Shown piece by piece: positions 1 to 52,396 of a DNA stretch of 52,396 nucleotides. Both the position numbers and the translations under genes were made by a program. The stretch is from Candidatus Woesearchaeota archaeon. Its GTDB lineage: Archaea; Nanobdellota; Nanobdellia; SCGC-AAA011-G17; GW2011-AR18. The notes beneath the pieces were generated by a model. It was not told the DNA's origin, searched no databases, and worked only from the letters and a program-made list of their open reading frames with translations. The DNA is taken from contig JAGVZW010000001.1 of NCBI GenBank assembly GCA_018302235.1, forward strand, positions 1 to 52,396, in the 5' to 3' direction. Position 1 is the stretch's first letter; each line of letters begins with the position of its first letter.

Positions 1-56
1 ACAAATATAATAACAATAATTGCTATAGTAATAAATATTTGACCTCTTTTGTTCAT
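1..56 (-). CDS. N-terminus of a pilin-like membrane/secreted protein (cut by window edge)
   Basis: Only the first 18 codons lie in the window; the rest is beyond the left edge. The minus strand reads an ATG at 56 followed by MNKRGQIFITIAIIVIIF. A short basic start, then KRGQ, then an unbroken hydrophobic helix is the layout of archaeal type IV pilin-like (class III) signal peptides, in which a prepilin peptidase would cut after the glycine. The body of the protein is unseen, so its function is unknown. It lies on the same strand as rfcL, whose stop is 115 bp away. It is too short for the ORF track. The pilin-like reading is inference from the N-terminus only. Confidence 0.6.
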   Translation of the reverse strand, partial: MNKRGQIFITIAIIVIIF

Positions 57-171
57 ATATTATTAAAATAATATATCTTTTTAAATATTATTCTTTTTTT
101 ATCTTGTCTTTATTATTCTGGGTTTATTCAATTCATAAGAACTATTTTCTAAATAAATTTGATAGTAGGGC

Positions 172-1302
172 TTAATGCTCATTTAGCCATTTTATTTCTT
201 CTTTATCTAAAGTTAAAGCATATGGTAGAAATAATTTATAATATCTAAACTCCTTAAATAATTTCTTTTTAGAGCAATGAACCTTCATTTTTTCTATAAT
301 TTCTTTCTTTTTAGCCAACTTCATGTTCATTTGCCAAATTCTCAGTGGTTTCATAGTCCTCTTATATTGAACAAAACCACTACTTTTTTCTTTCTTAGCA
401 AAGGCAATACCTGAACTAATATAGTGTATAACATAAACTAAATAACGCCAATACTGCCATCTTATAATTCTAGTCTCAAAAATTGTAGCTCTTCCCAATT
501 GATCATAAGCATTCATTAAATCCTCACCCTTATACTCTAAAGGTAAATTCTCTTCAAGCCATAAAATAAATTCATTAAAATCATAATTAACATTAGCAAA
601 AACATTCTTAGTTATATCTAAACTCCTAGATTTAAAAACTAATTTTAGCCCATTAAAAATATCTGTTTCATAGGTTCTTTCATCAATCCCTTTCAAATCA
701 ATATACCCAGAAGAAGAAGCAGCTTGTAAATCATTTATAGCTCCTCTCAAATCCCCACCACACCTCCTAGAAATAATCTTCAAATCATTTTCTTCATAAG
801 TTATACTTTCTATTTCAGAGATTTTTTTTAAAATATTAAAAATACTATTTCCATCAACTAACTTAAATTCTACTAAAGTACATACCTTTAACAAAGCCTT
901 TAATCTAATATCATAGGGATCATTACCGACAATTAATACAGAAAAAACACTTTTATCAATTAGTTCGACAATTGTCCCAACACAACCTCTATCATTTGTC
1001 CCAGAAATACCATTAATATTATCTATTAAAAATAATTTCTGCTTACCAAATAAACTATTCTCTTTACAAGATTTAATTAATCTATTTTCTATCTCTTCTC
1101 TACCCATATAATTACTTGGGTCAATCTCAACAACATCATAATCCTTCAAAATAATTTCAATAGCTGCACTCTTTCCACAACCAGTAGGCCCATAAACAAA
1201 AATTCCTTTTTTTTTTATAGATAACAATTTCTTCAATTTAATAATATTTTCTTGAGGAATTTCCTCTAATTTCTGTGGTTTATATTTTTGAATAAAAATC
1301 AT
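172..1302 (-). CDS. rfcL: Replication factor C large subunit, reduced
   Basis: Large subunit of the clamp loader that opens the PCNA ring and loads it at primer-template junctions. The AAA+ core starts with a typical clamp-loader N-terminus (QKYKPQKLEEI) and Walker A GPTGCGKS near residue 40. The sensor region GGDLRGAINDLQ near residue 185 is the RFC signature. The Walker B region reads IDNINGISGTNDRGC, where relatives have the pattern DEVDG, so the catalytic Glu and the following Asp are both Asn. At 376 residues it is shorter than the roughly 450-500 usual for archaeal RfcL. It overlaps rfcS by 4 nt, so the two are co-transcribed and translationally coupled. Any ATPase activity of the complex would have to come mainly from RfcS (inference). 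Confidence 0.87.
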   Translation of the reverse strand: MIFIQKYKPQKLEEIPQENIIKLKKLLSIKKKGIFVYGPTGCGKSAAIEIILKDYDVVEIDPSNYMGREEIENRLIKSCKENSLFGKQKLFLIDNINGISGTNDRGCVGTIVELIDKSVFSVLIVGNDPYDIRLKALLKVCTLVEFKLVDGNSIFNILKKISEIESITYEENDLKIISRRCGGDLRGAINDLQAASSSGYIDLKGIDERTYETDIFNGLKLVFKSRSLDITKNVFANVNYDFNEFILWLEENLPLEYKGEDLMNAYDQLGRATIFETRIIRWQYWRYLVYVIHYISSGIAFAKKEKSSGFVQYKRTMKPLRIWQMNMKLAKKKEIIEKMKVHCSKKKLFKEFRYYKLFLPYALTLDKEEIKWLNEH

Positions 1303-2252
1303 TTTTTAACCAATCCAAAACCAGCCAACAATGCCTCAATTTGAATAAAATCATTAGCGCCCTCAACAAGTCTATACTCAATTTCACCACATTTTTCAAT
1401 TAATTTTAATTTCTCATCATCTGATATATTCAACTCATAAATACTCTTTTGAATCTGTTTAACAGTATCAATCCCACTTAAACCATTTTCAAGCATTATA
1501 TCTAATAATCTTTTTTTTGCATTTAAAAACCCCCCGCCAATAGCTAACTCCAAAATTTCTTTAATATCAATATTTTCAATTATTCCACTTACTTCTTTAA
1601 GTATTTCTAAATCAATTTCTTTAGAAACAGATGAGCAGCTTTGTAATAGATTTACTGTTTGTCTGACATCACCTTCTCCCATCTCAACTAATCTGCTTTT
1701 AACACCATCTTTCAGAATTAAACCCTCATTTGAGGTAATATAATCTATATATTCATACAAACTTTCTTTGTCTAAAGGTTTGAATCTAAAGATACTGCAT
1801 CTACTTTTAATTGGGTCAATAATCTTTGATGGAAAATTAGCACTTAAAATAAATCTACATGTCCTAGAATAATTTTCCATAGTCCTTCTCAATGCTTGCT
1901 GTGCCTCTTTAGTCAATGCATCTGATTCATCTAAATGAATAATTTTAAAAGGTACATCCTTAATGCTTTTGGTTCTTGCAAAATCTTTTACTTGCATTCT
2001 GATTACATCAATACCCCTACTATCGCTCGCATTTAGATCTAAAAAATCTTCTTTGTTTTTTCCGTATAGTTCGTTAGCAATAACAAAAGCAGAAGTGGAT
2101 TTACCTGAACCTGGAGGACCACAGAGCAATAAATGTGGCATATTTTTTTTTTCTACAAAGGCCTTTATTCTCGGAATTATATGCCTTTGTCCCTTGATTT
2201 CATCGAATGTTTTAGGTCTATATTTTTCAACCCAAATTGAGTTTTCATGCAT
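1299..2252 (-). CDS. rfcS: Replication factor C small subunit
   Basis: Small clamp-loader ATPase, which forms a complex with RfcL to load PCNA. Visible motifs are WVEKYRPKTFDEI at the start, Walker A GPPGSGKST, Walker B HLDESDAL, the SRC arginine-finger motif (IKSRCSIF) and the GDVRQTVNLLQ sensor region. The ORF track begins at 2300, but the ATG at 2252 (MHENSIWVEK) is preferred: it matches the family N-terminus, and a TATA box (2273-2282) lies inside the longer version about 25 nt upstream, as expected for a leaderless mRNA. From that start the protein is 317 residues, normal for the family. It is the first gene of a two-gene operon with rfcL. Confidence 0.93.
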   Translation of the reverse strand: MHENSIWVEKYRPKTFDEIKGQRHIIPRIKAFVEKKNMPHLLLCGPPGSGKSTSAFVIANELYGKNKEDFLDLNASDSRGIDVIRMQVKDFARTKSIKDVPFKIIHLDESDALTKEAQQALRRTMENYSRTCRFILSANFPSKIIDPIKSRCSIFRFKPLDKESLYEYIDYITSNEGLILKDGVKSRLVEMGEGDVRQTVNLLQSCSSVSKEIDLEILKEVSGIIENIDIKEILELAIGGGFLNAKKRLLDIMLENGLSGIDTVKQIQKSIYELNISDDEKLKLIEKCGEIEYRLVEGANDFIQIEALLAGFGLVKK

Positions 2253-2272
2253 AACAAAAAAGAAATTTGTTT

Positions 2273-2282
2273 GTTTATAAAG
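2273..2282 (-). promoter_or_regulatory. TATA box of the rfcS-rfcL operon
   Basis: On the minus strand the sequence reads CTTTATAAAC, centred about 25 nt before the ATG at 2252. This predicts transcription starting at or next to the start codon and decides the rfcS start. Confidence 0.6.
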
Positions 2283-2374
2283 TTTTATCAACTTTGTCAT
2301 TGTAATTTAGACTTACAAGACTTTTTAAAATAAATAAAATAAGTTTATAACATTTTAATTTAATTAATCTTTAG

Positions 2375-2599
2375 TTTTTCAAAAAAATAAAGGCCTTAAA
2401 AACAACTTTCAGTAGAGATACATTACTAGATAAGTTGAACAAAGTAACTTATTATCAAAGTATAACAAATCATGCTTGTAGTTTTTTAGAAAACAATTCT
2501 AAAGATATTAAAGGTTATAAAACCTTTAAAAAATGTCTTTATTTATTGTTTGCGAACAATAAACCTTTTATAAAATATTTAGAAAAATGTAACTTATAG
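2375..2599 (+). pseudogene. Open 75-codon stretch with no start codon; possible gene remnant
   Basis: In this 430-bp gap one plus-strand frame stays open from a TAG at 2372 to a TAG at 2597-2599, although the DNA is very AT-rich. It encodes a protein-like sequence with segments such as FSRDTLLDKLNKV and KCLYLLFANNKPFIKYLEK. There is no ATG or GTG; only a mid-frame TTG at 2432 or near-cognate codons could start it. It may be the 3' remnant of a lost gene, a small gene with an unusual start, or chance. I do not recognise the sequence. The rest of the gap (2300-2374 and 2600-2730) shows no gene. Confidence 0.3.
2430..2563 (+). other. Cluster of four short inverted repeats
   Basis: Four small perfect hairpins follow one another: ATAAGTT/AACTTAT (2430-2452), TTTAGAA/TTCTAAA (2485-2503), AAAGGTT/AACCTTT (2510-2527) and TTTATTGTT/AACAATAAA around a TGCG loop (2542-2563). 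They lie within the start-less open frame. They could fold as a structured RNA or be remnants of a mobile element. I cannot assign them to a known RNA family. Confidence 0.4.
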
Positions 2600-2730
2600 A
2601 TAAGCTAACAATCCAGGAGTTTTATAAATCAAAACTAAACAAATAATAATAGCATACCCACTAACAATCAAACGGTTACTATTATTTAAAAAATAAAATA
2701 ATGTTAATTCATTGAAATTTGTATTTGTTG

Positions 2731-3051
2731 TTAGTATTCTTCATCATCATCAGAGATTTCTTTATCTTGCTCCTCTAAATCCTCATTAAGATTCTCATCT
2801 TCTGATTCATTATAATTTTCATCAGAAGATTCTGTAGCATCTTGATCAGTTCTTTCAGCAAATGCATATTTTTTTAGTACTCTTGTAATCTTAACCCTAA
2901 TTTCTTCGCCTTTATGCGCATCTTTAACAAAGACTACAAAACCATTTACCTTTGCTAAGCCATCTCCTTTAGCTCCATCAGCTTCAATTTTTACGTCTAC
3001 TATAGCTCCTTCTTTTACTGGAGCACTTCTACTTCTTCTTTCTTCGTACAT
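2731..3051 (-). CDS. TRAM-domain protein with acidic tail
   Basis: A small nucleic-acid-binding protein. Residues about 10-65 form a TRAM domain (VKEGAIVDVKIEADGAKGDGLAKVNG and onward, then VKITRVLKKYAFAE), the five-stranded beta barrel that binds RNA in many archaeal small proteins and tRNA-modifying enzymes. The last 40 residues are almost entirely Asp, Glu, Asn and Ser (for example EDENLNEDLEEQ). That tail is longer and more acidic than in typical stand-alone TRAM proteins of about 60-70 residues. It is transcribed divergently from ileS across an 80-bp gap. Stand-alone archaeal TRAM proteins have been proposed as RNA chaperones; a role for the acidic tail, such as charge masking or partner binding, is inference. 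Confidence 0.88.
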   Translation of the reverse strand: MYEERRSRSAPVKEGAIVDVKIEADGAKGDGLAKVNGFVVFVKDAHKGEEIRVKITRVLKKYAFAERTDQDATESSDENYNESEDENLNEDLEEQDKEISDDDEEY

Positions 3052-3130
3052 CTAGATTACACCTACCTAATTTAAGTTAAGAATAAGATCAAAGATAAAT
3101 TTATAAATATATACATTTTAGAGTCAAATC

Positions 3131-5980
3131 ATGTATGCTTCAAGGGATGAATTAGAGGTTTTAGAATATTGGGGGAAAAAACAAATTTTTAAAAAGTTAC
3201 AAGAGAAAAATAAAGGTAAAAAAAAATTTTCATTTATTGATGGACCTATTACTGCAAATAATCCTATGGGGGTACATCATGCATGGGGGAGGACTTATAA
3301 GGACTTATATCAAAGGTTTAAGGCTATGCAGGGTTATGATCAAAGATATCAAAATGGTTTTGATTGCCAGGGTTTGTGGGTTGAGGTTGAAGTAGAAAAA
3401 GATTTAAATTTTAATTCAAAGAAAGATATAGAGCGATTTGGTTTGGAAAAATTCTCTAATACATGCAAAGAGAGAGTAAATAAGTTTTCAAAGATTCAAA
3501 CAGAACAATCTATTAGGTTGGGTCAATGGATGGATTGGGATAATTCTTATTATACTATGTCAGATAATAATATTGAACATATCTGGTATTTTTTAAAAAA
3601 ATGTAAAGAGATGGGATGGTTATATAAGGGTTCAAAAATAATGCCTTGGTGCATTAGATGTGGTTCTTCCTCTTCAAAACATGAAATGAGTGATGGAGGC
3701 TATGCTGATTTGACTCATACCTCAGTATATTTTTTATTTAAATTAAAAAATAAAGATGAATATTTGATCATATGGTCAACAACACCATGGACATTCTCAT
3801 CAAATGTAGCTGCAGCTATTAATCCTGAGCTAAATTATTCTCAAGTAAGGTATAATGGAAAAATATATTATTTAGCAGAATCAATGTTAAAGAGGATTAT
3901 TCATGATGATTATCTTGTTCTTGATACAATTAAAGGCTCTAATATGATTGGATGGGAATATGAAGCCCCTTATGATGATTTTGATGTGCAAAAGGATGTA
4001 AATCATAAAATAATTCCATGGGAAGAGGTAGGTGCAGATATAGGAACTGGTATAGTACATATAGCCCCAGGCTGTGGTGAAGAGGATTTTGAACTTGGAA
4101 AAAAATACGGTTTACCAGCGCTCTCTCCCTTGAATGAGGATGGAACATTTAGAGATGGATATGGATGGCAAACAAATAGATTTGTGTGGGATGTGAATAA
4201 ACAGGTTTTAGATGATCTAAAAAAGAAAAATGCATTTTTTTCAATTGAACAGATAACTCATCGCTATCCTATTTGTTGGAGATGTAAGGAAGAATTGGTT
4301 TTTAGGATGGTATCAGAGTGGTTTATATCAGCTGATCAAATAAGACCAATGATGTTGATGAATATAAAGAAAGTAAAATGGGAGCCAGATTATTGTCAAA
4401 AGTTAATGGAAGATTGGATTACAAATATGGAGGATTGGTGTATATCAAGAAAAAGATATTGGGGTTTACCTTTAATGTTTTATGTGTGTTCTTGTGGTGA
4501 GATAATAATAATAGGATCAAAAAAAGAATTAAGGAAATTAGCTATTGACCCAAAAAAAGTAGATGAGCTTCCAGAATTTCATAGACCTTGGATTGATGAA
4601 ATATATATAAAATGCCATCAATGTAAAAGAGAAATTAAAAGGATACCTGAGGTTGGTGATTGCTGGTTGGATGCTGGTGTTGTTCCTTATTCTACATTGA
4701 ATTATTTAACAGATAAAAGATATTGGAAGGCATGGTTTCCAGCTAATCTTGTAATAGAGATGCGGGCACAGATTAGGCTATGGTTTTATTCTTTGTTGTT
4801 TATATCTACTACTCTAGAGAATAAACCACCATATAGAGAGGTTTTTTGTTATGAAGAGGTTAGAGACGAAAATGGTGATGCTATGCATAAGAGTAAGGGT
4901 AATGCTATATGGTTTAATGAGGCAGCTGAAAAAATTGGAGTAGATATTATGCGTTTAATTTATCTACAACAAAACCCCAGATTTAATCTTTGTTTTGGTT
5001 ATAATATTACAGAAGAAAGAAAGAAGACTATAAATAATCTCTTAAATCTTGAAACCTATGTATCACAATTTAAAGAGGAAACACAAAAAAAATTAAATAT
5101 AGAGGATAAATGGATACTTTCTAGATTAAATAATTTAATTATTAAAATTACAGATGATTTAGAAAAATTACAACCAAATCAAGCAATAATTTCTTTAATA
5201 GATTTCTTTACTATTGATTTTTCAAAGGACTATATTAAATTTATAAGAGATAGGGTGCAAAATGAAATAGGTGAAAATAAAGAAACTGCTATTTATATAT
5301 TACATAAAATATATCTTACTCTGTTGAAATTATTAGCCCCATTTATACCATTTACTACTGAGAAGATCTATTTAAGGGTCTATAATCAAAAAGAGTCAGT
5401 TCATTTAGAAGATTGGCCAAAATCAGATAAAAAATTAATAAAGAATGAATTGGAAGGGGATATGGAATATGTTTTGTTGGTTATAGAATCCATTTTAGCA
5501 GCCAGAAATAAAGCAGAGTTAGGATTGAGATGGCCATTGGGCTCTGTGACTATATCTACAAAAAATATAGGAATAAAAAAGTCAATTAAAAAGATGAATA
5601 AATTAATTAAAAAACAAACGAATATTAAAAAAATAATAGTAACTGAAGAGATAGATATTTCTGATAAGACATCAGTTGAGTTTAAACATGGATATATAAA
5701 ATTAAATACTAACTTAACGAAAAAATTAGAGGTAGAAGGCTTTTCAAGAGAAATAACAAGGAAGATTCAAGATATAAGAAAAAAACAAGGGATGATAAGA
5801 GGAGATGTAATTGATTTGTATATAGAAACAAATCAAAAATTAATTGAAAAGGAAATCTCTTCTAAAGTAAATTCAAGAACTATACAAATCTCAAATAAGA
5901 AACCAGAACAATCTTTTGTAGTAGAAGAGAATTTTAAGGTTAAAGGAAAGGATTTCAAGATATATTTTACGAAGTTATAA
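3131..5980 (+). CDS. ileS: Isoleucyl-tRNA synthetase, divergent class Ia form
   Basis: Charges tRNA-Ile with isoleucine in the cytoplasm. The 949-residue protein has a class Ia Rossmann core, the editing insertion (IIWSTTPWTF region), Cys pairs typical of zinc binding (CIRC near residue 178; CWRC near residue 385) and a C-terminal anticodon-binding helical region (RNKAELGLRWPLG). The stretch GFDCQGLWVEVEVEKDL matches the IleRS signature rather than ValRS or LeuRS, and ValRS and MetRS are encoded elsewhere in the window. Two active-site motifs are unusual: the HIGH position reads GVHH (within MGVHHAWG) and KMSKS reads AMHKS (within DAMHKSKGN). A divergent IleRS subfamily with such motifs is, as I recall, known in bacteria and some archaea. 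It overlaps the convergent next ORF by 6 nt. Confidence 0.82.
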   Translation: MYASRDELEVLEYWGKKQIFKKLQEKNKGKKKFSFIDGPITANNPMGVHHAWGRTYKDLYQRFKAMQGYDQRYQNGFDCQGLWVEVEVEKDLNFNSKKDIERFGLEKFSNTCKERVNKFSKIQTEQSIRLGQWMDWDNSYYTMSDNNIEHIWYFLKKCKEMGWLYKGSKIMPWCIRCGSSSSKHEMSDGGYADLTHTSVYFLFKLKNKDEYLIIWSTTPWTFSSNVAAAINPELNYSQVRYNGKIYYLAESMLKRIIHDDYLVLDTIKGSNMIGWEYEAPYDDFDVQKDVNHKIIPWEEVGADIGTGIVHIAPGCGEEDFELGKKYGLPALSPLNEDGTFRDGYGWQTNRFVWDVNKQVLDDLKKKNAFFSIEQITHRYPICWRCKEELVFRMVSEWFISADQIRPMMLMNIKKVKWEPDYCQKLMEDWITNMEDWCISRKRYWGLPLMFYVCSCGEIIIIGSKKELRKLAIDPKKVDELPEFHRPWIDEIYIKCHQCKREIKRIPEVGDCWLDAGVVPYSTLNYLTDKRYWKAWFPANLVIEMRAQIRLWFYSLLFISTTLENKPPYREVFCYEEVRDENGDAMHKSKGNAIWFNEAAEKIGVDIMRLIYLQQNPRFNLCFGYNITEERKKTINNLLNLETYVSQFKEETQKKLNIEDKWILSRLNNLIIKITDDLEKLQPNQAIISLIDFFTIDFSKDYIKFIRDRVQNEIGENKETAIYILHKIYLTLLKLLAPFIPFTTEKIYLRVYNQKESVHLEDWPKSDKKLIKNELEGDMEYVLLVIESILAARNKAELGLRWPLGSVTISTKNIGIKKSIKKMNKLIKKQTNIKKIIVTEEIDISDKTSVEFKHGYIKLNTNLTKKLEVEGFSREITRKIQDIRKKQGMIRGDVIDLYIETNQKLIEKEISSKVNSRTIQISNKKPEQSFVVEENFKVKGKDFKIYFTKL

Positions 5981-6322
5981 AAATTCACGTTTAATTACAG
6001 GTAGATTAATTAATCTACATCTACTACAAAATAAAGTAGTTATGAATTTGTAATCTGCAGAGCAACTCAATATAACACTAGATCCAGTCGGAAATAAAAA
6101 AATATCTTCAGAATACGGATTGATAATAGAAAATCCTTCTATTCTAAATCTATTCTCATCAAGAATTTTAGAATAAAACATTTTGTATATAGGATCCTGA
6201 TATCCATAAGCGCTTAAAACTAAATCCATTAAATCATTAAATATTCTTTCTCTTTTTAAATGAACGAAAGTAACAATATTGTGTGGAATTAAAATATCTT
6301 GAACAATCTGGTCAATAATCAT
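5975..6322 (-). CDS. Hypothetical protein, 115 residues
   Basis: Not recognised. The 115-residue sequence has mixed alpha/beta character, no signal peptide and no membrane segment. A CSRCR pair near the C-terminus could bind metal or be incidental. It fills the gap between ileS and tbp, converges on ileS with a 6-nt overlap and diverges from tbp across 92 bp. TATA-like sequences in that gap face both directions, which supports a real gene with its own promoter. Codon use is like that of its neighbours. Confidence 0.6.
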   Translation of the reverse strand: MIIDQIVQDILIPHNIVTFVHLKRERIFNDLMDLVLSAYGYQDPIYKMFYSKILDENRFRIEGFSIINPYSEDIFLFPTGSSVILSCSADYKFITTLFCSRCRLINLPVIKREFL

Positions 6323-6366
6323 AAAAATAAGAATAACAAAAGAAATAAAAAATTTTTTTAAATACC

Positions 6367-6406
6367 TTTATAAACTTTTACTTTTATTTATATATATTTT
6401 AAGGAG
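6367..6406 (+). promoter_or_regulatory. tbp promoter and ribosome binding site
   Basis: A TATA-like element, TTTATAAAC (6367-6375), is followed about 28 nt later by AAGGAGTG (6401-6408), a Shine-Dalgarno match placed properly before the ATG at 6415. Unlike many genes here, tbp appears to have a short leader. Confidence 0.5.
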
Positions 6407-6414
6407 TGTATTAA

Positions 6415-6963
6415 ATGCCAGTTCATAAAAGAGAACTTAAGATTGTTAATATAGTAGCCTCGACATATTTAGAGCATGATATTCCTTTAATAAAATTAGC
6501 AGAAAAATTGCCAAATACAGAATATAATCCTGAGCAATTCCCTGGCTTGGTTATGAGGATTAGAGATCCGAAAACATCAGCGTTAATATTTGGTTCTGGA
6601 AAGGTTGTATGTACTGGTGCAAGATCTATGCAAAAACTTAGAGAAAGTATAAAACAAATAGTTAAGAATATTGAAAAAATTGGTATAAAAATATTAATAC
6701 AGCCCAGAGTAAAGGTACAAAATATGGTTGCTTCAGGATCTATAGGAATGGATTTAAATCTAAATTCTTTAGCTATGGAATTAGAAAATACTGAATATGA
6801 ACCCGAACAGTTTCCTGGCCTTGTTTATAAGTTAGCAGGGACGAGAGCAACATTTTTGTTGTTTAGTAATGGTAAGATTGTATGCACTGGGACAAGATCT
6901 GAGACAACTTTAAAAGAGGCAGTAGATCTACTGGTAAAAAATTTACAATCGTTTAAGAAATGA
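6415..6963 (+). CDS. tbp: TATA-box-binding protein
   Basis: General transcription factor that binds promoter TATA boxes and recruits TFB and RNA polymerase. The 182-residue protein shows the two-fold saddle repeat: NTEYNPEQFPGLVMRI, then KVVCTGARS in the first half, and NTEYEPEQFPGLVYKL, then KIVCTGTRS in the second. The length and both repeats match archaeal TBP, with no acidic tail. It is a single gene with its own promoter and stands just before mcm. It is among the clearest markers that the window is archaeal. Confidence 0.97.
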   Translation: MPVHKRELKIVNIVASTYLEHDIPLIKLAEKLPNTEYNPEQFPGLVMRIRDPKTSALIFGSGKVVCTGARSMQKLRESIKQIVKNIEKIGIKILIQPRVKVQNMVASGSIGMDLNLNSLAMELENTEYEPEQFPGLVYKLAGTRATFLLFSNGKIVCTGTRSETTLKEAVDLLVKNLQSFKK

Positions 6964-7040
6964 TTGTATAAATAATAAATATATTTTTTTATAACTACTA
7001 TTTCTCAATAAAATACCTTTAAAATAGGAAAAATCTTCTT

Positions 7041-9077
7041 ATGGTTATGAATATAAATGAACAAATAGAAAAACTAACAGAATTTATAAGTGAAAATTAT
7101 AAGGATGAGATTTATGAATCTATACAAAAGGGAAAAAAGGCATTGATTATTGATTTTAAAGAATTAGCCAGATTCGACCATGAATTAGCAGAGGACTTGT
7201 TGCAGGTTCCAGAGGAAATAATTAAGGCATCTGAAATAGCTTTGAATCAGATTGATTTACCAGAGGAGAATACATTAAGAAGGATACGTTTTAGAAACCT
7301 TCCACAAACACAAAAGATAAAGATTGCTAATATAAGGTCATCACATTTGGATAAATTTGTTTCTGTAGAGGGAATAGTTAGACAGGCTTCGGATATAAGA
7401 CCCCAAGTCACTCAAGCAACCTTTGAGTGCCCTTCGTGTGGCAATTCAATTAAGATACTACAAATAACTCAAACTTTCAAAGAACCGAGCAGGTGTTCTT
7501 GTGGTAGAAAGGGTGCTTCTGCGTTTAAATTAATATCAAAGGAAATGATTGATGTACAGCACTTAAAAATAGAAGAGGCACCAGAATCGTTAGATGGAGG
7601 GGAACAACCAAAGCGTCTTTCTATTTTTGCAAAAGAGGACTTAGTTGAACCACAAATAGTTAAAAAAACTACGCCAGGTAGTAGAATTTTGGTTAATGGT
7701 GCTATTAAAGAAGTGGAGACTCAGTTAAGAACCGGCGTAAAGTCAGTTAGGTTTGATATTATAATGGAAGCGAATAATATAGAGGCTACACAAGAAGATT
7801 TCTCTGAAGTAGTTTTAACTAGGAAAGATGAGGAAGAGATAGAAAACTTTGCAAAAAATCCAAAATTATATGAAACTATTGCAAATTCAATTGCCCCATC
7901 TATATATGGTTATGAGTTAATTAAATTAGCATTAACTTTACAGTTGGTTGGTGGTGTAAGAAAATTAAAAGAAGATGGCACTATAACAAGGGGAGATATT
8001 CACATCTTACTAATTGGTGATCCTGGTAGTGGAAAGAGTCAGATATTACAATTTATTGCTAAGAATGCTCCTAAGGCAAGATTTGTTTCAGGGAAGGGTA
8101 GTTCTGGTGCTGGATTGACTGCGAGTGTAATAAAGGATGAATTTCTTCGTGGTTGGTCTCTAGAGGCTGGTGCTTTGGTTTTGGCAAATAAGGGTCTTGC
8201 AGTTGTAGATGAGTTAGACAAAATGGCGCCCGAAGATAGAAGTGCTTTACATGAAGCATTGGAACAACAACAAGTTACTATATCTAAGGCAAATATTCAA
8301 GCAAGTTTAAGGGCAGAAACAACATTGTTAGCAGCAGCAAATCCTAAGGGAAGCCGTTTTGATCCATATACACCGATCCCACAGCAAATTGATCTTCCAC
8401 CAACTTTGTTAAATAGATTTGATCTAATCTTTCCTATAAGAGATATTCCAAATAAAGATAGAGATGAAGAGATTGCAACACATGTATTAGAAACCACACA
8501 GAAAAAGGAATCATACAAAGATAATGTTCCTTCTGTATTCCTTAAAAAATATATTTCTTATGTAAAACAAAGAATAAAACCAGAATTAACAAAGCAAGCA
8601 ATTAAGGAGATAAAAGATTTTTATGTTAATCTAAGGAATAGTCCATCAAGTGGTGATATTCAGGCAGTAAAACCAATACCAATCTCTGCGAGACAGTTGG
8701 AGGGATTGATAAGATTGACTGAAGCATCTGCTAAACTACGTTTAGATACCAGAGCATCAAAAGATGATGCTAAAAGGGCGATATCCTTATTAACATATTG
8801 TTTAAATCAGGTTGGAATTGATCCAGAAACAGGACAAATAGATATGGATAGAATATCTGGAACAACTACTGCTTCTAGCAGAAATAAGATAATAATTGTA
8901 AAAGAAATTATAAAGATTTTAGAGGATGCTGGGTTAAAAACAATTCCTATTGAAGAAATATTTGCAAAGGCCCATGAGAGGGGTTTGAAAGAGGATAAAA
9001 TAGAAGAGACAATTGAACAATTAAAAAAGTCAGGTGAAATATTTGAACCAAAAAAAGGATTTATTCAAAGAATATGA
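7041..9077 (+). CDS. mcm: MCM replicative DNA helicase
   Basis: Hexameric 3'-5' helicase that unwinds DNA at replication forks. The domains are all in order: an N-terminal domain with a zinc site (CPSCG then CSCG, residues about 130-157) and OB fold; an AAA+ core with Walker A GDPGSGKSQ near residue 330, Walker B VVDELDKM and the arginine-finger region LLNRFDL; and a C-terminal winged helix (IEEIFAKAHERGLKEDKIEETI). At 678 residues it has the usual length and no intein. The start could be 7041 or the in-frame ATG at 7047. It overlaps the next gene by 4 nt (ATGA), so the two are probably translated together. Confidence 0.97.
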   Translation: MVMNINEQIEKLTEFISENYKDEIYESIQKGKKALIIDFKELARFDHELAEDLLQVPEEIIKASEIALNQIDLPEENTLRRIRFRNLPQTQKIKIANIRSSHLDKFVSVEGIVRQASDIRPQVTQATFECPSCGNSIKILQITQTFKEPSRCSCGRKGASAFKLISKEMIDVQHLKIEEAPESLDGGEQPKRLSIFAKEDLVEPQIVKKTTPGSRILVNGAIKEVETQLRTGVKSVRFDIIMEANNIEATQEDFSEVVLTRKDEEEIENFAKNPKLYETIANSIAPSIYGYELIKLALTLQLVGGVRKLKEDGTITRGDIHILLIGDPGSGKSQILQFIAKNAPKARFVSGKGSSGAGLTASVIKDEFLRGWSLEAGALVLANKGLAVVDELDKMAPEDRSALHEALEQQQVTISKANIQASLRAETTLLAAANPKGSRFDPYTPIPQQIDLPPTLLNRFDLIFPIRDIPNKDRDEEIATHVLETTQKKESYKDNVPSVFLKKYISYVKQRIKPELTKQAIKEIKDFYVNLRNSPSSGDIQAVKPIPISARQLEGLIRLTEASAKLRLDTRASKDDAKRAISLLTYCLNQVGIDPETGQIDMDRISGTTTASSRNKIIIVKEIIKILEDAGLKTIPIEEIFAKAHERGLKEDKIEETIEQLKKSGEIFEPKKGFIQRI

Positions 9078-9724
9078 CCGCAAGATTCCAAAGACAAACT
9101 GCATTTAGATTATGGATATCAGATATAATTAATGCTCAATTTGTTAATCCAAAACAAGAGTTTACTCCATCATATATTATAACGAGAGAATTGCATGTAT
9201 CTAGAGTAAATTTTATAAGTATATGTATAGAAAAACAGATTACTGAAAATTATGGATTTATTGTTGTAGATGATTCTTCAGCACAGATTCAAATTACGGC
9301 TTGGAATGAGGATGTGAATATTTTAAAAAATATTCAATGTGAACAGATTTTAAATATAATTGGTAAAGTAAGATATTTTAATAACCAAGTGTACATATCT
9401 CCAGAGATAATTAGAGAGGTTGAGAGGGAATGGTTGAAAATAAGAATTTTGGAATTAAAAAGGCTTTATGGGGAACCAATAAAAGAAGAAAAAATTAAAC
9501 AAAAGGTTATGTTTATTGATGCAGGAGATATGTCTCCCTTATCCAAAAGAGAAATTATTCTGAAATTAATAGAGAAATTAGATGAAAAATATGGTGCAGA
9601 TATAATAGAAGTTATTAAACAATCAAAACTACAACAGCAAGATGCAGAGAATATAATAAAAGAGCTTATTAAAGAGGGAGAGATCTTCGAAATTAAATCT
9701 GGACATTTAAGAACAATAATGTAA
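9074..9724 (+). CDS. RPA-like single-stranded DNA-binding protein (OB fold plus winged helix)
   Basis: Probably binds single-stranded DNA at the replication fork. Residues about 35-125 form an OB fold (GFIVVDDSSAQIQITAW, then LNIIGKVRYFNNQVYISPE), as in the Rpa32/RPA2 family. The last 60 residues (SKREIILKLIEKLDEKYGADIIEVI and onward) form a winged helix, a domain order shared with eukaryotic RPA32. The ATG overlaps the mcm stop codon, which indicates coupled expression and supports a replication role. No zinc finger is present, unlike the larger archaeal RPA subunits. Partner subunits are not in this window. Confidence 0.82.
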   Translation: MTARFQRQTAFRLWISDIINAQFVNPKQEFTPSYIITRELHVSRVNFISICIEKQITENYGFIVVDDSSAQIQITAWNEDVNILKNIQCEQILNIIGKVRYFNNQVYISPEIIREVEREWLKIRILELKRLYGEPIKEEKIKQKVMFIDAGDMSPLSKREIILKLIEKLDEKYGADIIEVIKQSKLQQQDAENIIKELIKEGEIFEIKSGHLRTIM

Positions 9725-9878
9725 ATATTTTATAAAGTATATATAATTTATAGAAAAAAATAAATCTTATCTATCTTTAATTATTATAATTTTTTGCACA
9801 ATAATCTCTTTAATAATATTAATTTTTATTTGAGCAAATCTAGGAACATGGAAAGATTAGAATGGAAATATCATAAAT

Positions 9879-10040
9879 ATGTCAACAAGTATAAAATTAA
9901 TAGTTACTATAATCATTCTAATAATAATAACCTCTATTTGGATCGTTTATTCTAGAAAAAAAGCAATTAATCAAACAATACAAAATCCAAAAACAACTGG
10001 AGAAAAAATAATATCCACAAGTTACAAATTAGCTGGTTGA
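9879..10040 (+). CDS. Small single-helix membrane protein (53 residues)
   Basis: This gene is below the ORF-track cutoff. The ATG at 9879 opens a 53-codon frame ending in TGA at 10038-10040. The product begins MSTSIKLIVTIIILIIITSIW, a strong membrane helix or uncleaved signal anchor, followed by a basic stop-transfer stretch (YSRKK) and a polar tail. The next open frame starts 3 nt after its stop, so they may form one unit. I do not recognise a family. The 155 bp between it and the RPA-like gene is AT-rich with no other clear gene. Confidence 0.5.
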   Translation: MSTSIKLIVTIIILIIITSIWIVYSRKKAINQTIQNPKTTGEKIISTSYKLAG

Positions 10041-10043
10041 AGA

Positions 10044-10256
10044 ATGAGATTAAAAGCAATAGGGTCATTAATTACTGGAATTCTTTTATTAATTTTAGGA
10101 ATTATTTTAACAATTACCTTGAATTCACCAAAATCACTTATCCTTTCAGGAATAGGAATATTAACAATTTTATTTGCATTATTACAATTCAAACTTGCAA
10201 AAAAGTCTATCAAGGACAACTATAAGATTTATAAATTATATCTATTTCTTATTTAT
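10044..10256 (+). other. In-frame two-helix membrane segment upstream of aIF2-beta
   Basis: The frame of aIF2-beta stays open without a stop from an ATG at 10044. These 71 codons encode two plausible membrane helices (GSLITGILLLILGIILTITL and SLILSGIGILTILFALLQFKL) and then KLAKKSIKDN. Translated through, it would make a 203-residue membrane-tethered aIF2-beta. The TATA box at 10228-10237 instead suggests that aIF2-beta is expressed separately from 10257. The segment could then be the start of a small membrane protein whose stop codon was lost, or one that runs on into aIF2-beta. Both readings remain open. Confidence 0.4.
10228..10237 (+). promoter_or_regulatory. TATA box for aIF2-beta
   Basis: TTTATAAATT is centred about 25 nt before the ATG at 10257. 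This fits leaderless transcription and argues that the short form of aIF2-beta is the main product. Confidence 0.55.
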
Positions 10257-10655
10257 ATGAATTATGAAGAAATGTTAGATCAAGGCATGAAAGCATTGCC
10301 AGAGAAAATAGTAAAAACTGAAAGATTTGAAATACCAAAGGTTAAGGGCCATATACAAGGCAATAAGACAATAATAACTAATTTTTATCAGATTGTGCAA
10401 GCGTTTAGAAGAGAAGAAGAGCATTTTTTAAAGTATTTGTTAAGAGAATTAGCTACTCCTGGGAAATTAGAGGGAACACTGTTAATAATCGGGAGAAAGA
10501 TTTCGTCTACATTGATTAATCAAAAAATTAAACAATATGCACATACTTATGTTCTTTGTTTCACATGCGGTAAACCAGATACACAGATAATAGTTAAAGA
10601 AGGAAAAACATTATTGAAGTGTACAGCTTGTGGTGCACAAATACCAATAAAATGA
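10257..10655 (+). CDS. Translation initiation factor 2 subunit beta (aIF2-beta)
   Basis: Subunit of the heterotrimeric aIF2 that delivers initiator Met-tRNA to the small ribosomal subunit. From the ATG at 10257 the protein is 132 residues, close to the archaeal norm. It has the N-terminal helix that docks on the gamma subunit (MNYEEMLDQGMKALPE), the central alpha/beta domain (YLLRELATPGKLEGTLLIIGR) and a C-terminal zinc ribbon with two Cys pairs (CFTCG and CTACG). The ORF track starts at 10044, adding two membrane helices that no known aIF2-beta has; the family N-terminus and a TATA box both favour 10257. It overlaps the DUF424 gene by 4 nt. Confidence 0.93.
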   Translation: MNYEEMLDQGMKALPEKIVKTERFEIPKVKGHIQGNKTIITNFYQIVQAFRREEEHFLKYLLRELATPGKLEGTLLIIGRKISSTLINQKIKQYAHTYVLCFTCGKPDTQIIVKEGKTLLKCTACGAQIPIK

Positions 10656-10951
10656 AATTCTATGTAAAGATTCATAAATCGAAAATAAGCTGTGTTGCAG
10701 CTATTGCAGACGAGTTGATAATAGGAAAAACATTCAAAGGCGAGAATAATACAAAAATAACAGTTTCAGAATTCTTTTATAAAGGGGAGTTATACCCTGA
10801 AGATAAAGTAATAGGAATACTTAAAGAATTTTTGAATTTGAATATTATTGGAGAAAATATAGTAGGTTTAGCAAAAAGATTAAACCTTATAAATGAGAAG
10901 GATATCATTTATTTTGAAAATGCCCCACATTGTCAAATCTACTGCGTCTAA
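10652..10951 (+). CDS. DUF424 family protein
   Basis: A small archaeal protein of unknown biochemical role in the DUF424 family. The ATG at 10652 (MKFYVKIHKSKISCVAAIADELIIGKTF) matches the family start, so the 11 extra codons of the ORF track, which lie inside aIF2-beta, are dropped. It overlaps the stop of aIF2-beta by 4 nt and runs 32 nt into the next gene, giving a tight translation-linked operon. As I recall, DUF424 genes sit next to translation genes in other archaea too, which supports a role around the ribosome; that role is inference. Confidence 0.85.
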   Translation: MKFYVKIHKSKISCVAAIADELIIGKTFKGENNTKITVSEFFYKGELYPEDKVIGILKEFLNLNIIGENIVGLAKRLNLINEKDIIYFENAPHCQIYCV

Positions 10952-11243
10952 ACATTGTATGTATTATGAAGCAAAAATACAATTAAGACCATATAAACAA
11001 GCAATTTATGATTTTATATATCAACAAATTAAAAAATATCCTCAGATTTGGATTTCAAAAGAAGAAAAAGAAAAAACAGGAATAGATATATATATTTCTT
11101 CACAAAAATTTGCTCGATGTACTTTAGCTCCAAAAATAAAAAAAATTTTCAAGGCAAATGTTATAATTTCAAAACAAATTTATGGTATACATAGAGACAA
11201 ACAAAGACCTATTTATCGTGCAACTGTTTTAATTAGAACTTAA
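10920..11243 (+). CDS. Small NMD3-like protein
   Basis: It resembles the core of archaeal NMD3 (COG1499), a factor tied to large-subunit ribosome maturation. The supporting segment is YYEAKIQLRPYKQAIYDFIYQQI, followed by a beta-rich stretch ending RPIYRATVLIRT. Full archaeal NMD3 proteins are at least twice as long and begin with paired CxxC zinc knuckles. Here only one Cys remains in that region and the whole product is about 107 residues. The start at 10920 overlaps DUF424 by 32 nt; 10893 is also possible. Its place after aIF2-beta and DUF424 supports a translation role. It may instead be an unrelated small protein. Confidence 0.5.
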   Translation: MPHIVKSTASKHCMYYEAKIQLRPYKQAIYDFIYQQIKKYPQIWISKEEKEKTGIDIYISSQKFARCTLAPKIKKIFKANVIISKQIYGIHRDKQRPIYRATVLIRT

Positions 11244-11284
11244 ATTCTCACTAGAATAAATTAACCACATAGGACGATTTAAAA

Positions 11285-12667
11285 CTATTTATCGAATACA
11301 CTTCTGAAATAACTAGTATCTAATCTACTAAATCCTAAATCAATATCAACACCACTTCGCATTAATTCTCTTAAATAGTTACCAGATTCTTTATTATTCC
11401 ACCATTCATTACCATATTTTTTCTTTAAAATATTAATTAATTCAAATACCCTGACAGAAGCAATTATATAACTTGGACAATAAATGATTTCTTCTGGTAA
11501 AATATGGTGTAATAACCAATAATTCCCATTTAAATCCACACCCATATACTCTTTAATTAATTCTGAGTATCTAGAAGAAATCTCATCAAACTTAATCTTT
11601 CCCTCCCAATATTCTATTTTTACTAAAGAATTTGGAACATAAAACGCTAAAAAATACATTTCGTTTAGCTTTCTTCTCTTATCTAACAAATTAATATCTA
11701 AATTATATTTATTTAAAAAAAATTTATCAAAAAATATATTCTCAGTTAAAATTGAAAAAACCTCAGCAACAGAGTTAGGAACAAAACTTCTTTTCCACCA
11801 TAAAGGATTATCCATTACATCAAAATGTACAGCATGCCCTAATTCATGAAATACTGAAGAAAAATCATTTATTCCATTCTCTTTCTTATACATAATCCTA
11901 ACATCTTTTCCGGGATCAATACCAAAACAACAAGCTGTAGCAGTCTTATTCCTTCTATTTTTATTATCAATCTTTATTTTTTTCAAATCAAAACCCATTT
12001 TTTTAAAAACTTGAGTACATTCTTTAACTGGATCATTTTTTATATTGAAATCATCAAACAAAACATTCCTAACATAATACAAATCATCATAATATTCAAA
12101 TGGCTTATTGAATTTTTCCTGCATAAATTTCTCTATTTCCTTATTAAATTGCTTTTTAACATTTAATTCATTTATAATTCTCTTTAAATTATTTTTACTT
12201 AAAAAATTCTGTTCACAATAAGAATCAACTACATTTAGATTATATTTATCATATTCTCTAACTACTATATCTGTTCTTTTTTTTACATTAGCTTTTAATT
12301 TTACAGATTTCTTTAAAAAATCATCAAAAACATCTTTTCTTAATTTAGGATCTTTAGAATTACTAGCAAACTGCCTCCAACTGCTCCAATTACAATATTT
12401 ATTCTTAATTACCTTATTCCTATTCTTATAAAACTCAATGTTTAATTCTCCTAATTTATCACTTAAGCTCAAATCTAAACAATTCAAAAATAAACTTCTA
12501 TCTACTTTATTTTTTAAAACCTCTTGGCTTAGACCAGTTAAATTCTTATCTAATTTTTTAATTAATTTTTCATCATACTTTAAACCAGCATTCATTTTAT
12601 ATTCTTGAATACCCCTCTTGACCATCACATTTCTTAATTCTTTATCCCATTTTTTTTCATTAAACAT
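11285..12667 (-). CDS. M3-family zinc oligopeptidase
   Basis: A cytoplasmic metallopeptidase that probably degrades short peptides. The zinc-binding motif HELGHAVH lies near residue 270 in the context SSVFHELGHAVHFD, and the third ligand is likely the Glu of SVAEVFSILTE, about 28 residues later. This is the arrangement of thimet oligopeptidase and oligoendopeptidase F. The helical N-terminal region and C-terminal lobe fit the clam-shaped M3 fold. At 460 residues it is smaller than the usual 560-700. There is no signal peptide. It converges on the NMD3-like gene and has its own upstream gap of 157 bp. A peptidase could supply amino acids from imported peptides in a host-dependent organism (inference). 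Confidence 0.85.
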   Translation of the reverse strand: MFNEKKWDKELRNVMVKRGIQEYKMNAGLKYDEKLIKKLDKNLTGLSQEVLKNKVDRSLFLNCLDLSLSDKLGELNIEFYKNRNKVIKNKYCNWSSWRQFASNSKDPKLRKDVFDDFLKKSVKLKANVKKRTDIVVREYDKYNLNVVDSYCEQNFLSKNNLKRIINELNVKKQFNKEIEKFMQEKFNKPFEYYDDLYYVRNVLFDDFNIKNDPVKECTQVFKKMGFDLKKIKIDNKNRRNKTATACCFGIDPGKDVRIMYKKENGINDFSSVFHELGHAVHFDVMDNPLWWKRSFVPNSVAEVFSILTENIFFDKFFLNKYNLDINLLDKRRKLNEMYFLAFYVPNSLVKIEYWEGKIKFDEISSRYSELIKEYMGVDLNGNYWLLHHILPEEIIYCPSYIIASVRVFELINILKKKYGNEWWNNKESGNYLRELMRSGVDIDLGFSRLDTSYFRSVFDK

Positions 12668-12824
12668 AAACTAAGAATTTATTAATTATTAATAAAATTA
12701 ATCATAAATCCGTGTGGTCCACAATTTATTTCCCACATTAATTGGTTTGCCGATGTCGTAAACTAATTATAGTTATATTTTCCAGTAAAGAATTCTTTTT
12801 AAAGGATTAAAAGACCTAAAAAAT

Positions 12825-13106
12825 ATGCTTAGAAAATATTATCTTACTGCTATCTTACTTGCAAGCTGTACCAATGTACCAGAAAAACCACGAGAAATAG
12901 AATTAATTCTATCAGAAAAACCAATAAGAGAATATCCATCTAGATTCGGTATAAAAAACGGCGAAAAAATTGATGTGTGGATAAAAGATGAAAAAAACCC
13001 CGCTGGAAATGTATATCTTAGTCCAGAAGAATTATCTAGAAGAATAACAGAATTTGAAAAAAAAAGGACAGCTGAAGATTATAAATTGTTAAAAAGAAAT
13101 AATTAA
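12825..13106 (+). CDS. Small putative lipoprotein
   Basis: A 93-residue protein. It begins MLRKYYLTAILLASCTNVPEK: two basic residues, a short hydrophobic stretch and LASC, which fits a lipobox with the Cys as the lipid-attachment site. The rest is charged and soluble, without a recognised domain (EELSRRITEFEKKRTAEDY). A TATA-like TTTTTAAAGG lies about 25-30 nt before the ATG. It overlaps the convergent secreted-protein gene by 4 nt. Function is unknown; attachment to the outside of the membrane is inference. Confidence 0.6.
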   Translation: MLRKYYLTAILLASCTNVPEKPREIELILSEKPIREYPSRFGIKNGEKIDVWIKDEKNPAGNVYLSPEELSRRITEFEKKRTAEDYKLLKRNN

Positions 13107-13975
13107 AAAAAATCTTGTTTTATTGCTTTAAGTGTTTTCTCTAAAAATGACTTGGAAATCAAAGCATGCATATTAGCATCCTCAAACATATTATTAGCCC
13201 TAGCAATCACTACCAAACCATCTTCTCTATCTCCATTAGCGACCATAGTAACCCCATCAGTATATAGTTCTCTACCATCAACGTATAATTCCTCAGCATC
13301 AACTCTATGTTCTACAAAATCATCATAGTCATTAATTATATCACTAGCAATCTCTTCTTCTTCTTCTTTCTCACCTATAAATCTCCCTAATATTCTCTGA
13401 AGTTTATCTAAATCCTGCGCAAGTATTACTCTAGAACTAAATTTCTTTTCTACAACAACAGAGTCCATAACAACCTCTCCATCCTTGCTTATTTTTTCCC
13501 CAATCTTAGAAGCTAATCTAACATTTTCTACATCTTCAACCTTTTCTCCGTAAAGACCATATCTATCACTCATTACAGCAAAATTATCTGCCATAAACTG
13601 AGCCCGCTCATCATAGCTTACTAAATCCTCTGCTGCTAATGCAACATCCATATATTCCTCAGAATAACCATTCGCTGTTGATTTTAATTGTCTAGGTAAT
13701 TTTTTGTTCAAAGATTCAATATATTTTTCACATTGTCTACTTTCACTGCCTATACATCTTTTAGCCTTTTTTCCTTCTTTTCTAAAAAAATCTTCATGTT
13801 TTTTATCATATGCAAGAAGACTCTGATATTCCTCTCCAAATTCATTTTTAGCATGTTTTGCATCAGCTAAACCCTCAGCAACAGTTGATACTTCAACACT
13901 ATTATGTGCACTTACAATTGGTACTACACCTAATAACAACATACCCAATAATACGATACTTAATATTCTTTTCAT
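13103..13975 (-). CDS. Secreted hypothetical protein
   Basis: An exported protein of unknown function. The ATG at 13975 is chosen over the ORF-track GTG at 13981 because a strong Shine-Dalgarno GGAGGAG sits 7-8 nt upstream of it. The product begins MKRILSIVLLGMLLLGVVPIVSA, a clear cleavable signal peptide, and the mature part is acidic and largely helical. No membrane anchor follows. Two Cys (CIGSESRQCEKY) could form a disulphide outside the cell. There is no recognised domain. The strong SD suggests a well-expressed envelope protein. Confidence 0.72.
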   Translation of the reverse strand: MKRILSIVLLGMLLLGVVPIVSAHNSVEVSTVAEGLADAKHAKNEFGEEYQSLLAYDKKHEDFFRKEGKKAKRCIGSESRQCEKYIESLNKKLPRQLKSTANGYSEEYMDVALAAEDLVSYDERAQFMADNFAVMSDRYGLYGEKVEDVENVRLASKIGEKISKDGEVVMDSVVVEKKFSSRVILAQDLDKLQRILGRFIGEKEEEEEIASDIINDYDDFVEHRVDAEELYVDGRELYTDGVTMVANGDREDGLVVIARANNMFEDANMHALISKSFLEKTLKAIKQDFF

Positions 13976-14059
13976 ATTCACTCCTCCGTAATTACATAGA
14001 ACTCTTTTTTTATTTTACAACTTAAAAAAATTTATAAGCTTAGCGATTGCATATAATAA

Positions 14060-15172
14060 CTATTCCAAAACATATCTTAAAATAGCTACTATTCCACCCA
14101 ATGCCTTTATCTGCATACCATGTTCATTATCCACAGAAATAAGATGAAATTCAGCATTACTTTTATCAGCTAAATCCTCCATCTCATCAGCAATACCCTC
14201 ATCAAAATCCTCTGAAATTAACAATTTTTCTACAGCACCCCATTCCAATGCCTTTTTAACATCATTAAGGCCATAAATTGCCTTACCATCATTTTTAGCC
14301 AATAAATCAAAAAATTCAGATGTAATCTCTTTTTCTTTAATCATATCAGCTTCAGCTAAAACATCCCTGCTCTTTTCAACTAACTCTCTCAATCCAAACT
14401 CACCTGTATAACTCAAATCCTTTATTGTCAAAACCCTCTTCTTTATCTCATTATTTACCAAACTATCATTAATAAAATGCTCTTTAGTCATTCCAGGTCC
14501 TCCTATTAAAACACCCATTAAGTCCTTATTATTCAAAAATTCCTCATTTACCACAGCAGCTATTCTTTTATAGAACTCATGCGCTGCCTCTTCTCTTAAT
14601 CTTGCAAAACGTGTTTGAGATTGGCCCCCTGTCTTAAATTTTCCAGGAACATTTGAAGTCATCTCCTTTAAAACAATAATCTTAGTACCTTTTAGTAAAC
14701 CAACACATCCATCTCTATTATCCATAACAATCAAACCATAGACCTCTTCATGCTCAATCATAAGCTCTAATTCATCCAAAACAAAAACATGATCACATCT
14801 ATATAATCTCATATTTAACGGTAATGGGGGTTCAATACTCCAAACCTGAACATCGCTCTTTCCCTCCTGTCCAGAAATATTACCAGAAAAAACAACTAAC
14901 CCATTCTGCGGGGTTTGTTTAAACAACCTAAGATGTCTAATCATTCTTTCCAAAGCATCAATAACATTCTTCCTGTTATTCTTATCCTTAATATTATTAG
15001 CAGTTCCTTGCTCCTGAATTAAATGCGCAATAATTTTATTTAAATCATAATCTGCTGGGACATAAACACTAACCAATTCAGTATGTCTCCCCCTATATTT
15101 TTTTAAACTATTAATAAACTTTCTTAGTTTATGCCTTTTTTCTCTATCTATTTTTTGTAAATCATAACTCAT
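14060..15172 (-). CDS. prf1: Peptide chain release factor aRF1
   Basis: Recognises all three stop codons and triggers peptide release. The 370-residue protein has the eRF1/aRF1 domain order. Domain 1 carries the stop-decoding motifs, with NIKD in place of the usual NIKS (NNIKDKNNRKN) and an intact YRCDHVF motif. Domain 2 carries the catalytic GGQ (KTGGQSQTRFARLREEA). Domain 3 binds aRF3/ABCE1-type partners. Length is normal for archaea (about 370-420). It overlaps valS by 4 nt (ATGA) and so is coupled to it. All three stop codons are used by genes in this window, so the NIKD change does not imply stop-codon reassignment. Confidence 0.95.
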   Translation of the reverse strand: MSYDLQKIDREKRHKLRKFINSLKKYRGRHTELVSVYVPADYDLNKIIAHLIQEQGTANNIKDKNNRKNVIDALERMIRHLRLFKQTPQNGLVVFSGNISGQEGKSDVQVWSIEPPLPLNMRLYRCDHVFVLDELELMIEHEEVYGLIVMDNRDGCVGLLKGTKIIVLKEMTSNVPGKFKTGGQSQTRFARLREEAAHEFYKRIAAVVNEEFLNNKDLMGVLIGGPGMTKEHFINDSLVNNEIKKRVLTIKDLSYTGEFGLRELVEKSRDVLAEADMIKEKEITSEFFDLLAKNDGKAIYGLNDVKKALEWGAVEKLLISEDFDEGIADEMEDLADKSNAEFHLISVDNEHGMQIKALGGIVAILRYVLE

Positions 15173-17547
15173 ATCTTCACCAACATATGATCTCCATAAA
15201 CCACCCTTTTAATATTATGCATTTCTACTAAATCCCTTTCTAAATCCATCATAGATTCATACATAACAACCTCGCTAACAGGATCCTTCAAACTTAAACC
15301 ATTATCTCTTTTAGATTTCCAGATTAAACCATTCAAATCCTCAATATCCTTGGTTTGAAAAACAACAGTTTCAAGCCCTTCATATTTAGGAAAAGGCACG
15401 AAATGAATATCCTTTTTATACAATTCAAAATAAATCTTATATGTTATTATAGGTATTATTGGTGCAAAACATTCCAATAATCTTTTTAACACAACATATA
15501 ATGTATACCCTGCACCATCTCTTTCTTCCCTAGTAAATCTTCCATCCGTATTATATACCCTTTTCTTAACCAGCTCAATATAATGCGAAGCAAATGTTTC
15601 CCATAAAAAATGTTTTAATTTAATCACAGAATTATGAAAATCATAAGAATCATAATGTTCTCCACTTTCCTTCACTAAATTATTTATTTCAGATAATATC
15701 CATTTATCAGCAGCAAGTAATCTTTTCCTTTTTTCATTAAACTCAAACATACATACAAACTTAGCAACATTCCACAGCTTAGTTATAGATTTAGCAGCCC
15801 CTTCTATTCTCTCAAAACTGCACCTAAAATCAATCTGCGTTAAATTACCCTCTATTGCACACCATAATCTCAAAGCTTCTGCACCATATTTATCCAAAAC
15901 AATCTTAGGATCAATAACATTACCCACACTTTTACTCATCTTATGACCAGCATCATCAAGAATATGTTGATGAATCCAAACATCTTTAAAAACTAACTTT
16001 CCAGTTAACAAATAATCCTTTAATATAGTATAGTATAACCAAGTTCTAACAATCTCCTTACCTTGTGGCCTTAAAGAACAAGGAAATGCCCTTTTAAAAA
16101 AACTCTGATCCCTTTCATAACCCAATATATACAGGGGTGAAATAGAAGAATCAAACCAAGTATCAAATACCCTCTCCTCTCCCCTAAACCTATTTGAACC
16201 ACATTTACACCCCTTAATTAATGGTTTCTCCTTCCACGGTTTATAATATCTCCCTTTTTTAGGTACAATTGCCAATCCACATTCATCACAATACCACAAA
16301 GGAATCTCAGTTGCATAGTATCTTCTCCTAGAAATTGGCCAATCTATATTCACAGAATTTATCCAATCAAGTAATATCTGCCTACTGGATTCATCATAAA
16401 AATTAATCCTCTTTTGTAATTTTAAAATATCTTTTTTAAACTCGACTTGCTTAACATAAAACTCTGGCATAGCTATAAATTCAATTTGATCCCTGCTTCT
16501 TTCACAAATAGGAACACTGTGTATAAATTTTTCTTGTCTTTCTAATAATCCATGTTCTTCTATTAGTTCAACTATTTTTTGCCTTGCCTCTTTTGTTTTT
16601 AATCCCTTTAATACCCCAGCATTATCATTCATCCTTCCATCTATGTCAATAGCCATTTTAGGTTCAATATTCATCTCTCTTAGAAATCTAACCGCATCTT
16701 GATCCCCAGCACTTCTGCTCATAAAAACTAGACCTGTACCAAAGTTAGGATCAGCAGAAGTGTGTTCAATTATAGGAACTTCTATATTAAAAATCGGTGT
16801 AATCGCACTCTTCCCCTTTAGATGTTTATACCTTTTATCTTTAGGATTATAAATTATCAAAGCAGCAGTACAAAGTAATTCCGGTCTTGTTGTAGCAATT
16901 ATAGCATATTCATCAGTTTCTTTGATTTTAAATCTTACAAGATTAAGACTTGTTTCTACATCACTCCTTAAAATCTCAGAATCTGCTAATGTAGTTCTAC
17001 ATCCAGGACACCAATTATTTATTCTATTATCTTCATATATTAACCCTTTTTTCCACATATCAATAAAAGTTGCTTGTGTTAATGTCCTATAATCATCAGA
17101 ATCAGTTAAATATACATCTCCAACATCTGTTCCAGTTTCCCATGAATTAAAACAAATACCACATCTGAAAAATGTCTCAATCGATACTGAACTTGCTTCT
17201 TCTAAAATCTTTTTACACATCTCAATAAAGTCTTCTCTTTTTAGCTGATGTGCCTTAACATTAAACTTTTTTTCAGCTGCCATTTCTATTGGCAAACCAT
17301 TTCTATCTATACCTAATGGAAACAAAACTTCATAACCATTCATCCGTTTATACCTTGCTATCATATCCATAATAACATAAGTGCAAGCATGTCCCATATG
17401 AACTGGAGTATTTACATAAGGCGGCGGAGTATCTATAGAATAAATCTTTTTTTTAGTCTTAAGATGAAAAACATATTTTTGTTCTTCCTTCCATCTTTTA
17501 ATTATCTCATTCTCATTCTCTTTACTCCATTTCTTCTCCTCAAGCAT
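15169..17547 (-). CDS. valS: Valyl-tRNA synthetase
   Basis: Charges tRNA-Val. It is a class Ia synthetase of about 792 residues, in the archaeal size range. Motifs include the HIGH-type HMGH (NTPVHMGHACTY), the ValRS pattern DRNGLPIEMAAEK, the editing-domain ATTRPELL, KMSKS (GHKMSKSVGN) and Cys pairs for zinc in the CP1 region (CPGC; CDEC; CKCG). Archaeal ValRS hallmarks such as RPQGKEIVRTW are present. The ATG at 17547 is used; the ORF-track start three bases earlier is a TTG. It is the first gene of a two-gene unit with aRF1. A tRNA-Val gene is present at 27185. Confidence 0.95.
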   Translation of the reverse strand: MLEEKKWSKENENEIIKRWKEEQKYVFHLKTKKKIYSIDTPPPYVNTPVHMGHACTYVIMDMIARYKRMNGYEVLFPLGIDRNGLPIEMAAEKKFNVKAHQLKREDFIEMCKKILEEASSVSIETFFRCGICFNSWETGTDVGDVYLTDSDDYRTLTQATFIDMWKKGLIYEDNRINNWCPGCRTTLADSEILRSDVETSLNLVRFKIKETDEYAIIATTRPELLCTAALIIYNPKDKRYKHLKGKSAITPIFNIEVPIIEHTSADPNFGTGLVFMSRSAGDQDAVRFLREMNIEPKMAIDIDGRMNDNAGVLKGLKTKEARQKIVELIEEHGLLERQEKFIHSVPICERSRDQIEFIAMPEFYVKQVEFKKDILKLQKRINFYDESSRQILLDWINSVNIDWPISRRRYYATEIPLWYCDECGLAIVPKKGRYYKPWKEKPLIKGCKCGSNRFRGEERVFDTWFDSSISPLYILGYERDQSFFKRAFPCSLRPQGKEIVRTWLYYTILKDYLLTGKLVFKDVWIHQHILDDAGHKMSKSVGNVIDPKIVLDKYGAEALRLWCAIEGNLTQIDFRCSFERIEGAAKSITKLWNVAKFVCMFEFNEKRKRLLAADKWILSEINNLVKESGEHYDSYDFHNSVIKLKHFLWETFASHYIELVKKRVYNTDGRFTREERDGAGYTLYVVLKRLLECFAPIIPIITYKIYFELYKKDIHFVPFPKYEGLETVVFQTKDIEDLNGLIWKSKRDNGLSLKDPVSEVVMYESMMDLERDLVEMHNIKRVVYGDHMLVKI

Positions 17548-17703
17548 CAAGCTTCAAAAAATTAAAAACTATATAAAATTAACTTATAGCAAATATCAAT
17601 TAAATATAATTAAAATCTTTACATATTACAAACACTAAGATTTCTTAAAACCAAAAATTAAAAAATTAATAGTTTTTATAAATATTTTCAAATTATTAAC
17701 CAT

Positions 17704-17979
17704 ATGAAAAACCAAGATATAAAAAAAGAAGCGCTTTCTCAAATGAATAGCTTATTCAAAGAAACAAATAATAACACAGAAAAAAGATATCTTGAATTAA
17801 TACAAAAAATATCAAAAAAAACCAACACACATATACCAAAAGAGATTAAACGAAAATTCTGCAAACATTGTTTAACAATCTACACATCAACAAATTCCAC
17901 CAGAAGAATAAAAAATAATAAAATAATAATAACATGCAAAAAATGTAACTCAATAAAAAGAATAATTACCAAAAAGTAG
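17704..17979 (+). CDS. rnp4: RNase P protein component 4 (Rpp21/Rpr2)
   Basis: Protein subunit of RNase P, which removes the 5' leader of precursor tRNAs. The 91-residue protein has a helical N-terminal half and a zinc ribbon formed by CKHC and CKKC, separated by a basic stretch. This order and size match archaeal Rnp4. The highly basic surface fits RNA binding. A TATA-like TTTTATAAAT lies about 25-30 nt upstream of the ATG. The RNase P RNA gene is not in the window. Confidence 0.88.
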   Translation: MKNQDIKKEALSQMNSLFKETNNNTEKRYLELIQKISKKTNTHIPKEIKRKFCKHCLTIYTSTNSTRRIKNNKIIITCKKCNSIKRIITKK

Positions 17980-18023
17980 TTATATAACAAAAGATTTATA
18001 AAACCTTTGACTATAAAAATATT

Positions 18024-18923
18024 ATGCCCGAATTTGAATTTAATGGAAAAAAACAAAACATTCAATTAATAAAAGAAATATGTTTAGAAAAAACTGCTAG
18101 AGAGATTGCCATTAAAAACAAAGAAAAAGCATTTGATATACTAACCCGTACATCCTCATTATTTTCCCAAAAAGACCATATTACTCTTACAAAAACAGAA
18201 AAAAGATACCGTCCTTTTTGGAGTATACATGCAGAAAATTATCTAGAATATAAAAGACAAAATAATTACAGATTTAATGTAGAGCCTGAAGTAAGATCTG
18301 TAAAGATAAACAACAAAACATTTGAGATTAACCCAAATATGCCAATATGTGAGATCCAAGGCGAAGATCATTGTATAGAAAAGCACAAAAAACATATCGA
18401 ACAATCAGCTACTGAAGAAGAAATAAAAGATCTAAAAGATTATCTTAAATATGAAACATCATCAATAACATCTTTAAATTCCCTAAACAAAAAAGATTCA
18501 AAGGTATTTAGCCCAACAATAAGGGCATCATACATAGTTAGAAATATTCTAAAAGAAATAATTAAACCATTTCATGCTGATATTATTATACAAGAAAAAA
18601 TAGAAATAAAAGAATTAACATTATATCTAATACCATCATATGCCTTTGAATTTTTAAATAAAAAAAATGAAAAGAGAAGAGTTCTAGAGATAAATGCTGT
18701 TACAAGTAAAATAACAAAAGGTCCACTAATAGACCAATCAATCTCTGGCTTTGTCTCAGAAAACTTATTATTTGAAATAGGCGCAGAAATAGCATCTATG
18801 ATTATACCAGGTGCAGGTGTTGGTGCCTTAATTGGCAAAGAAATCCATTCAAGAAAAAAGAAAAACGAAGCCATAAAAAAAATGAGACAATCACAAAAAG
18901 CAGCATCTAAAAAATCAACTTAA
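18024..18923 (+). CDS. Hypothetical protein with hydrophobic C-terminal segment
   Basis: Not recognised. The 299-residue protein begins with a soluble mixed region and contains two aromatic, sheet-like patches (RPFWSIHAENYLEYKR and LIPSYAFEFLNKKNEKRR) that look like repeats of one small domain. Near the C-terminus is a glycine-rich hydrophobic stretch (GAEIASMIIPGAGVGALIG) followed by a very basic tail. That stretch could be a membrane-inserting helix or hairpin. It has a TATA box (GATTTATAAAACC) about 25-30 nt upstream and overlaps the convergent SprT-like gene by 4 nt. Confidence 0.65.
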   Translation: MPEFEFNGKKQNIQLIKEICLEKTAREIAIKNKEKAFDILTRTSSLFSQKDHITLTKTEKRYRPFWSIHAENYLEYKRQNNYRFNVEPEVRSVKINNKTFEINPNMPICEIQGEDHCIEKHKKHIEQSATEEEIKDLKDYLKYETSSITSLNSLNKKDSKVFSPTIRASYIVRNILKEIIKPFHADIIIQEKIEIKELTLYLIPSYAFEFLNKKNEKRRVLEINAVTSKITKGPLIDQSISGFVSENLLFEIGAEIASMIIPGAGVGALIGKEIHSRKKKNEAIKKMRQSQKAASKKST

Positions 18924-19315
18924 AGATTATTCCTCAATCTAACCCAATCCTCCTTTATCCATTTTCTTTCTAATCTTTTAAGATACCCGAATCCCCTCTT
19001 CTTCAACTCATTATCAACTGCCTTATTTTGATGAGGATATCTAAACATTCTTTTATGCGGAGAACTAAATCCATGCATATAATGAATCAACTCATGTGCT
19101 AAAGTTAAATCAATAATAAACTCAGGAATCCTTTCATCTTTAAAAGCTCCATTAACAGCAATTTCAGAATCATCATTTAATTTCCTAATGTGACCAAACT
19201 TATTCCTCCAATTGCCTTTAAACCTAACAACAACATTATTCAATTTTTTAACATCTGCAAACAACAAATCCCATATCTTCTCAAATCTTTGATTTAGCCA
19301 CAAATCATCTCTCAT
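18920..19315 (-). CDS. SprT-like zinc metalloprotease
   Basis: A small metalloprotease of the SprT/SPRTN or WSS1-like zincin group. The zinc motif is HELIHYMHG (in LTLAHELIHYMHG), with further His residues downstream (SPHKRMFRYPHQ) as candidates for the third ligand. At 131 residues it is a minimal single domain without DNA-binding extensions. The family includes proteases that clear DNA-protein crosslinks, but assigning that role here is inference. It converges on the preceding hypothetical gene and diverges from the ABC operon. Confidence 0.7.
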   Translation of the reverse strand: MRDDLWLNQRFEKIWDLLFADVKKLNNVVVRFKGNWRNKFGHIRKLNDDSEIAVNGAFKDERIPEFIIDLTLAHELIHYMHGFSSPHKRMFRYPHQNKAVDNELKKRGFGYLKRLERKWIKEDWVRLRNNL

Positions 19316-19410
19316 AAAAAAAACAAAAAAGCTAAGTTTAAAAATTTATTCAAATAAAATAACACAAACTCAAAGAAAATTATTTAAATCTTTCCAATTA
19401 AAAAATCAAC

Positions 19411-20097
19411 ATGGGAATTATAGAACTTAAAAATGTCTTCAAAACATACGAGATAGGCGATTCAACAATAAACGCATTATTCGATATTAACCTAAACATA
19501 GAAAAATCAGAATTTGTCGCAATAATGGGTCCATCAGGATCAGGCAAATCAACAATAATGAATTCAATCGGATGCCTAGATATCCCAACAAAGGGTGAAA
19601 TTTTCTTAGAAAACAAAAACATTGCAAATCTATCAGAATCAGAGTTAGCACAAATAAGAGGGAAAAAAATTGGTTTCATATTCCAACAATTCAACTTAAT
19701 CCCAACACTAACTGCGTTAGAAAATATAATGCTTCCAATGATTTTTCAAAAAACATCATATGAAAAAAGAAAAAAAAAGGCCATAGAACTATTAACATTA
19801 GTAGAATTAGAGGATAGAATAAACCACAAACCAAAAGAACTTTCAGGAGGCCAGCAGCAAAGAGTAGCAATAGCAAGATCATTAGCAAACAACCCAGAAA
19901 TAATCCTTGCAGATGAACCAACAGGAAATCTAGATTCAAAAACAAGCAATATAATACTACAATTCTTAAAGAAACTAAATAAAGAAGGAAAAACAATAAT
20001 CATAGTAACACACAATATAGATACAGCAAAAGAAACAAAAAAAATATTTTTTCTAAAAGATGGAAAAATAATCAAGGAGGAAAAAAATGAAAATTAA
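19411..20097 (+). CDS. ABC transporter ATPase, MacB/LolD type
   Basis: Cytoplasmic ATPase that powers the permease encoded two genes downstream. All ABC motifs are present: Walker [10 protein letters not shown] near residue 38, the Q-loop [15 protein letters not shown], signature [15 protein letters not shown], Walker [13 protein letters not shown] and the H-loop VTHN. The 228-residue length and the signature variants match the LolD/MacB subfamily. A TATA-like TTATTTAAAT about 25 nt upstream fits a leaderless start. The 3' end overlaps the next gene by 11 nt, and that gene's Shine-Dalgarno lies inside this one. Confidence 0.93.
20075..20081 (+). promoter_or_regulatory. Strong internal Shine-Dalgarno (AAGGAGG)
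   Basis: AAGGAGG within the last codons of the ATPase gene, 5 nt before the ATG at 20087. It is nearly a full match to the archaeal anti-SD and indicates efficient coupled translation of the second gene of the ABC operon. Confidence 0.6.
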
Positions 20098-21247
20098 GTT
20101 TTTGTTAATATTACTATTGTTAACCCAATTAGCATTAGCATCTTCAAAAGACATAAAAATATCTATAGAACCAATAGATATAGTTGAACCAGATTCAACA
20201 TTTACACTCAAAATAAACATAGAAAATCCTACAACAAGCCCAATAGAAGATATTAAAATCAAAGTCGAAGAAGATACACCCTTTATTATAGAGAATAATG
20301 AAATAAAAATTTCAGAATTAGAACCTAATGAAACTAAAACAACCTATTTCAATATAGAGGTTGAAGATACAGAAGCAAACACATATGATTTAGAGATAAA
20401 ATATAAAGAAAACAATGACAATTATGAAACAGAAACGATTCCAATAACAATAAAATCTAAGAGTTCAGATATAATTTTATCAAAAATAAACACAATACCT
20501 GAAATAACAGAACAAGGTAAAAAAACAATACTAGAATTAACCATCGTTAACAATGGTAAAACCAACACAAAAAATATCAAAGCAAAATTAGACCTAACTT
20601 TTGTTCCATTTGCACCAATAACTAGCACAGAAAAATCAATATTATCTTTAAACACAAAAGAAGAAGAAACAATAACATTTGAGATAAAATCTCTAGCAAA
20701 CACAGAATCAGGAACATACAAAATACCACTATCCATAACATTCGAAGATGAGGGTGGAGAAATTAAAGAAAAACAAGAATTAGTATCTATAACTATAGGC
20801 TCAACACCAATAATAGACATTTCAGCAGAAACAGAAAAACCAGTAATAATAGATCAACCATCAATATTCACAATAAAACTAACTAATTCTGGGTTAGAAA
20901 ATATTAAACTAGCTACACTAACCCTAAAAGAATCAAACAATTACAAAATTATTTCAACAAACAAAATATATATTGGAGAAATAGATTCAGATGACTATCA
21001 AACAGCCGAGTTTACTATAATCCCAATAACAAAAACACCTGTAAACATCCTATTTACATTTAAAGATTCCAACAACAAAGACTTTAATATAGAACAAGAA
21101 TTAGATATCCCAATTTATAACCTAAATGAAGCAAAATCCTTAGGACTTATATCAAACAACACAAACACAATAATAATAGTAGCATTCATAATTATTATCA
21201 TAATAGCTCTAATAATTTATAAAAAAAGAAAGAAAAAAAATGATTAA
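20087..21247 (+). CDS. Membrane-anchored S-layer-type (COG1361/CARDB-like) protein of an ABC operon
   Basis: An extracytoplasmic protein with an N-terminal signal peptide ([19 protein letters not shown]), about 340 residues of repeated Ig-like beta domains and a C-terminal membrane helix followed by KKRKKKND. The beta domains carry the pattern of CARDB/NEW3 and COG1361 proteins ([42 protein letters not shown]). It lies between the ATPase and the permease and overlaps both. In bacterial MacAB systems this place belongs to the adaptor MacA; here an unrelated surface protein occupies it. It may act as the outer part of the transporter (inference). Confidence 0.85.
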
Positions 21248-22454
21248 AGATTTTTTTCTTTATACATTAAAGAATCTTAAAACTAGAGGCCTTAGGTCGT
21301 GGTTGACAATATTTGGAATATTTATAGGTATAGCTGCTGTAGTTTCATTAATATCACTAGGACAAGGTTTAGAATCTGCAATAAACGAAGAATTTGCAAG
21401 CCTAGGCACTGATAAATTAATTATTACGGCAAAAGCAGCAGAATTTGCTCCTCCTGGTGCATTCACAGTTACACCATTAACAAGAAAAGACATAGAACCC
21501 ATAGAAAAAGTAAGCGGTGTAAAACAAGCTATCTCTAGAATTTTTCAACCAGCAGAAGTAGAATACAATAACGAACTAAAATATTTATACGTAATAAATA
21601 TGCCTGTAGACGAAACACAAAAAAATATTTTAGATTTAGATAAGATAAATATAGAAAAAGGAAGAATGTTAAAAAAAGGTGACAAATATAAAATTTTAAT
21701 AGGCTATGACATTGCATATGAAAACATATTTGATAGAAACATCAGACTAAGAGATAAGGTAATAATAAATAAACAAGAATTTGAAGTGATTGGAATTCTA
21801 GAAAAAAACAGTGAAACCAATAACAATATCTTTGTAGAAGAAAACACACTTATAGAATTGTTAGCTATGAAAGAAGAAGAAATTAATCTGATCCTAATCC
21901 AATCTAAACCAGGAGTAAATCTTGAAAAATTAGAAGAGGATATAATAAAAGAGTTTAGAAAATTTCGTAATCAAGAAAAAGGCAAAGAAAATTTTGAAAT
22001 TCAAACACCAAAAGATATAGCAGAATCATTCTCAAAAATCCTAAATATTGTACAAGTAGTATTAATCGGCATAGCAGCAATCTCATTATTTATTGGTGGT
22101 ATTGGAATTATGAACACAATGTACACATCAGTTCTAGAAAGAACAAAAGAAATTGGAATAATGAAAGCAATTGGAGCAACCAACAAAGACATATTATCAA
22201 TTTTTTTGATAGAATCAGGATTACTAGGACTAATAGGTGGAATAATAGGAATAATACTAGGAATTATAATAGGAAAATCAGTAGAACTCATTGCTGCACA
22301 AACATTAGGCACAAACCTATTACAAACATCCTTTCCTTGGTATTTAATAAGCGGTGCATTAGCTTTTTCATTCTTAATTGGAACAATATCAGGTTCATTA
22401 CCAGCAATTAAAGCCTCAAAATTAAAGCCTGTGGATGCCTTAAAATATGAATAA
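21240..22454 (+). CDS. MacB-like ABC transporter permease (FtsX family)
   Basis: Permease with the MacB layout: one N-terminal membrane helix (WLTIFGIFIGIAAVVSLISLG), a large extracytoplasmic domain of about 220 residues and three C-terminal helices forming the FtsX domain, with the typical SVLERTKEIGIMKAIGA segment. Its 404 residues are normal. Such proteins do not move substrate through the membrane; they transmit ATP-driven motion to the outside, for instance to extrude peptides or lipoproteins. It overlaps the COG1361 gene by 8 nt and ends the operon. The substrate cannot be told from sequence. Confidence 0.92.
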   Translation: MIKDFFLYTLKNLKTRGLRSWLTIFGIFIGIAAVVSLISLGQGLESAINEEFASLGTDKLIITAKAAEFAPPGAFTVTPLTRKDIEPIEKVSGVKQAISRIFQPAEVEYNNELKYLYVINMPVDETQKNILDLDKINIEKGRMLKKGDKYKILIGYDIAYENIFDRNIRLRDKVIINKQEFEVIGILEKNSETNNNIFVEENTLIELLAMKEEEINLILIQSKPGVNLEKLEEDIIKEFRKFRNQEKGKENFEIQTPKDIAESFSKILNIVQVVLIGIAAISLFIGGIGIMNTMYTSVLERTKEIGIMKAIGATNKDILSIFLIESGLLGLIGGIIGIILGIIIGKSVELIAAQTLGTNLLQTSFPWYLISGALAFSFLIGTISGSLPAIKASKLKPVDALKYE

Positions 22455-22664
22455 CTAAGAATTCTTTTTAAATCTTACAATAGAATCAATCAAATCTACA
22501 TGACCAACAAACAAACCCCTACAACAATATCTCTCTAATCCTAAAGCATCCAAAACATCCTTCGAATTTTCACCATTAGCAACCCTCTCTTTATATGTTT
22601 CCCATAAATGACCTACTGGCTTTCCACAACCGAAACAACGAAGGGGTATAATCGTGTTAATCAC
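22455..22664 (-). CDS. rpoN: DNA-directed RNA polymerase subunit N (Rpb10)
   Basis: Small zinc-binding assembly subunit of RNA polymerase. The 69-residue sequence has the family signature: IIPLRCFGCGKPVGHLWETY near the N-terminus, then DALGLERYCCRGLFVGHVDLID. The four zinc ligands are the CxxC and CC pairs. The start codon is GTG (22662-22664), preceded by GGA; a non-ATG start nearer IIP cannot be excluded. The upstream neighbour on the same strand ends 2 nt before it, so it may be expressed together with the broken small gene described next. Confidence 0.93.
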   Translation of the reverse strand: MINTIIPLRCFGCGKPVGHLWETYKERVANGENSKDVLDALGLERYCCRGLFVGHVDLIDSIVRFKKNS

Positions 22665-22666
22665 TC

Positions 22667-22848
22667 CTAAACTATTGTATTTACAAAATATCTATATGGA
22701 TAATCTTCTCTTTTCAAATATCCATGATATCCAAGTAAACCCAATTCTTCCTGCACTTTCCTCCTATTTAAACCTTGCGCTATTTGTTTCGCAGATTTCC
22801 AGGATTTTTTTCAAGGTAATTTACAATAATCTCATAAAAAGCAAACAT
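22667..22848 (-). pseudogene. Small gene upstream of rpoN, interrupted by a frameshift at a run of seven A
   Basis: Not in the ORF track. On the minus strand an ATG at 22848 opens MFAFYEIIVNYLEK. A run of seven A (plus-strand T at 22805-22811) follows, after which the first frame soon stops. Shifting by one base gives a long coherent continuation, KSWKSAKQIAQGLNRRKVQEELGLLGYHGYL and onward, ending in VNTIV and a TAG at 22667-22669. The joined product of about 60 residues looks like a small basic helical protein, perhaps helix-turn-helix. The cause may be a sequencing error in the homopolymer, a real mutation or programmed slippage. The family is not recognised. Confidence 0.45.
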
Positions 22849-23008
22849 ATTTTGCCCCTTACATAGAAAAAGAGTAGCATAAATCCACCTAATTCTCTCA
22901 AAAATTTCTTTTTGATAGGATTTAGCCTATACATTATTTTTTTAATCACAATAAGAAATTAAAAATTCTATTATTTAAATCTGACGCGCATATGTCCTGT
23001 ACAACTTC

Positions 23009-23215
23009 CTATTTCTTTTTTACCTTCCCATCCAATCCCTCTTTTTTAACCCCCTCTGCATCTTTCACTAAATCAACACCAAGCTCTTGCAATGCCTTTA
23101 AATGCATCTGCATTAACTGTTCAACAATTCCAATCATTCTAACCAATTCTTCCCTCTCCTTACTTAATGTACTCAACGCACCCTTATGGAATCCAATTGT
23201 TTCTTCATTTACCAT
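23009..23215 (-). CDS. Small coiled-coil hypothetical protein
   Basis: A 68-residue protein with a long amphipathic helix (LSKEREELVRMIGIVEQLMQMHLKALQELGVD) and a basic Lys-rich tail. There is no signal peptide. The even hydrophobic spacing suggests a coiled-coil dimer. It overlaps the 3' end of the upstream PLP-enzyme gene by 11 nt, so both are probably in one transcript. The function is unknown. The 160 bp upstream of the rpoN-side unit (22849-23008) shows no gene. Confidence 0.65.
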   Translation of the reverse strand: MVNEETIGFHKGALSTLSKEREELVRMIGIVEQLMQMHLKALQELGVDLVKDAEGVKKEGLDGKVKKK

Positions 23216-23996
23216 CTAACCCTCCAAAATTCAATCTCTTCACCTCAATAGATATCGCATCTTTATTAATTCTATTATAAAAAGGACACAATTTATATTC
23301 ATAACCCTTTCTATTACAATATTCTAAAACCCGCTCATTTTTCTCCACAACAACATTTAAACTCCTAGATTCTGGAAAATAAACCTTAAAATTATTTAAC
23401 TCTTTCTTGATCTCAAAGTTTAAACTGACTAAAAAATTAAACCTAATAGACGCATTCTCTAATTTTTCTAACAATAAAAAATCTTCAACAACTAAACTAT
23501 TAAAATCAAAATTAAAATTCGAAGCAATAAACCCGTAATTACCATAATCAACAACCTTCCACCTACCGAAACTACCCAATATTATATCTCCAATATCACA
23601 TAAACCATTAACACCGATTCCAGAACAAGCATCAACAATCAATAAACAATCATTATCTCTACATACTTGATAAATCTCAAACAAGGGTTGCTCAACATAA
23701 TACCCCCCAAGACTGCATATATACAAAGAATCATAATTCCCAACAAATTTTCCTAACAAATCAATATCAAGCAATCCATCTTTAGTTTCAAAAAAAGCAA
23801 ACTCCAAACCTACTTTTTTTGCAATATCTGGACACTTCCACCAACCAGCCTGATCAGGAAACAAAATATTTTTGCAGCCTTCTCTTTTCAGAATTTCAAA
23901 GGCCTTAAATATAGCATCATTTCCTCTAGAAGTAATAGCAACATTAGCTTTTTTAGTATATATTTGTAAAGCTTTAATAATTCTATCTGAAATCAT
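23205..23996 (-). CDS. Short PLP-dependent aminotransferase-like protein (DegT/DnrJ type)
   Basis: It resembles fold-type I PLP enzymes of the DegT/DnrJ/EryC1 sugar-aminotransferase group. The N-terminal TSRGNDAIFKAFEIL is the usual cofactor-phosphate region, LLIVDACSGIGV supplies the Asp that contacts the pyridine nitrogen, and the candidate Schiff-base Lys is in GSFGRWKVVDYGNYG. At 263 residues it lacks about 100 residues of the normal C-terminal domain. It may therefore be a reduced enzyme or a non-catalytic relative. It lies next to tRNA-Gly, away from the glycan locus. The substrate is unknown. Confidence 0.6.
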   Translation of the reverse strand: MISDRIIKALQIYTKKANVAITSRGNDAIFKAFEILKREGCKNILFPDQAGWWKCPDIAKKVGLEFAFFETKDGLLDIDLLGKFVGNYDSLYICSLGGYYVEQPLFEIYQVCRDNDCLLIVDACSGIGVNGLCDIGDIILGSFGRWKVVDYGNYGFIASNFNFDFNSLVVEDFLLLEKLENASIRFNFLVSLNFEIKKELNNFKVYFPESRSLNVVVEKNERVLEYCNRKGYEYKLCPFYNRINKDAISIEVKRLNFGGLDGK

Positions 23997-24029
23997 AAAA
24001 AAAATAACAAAAAAAAGCTTAAAAAAGTA

Positions 24030-24101
24030 TGCACTTGCCGGGATTTGAACCCGGGTCTAAAGCTTGGGAAGCTCCAATCCTAACCACTAGACTACAAATG
24101 C
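24030..24101 (-). tRNA. tRNA-Gly (CCC)
   Basis: The minus strand folds as a complete cloverleaf. The acceptor GCATTTG pairs with CAAGTGC (one T-G pair), the anticodon loop is TTCCCAA and the T arm is CCGGG-TTCAAAT-CCCGG. The anticodon CCC reads GGG codons. The discriminator base is A and CCA is not encoded. No intron is present. It stands alone between the PLP-enzyme gene and a hypothetical gene on the same strand. Confidence 0.93.
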
Positions 24102-24127
24102 CTTATAAAATTAAATTTTAATAATAT

Positions 24128-24481
24128 TTAACTATTTTCAAATGCAGAACAATAATTTTTAGAGAGGGCTAATAAAGCTATATTTGGCAAACAGATAAAA
24201 TCCTTAGTTAACGGCAATCTTACCAATCGTAGAACTCTTAAACATAAAGACCCCTTATGTATATCAACCACACCTCGTCTTTGGTAAACAGGATGATCAG
24301 ATAATCTAATTTGACCGGTTCCATTATCTCTAAGATTTAACTCAACTGATTTCAAGGATTCAACCCAATGATCATCTGGACCTTTATATCCAACAGAAAC
24401 TAAACTATCTTCCTTGATAATACAAAAATAATAAAAATCTCTATTCCATCTAACCTCTGCTAAATAAACACCCTTCTCCAT
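24128..24481 (-). CDS. Hypothetical protein, 117 residues
   Basis: Not recognised. The 117-residue product is mixed alpha/beta with aromatic-rich strands at the start (GVYLAEVRWNRDFYYFCIIKEDSLVSVGY). It has no signal peptide, membrane helix or clear metal motif. It lies on the same strand as tRNA-Gly (26 bp away) and the hypothetical gene upstream. Its start at the ATG of 24481 has no obvious Shine-Dalgarno. Codon use is like that of its neighbours. Confidence 0.58.
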   Translation of the reverse strand: MEKGVYLAEVRWNRDFYYFCIIKEDSLVSVGYKGPDDHWVESLKSVELNLRDNGTGQIRLSDHPVYQRRGVVDIHKGSLCLRVLRLVRLPLTKDFICLPNIALLALSKNYCSAFENS

Positions 24482-24516
24482 CAGTATTTCTAACCAAATT
24501 ATCCTTAAAAGTTTTT

Positions 24517-25266
24517 CTATAGCCTACTATTTACCCTTCTTTCATATTGAATTAATAAATGTTCTATACTTTTCTCTAATGATATTATTCTAAGTTCTAT
24601 ATTAAATAAATTATCTAAATCATCACGTCTACCGTAATAATACCTTTCCATAGGTTCGAATGTCAAACCAATCAAACTCAATTCTCTTTCACTTTGTTTC
24701 TTTACTGATAAATCATACCTTTTAACAATATCTTTCATTTGATTCAAAAAAAACTCCCAATAATCAAACCAATTTTCAAGCAAAGAAATTAATTCATTTA
24801 ATAATGACATTAACTCCAGACATTCGTTATTTCTCATAAATTTCACAGAAGAATTTTCAGAATCCAAATCTGGGTTAATATCATTAATTCTTAATCTTTT
24901 TAAAAAATCATTTAATTCAAAAAAATCATCTTTTAAATCCCTAAACCGTTGATCTATTTTTCTTTTTTTGATAAAAAACTCTAATTCAAATAATAAAGAC
25001 CTAAATTTATCTTCCTCATATAAATTTTTTAAATATATAAAATAATTAGTTTCTTGATTATTAATATTTTTTTTATAATATCTATTTATTTCTAAAATAT
25101 AGTTTTCTAACAGTTTATGTAAATCTGAATCTAAAGCAATAAAAATACGAATATATGTTTTTATCAATTCTAAAAAAATACATAATTCATTAAAAGTTAC
25201 ATAATCTTGATTATTTTTCTTCTTTTTTAACATCAAAATTTGAAAATTAACTATATTTATAAACAT
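24517..25266 (-). CDS. Helical hypothetical protein, 249 residues
   Basis: Not recognised. The product is almost wholly helical and charged (LLNELISLLENWFDYWEFFLNQMKDIVKRY; LRIISLEKSIEHLLIQYERR), without signal peptide or long membrane helix. The ATG may be at 25266 or at codon 12 (MLKKKKNNQ). It ends with TAG. The 118-bp gap to metG contains TATA-like stretches facing both ways. It may be a structural or scaffold protein, but nothing in the sequence proves this. Confidence 0.6.
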   Translation of the reverse strand: MFINIVNFQILMLKKKKNNQDYVTFNELCIFLELIKTYIRIFIALDSDLHKLLENYILEINRYYKKNINNQETNYFIYLKNLYEEDKFRSLLFELEFFIKKRKIDQRFRDLKDDFFELNDFLKRLRINDINPDLDSENSSVKFMRNNECLELMSLLNELISLLENWFDYWEFFLNQMKDIVKRYDLSVKKQSERELSLIGLTFEPMERYYYGRRDDLDNLFNIELRIISLEKSIEHLLIQYERRVNSRL

Positions 25267-25384
25267 TTTTAATAATAGTTACACAATTGTTATATTACAA
25301 AAACAAAAATATCATTCCACAAATAAAAAAGTATATTCAAGTTATTATTTAAATACAAAGATATAAAAAGATTGAGAATAATAA

Positions 25385-27184
25385 ATGTTCATGAAAGATT
25401 CATTTTTCGTTTCAAGCGCTATTGATTATCCATCAGCACCCCCACATGCAGGTCATATGTATGAAAAAATATGTTGTGATGTCTTCGCTAGATGGAATCG
25501 CCTACAAGGAAAAAAAGTTCACTTCTCAACAGGATTAGATTGTCATGGTAGTAAAATAGCTAGATGTGCCAAAGAAACAAACAAAACCCCGGAAGAATTT
25601 GTTAAAACAATAGAAAAATTCTTCTTACAGTTATGTAAAGAGTATAATATTTCATATGATGATTTCATAGAAACCATAGAAAAAAGGCACAAAAAAGTTG
25701 TAGTTAAAATGATTAAAAACTTATACAAAAAAGGAGATATATACAAAGGAAAATATTCAGGATATTATTGTTCTGATTGTGAGACCTACTTCCCAAAAGA
25801 AGAGTTAAATGGAATCTATTGCCCAACCCACAACAAACCTACTGAATTCCTAGAAGAAGAAGCATATTTCTTCAAAATGTCTAAATACCAAAATAAACTA
25901 ATTGAACATATAAAGAATAATCCAAATTTCATAAGACCTGAAAAAAAGAAAAATGAAATTTTAAATAGATTAAAAAAACCATTACATGATTTTTGCCTTA
26001 CTAGAGAAAAAATAGCATGGGGAATTCCTTTTCCATTAGATAAAAAATATATAGTCTCTATCTGGACTGATGCTTTAATTAATTATTTAACAACAATAAA
26101 TTATCCTAATAAAAAATTTAAAGAATTTTGGCCAGCATTACATATAATAGGCACAGATATTGTTTGGCATCATACTGTAATCTGGGGTACATGGTTATTG
26201 GCTTCAAATATTAAATTACCAGAAGTTCTTGTCCATGGGTTTATTATAAGCCCAACCGGAGAAAAAATGTCAAAAACCCAAGGGAATGTAGTAAATCCAT
26301 CAGAACTAGCAAAAAAATATCAAATAGATTCCATTCGTTATTATTTAATTAGAGAAATACCATTCGGAGAAGATGGAAATTTTACAGAAAAAAAATTAAT
26401 TGAGAGGCACAACAATGAACTAGCAAACGATTTAGGAAATTTATTACAAAGAATAATAATCTTAGTGCAAAAACAAAAAAGAATAGAACCACAAAAAATA
26501 GATAAAAATCTATTCGAAAAATTAGATTTAGAACAAATAAAAAAAGAAATGAGTAACTATGAATTACATAATGCTTTATCAACAATCTGGAAATTTATCA
26601 ATGAATGCAATAGATATATAAATGAGAATAAACCCTGGGAAAAAGAAGATCCAAAGCCAGTATTATATAACCTATTAGAAGCAATAAGAATAATTTCAAT
26701 TTTATTAGAGCCATATATGCCAGAAACATCAAAAAAAATTCAAAAACAGTTAAACATAAAAGAAGATATAAACATAAAAAATTGTAAACCAAAAAGAATA
26801 ACATATAAACCAGGCCAACCAGAAATATTATTTAAAAAAATAGAAATTAAAAAAATGGAAGAAAAAAAACAATATTGCTCATATGAAGATTTTCAAAAAT
26901 TAGATATACGGACAGCTACAATTAGAGACGTCAAAGACCACCCTAATGCTGATAAACTGTATATTTTAGAATTAGAACCAAAAAGAAAAATAGTCGCTGG
27001 TATAAAAGAGTTCTATAAAAAAGAAGAACTAATCAATAAACAAATTATATTCATTTCTAATCTAGAACCAAAAACAATTAAAGGTATAGAAAGTCAAGGC
27101 ATGCTACTAGCTGCAGGAGATAAGAACAAGTGTATTCTTCTTTGTCCTGATAAAAAAACAGAAGATAATCTTAAGATAAAATAA
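25385..27184 (+). CDS. metG: Methionyl-tRNA synthetase with C-terminal tRNA-binding domain
   Basis: Charges initiator and elongator tRNA-Met. The 599-residue protein has a class Ia core with HAGH as the HIGH motif (APPHAGHMYEK), zinc-binding Cys residues in the connective peptide (YYCSDCETYF; IYCPTH), WxxDA (SIWTDALINY) and KMSKT (GEKMSKTQGN). After the anticodon-binding helices comes an EMAP-II/Trbp111-type OB domain (FQKLDIRTATIRDVKDHPNADKLYI), which aids tRNA binding and dimerisation. Start at 25385 or the in-frame ATG two codons later. The stop codon abuts the tRNA-Val gene with no gap, so that tRNA is either processed from the metG transcript or has its promoter inside metG. Confidence 0.95.
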   Translation: MFMKDSFFVSSAIDYPSAPPHAGHMYEKICCDVFARWNRLQGKKVHFSTGLDCHGSKIARCAKETNKTPEEFVKTIEKFFLQLCKEYNISYDDFIETIEKRHKKVVVKMIKNLYKKGDIYKGKYSGYYCSDCETYFPKEELNGIYCPTHNKPTEFLEEEAYFFKMSKYQNKLIEHIKNNPNFIRPEKKKNEILNRLKKPLHDFCLTREKIAWGIPFPLDKKYIVSIWTDALINYLTTINYPNKKFKEFWPALHIIGTDIVWHHTVIWGTWLLASNIKLPEVLVHGFIISPTGEKMSKTQGNVVNPSELAKKYQIDSIRYYLIREIPFGEDGNFTEKKLIERHNNELANDLGNLLQRIIILVQKQKRIEPQKIDKNLFEKLDLEQIKKEMSNYELHNALSTIWKFINECNRYINENKPWEKEDPKPVLYNLLEAIRIISILLEPYMPETSKKIQKQLNIKEDINIKNCKPKRITYKPGQPEILFKKIEIKKMEEKKQYCSYEDFQKLDIRTATIRDVKDHPNADKLYILELEPKRKIVAGIKEFYKKEELINKQIIFISNLEPKTIKGIESQGMLLAAGDKNKCILLCPDKKTEDNLKIK

Positions 27185-27257
27185 GGGCCTGTGGTCTAGC
27201 GGTTATGACTCAACCTTGACGTGGTTGCAATCCCAAGTTCGAATCTTGGCAGGCCCA
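27185..27257 (+). tRNA. tRNA-Val (GAC)
   Basis: A complete cloverleaf: acceptor GGGCCTG pairs with CAGGCCC, the anticodon stem CAACC/GGTTG encloses loop TTGACGT, and the T arm is CCAAG-TTCGAAT-CTTGG. The anticodon GAC reads GTC and GTT. No intron, and CCA is not encoded. It begins on the base after the metG stop codon and ends on the base before the stop codon of the convergent VIT1-like gene. Confidence 0.95.
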
Positions 27258-27722
27258 CTACCCTAATAATTTTCCTATAAAAAACGTAACAAATACAACA
27301 AGCAACAATAAAAACAAATGCTCAAACACAACAGCTTTTACAGAAACATCTCTAATATTTGCCATATATATACTAAAAAAACTCAATAACAAAACCCCCC
27401 ATATTATAGAGACTATTAAAGCAACATTTAAACTGAAAAAAATTACAGGAAGCAAAAAACTAATAGCTACAATAAATTTAAAAACAAAGGTTGAAAATGT
27501 AGATCTCCATACATCCCTCTCTTTAATTATCTTATTTGATTCTTGAGAGATATGCATTCCAAATGAATCACTTAAAGCATCAAGAATAGCAATAATTAAA
27601 ACACCATTTATAACAATATCCTTTTGAGATGTACTTACAGCCAAACCTATCATTAAACCCAAAGTTGTAACAATACCAGAGCCAATTCCAAAACCAACAC
27701 CTGCTCCTATAGCTTTCTTCAT
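27258..27722 (-). CDS. VIT1/CCC1-like membrane protein
   Basis: A polytopic membrane protein resembling the VIT1/CCC1 family of iron and manganese transporters. The ATG at 27722 (MKKAIGAGVGFGIGSGIVTTLGL) is preferred to the ORF-track TTG start, which adds seven residues. About five hydrophobic helices can be seen. The segment AILDALSDSFGMHISQES after helix 2 fits the family pattern in which acidic and Met residues line the metal path. At 154 residues it is shorter than typical members, which have a large cytosolic metal-binding loop. Metal transport is inferred from family resemblance. Confidence 0.72.
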   Translation of the reverse strand: MKKAIGAGVGFGIGSGIVTTLGLMIGLAVSTSQKDIVINGVLIIAILDALSDSFGMHISQESNKIIKERDVWRSTFSTFVFKFIVAISFLLPVIFFSLNVALIVSIIWGVLLLSFFSIYMANIRDVSVKAVVFEHLFLLLLVVFVTFFIGKLLG

Positions 27723-27859
27723 GACAAAAGTATATAATTGCAACTTAAAAATATTATCTTAAAAAACCAAGATATAATAATAGCTAACATTTTTATTCAT
27801 AGATCAAAAAAAAACAATACATCTTTTTAAATACTATTCCTTTAAAAATAAAGTTAAAA

Positions 27860-28945
27860 ATGAAAGTCATAATAGAAAATTGTCATTCTTATGAATTAAA
27901 CAATATAAAGAAGGCTATAGAAAATGGTTTAAAAAAATTGAATTTTAATTTCACAAATAAAAATAAGATTTTACTAAAGCCAAATGTTTTTGCTCCAAGA
28001 TTACCAGAAGAAGCAGCTACAACACACCCAGTAATTATAGAAGCTCTAGCTCAATTACTAAAAAATAAAGAATTAATCATTGGAGAATCATGCGGTGCTG
28101 ATCTTATGGTAACCACTGAAGCAGCCCTTAAAAAATCAGGAATAACTGAAATAGCTAAAAAATACAACATAAAATTAATCACATTTGAAACAAATGAAAA
28201 GATTAAACTAGAAACAAATACAAACTTAAAAAATATATTATTTCCAAAAATAATAAAAGAAGTAGATATTATTATTAATCTTCCAAAATTAAAAACCCAC
28301 TCTTTAATGCTAATGACTGGAGCCACAAAAAATCTATTTGGTTGTATTCCTGGAGCACAAAAGAGACAGTTTCATGAAAAATTAAAAAGACCTGATAAAT
28401 TTGGCAGTATGTTAGTTGAACTCTCTGAATTAATAAAACCAGAATTAACTATAATGGACGCAGTAATTGGTATGGAGGGGAATGGCCCATCAGCAGGAAC
28501 AGCTAAAAAAACAAATAAAATCCTTATCTCAAGATCAACGCAAGCCTTAGACTCAATTGCTGCAAAAATTATTGATTTCAATCCACAAGAAATTCCAACA
28601 TTAAAAAATTTTAAAAAAGAAGTAGAGGTTATAGGCAATTTAGAAATAATTCCTTATAAAAAACCAGTTAATTATCAAGGTTTAATACGCTACACACCAA
28701 CATTTATTAAAAAATCTATCTATAATTTATATTTAGAAATTAATCAAGACATATGCAAACAATGTAAAATATGCCTAAAAAATTGTCCTGTAAAAGCAAT
28801 AGATGAAAAAAACAATAAAATTTTTATAAACAATAAAAGATGCATAGAATGTTATTGTTGTCATGAGCTATGTCCCCACAAAGCTATCGAACTAAAAGAT
28901 AAAATAGGAAGAAGAATAGTAAGAAAAATTTTAAATTTAAAATAA
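27860..28945 (+). CDS. DUF362 protein with two 4Fe-4S clusters
   Basis: An iron-sulphur protein of 361 residues. Residues 1-280 form the DUF362 domain (LLKPNVFAPRLPEEAATTHP; MTGATKNLFGCIPGAQKRQFH), and residues about 290-350 form a bacterial-type ferredoxin with two motifs, CKQCKICLKNCP and CIECYCCHELCP, each able to bind a 4Fe-4S cluster. The family is widespread in anaerobes and its reaction is not established; electron transfer is implied by the clusters. It is monocistronic, with its own TATA-like element, and its end lies 3 nt from the end of the convergent glycosyltransferase gene. Confidence 0.92.
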   Translation: MKVIIENCHSYELNNIKKAIENGLKKLNFNFTNKNKILLKPNVFAPRLPEEAATTHPVIIEALAQLLKNKELIIGESCGADLMVTTEAALKKSGITEIAKKYNIKLITFETNEKIKLETNTNLKNILFPKIIKEVDIIINLPKLKTHSLMLMTGATKNLFGCIPGAQKRQFHEKLKRPDKFGSMLVELSELIKPELTIMDAVIGMEGNGPSAGTAKKTNKILISRSTQALDSIAAKIIDFNPQEIPTLKNFKKEVEVIGNLEIIPYKKPVNYQGLIRYTPTFIKKSIYNLYLEINQDICKQCKICLKNCPVKAIDEKNNKIFINNKRCIECYCCHELCPHKAIELKDKIGRRIVRKILNLK

Positions 28946-28948
28946 CCA

Positions 28949-30040
28949 CTAAACCAAATTAGTGTATACATCATAAAAGCAACCTACAATATTATCACAA
29001 CTAAATTCTTTAACCCTTTGATGTCCCGACTTAACTAGCCTATTATAGAGTTCACTATTATTCTTCAACGTTAATAAACACCCCTTTAACTCAAAAAGAT
29101 CCTTTTCTTTAAAGATTAAACCCGCATTGCCAATAACTCTTGGAATTTCACCAGAATCACTACCAATTACAGGAACCCCACAAGCCATTGCTTCTATTAA
29201 AACATGCCCAAATTGTTCCTTCCATCTTGGCATTGTTATAGATGGTAAAACCAATACATCAAACGCTGAAATATACCTATTCATTTCTTTATAATTAATA
29301 GTTTTAATAAAAACAACATTCAAATTTTTACTTAATAACCTCATTTCTTCTTCTTGTGGGCCACCCCCAATAACTACCAAAGTATAATCCATAAAATCCC
29401 TAATAGCCTCAAATAGATATTTCAAACCCTTATCATGAATTAAACGACCAACAAAACCAATAACAAATCCATTCCATTTACCTCTCAAAGATTCATCCCT
29501 TACAAAACTATTCAAATTAATACCATATCTTGGAATCACCTTAACACCCTTATTCCACCCCTTCTTAATCAAAATTTCCATAGCATCTTCATTTCCAGGT
29601 AAATAATAATCTGCATTTTTAATAGAATATTTCTCAAAATAATTTAAAGGAAATCTGAATTCTTGATAAATATTCTCCCAAGAAAAAATAATAATCTTAG
29701 AATTATACTGTTTAGAATATTTAATCAATAAATAATTAAATAATGTCCATGGCTCTTCCTCTATATGAATTATGTCTGGTTTTATTTTATCTAGTACAGC
29801 TTTCATATTTTTATAATAAAATAATGCACTATCCCTCTTCAAAAAAATTAAATCCATCAAAAAAACCTTATATTTTTTATTTAAAAATTCACTTTCATTG
29901 ACAATATATTCCTTCAATTCCCTCTTATATTCTTTTGGCATCATTACATACAAATCTACCTTCTCTGCTAAAATATCCAACTGCTCATGCAACCCGCTAC
30001 TTGTATCAACATATGACCTAGATGTTATTAAAACCCTCAT
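28949..30040 (-). CDS. Glycosyltransferase, GT4 family
   Basis: A cytoplasmic retaining glycosyltransferase with a GT-B fold, probably adding a sugar to a lipid-linked glycan. The N-terminal acceptor domain is followed by the nucleotide-sugar domain with GFVGRLIHDKGLKYLFEA and the E-x7-E region EQFGHVLIEAMACGVPVIGSDSG. Its 363 residues are normal. The ATG at 30040 lies 23 nt inside the upstream GT4 gene. It is the last gene of a four-gene minus-strand run (deacetylase-like, methyltransferase, GT4, GT4). Donor and acceptor cannot be read from sequence. Confidence 0.9.
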   Translation of the reverse strand: MRVLITSRSYVDTSSGLHEQLDILAEKVDLYVMMPKEYKRELKEYIVNESEFLNKKYKVFLMDLIFLKRDSALFYYKNMKAVLDKIKPDIIHIEEEPWTLFNYLLIKYSKQYNSKIIIFSWENIYQEFRFPLNYFEKYSIKNADYYLPGNEDAMEILIKKGWNKGVKVIPRYGINLNSFVRDESLRGKWNGFVIGFVGRLIHDKGLKYLFEAIRDFMDYTLVVIGGGPQEEEMRLLSKNLNVVFIKTINYKEMNRYISAFDVLVLPSITMPRWKEQFGHVLIEAMACGVPVIGSDSGEIPRVIGNAGLIFKEKDLFELKGCLLTLKNNSELYNRLVKSGHQRVKEFSCDNIVGCFYDVYTNLV

Positions 30041-31007
30041 ATAATCTCCTATGCTCTTCTAAAAATCTATTTACATTAAAATATTGTAATGCCTTACTTT
30101 TTAATACCAAAGGATCAAATCTTCTTTGTTTTATTAAATCAATATTCCTTATTAGCTCTTCATAATTTGGGTTAGAAACTAAACCTAAATCATCTTTTCT
30201 TATAATCTCAGAGATACCCAAAACATTTGTAGTTAAAACTGGTTTTCCAGCATATAGACTTTCAACAAGAGAATGTGGTATCTGTTTAACATTCTCGGAG
30301 GTTAAAGCAGGTAAAATCATAGCATTCACCTTACCTAAATATTCATTCATGTTAACACTATGATTTATAATTTTTATATTCTTCAAATTCATAACTTTTT
30401 TTGTTAATTCATCATAAAACATATTTCTCCATAAAAAAATAAAATCGATATCCTCTCTTTCTTTAGCGATTTTAATCAACAAATCAATACCCTTACTATA
30501 AAACTGTTTTTTTTCCAAACAAGAACTTGCAAACAAAAAAGTAAAGCGTTCATTATCACCTAAATTATAATTAAATGTGTCTAAAACCCCGGGATATATT
30601 AATACGATCTTAGAATCATCTACCCCCGCATCCAACAACAATTCTTTATCCATAAAAGATTGAACAACAAACTTGTTTATTTTTTTATAATATTTTGAAG
30701 TCTTAATAATTTTTTCTTTATTTGCAGGACCAGCCCCAGTTAGTATTATTTTTTTATTTATTAAACATAAATGAAATCTATCCCCAAATGATGTATAGAC
30801 ATGTATACTATCTTTTAATATTTTATTAATCTTAAAAATTAATAATGGATTTCTTTTATAATTAAAATTAACATCAGCATTATTCTTAACACTTAAAGTA
30901 TCTACAACAATACTATTAAAACTATTTCTTAATAAATAAACCTCTCTAGAAATAGCCTCATGTTTTGGTAAATAGTCTTGTACAACATAATTTATTTTTT
31001 TCTGCAT
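30018..31007 (-). CDS. Glycosyltransferase, GT4 family
   Basis: A second GT-B enzyme of the GT4 type, more divergent than its neighbour. Its donor-binding half contains RFTFLFASSCLEKKQFYSKG and HSLVESLYAGKPVLTTNVLGISEII, the E-x7-E region with only the second Glu in its usual context. The ATG at 31007 (MQKKINYVVQDYLPKHEAIS) is preferred to the ORF-track GTG at 31019, which lies further inside the methyltransferase gene. It overlaps both neighbours (16 and 23 nt), a sign of one transcript. Confidence 0.84.
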   Translation of the reverse strand: MQKKINYVVQDYLPKHEAISREVYLLRNSFNSIVVDTLSVKNNADVNFNYKRNPLLIFKINKILKDSIHVYTSFGDRFHLCLINKKIILTGAGPANKEKIIKTSKYYKKINKFVVQSFMDKELLLDAGVDDSKIVLIYPGVLDTFNYNLGDNERFTFLFASSCLEKKQFYSKGIDLLIKIAKEREDIDFIFLWRNMFYDELTKKVMNLKNIKIINHSVNMNEYLGKVNAMILPALTSENVKQIPHSLVESLYAGKPVLTTNVLGISEIIRKDDLGLVSNPNYEELIRNIDLIKQRRFDPLVLKSKALQYFNVNRFLEEHRRLYEGFNNI

Positions 31008-31732
31008 AATACCAACCACTCCAATGGATTTTCACTTTCTATATGCTCTAATTTATATACTAAATTAAAAGCCTTTTTATCACTTAGCTTAGAAAAAAAT
31101 TTATTAAAAAACCACTGAGAATAAAAATGATTTATATGCCCCCTCAAAACCTGTACTTTAAAACCGTTTTCATCTAATTCATTAATTAAATCATTTTTTT
31201 TAAATAATTCATCATAAATATTATATCTCCCAACCATTTTTCGTACAGAATAAGCCTTATTATAATTTACAGCATCAAAAATCAATATTCCATTTGGTTT
31301 TAATATCCTAAACAGCCCTTTATATAATTCCTCTCTTCTTTCCCTTTTAAAATGCCTTATAAACCTAAAACTATAGATCATATCAAACAGATTGTCCTCA
31401 AAACCCAGATCAAAAGCATCCCCCTCTAAAATGATCCATCTCTTCTTGTCTAACAATTGCCTAGCAATGTCTAACATTGGCATACTTGAATCTAATGCAA
31501 CACCCTGTTTAAAACCCATAATATCCTGACTTATCCTCGCAGGTCCAGATGCTAGATCTAACAAAACATCAACATTATTATCCACAATTATCTTATTTAT
31601 ATATTCAATTTGAACTCTATGTATTACCCTCCCCAAAATATCACTAAATCTATTTATAGAATAATTTCCAACTATGTTTTTATCTCGATAATATTCAATT
31701 ATTCCTTCTTTATCTGAAATATATTCTTTCAT
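30992..31732 (-). CDS. Class I SAM-dependent methyltransferase
   Basis: A methyltransferase with the Rossmann-type SAM fold. Motif I reads VLLDLASGPARIS, followed by GVALDSSMPMLDIAR (the acidic residue contacting the SAM ribose), ILEGDAFDLGFEDNLFDMIYS and the post-core LKPNGILIFDAVN. Length 246 residues is typical. It is co-directional and overlapping with two GT4 genes, so a glycan or a lipid carrier is the likely target; this rests on context only. The gap to the deacetylase-like gene is only 56 bp. Confidence 0.86.
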   Translation of the reverse strand: MKEYISDKEGIIEYYRDKNIVGNYSINRFSDILGRVIHRVQIEYINKIIVDNNVDVLLDLASGPARISQDIMGFKQGVALDSSMPMLDIARQLLDKKRWIILEGDAFDLGFEDNLFDMIYSFRFIRHFKRERREELYKGLFRILKPNGILIFDAVNYNKAYSVRKMVGRYNIYDELFKKNDLINELDENGFKVQVLRGHINHFYSQWFFNKFFSKLSDKKAFNLVYKLEHIESENPLEWLVLCRKK

Positions 31733-31788
31733 TATGACTATTTTAATAAAAAATTATTTAAAATATATTAGATAACAAAAAATATATA

Positions 31789-32724
31789 TTATTTTATCTT
31801 AAAATCTACTTTTTTATCAAAAATAAGATCCTTATAATCATCAAATTTTTTAATTTTAACAAAACCCTTTCTTTCCCAATCCATTACCCTATCGATAATC
31901 CTCTTCATATTTTTCAGATTTCTCCAAGTAAAATCATGTGTTCCTAAAACATAAACAACATTTTTATCTAAATATTTTTCCATATCGTTTAAGATATTAT
32001 TAATTTTTTTAGAATTGAAAGTTCCTTCAACATAATTTGAAATATGTAACGCTACTAAACCGTATTTTTCAATTGGTCTACTGACCTTATATTCCCTCAA
32101 TTTTCTTAAATGATCATCCTTGCCAGAATAAGCAACTACCTTAATTCCATTATTCTTCAAAACATTAAAAATTTTTTCTGGATTTTTTATATCTTCTATC
32201 ATATTAAATGGAGCATCAAAAACCTCAACATTTACATCCAAATTTCTCGCAGATATTACAGCAGCCCTAATGCTCTTAAAAATCACATCTTCATCCTCTA
32301 AAGTATAACTCTCATGCGAAAAAGAATGAATACCCAAACAAAAAAACGGTACTTTCATATTTTCTTCAATAAAATCGCCTAAGTATAAACCAGGGCTTAT
32401 AAAACAATCCCCCCCCTTATCCCAATAATACCAATCCTTCTTAAAAAACCAATCAGCCTTTGGCCTGACCTCAGCGAAATGTGGAAAACCATTACAACTT
32501 TTTAAATACAAATGCCCCACTATATTAAAAGTTACTGGCAATCTTTTATCTAAAAAAAACCCAACTAATCCCTTTAATCCCTTTCTATTCCGCGGATATC
32601 TCCCAACCCTTCCAAGAATCTTATTTCCATGCCATTTCAACATATCCACCCTAGAAAAATGAGGGGAATGTACCTTATAAAAAAAATCTGCTTCAGTATC
32701 TACAAATAAACAAAAATCCATCAT
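31789..32724 (-). CDS. Polysaccharide deacetylase-like (NodB/CE4-type) protein
   Basis: It resembles NodB-type deacetylases, which remove acetyl groups from amino sugars. Conserved pieces are DFCLFVDTEADF at the N-terminus (the DD/DE-type metal site), GIHSFSHES (the HxxxH metal motif) and YVLGTHDFTW near the end. About 310 residues. The ORF-track start at 32766 is too early: a TATA box (CTTATAAG, 32743-32750) lies inside it, about 22-25 nt before the paired ATGs at 32724 and 32721, predicting a leaderless mRNA. It is divergent from the Sm-like gene. It may also be a non-catalytic family member, since the first metal ligand pair is not perfectly canonical. Confidence 0.72.
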   Translation of the reverse strand: MMDFCLFVDTEADFFYKVHSPHFSRVDMLKWHGNKILGRVGRYPRNRKGLKGLVGFFLDKRLPVTFNIVGHLYLKSCNGFPHFAEVRPKADWFFKKDWYYWDKGGDCFISPGLYLGDFIEENMKVPFFCLGIHSFSHESYTLEDEDVIFKSIRAAVISARNLDVNVEVFDAPFNMIEDIKNPEKIFNVLKNNGIKVVAYSGKDDHLRKLREYKVSRPIEKYGLVALHISNYVEGTFNSKKINNILNDMEKYLDKNVVYVLGTHDFTWRNLKNMKRIIDRVMDWERKGFVKIKKFDDYKDLIFDKKVDFKIK

Positions 32725-32775
32725 GAAAACAACAAAAAAGTTCTTATAAGGTTGATTTACCACCAAATAGTAAAG

Positions 32776-32783
32776 TATATAAA
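32776..32783 (+). promoter_or_regulatory. TATA box for the Sm-like gene and downstream glycan genes
   Basis: TATATAAA is centred about 30 nt before the ATG at 32810 (21 nt before the TTG at 32801). It is probably the promoter for the Sm-like gene and perhaps for the GT4-GT4-radical SAM run that follows within 26 bp. Confidence 0.5.
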
Positions 32784-32809
32784 CACATTATATTATCAAA
32801 TTGAGTAAA

Positions 32810-32992
32810 ATGTATGAAGAATATATCGGGAGAATAGTTGAAATTAGATTAAAGAATAGATATATAACTGGAAGAATTATATCATATCATAATCCATTAA
32901 TAAATATAAAACATATTTCTGATGACCTGCAAAATATAACTGGTCAAATTGTTATTTCCTCTAAAATTGAGGAAATAGTAGCAATAAACTAA
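32810..32992 (+). CDS. Small Sm-like (LSm) protein
   Basis: A 60-residue protein that fits the Sm fold, an RNA-binding small beta barrel that forms rings. The Sm1-like part is IGRIVEIRLKNRYITGRIISYHNPLINIKHI (compare the pattern V-x-L-K-x-G-x-x-x-G-x-L with N near the end) and the Sm2-like part is GQIVISSKIEEIVAI. It is shorter than typical archaeal SmAP (about 75 residues). The ATG at 32810 is chosen because the upstream TATA box places transcription start near 32805; the ORF-track TTG at 32801 is the alternative. It precedes a GT4 gene by 26 bp in a glycan locus, an unusual place for it. Confidence 0.6.
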   Translation: MYEEYIGRIVEIRLKNRYITGRIISYHNPLINIKHISDDLQNITGQIVISSKIEEIVAIN

Positions 32993-33018
32993 TAAATTTG
33001 TATCTTCTAATTTTTTCA

Positions 33019-34149
33019 ATGAAAATAGGTTTTTTAATTACATATTTTTATCCATTTGAAGGTGGAGCTGAAAACAATTGTTTTTATTTAGCCAAAGAAT
33101 TAGCCAAAACCCATGAAATTCATGTTTTCACATCAGACAGAAAGAATAATGTTATTTTAAAAAAAGAAGAGATAATCTATAATATCCATATCCATAGATC
33201 AAAAACATATTTTAGATATAAATATTATTTATCTTTTAATCCGTCTTTATTTAAAATTTTAATGTTTAAATTAGATATTTTACACGTACATGGTTTTGGA
33301 TTTATTTGGCATGATATTATTATTTTAGTAAAAAAATTAACAAGCAACACAAAAATATTTTGCACCCCCCACGGACCATTTATGGCACTAAAAGATTATA
33401 CAAAAAAAGAAAGGATCTTTAGAAGAGTAATAACCTTTATAGAAAAATTGACCAATAAAATCTATGATAAGATAATAGAAGTAAATCCTTATCAATATAA
33501 ATGGTTAAAAGAATACGGAATAAAAAAAGAAGATGTTTTATTTTTACCTAATGGAATTCCAAGAGAACTAACAAAACAAGTCAAATCAAATGAATTTATA
33601 AAAAAATATAAACTAGAAGATAAATTTATTATTTCATATCTGGGAAGAATTCAAAAATATAAAGGAATAGATCAGGTTTTAAGAATTTTATCCAAACTAA
33701 AAGATATTCAATCAAACATTCTTTTTTTAATCATGGGTAAAGATGCTGGAGATTTGACAAGAATAAAACAAATAATAAAAACAAATAATCTAGAAAATTA
33801 TACAAAAATAATTGAAAATATTTCAGAAAAAGAAAAAATTTTTGCCTTACAATCATCCGAAATATTCATATTTCCATCAGAATGGGAAGCATTTGGTATA
33901 GTCACCTTAGAAGCAATGGCTCAAAGTAACGCAATTATAGCTACAAAAACAGAAGGATCATTATTTCTAGTAGAGACACAATGCGGCTTACTTTATGATT
34001 ACAACAATATAGAACAGTTGTTTAATTGTTTAAAAAAATTAATAACAAATATAAAATTAAGAAAAAAAATGCAAGTATATAACAAAAAAAAAGCTAAAGA
34101 TTTTATATGGGAAGAAATCGCAAAAAAATTGGAGAGGTATTATAAATGA
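33019..34149 (+). CDS. Glycosyltransferase, GT4 family
   Basis: A GT-B enzyme of the GT4 family. The start MKIGFLITYFYPFEGGAENNCFYLA has the glycine-rich acceptor loop, and the donor domain has ISYLGRIQKYKGIDQVLRIL and EAFGIVTLEAMAQSNAIIATKTEG with both Glu of the E-x7-E motif. The ATG at 33019 replaces the ORF-track TTG seven codons earlier because it gives the family N-terminus. The end overlaps the next gene by 4 nt (ATGA). Likely role: sequential sugar addition in the glycan locus. Confidence 0.92.
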   Translation: MKIGFLITYFYPFEGGAENNCFYLAKELAKTHEIHVFTSDRKNNVILKKEEIIYNIHIHRSKTYFRYKYYLSFNPSLFKILMFKLDILHVHGFGFIWHDIIILVKKLTSNTKIFCTPHGPFMALKDYTKKERIFRRVITFIEKLTNKIYDKIIEVNPYQYKWLKEYGIKKEDVLFLPNGIPRELTKQVKSNEFIKKYKLEDKFIISYLGRIQKYKGIDQVLRILSKLKDIQSNILFLIMGKDAGDLTRIKQIIKTNNLENYTKIIENISEKEKIFALQSSEIFIFPSEWEAFGIVTLEAMAQSNAIIATKTEGSLFLVETQCGLLYDYNNIEQLFNCLKKLITNIKLRKKMQVYNKKKAKDFIWEEIAKKLERYYK

Positions 34150-35216
34150 AAATTGCAATACTTTGTCATTATTCACATCCATCTATTTGCGGTGTTTGGA
34201 ATTCAGTATTTAATTTATCTAAAATGTTAAAAGACAAACATGAAATTCATGTATTATCTTCAAATATCATAAAAGGAACGAATAGGCTTTCAAAAGAATA
34301 TGAAAATCTAGATGGAATACATATCCACAGATTTAAAGTAAAATATAATTTTGGAGCTGAGGCACATTATTGGCCATTTAAAGGCCTTTTAAATGAATTA
34401 AAACCTGATATTATTCATAGTCATGTATATCGCCATCCTCATTCGACTATTGTTCCATTTTTTAATAAACCATGTATATTAACAACACATGCACCATTTT
34501 TAGAAAGAAATCTAAGAACTAGAAAAATGAGGATTTTAATAAGAATATATGATCAATTATTAGGAAAAATTATATTAAAAAAATACAATAAAGTAATAGC
34601 AATAACAAAATGGGAGTTAACAATATTAAAAAGATTTAAATTAAATAATTTAGTTTATATTCCTAACGGAGTTGATGATTCTTTCTTTAGCACTAAAGTA
34701 AAACAAGGTTCGTATGTTTTATATTTTGGCAGAATTGACCCAATTAAGAATCTAGAGACATTAATTAGGGCATTTAATATGTTAAAAGATCAAAGATTAA
34801 TACTAGTTGGACCATCAGAAAAGGCCTATTTAGAGAAATTAAAAAGACTAGCTAATAGTAATATAGAATTTAGGCCAGCAGTTTATGATATAAATGAAAA
34901 AATAAAATTATATAATAATTCAAGATTATTTGTACTGCCAAGCAAAAGAGAGGCAATGCCACAATCATTGATAGAAGCAATGGCTTTAGGTAAACCAGTT
35001 ATTGCATCAAACAATATTGGCTGCAAAGAAATAATAGATAAAAAATATATATTTGAAACATATAACCATAAACAACTATCAGCACTAATAAAAAAGACAT
35101 TAATAGAAAAACCAAATCCAATTAAATATAGAAAACTAGCTGAAAAATATAAATTATCAAATGTTGTAAAACAAATAGAAGATGTGTACCATGAAAGTAT
35201 TACTAATTTATCCTAA
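34146..35216 (+). CDS. Glycosyltransferase, GT4 family
   Basis: Another GT-B/GT4 enzyme, 356 residues. It has YFGRIDPIKNLETLIRAF and REAMPQSLIEAMALGKPVIASNNIG with the E-x7-E pair. The N-terminal half carries HSHVYRHPHSTIVPF, where His residues often face the acceptor. It is coupled to the preceding GT4 by an ATGA overlap and runs 26 nt into the next radical SAM gene. Two adjacent GT4 genes in the same operon may add successive sugars to one glycan (inference). Confidence 0.91.
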   Translation: MKIAILCHYSHPSICGVWNSVFNLSKMLKDKHEIHVLSSNIIKGTNRLSKEYENLDGIHIHRFKVKYNFGAEAHYWPFKGLLNELKPDIIHSHVYRHPHSTIVPFFNKPCILTTHAPFLERNLRTRKMRILIRIYDQLLGKIILKKYNKVIAITKWELTILKRFKLNNLVYIPNGVDDSFFSTKVKQGSYVLYFGRIDPIKNLETLIRAFNMLKDQRLILVGPSEKAYLEKLKRLANSNIEFRPAVYDINEKIKLYNNSRLFVLPSKREAMPQSLIEAMALGKPVIASNNIGCKEIIDKKYIFETYNHKQLSALIKKTLIEKPNPIKYRKLAEKYKLSNVVKQIEDVYHESITNLS

Positions 35217-36573
35217 CATAGTAGAATCACCTAAAGATATCTCTCATGGTTTAGCACAGATTTCTTCTTTGTTAAAAAAAGATAAACACCAAGTTGAATT
35301 AATTGACACAACATTTAAATTGACTAAATTGGAAATTATAAATAAGGTAAAAAGATTTGATCCTAATGTAATTGGAATAACTATTGCAACAAACGACAAA
35401 GAACATGCTATACGATTATTGAAACTAATAAAGCCTTATACACATGCAAAGATAATTGCTGGAGGATTTCATACAACAATTTTTCCCGAAGATATAATAA
35501 AAGAAAAGGAGATTAATGGATTATGTATTGGTGAAGGTGAATATCCTTTTTTAGAATTCACAAATAATCTACAAAATAAAAAAAAAATAACTGAAATTCC
35601 AAACTTTTGGTATAAGACCTCTAATGGGATAATAAAAAATCCAATAAGAAATTTGATAGAAGACCTAGATAATTTACCATTTCCAGATAGATCAATATTT
35701 GAATACCAAAAATATATCGATCATAATAGGGGCTTAGCAACATTTATCACATCAAAAGGTTGTCCATTTGAATGTTCTTATTGTATAAACAAGATCTTAC
35801 AAAATTTATATAAATATAAAGGAAAATATACACGATTTTATTCTATAGAGTATATAATAAATGAAATAAGAGATGTATTAAAGAGATATAAGGTTAAAGA
35901 GATAGAATTTTATGATGACACATTTACTTTAGACAAAAATAGGATAAGGGAATTTTGTAAGATATATCCTAAAAAGATTGGTTTACCATTTTATATAAAT
36001 GCTAGAGTTAACGCAGTTACAAGAGAAGATTTTTTATTACTTAAAAAAGCTGGTTGTCAAAGAGTTTCTATTGGAATAGAACATGGTGACGAAGAAATGA
36101 GAAATAAGATACTTAAAAGAGATATGACAAATAGACAAATTATACAAACATTTAAGGATGCAAAGACAGCGAAACTTAAGACATATGCATTTAATATGAT
36201 AGGTGTACCATTTGAAACAAAGAAAACTATAGAAAAAACAATTAATCTTAATAAAATAATTCAACCAGATTTTATAGGAGTGTCTTTGTTCAATGCATTC
36301 TATGGTACAGAAATATATGAATTAGCTAAAAATGAAAATATGTTAAAAGAAAAATTATCGGAATCCTACTTTAAAGAATCAAATATAAAGAATAAATATC
36401 TAACAGAAAAAGAACTAGAAAATATCAGAAATAAATTTGGATTCAAAGTTTATATTAAAAAAAGACCAATCAGAGGAATATTAGATTTAATTGACAAAAA
36501 ATACTCAAAAAATAAAAATATTCTAAAGATAAAAAATAAGATCCTAAAATATGGTATCAGAAAGATTATTTGA
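35191..36573 (+). CDS. B12-binding radical SAM enzyme
   Basis: An N-terminal cobalamin-binding Rossmann domain (residues 1-130; VIGITIATNDKEHAIRLLKLI, IIAGGFHTTIFPE) is followed by a radical SAM barrel with the cluster motif CPFECSYC (CX3CX2C) near residue 195. Such enzymes make difficult methylations or ring rearrangements on unactivated carbons. The ATG at 35191 (MKVLLIYPNIVE) gives the family start; the ORF track begins three codons earlier. It overlaps a GT4 gene by 26 nt, so a sugar, polyprenol or lipid substrate is possible. The exact reaction cannot be read from sequence. Confidence 0.88.
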   Translation: MKVLLIYPNIVESPKDISHGLAQISSLLKKDKHQVELIDTTFKLTKLEIINKVKRFDPNVIGITIATNDKEHAIRLLKLIKPYTHAKIIAGGFHTTIFPEDIIKEKEINGLCIGEGEYPFLEFTNNLQNKKKITEIPNFWYKTSNGIIKNPIRNLIEDLDNLPFPDRSIFEYQKYIDHNRGLATFITSKGCPFECSYCINKILQNLYKYKGKYTRFYSIEYIINEIRDVLKRYKVKEIEFYDDTFTLDKNRIREFCKIYPKKIGLPFYINARVNAVTREDFLLLKKAGCQRVSIGIEHGDEEMRNKILKRDMTNRQIIQTFKDAKTAKLKTYAFNMIGVPFETKKTIEKTINLNKIIQPDFIGVSLFNAFYGTEIYELAKNENMLKEKLSESYFKESNIKNKYLTEKELENIRNKFGFKVYIKKRPIRGILDLIDKKYSKNKNILKIKNKILKYGIRKII

Positions 36574-36628
36574 AAAATATATTTTAAAGGACACACAAAT
36601 AATTTAAAAAATAAAATATTATAAAATA

Positions 36629-38200
36629 ATGAAAAATATAATAAAAAAGCTATTAATAATATTTATAATAATTTGTATAACAAAAATAATAATTAGCTTA
36701 TTTATTAAAGTTCCATTAGGATTTGCAGATAGTTTAGAATACTTAGAAATCGCAAAAAGTTTTCATGACAATTTAGAAATTTCTAGTTTCGGAGAACCAT
36801 CTACAACTTATCCTCCACTATATCCAATACTTCTTTCACCAATATACATCTTAAATAATACAGAATTAATAATAAGTTTAGTCATAATTTTAAATTGTAT
36901 TTTAGCTACATTAATTATTTTTCCTGCATATTTACTAGCAAAAGAATTCAGTAAAGAAAACAAAGCTTATAAAATAGCAATAGTAGTGTCATTAGCTCCG
37001 TTCTCAGTCATAACTTCATTTTATCCTTTAGCAGAAAATATTTACTTTCCTTTATTTCTCCTGACAATATATTTCTTATATATACTAATAAAACAAGATA
37101 AACACATCCTAATTACTGGAGTTTTATTAGGTTTATGTTCTTTAATCAAAATAATAGGGGTTGTAACAATCATTAGTATTACATTATTAATTCTAAAAAG
37201 AATAATAAAAAATCAAAAATCAAAAAAATTGATTTTATCTATTTTAATAGGGACTATAATTTCAATAATCTGGCCAATCAGGAATTATTTAATAAATACC
37301 AATACACAAAACACCCTAAATGATACTATTACAAGAATAATAAATATAGTAAATCCAACAGAATCATTTTTAATAATTTTAAAGTGGATTTTCATAAACA
37401 ACGCATATATTATTCTTGCAGCAACCCCATTAATTATATTCTTATTAATAAAAAAAAAATCAGAGTTCAAAGAAATTTTAGCATATCTTTACTTTCCATT
37501 TATAATTTTTTTATCAATTTATATAAAATCTGCAGAAGTACTTAGAGGAAGATATGTAGAAATTTTTCTAGCTCCAATAATTATTTTAGCACTCTCAACA
37601 AAAGAAAAAATATCATATTTATATTTAAGTATAATTTTTTTATTAACATTGCCTATTTTATTTTACAATCACCAAAAATTCTTTCCGATTAATGGGACAT
37701 CTTTATCTGAGTTTGGTGCATCTCTATATATATTAAACATTAATAGCGAGATAATAATATCTATTTTAATAATAATATTATTCTTAATAACGATAATTTC
37801 AATAAAATATAAAAAAAATTTTTTAACAATTACAATAATATTTTTAACAATATCAACTATAGGCATTACAATGACAATATACGATTCAAAATATAGATGG
37901 GAACCAATAGAACCAATTCAACTGGGGATTTGGATAAATAAAAATATTCCCTCAAATGCAACATTTCACTACGATAAAATAGACAGAGAACAACTTAGAA
38001 ATTACACTAAAGACTCAGAAATAAAAAATACAATTGAAAAATCACCATGGAGATCCAGTCTTATAACAACATATTGGATTAGGGGACCAATAGAAATAAA
38101 AACAATAAAAGAAAACAATTGTGATTATATTATATCTACACAAACATATCCTTTAGAAATAATAAAACACGGAAAAATAAAAATATATAAATGCAAATAA
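36629..38200 (+). CDS. Polytopic glycosyltransferase, GT-C/GT39-like
   Basis: A membrane protein of 523 residues with roughly eleven hydrophobic helices and a soluble C-terminal domain. The first outer loop has GFADSLEYLEIAKSF, the acidic motif of dolichyl-phosphate-sugar:protein or glycan transferases of the GT39/GT-C type. It probably transfers a sugar from a lipid-linked donor on the outer face of the membrane. The C-terminal domain (YRWEPIEPIQLGIWINKNIPSNATFHYD) resembles the soluble tail of such enzymes. A second enzyme of this kind lies at 43462. Confidence 0.8.
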   Translation: MKNIIKKLLIIFIIICITKIIISLFIKVPLGFADSLEYLEIAKSFHDNLEISSFGEPSTTYPPLYPILLSPIYILNNTELIISLVIILNCILATLIIFPAYLLAKEFSKENKAYKIAIVVSLAPFSVITSFYPLAENIYFPLFLLTIYFLYILIKQDKHILITGVLLGLCSLIKIIGVVTIISITLLILKRIIKNQKSKKLILSILIGTIISIIWPIRNYLINTNTQNTLNDTITRIINIVNPTESFLIILKWIFINNAYIILAATPLIIFLLIKKKSEFKEILAYLYFPFIIFLSIYIKSAEVLRGRYVEIFLAPIIILALSTKEKISYLYLSIIFLLTLPILFYNHQKFFPINGTSLSEFGASLYILNINSEIIISILIIILFLITIISIKYKKNFLTITIIFLTISTIGITMTIYDSKYRWEPIEPIQLGIWINKNIPSNATFHYDKIDREQLRNYTKDSEIKNTIEKSPWRSSLITTYWIRGPIEIKTIKENNCDYIISTQTYPLEIIKHGKIKIYKCK

Positions 38201-38230
38201 CTTTAAATATAATATATAATTTTAAAAAAT

Positions 38231-39661
38231 ATGAACATTCTTTTTATTGAACCAACACCAGGATTTGGTATTATAGATGAAAAACAAAGAAAGAAAAGAG
38301 CCGCTGGATTTTTCCCACCATTAGGTATAGCAATTCTTGCAACTATTCTAGAACAGAAAGGACACAAATGTAAAGTAATAGATCTTCAAATTGAACAATA
38401 TACTGCTAAAGATTTTCTAAAAGAAATTAAAAGTTTTAATTCAGAAATTATTTGTATATCTATTTTTACAGCACTAGCAACTGAAGCATTCAAGCTTTCA
38501 AAATTAATAAAAGAAAATCTAAATTTACCTATTATTTGTGGCGGTCCCCATGTTAGTTTATTTCCTAAAGAAACATTAGAGCAAAATAAAGAAATAGATT
38601 ACATTGTATTTGGGGAAGGAGAACACACACTTCCAGAGTTAATTAATGCTCTTGAAAAAAATCTCCCTAAAGAAAATATAAAAGGAATATTCTTTAGAAA
38701 AGATGAAAAAATCATTGAAACAGAAAAAAGATCACAAATTTATAACTTAGATGAAATTCCAATACCATCAAGAAAATTTTTTAAAATGAAAAAATACATC
38801 CAAGTACCAAATCAATATAATCGACTACCTATAACCAATATAATAACATCCAGGGGTTGCGCTTATAATAAATGTAAATTTTGTTCAGAATCTGGAGAAT
38901 TACATAGCCATTATAGAAGAAATAGTGTTGAAAGAGTAATAGAAGAAATAAAATACTTAATAGACAATTATAAAATAAGAGAAATATATTTTTGGGATGA
39001 TGAATTTGTTGTAGATAATAATTGGGTTCAAAGATTCTGTGAAAGTTTAAAAAAAGAAAATTTTGATTTAACATGGACTTGTTGTGCAAAAGTAAATTAT
39101 GTTAATCAAAAAATACTAAAGATAATGGCATCAGCTGGTTGCTGGAATATTTTTTATGGTTTAGAGTCTGGTGACCAAAAATTATTAGATGACTTAAAAA
39201 AAGGACAAACACTTGAAGAAATAAGAAATGCTATAAAATGGACTAAAGAAGCTGGTATAAAAGCAAGAGGTTCATTTATGCTTGGATTACCTGGAGAAAC
39301 ACCAGAATTAGGACAAAAAACAATAAATTTTGCTATTGAGTTAGATCTAGATTATGCGATATTCTGTCTAACCACACCATACCCAGGAACTAAATTGTAC
39401 AAAGAATTCTTAGATAAAGGTAATAAAAATATAGAATGGGATAAATATACAAGTTTTTTTCCAGTTTATCTCCCAGAAGGATATAAGAATAAAGAAGAAT
39501 TAATAGAACTTCAAAAATCAGCATATAAACAATTTTATTTCAGATACAATTATATAAAAAATATAATTAAATCATTAAAAAACAAACAAGATCTAAAAAG
39601 AAATATAAATGGTGTAAAATATTTACTAAAAATGAAGTTATTAAACTCTCCAGGATTATAA
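38231..39661 (+). CDS. B12-binding radical SAM enzyme (CX4CX2C type)
   Basis: A second cobalamin-binding radical SAM protein, 476 residues. The B12 domain has GFFPPLGIAILATILEQKGH and ICGGPHVSLFPKE. The cluster motif reads CAYNKCKFC, with four rather than three residues between the first two Cys; this spacing is known in some B12-dependent subfamilies. Later blocks include YGLESGDQKLLDDLKKG and RGSFMLGLPGETPE. A TATA-like element precedes the ATG by about 25 nt. It is followed 1 nt later by a methyltransferase gene, which suggests they act on the same pathway. Confidence 0.87.
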   Translation: MNILFIEPTPGFGIIDEKQRKKRAAGFFPPLGIAILATILEQKGHKCKVIDLQIEQYTAKDFLKEIKSFNSEIICISIFTALATEAFKLSKLIKENLNLPIICGGPHVSLFPKETLEQNKEIDYIVFGEGEHTLPELINALEKNLPKENIKGIFFRKDEKIIETEKRSQIYNLDEIPIPSRKFFKMKKYIQVPNQYNRLPITNIITSRGCAYNKCKFCSESGELHSHYRRNSVERVIEEIKYLIDNYKIREIYFWDDEFVVDNNWVQRFCESLKKENFDLTWTCCAKVNYVNQKILKIMASAGCWNIFYGLESGDQKLLDDLKKGQTLEEIRNAIKWTKEAGIKARGSFMLGLPGETPELGQKTINFAIELDLDYAIFCLTTPYPGTKLYKEFLDKGNKNIEWDKYTSFFPVYLPEGYKNKEELIELQKSAYKQFYFRYNYIKNIIKSLKNKQDLKRNINGVKYLLKMKLLNSPGL

Positions 39662-39662
39662 T

Positions 39663-40358
39663 ATGAATAAATTCCTATCACATGCGGATTTAGACTATAA
39701 AAAACGCATAATAAAAGCCAAAAAAATAAAATCGGTTTTAGATACAATAACAAAAAATAAAGTAAAAATTTTAGATATAGGAACTGGTTCTGGAATTATA
39801 GCAAATTATTTATCAAAAGATCATATTGTTACTTCTGTTGATATGATTGATGAAAGGACCATCACAGAAAATTATAAATTTATTTTAGTAAAAGATGAAA
39901 TTTTACCTTTTTTAGATAAAGAATTTGACATCATAATATCCAATCAAGTAATTGAACATGTTAATAAAGCCAATATTCATTTATCCGAGATATATAGATG
40001 TTTAAAAGAAGGAGGTTTTTGTTATCTCTCCACACCAAACAAATATGCACTTTTTGAAGCCCACTATAAATTACCATTCTTATCTTGGTTACCTAAAAAT
40101 CTAGCAAACATATATATGCAATTAATAAAAAAAAGAAGTTATGATATTTATCCATTAAGTTACAACTCAATATTAAAATTAACTTCAAAATTTAAAATAA
40201 AGAATTTAACATTAGACATTTTAAGAAACCAAAATAAATTTAATTTAGATAAAGAATATAATTTTTACTCTAAGATTATTTCATTTTTCCCCTGTTCATT
40301 AGATAATTTTTTATCACAGTTAAGTCCATCTTGGATATTTTTACTAAAAAAAGAATAA
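39663..40358 (+). CDS. Class I SAM-dependent methyltransferase
   Basis: A 231-residue methyltransferase with motif I ILDIGTGSGIIANYL, motif II ITSVDMIDER-type acidic residue, IISNQVIEHVNKANIHLSEI and LKEGGFCYLSTPNK. This pattern is common in enzymes methylating quinones, sugars or lipids. It begins 1 nt after the radical SAM stop codon. Its last 94 nt overlap the 3' end of the convergent GT4 gene on the other strand. Both C-termini look protein-like, so the overlap may be real. Confidence 0.86.
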   Translation: MNKFLSHADLDYKKRIIKAKKIKSVLDTITKNKVKILDIGTGSGIIANYLSKDHIVTSVDMIDERTITENYKFILVKDEILPFLDKEFDIIISNQVIEHVNKANIHLSEIYRCLKEGGFCYLSTPNKYALFEAHYKLPFLSWLPKNLANIYMQLIKKRSYDIYPLSYNSILKLTSKFKIKNLTLDILRNQNKFNLDKEYNFYSKIISFFPCSLDNFLSQLSPSWIFLLKKE

Positions 40359-41536
40359 TACGTCTCTAATTTTTTACTTTGTTTTTTTAAATTATAATTC
40401 TCTTCAATAAACATTTCTGCTGCTTTACTCATTTTAATCATCAAATCTTTATCTTCAATTAATTTCATCATATTTTTACTCATATCAAGATAATCTTTTT
40501 CTTTACTTAAAAATCCTGTTTTTCCATTTAAAACAACATTTGGAATATCTGAATGAAAGGTAGATATACAAGGCATACCAGCTGCCTGAGCTTCCATTAA
40601 TACAACAGGAGTACCCTCTTTATCCCCATTACTGGCAGTAATACTCGATAAAACAAACACATCACATTCTTTATAAGCCATTATTGATTCAACCCTGGGC
40701 TTATTAAATTTTGAACTATCTTCTATTTTAATTACGTTTTCTAATTTCAATTCTTTAAGCAATTCATTATATTTATTTATTAAACCACCTGTACCAATTA
40801 TTCTCATAGAAATATGTTTATATTTTTTATAACATTCATTAAAGGCGAATATTCCATATTCAATTCCTTTTTTTTCTATAAACCTACCAATTATTAAAAA
40901 TTTAATTTCATTTCCATATATTCTTTTAACTTTAAATTCTTCAATATTAACTCCTAATGGAAAAATAACTATTTTTTCTTTCTTACATCCTATTTTAATT
41001 AAACTATTCTTCATATCTTCTCCAAGTACAAAAAATAATTTTCCTTCCTTAAATAAACAATTATATAACAATTTATTTTTTTCACAATGAACAACATCAT
41101 TTCCATAAAAAGAAGTTAATATTGGCTTTTTAACCCTAAAAAATTTTCCTGCAATAACTGAAACTAGACCTGCTGGTGCCAATTGTGCATGAATAATATC
41201 ACTTTTCCTATATTCCTTAATTATTTTTATAAGAAAAGAAACAAAAAAAAATGGAACTAAAAACAAAAGAGATTTTTTCTTCTGAATATTAATAGCAATT
41301 CCATCTCCATAAGCTAACGTTTCTAAATTATTAAAAAAATATTTAAATCTCTCAATTTTAACATTATCTAAAACATCAGTTTTTTTTCCATTAGGAAAAT
41401 GTGGTGCAATAACTTTTACATTTATAGATAAATTTTTAACTAAATTTAACAAAAAATTTGCCCAAAAATCATTTTCATATCTAGGAAAAGTAGTAGTTAC
41501 TATCAATACTGAATTTTTTTCATTTTCCATATTCAA
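40265..41536 (-). CDS. Glycosyltransferase, GT4 family
   Basis: A GT4 enzyme of 423 residues. The donor domain has IKFLIIGRFIEKKGIEYGIFA and EGTPVVLMEAQAAGMPCISTFHSD. The early block DIIHAQLAPAGLVSVIAGK is typical of GT4 enzymes that build surface polysaccharides. After the usual family end (KKLETYYSFF) about 26 polar residues follow, and these lie in the 94-nt overlap with the methyltransferase gene. It overlaps the epimerase gene upstream by 17 nt, making a two-gene minus-strand unit. Confidence 0.9.
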   Translation of the reverse strand: MNMENEKNSVLIVTTTFPRYENDFWANFLLNLVKNLSINVKVIAPHFPNGKKTDVLDNVKIERFKYFFNNLETLAYGDGIAINIQKKKSLLFLVPFFFVSFLIKIIKEYRKSDIIHAQLAPAGLVSVIAGKFFRVKKPILTSFYGNDVVHCEKNKLLYNCLFKEGKLFFVLGEDMKNSLIKIGCKKEKIVIFPLGVNIEEFKVKRIYGNEIKFLIIGRFIEKKGIEYGIFAFNECYKKYKHISMRIIGTGGLINKYNELLKELKLENVIKIEDSSKFNKPRVESIMAYKECDVFVLSSITASNGDKEGTPVVLMEAQAAGMPCISTFHSDIPNVVLNGKTGFLSKEKDYLDMSKNMMKLIEDKDLMIKMSKAAEMFIEENYNLKKQSKKLETYYSFFSKNIQDGLNCDKKLSNEQGKNEIILE

Positions 41537-42350
41537 TTATTTTTCTTAATCCATCTTCTAAAGACATTTGTGGTACCCAATCTAAACAACTTTTAACTCC
41601 ATCAATATCCAGATAATACCTACATACATCATTTTCTCTTTGTTTAGGATCATATACTACATTAGCTTTTCTACCACTAATTCTTTCCATTAAATCTATA
41701 ACTTTTTTAAGTTCAACTTCTTGTCCTGAACCAATATTCAATATTCCATTAACATTACTACGAATGAGCATAATCAAAGCATCACATAAATCATCGATGT
41801 ACAAAAAATCTCTAGTTTGTTCTCCATTAGAAGAGATTCTCATTTCACATCCATATAATGATTTTAATGCAACGGGTATAAATAAATTAGCCTTCTGTTG
41901 AGGACCATAAACAAGACTCCCCCTAACAATTGTAAAAGGTTTTCCTTTTAACAATTCATCGATACATAACTGCTCTGCACATGCTTTTGACCAAGAATAA
42001 ATAGTATTTGGTCTAATTTTATCAGATTCTTTAAAAGGAACATCAATATTTCCATAAACAGCCGCAGTGCTCATAAAAATAAACCGATTTATATCTCCTA
42101 AACTCAAAATTAAATTTCTTGTCCCAAGATAATTTACACGATATGCTTTTAAAAAATCTTCACTATAAATATAACCAGCAAAATGAAAAACAACATCAGG
42201 TTCAACATCATAAATTTTTTTTCTTACATTTTCTTCATTAGTAATATCCGTTTCAACATCCAAAACATGTATATCATAAAATCCAGTTAATTTTTTAATT
42301 AAATATCCTCCTATAAAACCATTACCACCTGTTACTAATATTTTTTTCAT
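41520..42350 (-). CDS. NAD-dependent sugar-nucleotide epimerase/dehydratase
   Basis: A short-chain-type enzyme that interconverts nucleotide sugars, such as UDP-glucose and UDP-galactose. MKKILVTGGNGFIGGYLIKKL gives the NAD-binding glycine motif; FMSTAAVYG and IYSWSKACAEQL supply the catalytic Ser and YxxxK. RDFLYIDDLCDALI is a family block near residue 210. The ATG at 42350 replaces the ORF-track start 11 codons earlier, which lies upstream of the conserved N-terminus. It would provide the sugar donor for the glycosyltransferases around it; the exact sugar is unknown. Confidence 0.92.
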   Translation of the reverse strand: MKKILVTGGNGFIGGYLIKKLTGFYDIHVLDVETDITNEENVRKKIYDVEPDVVFHFAGYIYSEDFLKAYRVNYLGTRNLILSLGDINRFIFMSTAAVYGNIDVPFKESDKIRPNTIYSWSKACAEQLCIDELLKGKPFTIVRGSLVYGPQQKANLFIPVALKSLYGCEMRISSNGEQTRDFLYIDDLCDALIMLIRSNVNGILNIGSGQEVELKKVIDLMERISGRKANVVYDPKQRENDVCRYYLDIDGVKSCLDWVPQMSLEDGLRKIIEYGK

Positions 42351-42482
42351 ATTTTTTTTAATGTAAATCCTTATTAAATTCAAATGTATTTAAAAATATA
42401 TATAAAAAAATTCAATATACTTAAAAAAAATCTTATTTATATTCAAGATAACTTTTTTAAATTCATTAAAATCAAAAATATA

Positions 42483-43400
42483 ATGTCAAAAAAAACTTGG
42501 CTAATCTGGACTATAAAACTACTTTTTGGATTAGTTATATTATTTATTCTATTTTACAAAGTAGGTATATATAATATATTAAATACTATAAAATCGATAA
42601 ATCCAATATATTTATTACCATTAATTATTACTTTTTTATCTGACTCTTTATTAGCAACACTAAATATAAAAATACTTCTTAAAGCAATAAATTTAAAATT
42701 AAAATATAAAATTTTACTTAATTATGTTTTATATTCATGGGCTTTAGCATTATTTACGCCAAGTAGAATTGGAGAATTCTCAATAGTTTATCATTTAAAA
42801 AAAGAAGAAATTCCATCAGGTGAAGCATTAGCAATAATATTAATTGATAAGTTAATTACATTTGTTAGTTTATCTATAATTTCTTTAGTTGGATTTTATA
42901 TATTTTATCCGAAAATATTCTTAACATTATTATTTTCATTTATTTCAACAATAATAATTCTATTATTTTTAATATCAAACGATTATTTAAAAAATTTATT
43001 TGTAAGATATATTTTAAGAAATTTTGCTCATTATTTTCAAGGCTTCAGAAAAACATTATTTTTAATTATTAAAAAAAAATTTCATTTTCTTCTATTGAAC
43101 TTCTTATTAACCATTCTAAAATGGTGTATAACAAGTTTTACAGTATATTTCATATTTCTTTCTTTAAGTAATTCCATTCCTTTATATTATATATTTATAA
43201 TAAACGCAATGATGGTTATTGTTTCGCTCATACCATTTACATTATCTGGGTTAGGTATAAGAGAACTAATTAGTGTAGCACTTTACTCAAAAATAGGCAT
43301 TCCAACAAATATAGCAACAAGTATGTTAATTATCCTATTGACAATATCTTATTTATGGGCAATTATAGTTATATTTTCCTATAAACACAAAAACATTTAA
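42483..43400 (+). CDS. Flippase-like integral membrane protein (LPG synthase TM / AglD-like)
   Basis: A 305-residue protein with about eight membrane helices belonging to the UPF0104/lysylphosphatidylglycerol-synthase membrane-domain family. The block WALALFTPSRIGEFSIVYHLKKEEIPSGEALAIILIDKL is diagnostic, as is SLIPFTLSGLGIRELISVALYS near the end. The ATG at 42483 is favoured over 42384: a TATA-like TTTTTTAAATT lies about 26 nt before it, and the first 33 codons of the longer version are AT-rich promoter-like DNA. Members are often encoded with glycosyltransferases and may move lipid-linked sugars across the membrane. Confidence 0.86.
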   Translation: MSKKTWLIWTIKLLFGLVILFILFYKVGIYNILNTIKSINPIYLLPLIITFLSDSLLATLNIKILLKAINLKLKYKILLNYVLYSWALALFTPSRIGEFSIVYHLKKEEIPSGEALAIILIDKLITFVSLSIISLVGFYIFYPKIFLTLLFSFISTIIILLFLISNDYLKNLFVRYILRNFAHYFQGFRKTLFLIIKKKFHFLLLNFLLTILKWCITSFTVYFIFLSLSNSIPLYYIFIINAMMVIVSLIPFTLSGLGIRELISVALYSKIGIPTNIATSMLIILLTISYLWAIIVIFSYKHKNI

Positions 43401-43461
43401 AATTAAAAAAGAACTAAATAAAAATACATATATTTTTAAAAAAAAGATCTAGTATTAAAGT

Positions 43462-45204
43462 ATGACAACAATAAGAGATGACTTAAAAATAAAATTAAAA
43501 GATAAAAAATATCTATTTTGTATTATAATAATTCTTCTTTTAGCAATAATAGTAAGGTTCTCAAATTATTCTTCAGTAGAATACTGGAGTGATGATGTAG
43601 GTGTTGTACCTCATGCCCTTCTATGGTATTATCCCTACCCAATATATCCTGGATTATCCGGAACAGCTGAACCAGGATTAAGTCACCTTATAATTGGAAA
43701 ATTTTGTTTAATGTCTCAAGAAGACTTCTCAAGAGTTTCTGAAATACAACCAGGATTCCTAGTCGGAAGACCAGAATTAATTGGAAAACAACTCGTAAAT
43801 GCAGATAATTATTGTCATCTCCCAATGTATATATTCGGCCTACTATTTCTTATAACGATGATTATTCTAGCAATCTTACTTCTAGACAAACCTTCATCAC
43901 TATTTATGATCTCATTTATTTCGTTTTACCCATCAATTTTAGAGCTTAGTAGATTCATTCACCCAGATATTATTCAATGGTTTTTTATCACTTGTAATTT
44001 ATTATTCCTCTGGAAAGCATATTCAATAGAAAAATCATCAAAAAAAGAATTAACTTACTTTATACTTTCAAGCATATTCATAGGACTAGCCTTCGCAACA
44101 AAATTCACATCAGGAATATTTATTCCGTTCTTTATTGCAATATTATATTTAAAATATAAAGAAGAAGTAAACAACCACCTACATTCACTCTTAAATAAAC
44201 TAAACATTAAAATAAAAAAAACAGAAGAAAGAAATACAAAACCATTGATAAAAATAATTCTTGGATCTATAATTGCCTTTAACATAGCCTTTTGGCCTAT
44301 ATTTAAATTCTCATTAACAACACTAATTCAAGTCATAAAACAACAAGCATTTTTATTTCCAAGAAATGTTAGACAAGGATTCAATCCAACATTTTACGAA
44401 GGAATTAAAAAAATAATCCTACAAATGGATCCTATCACAACAATTGCATTTTTATTTTCTTTTTATATTTGTTATTTATTAATCAAAAAGAAAGATAAAA
44501 CAAAAGAAGAAACATTCATTTTAAGCTTATTTATTTTATACATAATAACAATTCTATTGTCTAAACCAATAACAGACGAAATACCAAGACTAAGTTTATT
44601 ATTAATCTTAATAGCACCAATTTTAAGTCTAACATTTTCAAATAAAGCATATTCTTTATTAAATAAATTTAAAATACATTCAAAAATAATCCTTTATCTT
44701 ATTTTAATAGTATTAATTATATTAGGTTCTTATAATTCATACACACAAATCCCAAAATTCGCTATTACAAATCCATTAGTTTGTCCATTTTTTAAAGAAG
44801 AATGTAATCTAATCAAATATAACAGCTTCTTAGTCAAACCAATTGCAAATAAACTAAATGAAATTTTAAAAGAAGAAGAAACATTCGAACCAAACGGTTA
44901 TGGGAACATTATGTACTATTACACTAGACAAGAAGAAGACATTCAAAATTATGGCTTTAAAACAGCATTTAAAGAACAAATAGGTAGGCCGTCAAGATTA
45001 GAAGAAAAAATTTTATATTGGCACCCATTCAATAGAACAATTCGCTATCTCGTAATCATTGAAAACGCAGAACTTGAATTTCCAGAAGAATCAACCGAAA
45101 TACAAACAAAATTGCTTCCAGCATATAGATTTGACTTTCCAAATCAAAAAGGTTATATTTATGATTTAAATTCTATTATAGTATACAACGAAACCAAGGG
45201 ATAA
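43462..45204 (+). CDS. Polytopic glycosyltransferase, GT-C/GT39-like
   Basis: A 580-residue membrane protein with about ten helices. Early in the first outer loop is YWSDDVGVVPHALLWYYP, the acidic motif expected in GT39-type enzymes; FIHPDIIQWFFITCNLLFLW forms a family-like helix pair. After the last helix comes a soluble domain of about 130 residues. It probably uses a lipid-phosphate sugar on the outer face. It is the last gene of the glycan locus. The 219 bp between it and groES shows only a short minus-strand fragment and the groES promoter. Confidence 0.8.
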   Translation: MTTIRDDLKIKLKDKKYLFCIIIILLLAIIVRFSNYSSVEYWSDDVGVVPHALLWYYPYPIYPGLSGTAEPGLSHLIIGKFCLMSQEDFSRVSEIQPGFLVGRPELIGKQLVNADNYCHLPMYIFGLLFLITMIILAILLLDKPSSLFMISFISFYPSILELSRFIHPDIIQWFFITCNLLFLWKAYSIEKSSKKELTYFILSSIFIGLAFATKFTSGIFIPFFIAILYLKYKEEVNNHLHSLLNKLNIKIKKTEERNTKPLIKIILGSIIAFNIAFWPIFKFSLTTLIQVIKQQAFLFPRNVRQGFNPTFYEGIKKIILQMDPITTIAFLFSFYICYLLIKKKDKTKEETFILSLFILYIITILLSKPITDEIPRLSLLLILIAPILSLTFSNKAYSLLNKFKIHSKIILYLILIVLIILGSYNSYTQIPKFAITNPLVCPFFKEECNLIKYNSFLVKPIANKLNEILKEEETFEPNGYGNIMYYYTRQEEDIQNYGFKTAFKEQIGRPSRLEEKILYWHPFNRTIRYLVIIENAELEFPEESTEIQTKLLPAYRFDFPNQKGYIYDLNSIIVYNETKG

Positions 45205-45357
45205 AATATTATTTTCTATTTTTAAATCCAAGATTCCTATCTATTTCATCTACAATTCTTAAAAGATTCTATGTTCTTAGAAATTATTTTTATATTTAAA
45301 TATTGTTAAAAGATGAAACTAATCAATTTTTATTGTGATTATATCATTAAAATACGA

Positions 45358-45371
45358 AAAATTTAAATAAA
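45358..45371 (+). promoter_or_regulatory. TATA box of the groES-groEL operon
   Basis: AAAATTTAAATAAA before a leader of about 30-35 nt ahead of the groES ATG. The element is archaeal in type; no CIRCE inverted repeat was seen, so control looks archaeal although the genes are bacterial in origin. Confidence 0.45.
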
Positions 45372-45423
45372 TGTTGATTACTGAATTTAATATATTAATT
45401 CATCATGTTGGGTAGTGGTATAA

Positions 45424-45696
45424 ATGAAAATAAAACCTATGGGAGAAAGAATACTTATTAAACAGTACAAAAAAGAAGAAAAAACCGCGGGTGGTATATA
45501 TATCCCTGAATCAACAAAAGAAGAGAGAAAAGAAGGTGAAGTTGTTGCAGTTGGATATTATAAAGATGGAACAGAATTACCTCTAAAACCGGGGGATAAA
45601 ATACTTTATGGAGGATATAGCTCTGAAGATATAGAAATTGATGGGGAAAAACACATCTTTATTGATTTTAAAGATATATTAGCTAAAATTGAGTGA
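45424..45696 (+). CDS. groES: GroES, group I co-chaperonin
   Basis: The lid of the bacterial-type chaperonin. The 90-residue protein has MKIKPMGERILIKQYKKEEKTAGGIYIPE, including the mobile loop that contacts GroEL, and the C-terminal KPGDKILYGGYSSEDIEIDGE. Length and residues are normal. It is followed by groEL after 11 nt. Archaea as a rule use the group II thermosome; group I chaperonins are known in Methanosarcina and in some DPANN lineages by lateral transfer. The base composition is like that of the neighbours, so the transfer would not be recent. Confidence 0.96.
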   Translation: MKIKPMGERILIKQYKKEEKTAGGIYIPESTKEERKEGEVVAVGYYKDGTELPLKPGDKILYGGYSSEDIEIDGEKHIFIDFKDILAKIE

Positions 45697-45701
45697 GGTA
45701 G

Positions 45702-47321
<1,620 letters not shown>

Positions 47322-47366
47322 TTTTTTTATAATAAGTTTTATAATACTTTCTAAACCCCATGCTTT

Positions 47367-48290
47367 ATGGAATTAAAACCTATTGTACCAATAGAAATAA
47401 AAAAAAATATGCTTGTAAACGACCTTGTTCTAGCCATGAAAAATATTGGAGTAATGGGTGCTGGAAGAATAGGAGAAGCAGCAGATATTTTTACAAAAAT
47501 GATTCAAGATAAAGAATGTACTGTTTTTTTAGGTGCTGCTGGTGCTTTAATTCCAGGCGGACAAAGAGAACTATTAATCTCAATCTTAGAAAAAAAATGG
47601 ATAGACGTCTTTGTTTGTACTGGTGCAACATTGACACATGATTTAATTGAAGCCTTAGGTCACAATCACTACCAAGGCCACCATCTAATAGATGACAATG
47701 AATTAAATAAAAAAGGAATAGACAGGATATATGATTCTTTTATGAAAAATGATGTTTACGCTGATCTAGAAAAATTCTTCAATGAAAACGATTTTACAGG
47801 TGAATATAATATTAAAGAATTCTTATGGAAAATAGGATATTTTACAAAAAAAAGAAGTATTTTAAAAATATGCTATGAAAAGAAAATTCCCATTTTTTGT
47901 CCAGGTATAAGCGACTCTGGGATAGGTTTAATGGTATGGAATCAATTAAATAAAAATAAAAAAATCAAGGTTGATGTTTTCAATGATTTAAAAGAAATAT
48001 TAGATATTGCATGGACCTGTAAAAAAGCCGGAGTATTCTACTTGGGTGGTGGCTTGCCAAAAAATTTTATTCAACAAGCAATGCAATTTAGCCCGAAAGA
48101 TGGAGCAAGTTATGGAATTCAAATAACAACAGATAGACCAGAATCAGGCGGTAGTTCTGGTGCTGAATTAAGAGAAGGCATAAGTTGGGGAAAATTAAAC
48201 GAAAAAGCAAGATTCATTGATGTTATCTGCGATGTTACAATAGCTTTACCTTTAATAATAAATGCTGTTATTGATAGAATAGAACCTTAA
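47367..48290 (+). CDS. dys: Deoxyhypusine synthase
   Basis: Transfers an aminobutyl group from spermidine to a lysine of aIF5A, the first step of hypusine formation. The 307-residue protein has MGAGRIGEAADIF at the N-terminus (NAD and substrate binding), VFVCTGATLTHDLIEALGH and the catalytic Lys region GGSSGAELREGISWGKL. Length is normal for archaea. It starts 45 nt after groEL, perhaps with its own TATA-like sequence (ATAAGTTTTATAA). The aIF5A gene is not in this window. Confidence 0.95.
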   Translation: MELKPIVPIEIKKNMLVNDLVLAMKNIGVMGAGRIGEAADIFTKMIQDKECTVFLGAAGALIPGGQRELLISILEKKWIDVFVCTGATLTHDLIEALGHNHYQGHHLIDDNELNKKGIDRIYDSFMKNDVYADLEKFFNENDFTGEYNIKEFLWKIGYFTKKRSILKICYEKKIPIFCPGISDSGIGLMVWNQLNKNKKIKVDVFNDLKEILDIAWTCKKAGVFYLGGGLPKNFIQQAMQFSPKDGASYGIQITTDRPESGGSSGAELREGISWGKLNEKARFIDVICDVTIALPLIINAVIDRIEP

Positions 48291-48304
48291 AAATCATAAG
48301 AAAA

Positions 48305-48315
48305 GTTTATAAAAT
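48305..48315 (+). promoter_or_regulatory. TATA box for tRNA-Ile
   Basis: GTTTATAAAAT centred about 27 nt before the mature tRNA 5' end at 48337, giving this tRNA its own promoter. Confidence 0.55.
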
Positions 48316-48368
48316 CTCCATTTTTCCATTAATTATGGGCCCATAGCTTAGCCTGGCTGGAGCACCCG

Positions 48369-48385
48369 TACATTAAAATGGTGAA
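48369..48385 (+). other. Candidate intron 1 of tRNA-Ile (position 30/31)
   Basis: Seventeen nucleotides between CCCG and the A31 that pairs with T39. A short helix CATT/GGTG can form within it. This position is non-canonical, as found in archaea with relaxed splicing endonucleases. Confidence 0.5.
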
Positions 48386-48393
48386 ACTGATAA

Positions 48394-48406
48394 GTCAGCT
48401 AAGAAA
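48394..48406 (+). other. Candidate intron 2 of tRNA-Ile (position 38/39 or 37/38)
   Basis: Thirteen nucleotides after the anticodon loop. Because A residues flank both ends, the cut may be shifted by 1-2 nt to the canonical 37/38 position with the same mature product. Only about two base pairs support the central helix. Confidence 0.48.
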
Positions 48407-48422
48407 TCGGGAGGTCCTGCGT

Positions 48423-49289
48423 TCAAATCGCAGTGGGCCCACTTTTTTTCAGACTACCTAACTTCTTTTGTTCCAAATTATCTAAAAAACGTTCAGTATT
48501 TTTAATCTGCTTATCAGTCCTTTTAGAATATACACGTATTCTCCCTCTAAAAATCTCTAAATCCTTTTTAGCTATCTCTAATTGTCTTTTTAATTCATCT
48601 TCATTTAAAGGCTCATCAATTATCCTCTTAAATTTAATTGCAGACAAATCAAGCCTATCATCTTTAATATTTTTTTTATGTTTATCTAAAATTCTCCTGA
48701 ACTCCATCCCAAATCTTTTTCTTTTTCTGATTTCATCACAAACTAAACTAATATCTTTCTTCTCCAAATCATTAATTTTTTTCTCTAATAAATTCATCCT
48801 CCCATGTATATATCTCTTATAATTATGCAATATATCTTCTTTTTCCCTCAATAAAGTATCTCTTTGTCTAATCAACACCCCTATTCTCTCATCCCTCATT
48901 GATTTTAATAAATTAAGCTTATCATCCAATCCATCTTCAATTAAATCAAGCCTTTCTTTCAGTCCATTATTATCTTTTAATTCATTTCTCCCAAAAAATC
49001 CCTTAAATAGCAACTTAATTCTCCTCAAACCAGTTAACTTTTTTATTCTGTTATCCCCCATATCATTAGTTTTATCAAAAGCCTCACGATTATGATAATC
49101 TAAAAAAGATTTTTTCTTCAAAAATAATAACTCTAAATCCCCTCTTTCTTTATCATGTGCTATCTTAATCCGTTTCAAAGATATTTTATACCTTTCATTC
49201 TCTCTAGCCTCCATTGTATCTATTTCATTTAACTTTTTATTAAAAACCTCCCCTATCCTAGCAATCATACTCTCTTTCTTATATTTCAT
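48423..49289 (-). CDS. Coiled-coil hypothetical protein
   Basis: A 288-residue, very charged protein, rich in Lys, Arg, Glu and Asp with long helices (KRQLEIAKKDLEIFRGRIRVYSKRT; MKYKKESMIARIGEVFNKKL). No signal peptide or membrane helix, so it is probably cytoplasmic. Its ATG overlaps the upstream membrane-protein gene by 4 nt, suggesting it works with that protein, perhaps beneath the membrane. The last six codons and the TGA stop lie antisense within the 3' end of tRNA-Ile. The family is not recognised. Confidence 0.7.
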   Translation of the reverse strand: MKYKKESMIARIGEVFNKKLNEIDTMEARENERYKISLKRIKIAHDKERGDLELLFLKKKSFLDYHNREAFDKTNDMGDNRIKKLTGLRRIKLLFKGFFGRNELKDNNGLKERLDLIEDGLDDKLNLLKSMRDERIGVLIRQRDTLLREKEDILHNYKRYIHGRMNLLEKKINDLEKKDISLVCDEIRKRKRFGMEFRRILDKHKKNIKDDRLDLSAIKFKRIIDEPLNEDELKRQLEIAKKDLEIFRGRIRVYSKRTDKQIKNTERFLDNLEQKKLGSLKKSGPTAI

Positions 49290-50170
49290 TTCAATCTATT
49301 AAAAATATCCTCTACTATATCTTTATTATACTTACTTAAGCATTTTTTTTTAATATCCATCCTTTTATAACCGCTTTTAATCATCCTCAAAATATCTTTT
49401 TTCATATTCAAAAGCTCTTTCCTATCCTTATCATATCCCTTCTTTATATAACCCTTTAATTCAAATCTATGCCTCCTATTTAATTCCTTAACAACCCTTG
49501 GTCTTCTTAATACAAACCACATAATAAAACCAAAAATAAAAAATCCACTCAAAATTAAATAAAATTGAAAATTAAAATCTTCATTCATAGGAACTGTTAT
49601 ATATACTGCTTCAACTAAATTATCTATACGTGCAACAATAAAATAATCACCCCCCCTTAAATTCAAATCTTTATAAAATAATTTCTGGTCTTGAACAAAA
49701 ATAACATCACTGAAAGACCCATAAAGATCACCATTATCATTATAAATATAATAATTAAGATCAAGCTCCTTTGGTGAACCATAATTAAATAACATTAATT
49801 CAAGTTTACCATCAACAAAATTTATATTAATATCCTTATCATCTTTAACACGATTTATAACCAATACAGGTACAATAACCCTTTCAACCCCATTATCAAT
49901 AAATAAAGAATCAAAATAATATAACTCTTTTTTTGGTAAATCAATATTTATATTAATCTCATCATTTATCTCTAATATAAAATTATTATGATAATTTCCT
50001 AAATCATCCTTAACACTATATTGCAATTGACCTGGACAAATATGTTTAATGCTAAAATCAAAGTTATTCCCTACAACATATCCATTATTTTCCAAACTAA
50101 AACACCTATATATTTCAGCATTAACTCCCATAATTAAAAATAATAATACAAAAAATATTTCATATTTCAA
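49286..50170 (-). CDS. Membrane protein with extracytoplasmic domain and basic cytoplasmic tail
   Basis: Signal peptide MKYEIFFVLLFLIMGVNAEIYR, about 190 residues of beta-rich outer domain, a membrane helix (FYLILSGFFIFGFIMWFVLRRP) and a basic helical tail of about 75 residues. The tail ends in a segment (MIKSGYKRMDIKKKCLSKYNKDIVEDIF) that looks like a small helical binding module. The start codon is TTG, supported by the Shine-Dalgarno GAGGTGGG about 5 nt upstream. It starts 9 nt after the upstream gene and overlaps the coiled-coil gene by 4 nt. Not recognised. Confidence 0.72.
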   Translation of the reverse strand: MKYEIFFVLLFLIMGVNAEIYRCFSLENNGYVVGNNFDFSIKHICPGQLQYSVKDDLGNYHNNFILEINDEININIDLPKKELYYFDSLFIDNGVERVIVPVLVINRVKDDKDININFVDGKLELMLFNYGSPKELDLNYYIYNDNGDLYGSFSDVIFVQDQKLFYKDLNLRGGDYFIVARIDNLVEAVYITVPMNEDFNFQFYLILSGFFIFGFIMWFVLRRPRVVKELNRRHRFELKGYIKKGYDKDRKELLNMKKDILRMIKSGYKRMDIKKKCLSKYNKDIVEDIFNRLK

Positions 50171-50179
50171 ATTCCCACC

Positions 50180-50656
50180 TCATATAACAACAACATCTGA
50201 ATAAACAAGCCTATTACCATCATATATCTCAATTAAATGCACCCCTTCTTCCAATCTCAAATCCCCTACATCTATCTCATTTAAATTATAATACCATCCC
50301 CCATTCTCAGCCTTAATTAACTCAATAGGAATTTCGTAACGCTCACCATCAATAACCATATAAGCATTAGTAGATAATTTATCATCCACATCTAAAACAA
50401 CCCTGCCTGTAATATTTATATCCTTCATAAAATACATAACTAAAAAAAATAGCATGGACAAAAAAACAAAAAACAAAAAACAAAAAACAAATCTCTTTGT
50501 TCTATTAAAACTAAATAACTCTTTCTTAGAACCCATATTCTTTATTTTCTTTAAAGCTGTTGATCTAGTCACTCCCAAATATACACTCTTAGTTGACTTA
50601 CCCCTTCGCACTGTAGTATAATAATAATACCTATTCCCAACGCGTTTTCTATGCAT
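50180..50656 (-). CDS. Single-pass membrane protein with basic N-terminus
   Basis: A 158-residue protein. The first 50 residues are basic and aromatic (RVGNRYYYYTTVRRGKSTKSVYLGVTRSTALKKIK), then a long Phe-rich membrane helix (FVFCFLFFVFLSMLFFLVMYF), then about 80 residues outside with beta character. The N-terminal part probably faces the cytoplasm and resembles small nucleic-acid-binding modules, which is speculative. The membrane helix is encoded by a 7-nt tandem repeat. A TATA box (CTTTTATAAAG) lies about 25 nt before the ATG. It begins the three-gene unit 50180-49286-48423. Confidence 0.68.
   Translation of the reverse strand: MHRKRVGNRYYYYTTVRRGKSTKSVYLGVTRSTALKKIKNMGSKKELFSFNRTKRFVFCFLFFVFLSMLFFLVMYFMKDINITGRVVLDVDDKLSTNAYMVIDGERYEIPIELIKAENGGWYYNLNEIDVGDLRLEEGVHLIEIYDGNRLVYSDVVVI
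50459..50491 (+). repeat. Heptanucleotide tandem repeat (CAAAAAA)
   Basis: C residues at 50467, 50474, 50481 and 50488 separated by six A each, with an imperfect unit starting at 50459. It lies in the coding strand (as TTTTTTG) of the membrane helix of the 50180-50656 gene. The unit length is not a multiple of three, so slippage would shift the frame. Confidence 0.7.
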
Positions 50657-50748
50657 ATATTAAAAAAGACATAGCACTTTATAAAAGTTTTTAAGCAAAC
50701 TCAATCTTAAATAACAAGATATTTACAATTTTTTAAAAAAACAAAAAA

Positions 50749-50757
50749 CTTATAAAT
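50749..50757 (+). promoter_or_regulatory. TATA box for 5S rRNA
   Basis: CTTATAAAT centred about 25 nt before the predicted 5' end of the 5S rRNA, giving it an independent promoter. Confidence 0.6.
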
Positions 50758-50777
50758 CCTTATCAATCACTAAATAC

Positions 50778-50889
50778 AAGCGGCCATAGGGATTTGGTAT
50801 ACCTGTACCCATTTCGAACACAGAAGTCAAGCAAATCTCCGATTTAAGTTGTACTGTTTTCAAGAACGGGAAGCTTAAATAGCTGCTAC
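50778..50889 (+). rRNA. rrf: 5S ribosomal RNA, stand-alone
   Basis: Component of the large ribosomal subunit. Helix I forms between AGCGGC (from 50779) and GCTGCT (50882-50887), and the diagnostic central block reads ACCCATTTCGAACACAGAAGTCAAG. The length of about 110 nt is somewhat short. Ends are estimated from helix I to within a few bases. No 16S or 23S gene is near, so the rRNA genes are unlinked or only partly linked. Its 3' end meets the stop codon of the convergent membrane-protein gene. Confidence 0.93.
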
Positions 50890-51804
50890 CTATACTAAAG
50901 ATCTTCTATATGAAAAAATAACAAGAACAACAAAGACAAGTAAAATAAACAAAACAACTAAATTCATCCAATTTTCTTTAATCACATCATAATAAGTATC
51001 TCTTTGATCATCCCTATCTACATACAAAAGATAAGTGCCAACACCCAAAGAATCCTCATAAGTCACCTTAACCACAAAAACATACTCACCATAATGTAAA
51101 TTCTCAGGCAACATTAAAGACTTATCATAACCAATATCCTCTCCAACTATTAAACTCTCCTTTTCACTGTAGTAACTAATCCCATCAGTATCTACTAAAC
51201 TATATTCAACATCTACATTCCTCTTTTCTCCAATTAAGTTAAACAAACGCACAGTTAATATTACTTGCTCACCAGGTTCAGAAATTGTATATTCAGGAGC
51301 CACATCAATATTTACATCAAAATCAACATTCTTTGTTTCAACCTCAAATATTAATGGCAAATATATCTCATCATCATTAACCCTAAAATTCAATCTTCCA
51401 ACATAAACCCCCTTAGAAGTGCCAGTAAAATTTAATTTAATGTTTGCTTGATCAAATAATTCAAATTCACTTCTATCGAGAACAACATCCTGTAAAGTAT
51501 CATCAACCCTGACAAACAAAGAATCAAATCCTAAATTACGCACACCAATATTTTTCTCTATATTCTCTCCCTCCTTTATCATAAGCTTAACAAGAACCTC
51601 ATTAACATCCAAATACCTATTATTTTTATCCATAAAAACCCTTACATAAACACCGTAGAATTTATCCTTCAAAACACCATAACAATATTTAACAGCATTC
51701 AAACTATAATCATTCCTCTTATACGCACCAAAATAAAAAACTATTCCTATTATCAAAAAGATAATAGTTATTCCAGCAAACAGCCAACCTTTTTTCATAT
51801 GCAT
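50890..51804 (-). CDS. Membrane-anchored extracytoplasmic beta-domain protein
   Basis: An N-terminal membrane anchor (GWLFAGITIIFLIIGIVFYFG), about 240 residues of Ig-like beta domains (GVRNLGFDSLFVRVDDTLQDVVL; EPGEQVILTVRLFNLIGEKRNVDVEYSLV, a CARDB/NEW3-like pattern) and a C-terminal membrane helix (WMNLVVLFILLVFVVLVIF). The ATG at 51804 is preferred to 51864: a TATA box (CTTTATAAA, 51824-51832) sits about 24 nt before it. Its stop codon (TAG) abuts the 5S rRNA gene. It resembles the upstream partial protein and the COG1361 protein of the ABC operon. Confidence 0.75.
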   Translation of the reverse strand: MHMKKGWLFAGITIIFLIIGIVFYFGAYKRNDYSLNAVKYCYGVLKDKFYGVYVRVFMDKNNRYLDVNEVLVKLMIKEGENIEKNIGVRNLGFDSLFVRVDDTLQDVVLDRSEFELFDQANIKLNFTGTSKGVYVGRLNFRVNDDEIYLPLIFEVETKNVDFDVNIDVAPEYTISEPGEQVILTVRLFNLIGEKRNVDVEYSLVDTDGISYYSEKESLIVGEDIGYDKSLMLPENLHYGEYVFVVKVTYEDSLGVGTYLLYVDRDDQRDTYYDVIKENWMNLVVLFILLVFVVLVIFSYRRSLV

Positions 51805-51895
51805 AAAAATATATTTTATATAATTTATAAAGATTATCCAAACACCCGCCAAAGTTAATATCATAAAAATACCCTTTTAACAGATTAATCATATT

Positions 51896-52396
51896 TTAGA
51901 ATCCTATAATTTTATTACTAATCTTTATCTTTTTCTTCATCAAAAAAACCCTTCTCTTTCTCAACCAAATAAATAATATTATCATCAATAAAAATAAAAT
52001 TAAAATATTAAAATACAAACCATTTATCTTAAAACCACTTTTTTCTATAACAAATAATTTATTATCACTATCATATTCTCCATCCCTAGTCGCCTCTAAA
52101 CCAAAAACATATATCCCTTCTTTTAAATCCAAATCACTCAATAACTTAACAAAGCTCCCCCCATCTACACTATCATTACCCTCATAAACAACATTTCCAG
52201 TCAAATCCTTAATAAAATACCTTAAATCAGCATCCTCATTTATTGTTATCTGAGATTTTAAATCATCACCAATATTATAATTTATTCTATCTAAATCCAA
52301 ACTAACCTCTAAAATACTTGCATCTCCATCTACAGTCACAACAACTGGTAGATTTATTTCATAAGGATTATCACTAACTAAAACCAAAGAACCAAC
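51896..52396 (-). CDS. C-terminal part of a membrane-anchored surface protein (cut by window edge)
   Basis: The frame is open through the right edge, so the TTG start in the ORF track is artificial and the N-terminus is outside. What is seen is about 125 residues of beta-domain sequence (PYEINLPVVVTVDGDASILEVSLDLDRI; DLDLKEGIYVFGLEATRDGEYD), one membrane helix (GLYFNILILFLLMIILFIWL) and a short basic tail. The pattern of Ig-like repeats plus a C-terminal anchor is that of S-layer-associated COG1361/CARDB proteins. Same strand as 50890-51804, with 91 bp between. Confidence 0.7.
   Translation of the reverse strand, partial: VGSLVLVSDNPYEINLPVVVTVDGDASILEVSLDLDRINYNIGDDLKSQITINEDADLRYFIKDLTGNVVYEGNDSVDGGSFVKLLSDLDLKEGIYVFGLEATRDGEYDSDNKLFVIEKSGFKINGLYFNILILFLLMIILFIWLRKRRVFLMKKKIKISNKIIGF

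Follow-up and report, generated by a model that had tools for sequence, protein, structure and literature searches.

A probably conventional aIF2-beta gene in frame with an upstream two-helix membrane ORF in a Candidatus Woesearchaeota genome

Results

The window analyzed here is a stretch of 52,396 nt from a Candidatus Woesearchaeota archaeon (assembly GCA_018302235.1, contig JAGVZW010000001.1). On its forward strand, an RPA-like OB-fold protein gene (9074–9724; Pfam tRNA_anti-codon OB fold, 5.6e-8), the usual upstream neighbor of aIF2-beta in relatives, is followed by a 53-aa ORF with one membrane-like helix (9879–10040), for which we found neither a homolog, nor a TATA box at leaderless distance, nor a strong SD. 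Next comes a frame that stays open without interruption for 203 codons, from ATG 10044 to TGA 10655. Its residues 1–71 (10044–10256) form a two-helix membrane segment with no stop, and residues 72–203 are aIF2-beta itself (10257–10655), 132 aa long, with a conserved start and predicted to be leaderless. A DUF424 protein gene (10652–10951; Pfam PF04242, 3.2e-16) lies downstream; its start overlaps the aIF2-beta stop (ATGA, 10652–10655), which suggests translational coupling. Beyond it, an ORF of about 94–116 aa (10893–11243, likely start ATG 10959) matches only residues 143–242 of the 243 in the NMD3 family model (1.8e-10), and is a stand-alone NMD3 piece without the N-terminal zinc-finger part.

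An earlier note on this DNA had described a 71-codon upstream extension of the aIF2-beta frame, opening with an ATG 3 nt past a small ORF and encoding two membrane helices, and both descriptions are borne out. The 53-aa ORF ends in TGA, a single AGA codon follows, and ATG 10044 thus stands 3 nt after the stop; hydropathy windows at residues 6–24 (mean 2.68) and 31–49 (2.19) of the 71-aa segment are both membrane-like. The extension also contains the aIF2-beta promoter, a TATA box TTTATAAA at 10228–10235 that starts 29 nt before ATG 10257, and its last ten codons (I-Y-K-L-Y-L-F-L-I-Y) are this box and the stretch leading up to the start. The two small ORFs (9879–10256) share one frame, separated by one TGA and one codon. 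Readthrough of that TGA, which would join them, was considered and rejected, given that MCM and aIF2-beta themselves end in TGA.

Pfam PF01873 matches residues 90–199 (6e-32, 110.4 bits against a cut-off of 27), and the NCBIfam models TIGR00311 and PRK03988 score 149 and 160.8, above their cut-offs of 137.65 and 129. These equivalogs of aIF2-beta begin at residues 71–73 of the fused frame, and in the PDB chains 1nee, 2d74 and 3cw2, chain residues 4–6 align to residues 70–73. The 1nee alignment is full-length, from residue 73 to 203, with the N-terminal segment, the central domain and the C-terminal Cys4 zinc ribbon all present; the ribbon cysteines C172, C175, C193 and C196 are invariant. The 17 aligned relatives all begin within two residues of Met72. 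Since homology begins at residues 70–73 both in the solved chains and in the family models, translation from Met72 gives a complete factor. Almost certainly, then, aIF2-beta has its usual start (Met72, ATG 10257) and a promoter of its own. Judged from its sequence, the product would be soluble and free of a membrane segment if it starts at 10257, and would not be so if it starts at 10044.

The promoter signals can be compared both with other aIF2-beta loci and with other genes of the window. Of 32 aIF2-beta loci, 26 have a TATA-like element whose first base falls between −34 and −27; every other 8-nt bin has 0–3. Here the box starts at −29, as it does at the window genes 17704, 18024, 38231 and 47367. 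Within the 52,396-nt window, to which the promoter statistics are restricted, 16 of 50 likely gene starts have a TATA-like element in the −34 to −27 bin and 1–5 in each of the other bins. With a TATA position-weight matrix, 10257 falls only within the top 1% of window positions, and the positional test is the stronger evidence. ATG 10257 has no SD (+2.8 kcal/mol), like other leaderless-type genes of the window, and its transcript is probably leaderless. The proposal that a TATA box inside the extension points to a separate short product is therefore supported, by the leaderless distance and by the conservation of the element at aIF2-beta in relatives. At ATG 10044, the upstream sequence offers a weak SD-like GGTTGA (−3.9 kcal/mol, a value matched by 15% of all ATGs), and the positional test finds no TATA box. 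A second TTTATAAA occurs at 9729–9736, just past the RPA-like gene; no start codon stands at leaderless distance from it, and it could start a leadered transcript over both small membrane ORFs.

Several lines of evidence bear on the nature of the membrane ORF. In first-order Markov simulations with local or window composition, 0.15–0.33% of 71-codon stretches are open, and of these open stretches, 0.4–1.2% hold two such hydrophobic windows. Both properties being rare, chance is an unlikely source of the membrane ORF. Its codon score (0.089) is in the low range of the window genes and overlaps the scores of wrong frames; against random sequence of equal composition, it ranks above the 99th percentile. 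Searches for homologs of the 71-aa segment gave nothing beyond low-complexity hydrophobic matches in 60 relatives and nothing in phages or viral contigs, and a search of the rest of the genome for homologs of the 53-aa ORF gave none that is credible. Weak Pfam and NCBIfam matches of the segment to DUF308, 8xMP, MakA and STM3941 are far below the cut-offs and reflect hydrophobic composition, so that none was accepted as its identity. The two-helix segment looks protein-coding and has to end somewhere. As the sequence stands, a ribosome starting at 10044 would make a 203-aa fusion. The AlphaFold model of this protein has a mean pLDDT of 78.8 (near 90–97 in the core, mostly 52–75 in the hairpin) and consists of a helical hairpin (2–27, 33–70) followed by a separate helix (74–83) at the start of aIF2-beta.

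We then compared the locus with relatives, all of them from outside the genus of the window. In all 31 relatives read, an in-frame stop lies 0–38 codons upstream of aIF2-beta. Many of these 31 have the RPA-like gene directly upstream, across a gap of about 30–110 nt; the junction here spans about 320 nt and holds two small ORFs, both hydrophobic, of 53 and 71+ codons. The junction varies in other family members as well, with a NUDIX-type ORF in G003, an opposite-strand ORF in G008 and two other small ORFs of 56 and 47 aa in G009. In family members, the aIF2-beta frame often stays open across the promoter DNA, for up to 38 codons, so that an arriving gene joins aIF2-beta unless it brings its own stop. 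In a further family member, G002 (98% complete), the aIF2-beta match was not found; the gene may be absent from the assembly, or split.

Broader surveys place the length of the frame in context. Among 93 matched genomes of the order, the aIF2-beta frame of the window is the longest (204, the next being 201), and among 226 matched genomes of the phylum longer ones exist, up to at least 271 among the matches listed. Elsewhere in the phylum, aIF2-beta frames extend upstream by 39–137 codons, and these extensions lack two helices. Indeed, no two-helix extension was present in 16 of the longest open aIF2-beta frames among the matches listed in the two surveys, which cover about 300 genomes (those read were G081, G293, G248, G156, G232, G135, G195, G141, G224, G257, G264, G191, G105, G201, G025 and G012). 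In many of these 16, a TATA-like element precedes the conserved start; the open stretches themselves look attributable to chance or to higher G+C. An open frame upstream of aIF2-beta is thus not itself remarkable; what is unusual here is the membrane ORF that fills it.

Discussion

We favor, with a probability of about three in four, a conventional aIF2-beta gene with its own TATA promoter and a leaderless mRNA, situated behind a lineage-specific small membrane ORF that has no stop. Under this reading, the working start of aIF2-beta would be ATG 10257, and the promoter at 10228–10235 would give rise to the leaderless message. The small membrane ORF, running from 10044 onward, would have come into the variable junction between the RPA-like gene and aIF2-beta and, having no stop in this sequence, would continue in frame across the promoter and into aIF2-beta. 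With the promoter DNA open in frame, joining aIF2-beta needs only the absence of one stop. The short form would be the functional factor, and any long form arising from upstream transcripts would probably be incidental.

How the membrane ORF came to have no stop admits three readings, which all remain: loss of the stop in the organism, a frameshift, or a wrong consensus. Loss of a stop codon, one of the two options in the earlier note, fits the data, and on these data it is indistinguishable from a consensus error. That a single-base indel or substitution in the consensus hides the stop, the two genes being separate and merely abutting in the organism, is a tentative alternative to which we give a minor share of our belief. 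The sequence comes from a single metagenome-type assembly of 37 contigs, and just past the second helix there is an A6 run (10199–10204), the only homopolymer of at least five in the segment. One more A in this run would end the membrane ORF at a TAA in the +2 frame (10223–10225), 3 nt before the TATA box, which makes this TAA a speculative end of the ORF; of the 180 substitutions in the final 20 codons of the extension, 15 would create a stop. However, the pattern of run and TAA is only suggestive, because any frame can be expected to meet a stop within a dozen codons or so; moreover, short-read methods usually get A runs of six bases right, and the gene pair may simply have drifted. That the upstream segment goes untranslated, as an ORF in decay or without expression, seems to us rather improbable. 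Such a state would suit two small ORFs that both lack a promoter at leaderless distance, a strong SD and detected homologs, but it accords poorly with helices as well formed as these two, with a frame that stays open much longer than expected, and with a codon score that, though within the range of wrong frames, exceeds the 99th percentile for random sequence.

Membrane tethering of the initiation factor is possible, though unlikely. Its fullest version, in which translation of one frame gives a soluble aIF2-beta when started at 10257 and a 203-aa isoform anchored in the membrane when started at 10044, with initiation taking place partly at the membrane, seems to us very improbable. The frame is indeed uninterrupted, and positive charge at both termini of the hairpin would put aIF2-beta on the cytoplasmic side. 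In the model, in which confidence in the hairpin is moderate, the separate helix 74–83 suggests that the fused form need not disturb the aIF2-beta core; internal-start isoforms have also been reported in haloarchaea (Ten-Caten 2018, as cited in PMC10134880). The fused protein would thus be feasible, judging by the hairpin model and the charges. On the other side, the fused frame occurs in none of the relatives read or the long open frames inspected, the 71-aa segment has no detectable homolog, the initiation signals at 10044 are weak, and the end of the extension is promoter DNA. Hence the claim that reading through would tether an initiation factor to the membrane does not find comparative support: the segment is found in none of the relatives, and the canonical start is served by a promoter of its own.

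The conventional reading serves mainly as a caution for annotation: software that picks the longest frame would label this aIF2-beta a membrane protein, whereas its start, judged by where the promoter lies and by the relatives, is 71 codons further downstream. Should the long form indeed be produced, it would represent an archaeal initiation factor bound to the membrane; a limited literature search returned no precedent for such a factor.

Set beside known systems, residues 72–203 align end to end with aIF2-beta (TIGR00311, PRK03988, PF01873; 1nee, 2d74, 3cw2), including the N-terminal segment and the zinc-binding cysteines; unlike known aIF2-beta, the gene here is preceded by 71 extra in-frame codons, present in none of the relatives compared or the solved chains. 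Like leaderless archaeal genes, which have a TATA box about 26–30 nt before the start codon, it has TTTATAAA at −29 and no SD, whereas, in contrast to the typical case, its promoter lies inside an open frame that runs on into the gene. Internal transcripts giving N-terminally shorter archaeal proteins, as attributed to Ten-Caten et al. 2018 in PMC10134880, are comparable in that a promoter within an ORF could yield a shorter product of that same frame. Unlike the cases ascribed to that study, the short form here would be the ancestral one and the longer frame the newcomer.

What the first reader, a model, noticed from the sequence alone, without database searches (positions are those of the whole stretch)
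48337..48441. tRNA-Ile(GAU) interrupted twice in the anticodon arm by 17- and 13-nt introns
Acceptor, D and T arms are perfect, but the anticodon arm closes only if two separate insertions are removed. After removal the arm reads CCCGA-CTGATAA-TCGGG and the molecule has exactly 75 nt. A single intron cannot give T33. Multiple and non-canonical tRNA introns are established in some Thermoproteales and reported in a few other archaea. Two introns this small, only 8 nt apart, are unusual, and the inner helices available for splicing are weak, so the splicing endonuclease may be a relaxed type.
Basis: partly seen in the sequence, partly recalled or inferred. Interest (0 to 1): 0.68.

Follow-up and report, generated by a model that had tools for sequence, protein, structure and literature searches.

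The report
Twice-interrupted isoleucine tRNA gene
In this tiny uncultured archaeon the gene for an isoleucine transfer RNA is broken by two very short introns that must be cut out before the molecule can work; the gene is a new example of a known kind, but the organism's whole splicing system looks unusual, because its only detectable cutting enzyme lacks the loop thought to allow such cuts and its joining enzyme's own message seems to need the same splicing.

Summary
Window 48337-48441 is the only detectable tRNA-Ile(GAU) gene of a 0.8-Mb Woesearchaeota-like DPANN archaeon. Two insertions must be removed: 48369-48385 (17 nt, position 30/31) and 48393-48405 (13 nt, canonical 37/38). The result is a standard 75-nt tRNA whose anticodon arm occurs intact in intronless relatives. 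Of 103 genomes of the order, 18 have the gene uninterrupted, 8 have only the 37/38 intron, and 13 have the 30/31 intron, always with a 37/38 intron. Within one genus one genome has both introns and two lack both at the same locus. The central helix of the 30/31 splice motif pairs 52/52 in 13 genomes and covaries, so these are archaeal bulge-helix-bulge (BHB) introns; this copy is a relaxed form. Such introns, and tRNAs with several, are already known. More surprising is the setting: many disrupted tRNAs, but only one detectable alpha-type splicing endonuclease, without the loop linked to relaxed cutting. The rtcB ligase gene itself carries BHB-like introns in at least 16 genomes, this one included. 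All this is sequence evidence; no RNA data were available, and a very divergent second endonuclease subunit is not excluded.

The parts
48306..48315 (+). archaeal TATA-box-like sequence TTTATAAAAT about 22-31 nt upstream of the tRNA
   Evidence: direct reading; not tested for function
48337..48441 (+). tRNA-Ile(GAU) gene, 105 nt with two introns
   Evidence: model R2, built without this sequence, 77.7 bits, E 1.5e-20; best R1 hit of the genome
48337..48368 (+). exon 1, tRNA nt 1-30
   Evidence: homologous to intronless relatives
48363..48366 (+). CACC, 5' strand of the central helix of the intron-1 BHB motif (tRNA nt 25-28)
   Evidence: pairs with 48380-48383; 52/52 pairs over 13 genomes, covarying
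48369..48385 (+). intron 1, 17 nt, position 30/31 (TACATTAAAATGGTGAA)
   Evidence: absent in 18 relatives, present in 13 genomes including this one
48380..48383 (+). GGTG, 3' strand of the intron-1 central helix; bulges CG^T and AA^A
48386..48392 (+). exon 2, tRNA nt 31-37 (ACTGATA, anticodon GAT at 48389-48391)
48387..48390 (+). CTGA, 5' strand of the central helix of the intron-2 motif (tRNA nt 32-35)
   Evidence: pairs 3 of 4 with 48400-48403, G34 opposite A
48393..48405 (+). intron 2, 13 nt, canonical position 37/38 (AGTCAGCTAAGAA; boundaries can slide by one A)
48400..48403 (+). TAAG, 3' strand of the intron-2 central helix; bulges TA^A and AA^A
   Evidence: several relatives have TTAG or TCAG here
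48406..48441 (+). exon 3, tRNA nt 38-73, discriminator A
48443..48449 (+). run of seven T directly downstream, a likely archaeal terminator
   Evidence: direct reading; not tested

Best explanation
This is a functional single-copy tRNA-Ile(GAU) gene. Its transcript carries two BHB-type introns, at 30/31 and 37/38. The tRNA splicing endonuclease cuts each at its two bulges and RtcB joins the exons to give a standard 75-nt tRNA-Ile. The motif for intron 1 uses tRNA nt 25-28, while the exon helix of intron 2 is the anticodon stem (nt 27-30 with 40-43). They share nt 27-28, so the two introns should be removed one after the other, with refolding in between. Shown by sequence: gene identity, the two insertion sites, presence and absence in relatives, covarying central helix. 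Inferred: transcription, cutting, order of removal, and that the one detectable alpha-type endonuclease does it.
For: Mature form recognised as Ile(gat) only after both excisions. Eighteen genomes of the order hold the uninterrupted gene, eight have only the 37/38 intron, 13 have the 30/31 intron, all 13 with a 37/38 intron too. In one genus G013 has both introns while G031 and G053 lack both at a syntenic locus. Intron-1 central helix 52/52 pairs over 13 genomes, best of all offsets tried (next best 45), with compensated changes CACC/GGTG, CACT/AGTG, CATT/AATG, CATC/GATG; permutation P 0.02. Intron-1 inner helix sum 58 pairs against a shuffle maximum of 26. No second Ile(GAU) copy. Endonuclease and RtcB ligase genes are present. 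Other tRNAs of this genome have introns at 29/30, 30/31, 59/60 and other sites whose removal gives standard tRNAs.
Against: No RNA data. The minimum-free-energy fold of the precursor does not show the intron-1 motif. In this copy both inner helices are missing and the intron-2 central helix has a G.A mismatch, so cutting needs a tolerant enzyme; the only detectable endonuclease is of a type described as narrow (PMC6379350).
Confidence: 0.9

Rival explanations
1. A decaying copy: the two segments are disabling insertions and another gene supplies tRNA-Ile(GAU).
For: Both motifs are weaker here than in most relatives; the assembly is in 37 contigs.
Against: Genome rated 100% complete, no other Ile(GAU) found with a sensitive model; acceptor, D and T arms fully intact; same insertion site in 12 other genomes.
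Confidence: 0.03
2. The arm is segmented differently, so the product is another tRNA or has other intron borders.
For: 23 double excisions satisfy five stem pairs and T33; the second border can slide by one A.
Against: Only the GAT solution matches the intact genes of relatives in arm and body and places a four-pair central helix with 2+1-nt bulges at intron 1.
Confidence: 0.02
3. The segments are real introns but are removed by EndA together with an unknown partner subunit, or by another nuclease.
For: Relaxed motif with an alpha-type enzyme lacking the loop; a crenarchaeal-type short beta subunit would be nearly invisible to the profiles used (2zyz_A only E 0.44).
Against: Bulge and helix geometry is that of EndA substrates; a Nanoarchaeum-type beta would have been seen (3.8e-17), and no genome among the 57 with an alpha gene has a second match over the cut-off.
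Confidence: 0.2
4. Assembly or sequencing artefact.
For: Fragmented assembly of an uncultured organism.
Against: The same architecture in 13 genomes with covarying bases.
Confidence: 0.01

Closest known systems
Multiple-intron, non-canonical-intron tRNAs of Thermoproteales (Crenarchaeota)
   Same: Several small BHB introns per tRNA, including sites such as 29/30, 30/31, 37/38, 59/60 and 3/4; strict and relaxed motifs side by side (PMC4090602, PMC4033280).
   Different: Different phylum; endonuclease there is (alpha-beta)2 with the Crenarchaea-specific loop, here one detectable alpha gene without it.
Split tRNA-Lys(CUU) of Nanoarchaeum equitans and Staphylothermus, joined at 30/31
   Same: Same junction, 30/31, with a BHB motif (PMC3218864).
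   Different: There two genes are trans-spliced; here a cis intron with a second intron at 37/38. N. equitans has a beta subunit, not found here.
Archaeal cbf5 pre-mRNA BHB intron
   Same: A tRNA-type intron in a protein-coding gene (PMC2738675), like the rtcB introns found here.
   Different: Different gene; rtcB encodes the ligase of the splicing reaction itself; introns at two main sites near conserved catalytic motifs in many Woesearchaeota-like genomes.

Membership tests
Archaeal BHB tRNA intron | Insertion whose removal restores a standard tRNA | tested here: met
Archaeal BHB tRNA intron | Four-pair central helix between two three-nt bulges with cuts inside the bulges | tested here: met
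   Intron 1: 4/4 here, 52/52 over 13 genomes; intron 2: only 3/4 here
Archaeal BHB tRNA intron | Inner helix h' (needed for the strict hBHBh' form, not for the relaxed forms) | tested here: not met
   Absent in both introns of this copy, present on intron 1 in 10 of 13 genomes; so relaxed (bulge-helix-loop) form
Archaeal BHB tRNA intron | Cut by EndA and joined by RtcB | not testable with these tools
   Both genes present; no biochemical data
alpha4 homotetrameric EndA (M. jannaschii type) | Single alpha gene of about 180 aa, catalytic Tyr-His-Lys, acidic L10 loop, no specific loop | tested here: met
   174 aa; Y110, H120, K151 invariant; D159-E161-D163 region; same spacing as 1a79 where A. 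pernix has about ten extra residues
alpha4 homotetrameric EndA (M. jannaschii type) | Homotetramer and narrow specificity | not testable with these tools
   assembly and activity unknown
(alpha-beta)2 EndA with Crenarchaea-specific loop | Loop insertion in alpha | tested here: not met
(alpha-beta)2 EndA with Crenarchaea-specific loop | Second, beta-subunit gene | tested here: inconclusive
   None found; Nanoarchaeum type would be seen, short crenarchaeal type might not

The most novel reading that the evidence does not exclude
In this order of DPANN archaea a single alpha-type endonuclease without any known specificity loop removes relaxed, multiple introns from tRNAs and also from the mRNA of rtcB, the ligase that must rejoin them. 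Splicing capacity would then feed back on itself, and the rule that relaxed splicing needs a beta or epsilon architecture, usually with a CSL or ASL loop, would have an exception.
Probability: 0.5. Interest if true: 0.85.

Novelty: new member of a known kind. Interest (0 to 1): 0.58.

Why it matters
The tRNA gene alone extends a known kind of disrupted tRNA to an uncultured DPANN order and explains why standard tools miss it. Its context makes a debated question testable: whether relaxed intron recognition needs special endonuclease loops or a beta subunit. The order shows recent gain or loss of the same introns within a genus. The rtcB introns, if real, would mean that production of the splicing ligase depends on splicing, a feedback not described in the papers I could search.

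Tried and rejected
Rfam and ARAGORN do not detect the gene. The energy fold of the precursor does not show the intron-1 motif; kept as evidence against. G097 intron 2 as first cut gave no pairing; recut with C38 it gives three pairs (by hand; recut used). PF02778 and PF01974 searches for a second endonuclease subunit found none, with the sensitivity limit. Rfam search of loci with the long 37/38 introns of relatives gave no known guide RNA there. RNAalifold of those introns gave two hairpins but little covariation. The survey by Kaneta et al. 2018 on endonuclease types is not held, so prior coverage of Woesearchaeota there could not be checked; the library searches found none.

Full report
WHAT IS THERE. 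The stretch 48337-48441 reads GGGCCCATAGCTTAGCCTGGCTGGAGCACCCG | TACATTAAAATGGTGAA | ACTGATA | AGTCAGCTAAGAA | ATCGGGAGGTCCTGCGTTCAAATCGCAGTGGGCCCA. The exons join to a 75-nt tRNA-Ile(GAU). A TATA-like box lies 22-31 nt upstream and seven T follow. ARAGORN and Rfam at its cut-off miss it. A covariance model built from eight spliced relatives, without this sequence, finds it at 77.7 bits, E 1.5e-20. In the whole genome (816 kb, 37 contigs, rated 100% complete) it is the best match by far and the only Ile(GAU) gene. The closest named relatives of its endonuclease are mostly labelled Candidatus Woesearchaeota.

IS THE SEGMENTATION RIGHT? ARAGORN calls Ile(gat) only if both segments are removed. 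What decides is comparison. Eighteen of 103 genomes of the order have the gene uninterrupted with the arm NNCGACTGATAATCGNN; two others, G091 and G061, carry the exact arm CCCGACTGATAATCGGG. Eight have only a 37/38 intron. Thirteen have an intron at 30/31, and all thirteen also have one at 37/38. In genus g12, G013 has both introns while G031 and G053 have none, and flanking DNA shows that the loci are the same, so the introns were gained or lost recently. The patterns classify 39 of the 103 genomes; the rest have other forms or other bases at the fixed positions, for example G003 and G009 with three introns at other sites.

SPLICE MOTIFS. For intron 1 the bases at tRNA positions 25-28 pair with the four intron bases that end two before the 3' cut. 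This holds for 52 of 52 pairs in 13 genomes, with compensated changes (CACC/GGTG, CACT/AGTG, CATT/AATG, CATC/GATG). Other offsets give at most 45, and re-pairing between genomes reaches 52 with P 0.02; the modest P reflects how similar the genomes are in these bases. Bulges are CG^N and mostly AA^A. An inner helix follows in ten of 13, summed 58 pairs against a shuffle maximum of 26. The window's copy lacks it, so its intron 1 is a relaxed bulge-helix-loop form. Intron 2 pairs 32-35 (CTGA) with TAAG, three of four, with G34 opposite A; several relatives have TTAG or TCAG. The two motifs share nt 27-28 (as part of the intron-1 central helix and of the anticodon stem that flanks intron 2), so I infer that removal is sequential. 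The unconstrained energy fold does not show the intron-1 motif.

MACHINERY. The genome has one detectable endonuclease gene, 174 aa, in a head-to-head pair with an RNase Z-like ORF (RNase Z judged by eye). Its catalytic Tyr, His and Lys are conserved; its nearest solved relatives include the N. equitans alpha and M. jannaschii alpha4 chains; it lacks the roughly ten-residue insertion that forms the Crenarchaea-specific loop in A. pernix. Exactly one such gene above cut-off was found in 57 of 61 related genomes, including all eleven twin-intron genomes in that set. The profile would detect a Nanoarchaeum-type beta subunit (3.8e-17) but hardly a short crenarchaeal one (0.44). Published work calls alpha4 narrow and links relaxed cutting to (alpha-beta)2 or epsilon2 enzymes, with CSL or ASL loops (PMC6379350, PMC12397907, PMC4090602). 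So either this alpha enzyme is broader than expected or an unseen partner exists.

THE GENE IS NOT ALONE. By reading the tRNA loci of this genome I count 19 interrupted genes among about 31 detected, 12 of them at non-canonical sites. Nine of these (Ile-GAU, Ile-UAU, Ser-GGA, Ser-UGA, Gly-UCC, Ala-UGC, Lys-UUU, Asp-GUC, Phe-GAA) give the right tRNA in ARAGORN after excision; Arg-UCU, Gln-UUG and Leu-UAG were judged by eye only. Ser-GGA has a 30/31 intron with a perfect motif.

THE LIGASE GENE. Looking for RtcB I found its gene interrupted by a 31-nt segment with a BHB fold. Removing it restores PDAHVGYGLPMG. Among all excisions that restore the RtcB motif at site A, the best-scoring one has at least three of four central pairs and a consensus product in ten of eleven genomes. 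Over the eleven the helix pairs 40/44 against a mean of 19 when partners are swapped, 0 of 20,000 permutations reaching it, and inner helices sum to 72 against a shuffle maximum of 34. The site A junctions vary by about two codons, so these may be two adjacent insertion points. Ten genomes have a second site between GFD/GYD and INC, all with four of four pairs. Together that is 16 genomes. More than half of the genomes have a single uninterrupted rtcB match. The excision was chosen partly on helix score, so the pair counts lean upward; the permutation keeps the chosen helices and only swaps partners. In G000 the rtcB contig ends inside the gene, so its 3' part is unseen. I know of, and the library shows, only the cbf5 pre-mRNA intron as a studied archaeal BHB intron in a protein gene (PMC2738675).

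ASSESSMENT. The tRNA is a new member of a known kind (30/31 introns and multi-intron tRNAs are established, PMC4090602, PMC3218864). What would surprise a specialist is the combination: a lineage full of relaxed introns with an apparently alpha-only, loop-less endonuclease, and introns in the ligase mRNA. Those two points are inference from sequence and need RNA data and an enzyme assay.

Noticed in passing
G000:C18:19-970 (-), loci L230/L231; relatives L262-L281: rtcB (tRNA ligase) gene interrupted by BHB-like introns of about 27-33 nt (one of 12 nt) at two main sites, in at least 16 genomes of the order including this one.
   Followed up: partly
L279 (G022) and other genomes with long in-frame rtcB insertions: Insertions of about 1.4 kb in frame near the same conserved rtcB motifs, probably inteins.
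   Followed up: no
G000 loci L003-L029: About 19 of 31 detected tRNA genes of this genome are interrupted, 12 at non-canonical sites (3/4-like, about 25/26, 29/30, 30/31, 59/60); several tRNAs expected in a complete genome were not found.
   Followed up: partly
L125 (G088), L127 (G036), L132 (G037), L133 (G021), L043 (G009), L050 (G003): The 37/38 intron of tRNA-Ile(GAU) is long (about 60-80 nt) in several families and shares two hairpins (TCTCTCTTCGGAGGTGAGA and AGAGC-TAT-GCTCT); no Rfam match; it may have a function.
   Followed up: partly
L036 (G020), L041 (G047), L037 (G039), L127 (G036), L043 (G009), L050 (G003): tRNA-Ile(GAU) with three introns, extra ones in the variable region, D arm or near 26/27.
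   Followed up: partly
G000:C21:5724-5832 (L018): tRNA-Ile with anticodon UAU instead of the usual archaeal modified CAU form, with introns at 37/38 and in the T loop.
   Followed up: partly
window 48423-49289 (-): A 288-aa ORF on the other strand runs 19 nt into the 3' end of the tRNA gene.
   Followed up: no
G000:C30:5024-5086 (L030): tRNA-like sequence with acceptor and T arm but apparently no D arm, near a contig end; perhaps a further disrupted or split tRNA.
   Followed up: no
window 45424-47321: GroES-like and GroEL-like genes (bacterial-type chaperonin) side by side in an archaeal genome, judged by eye.
   Followed up: no
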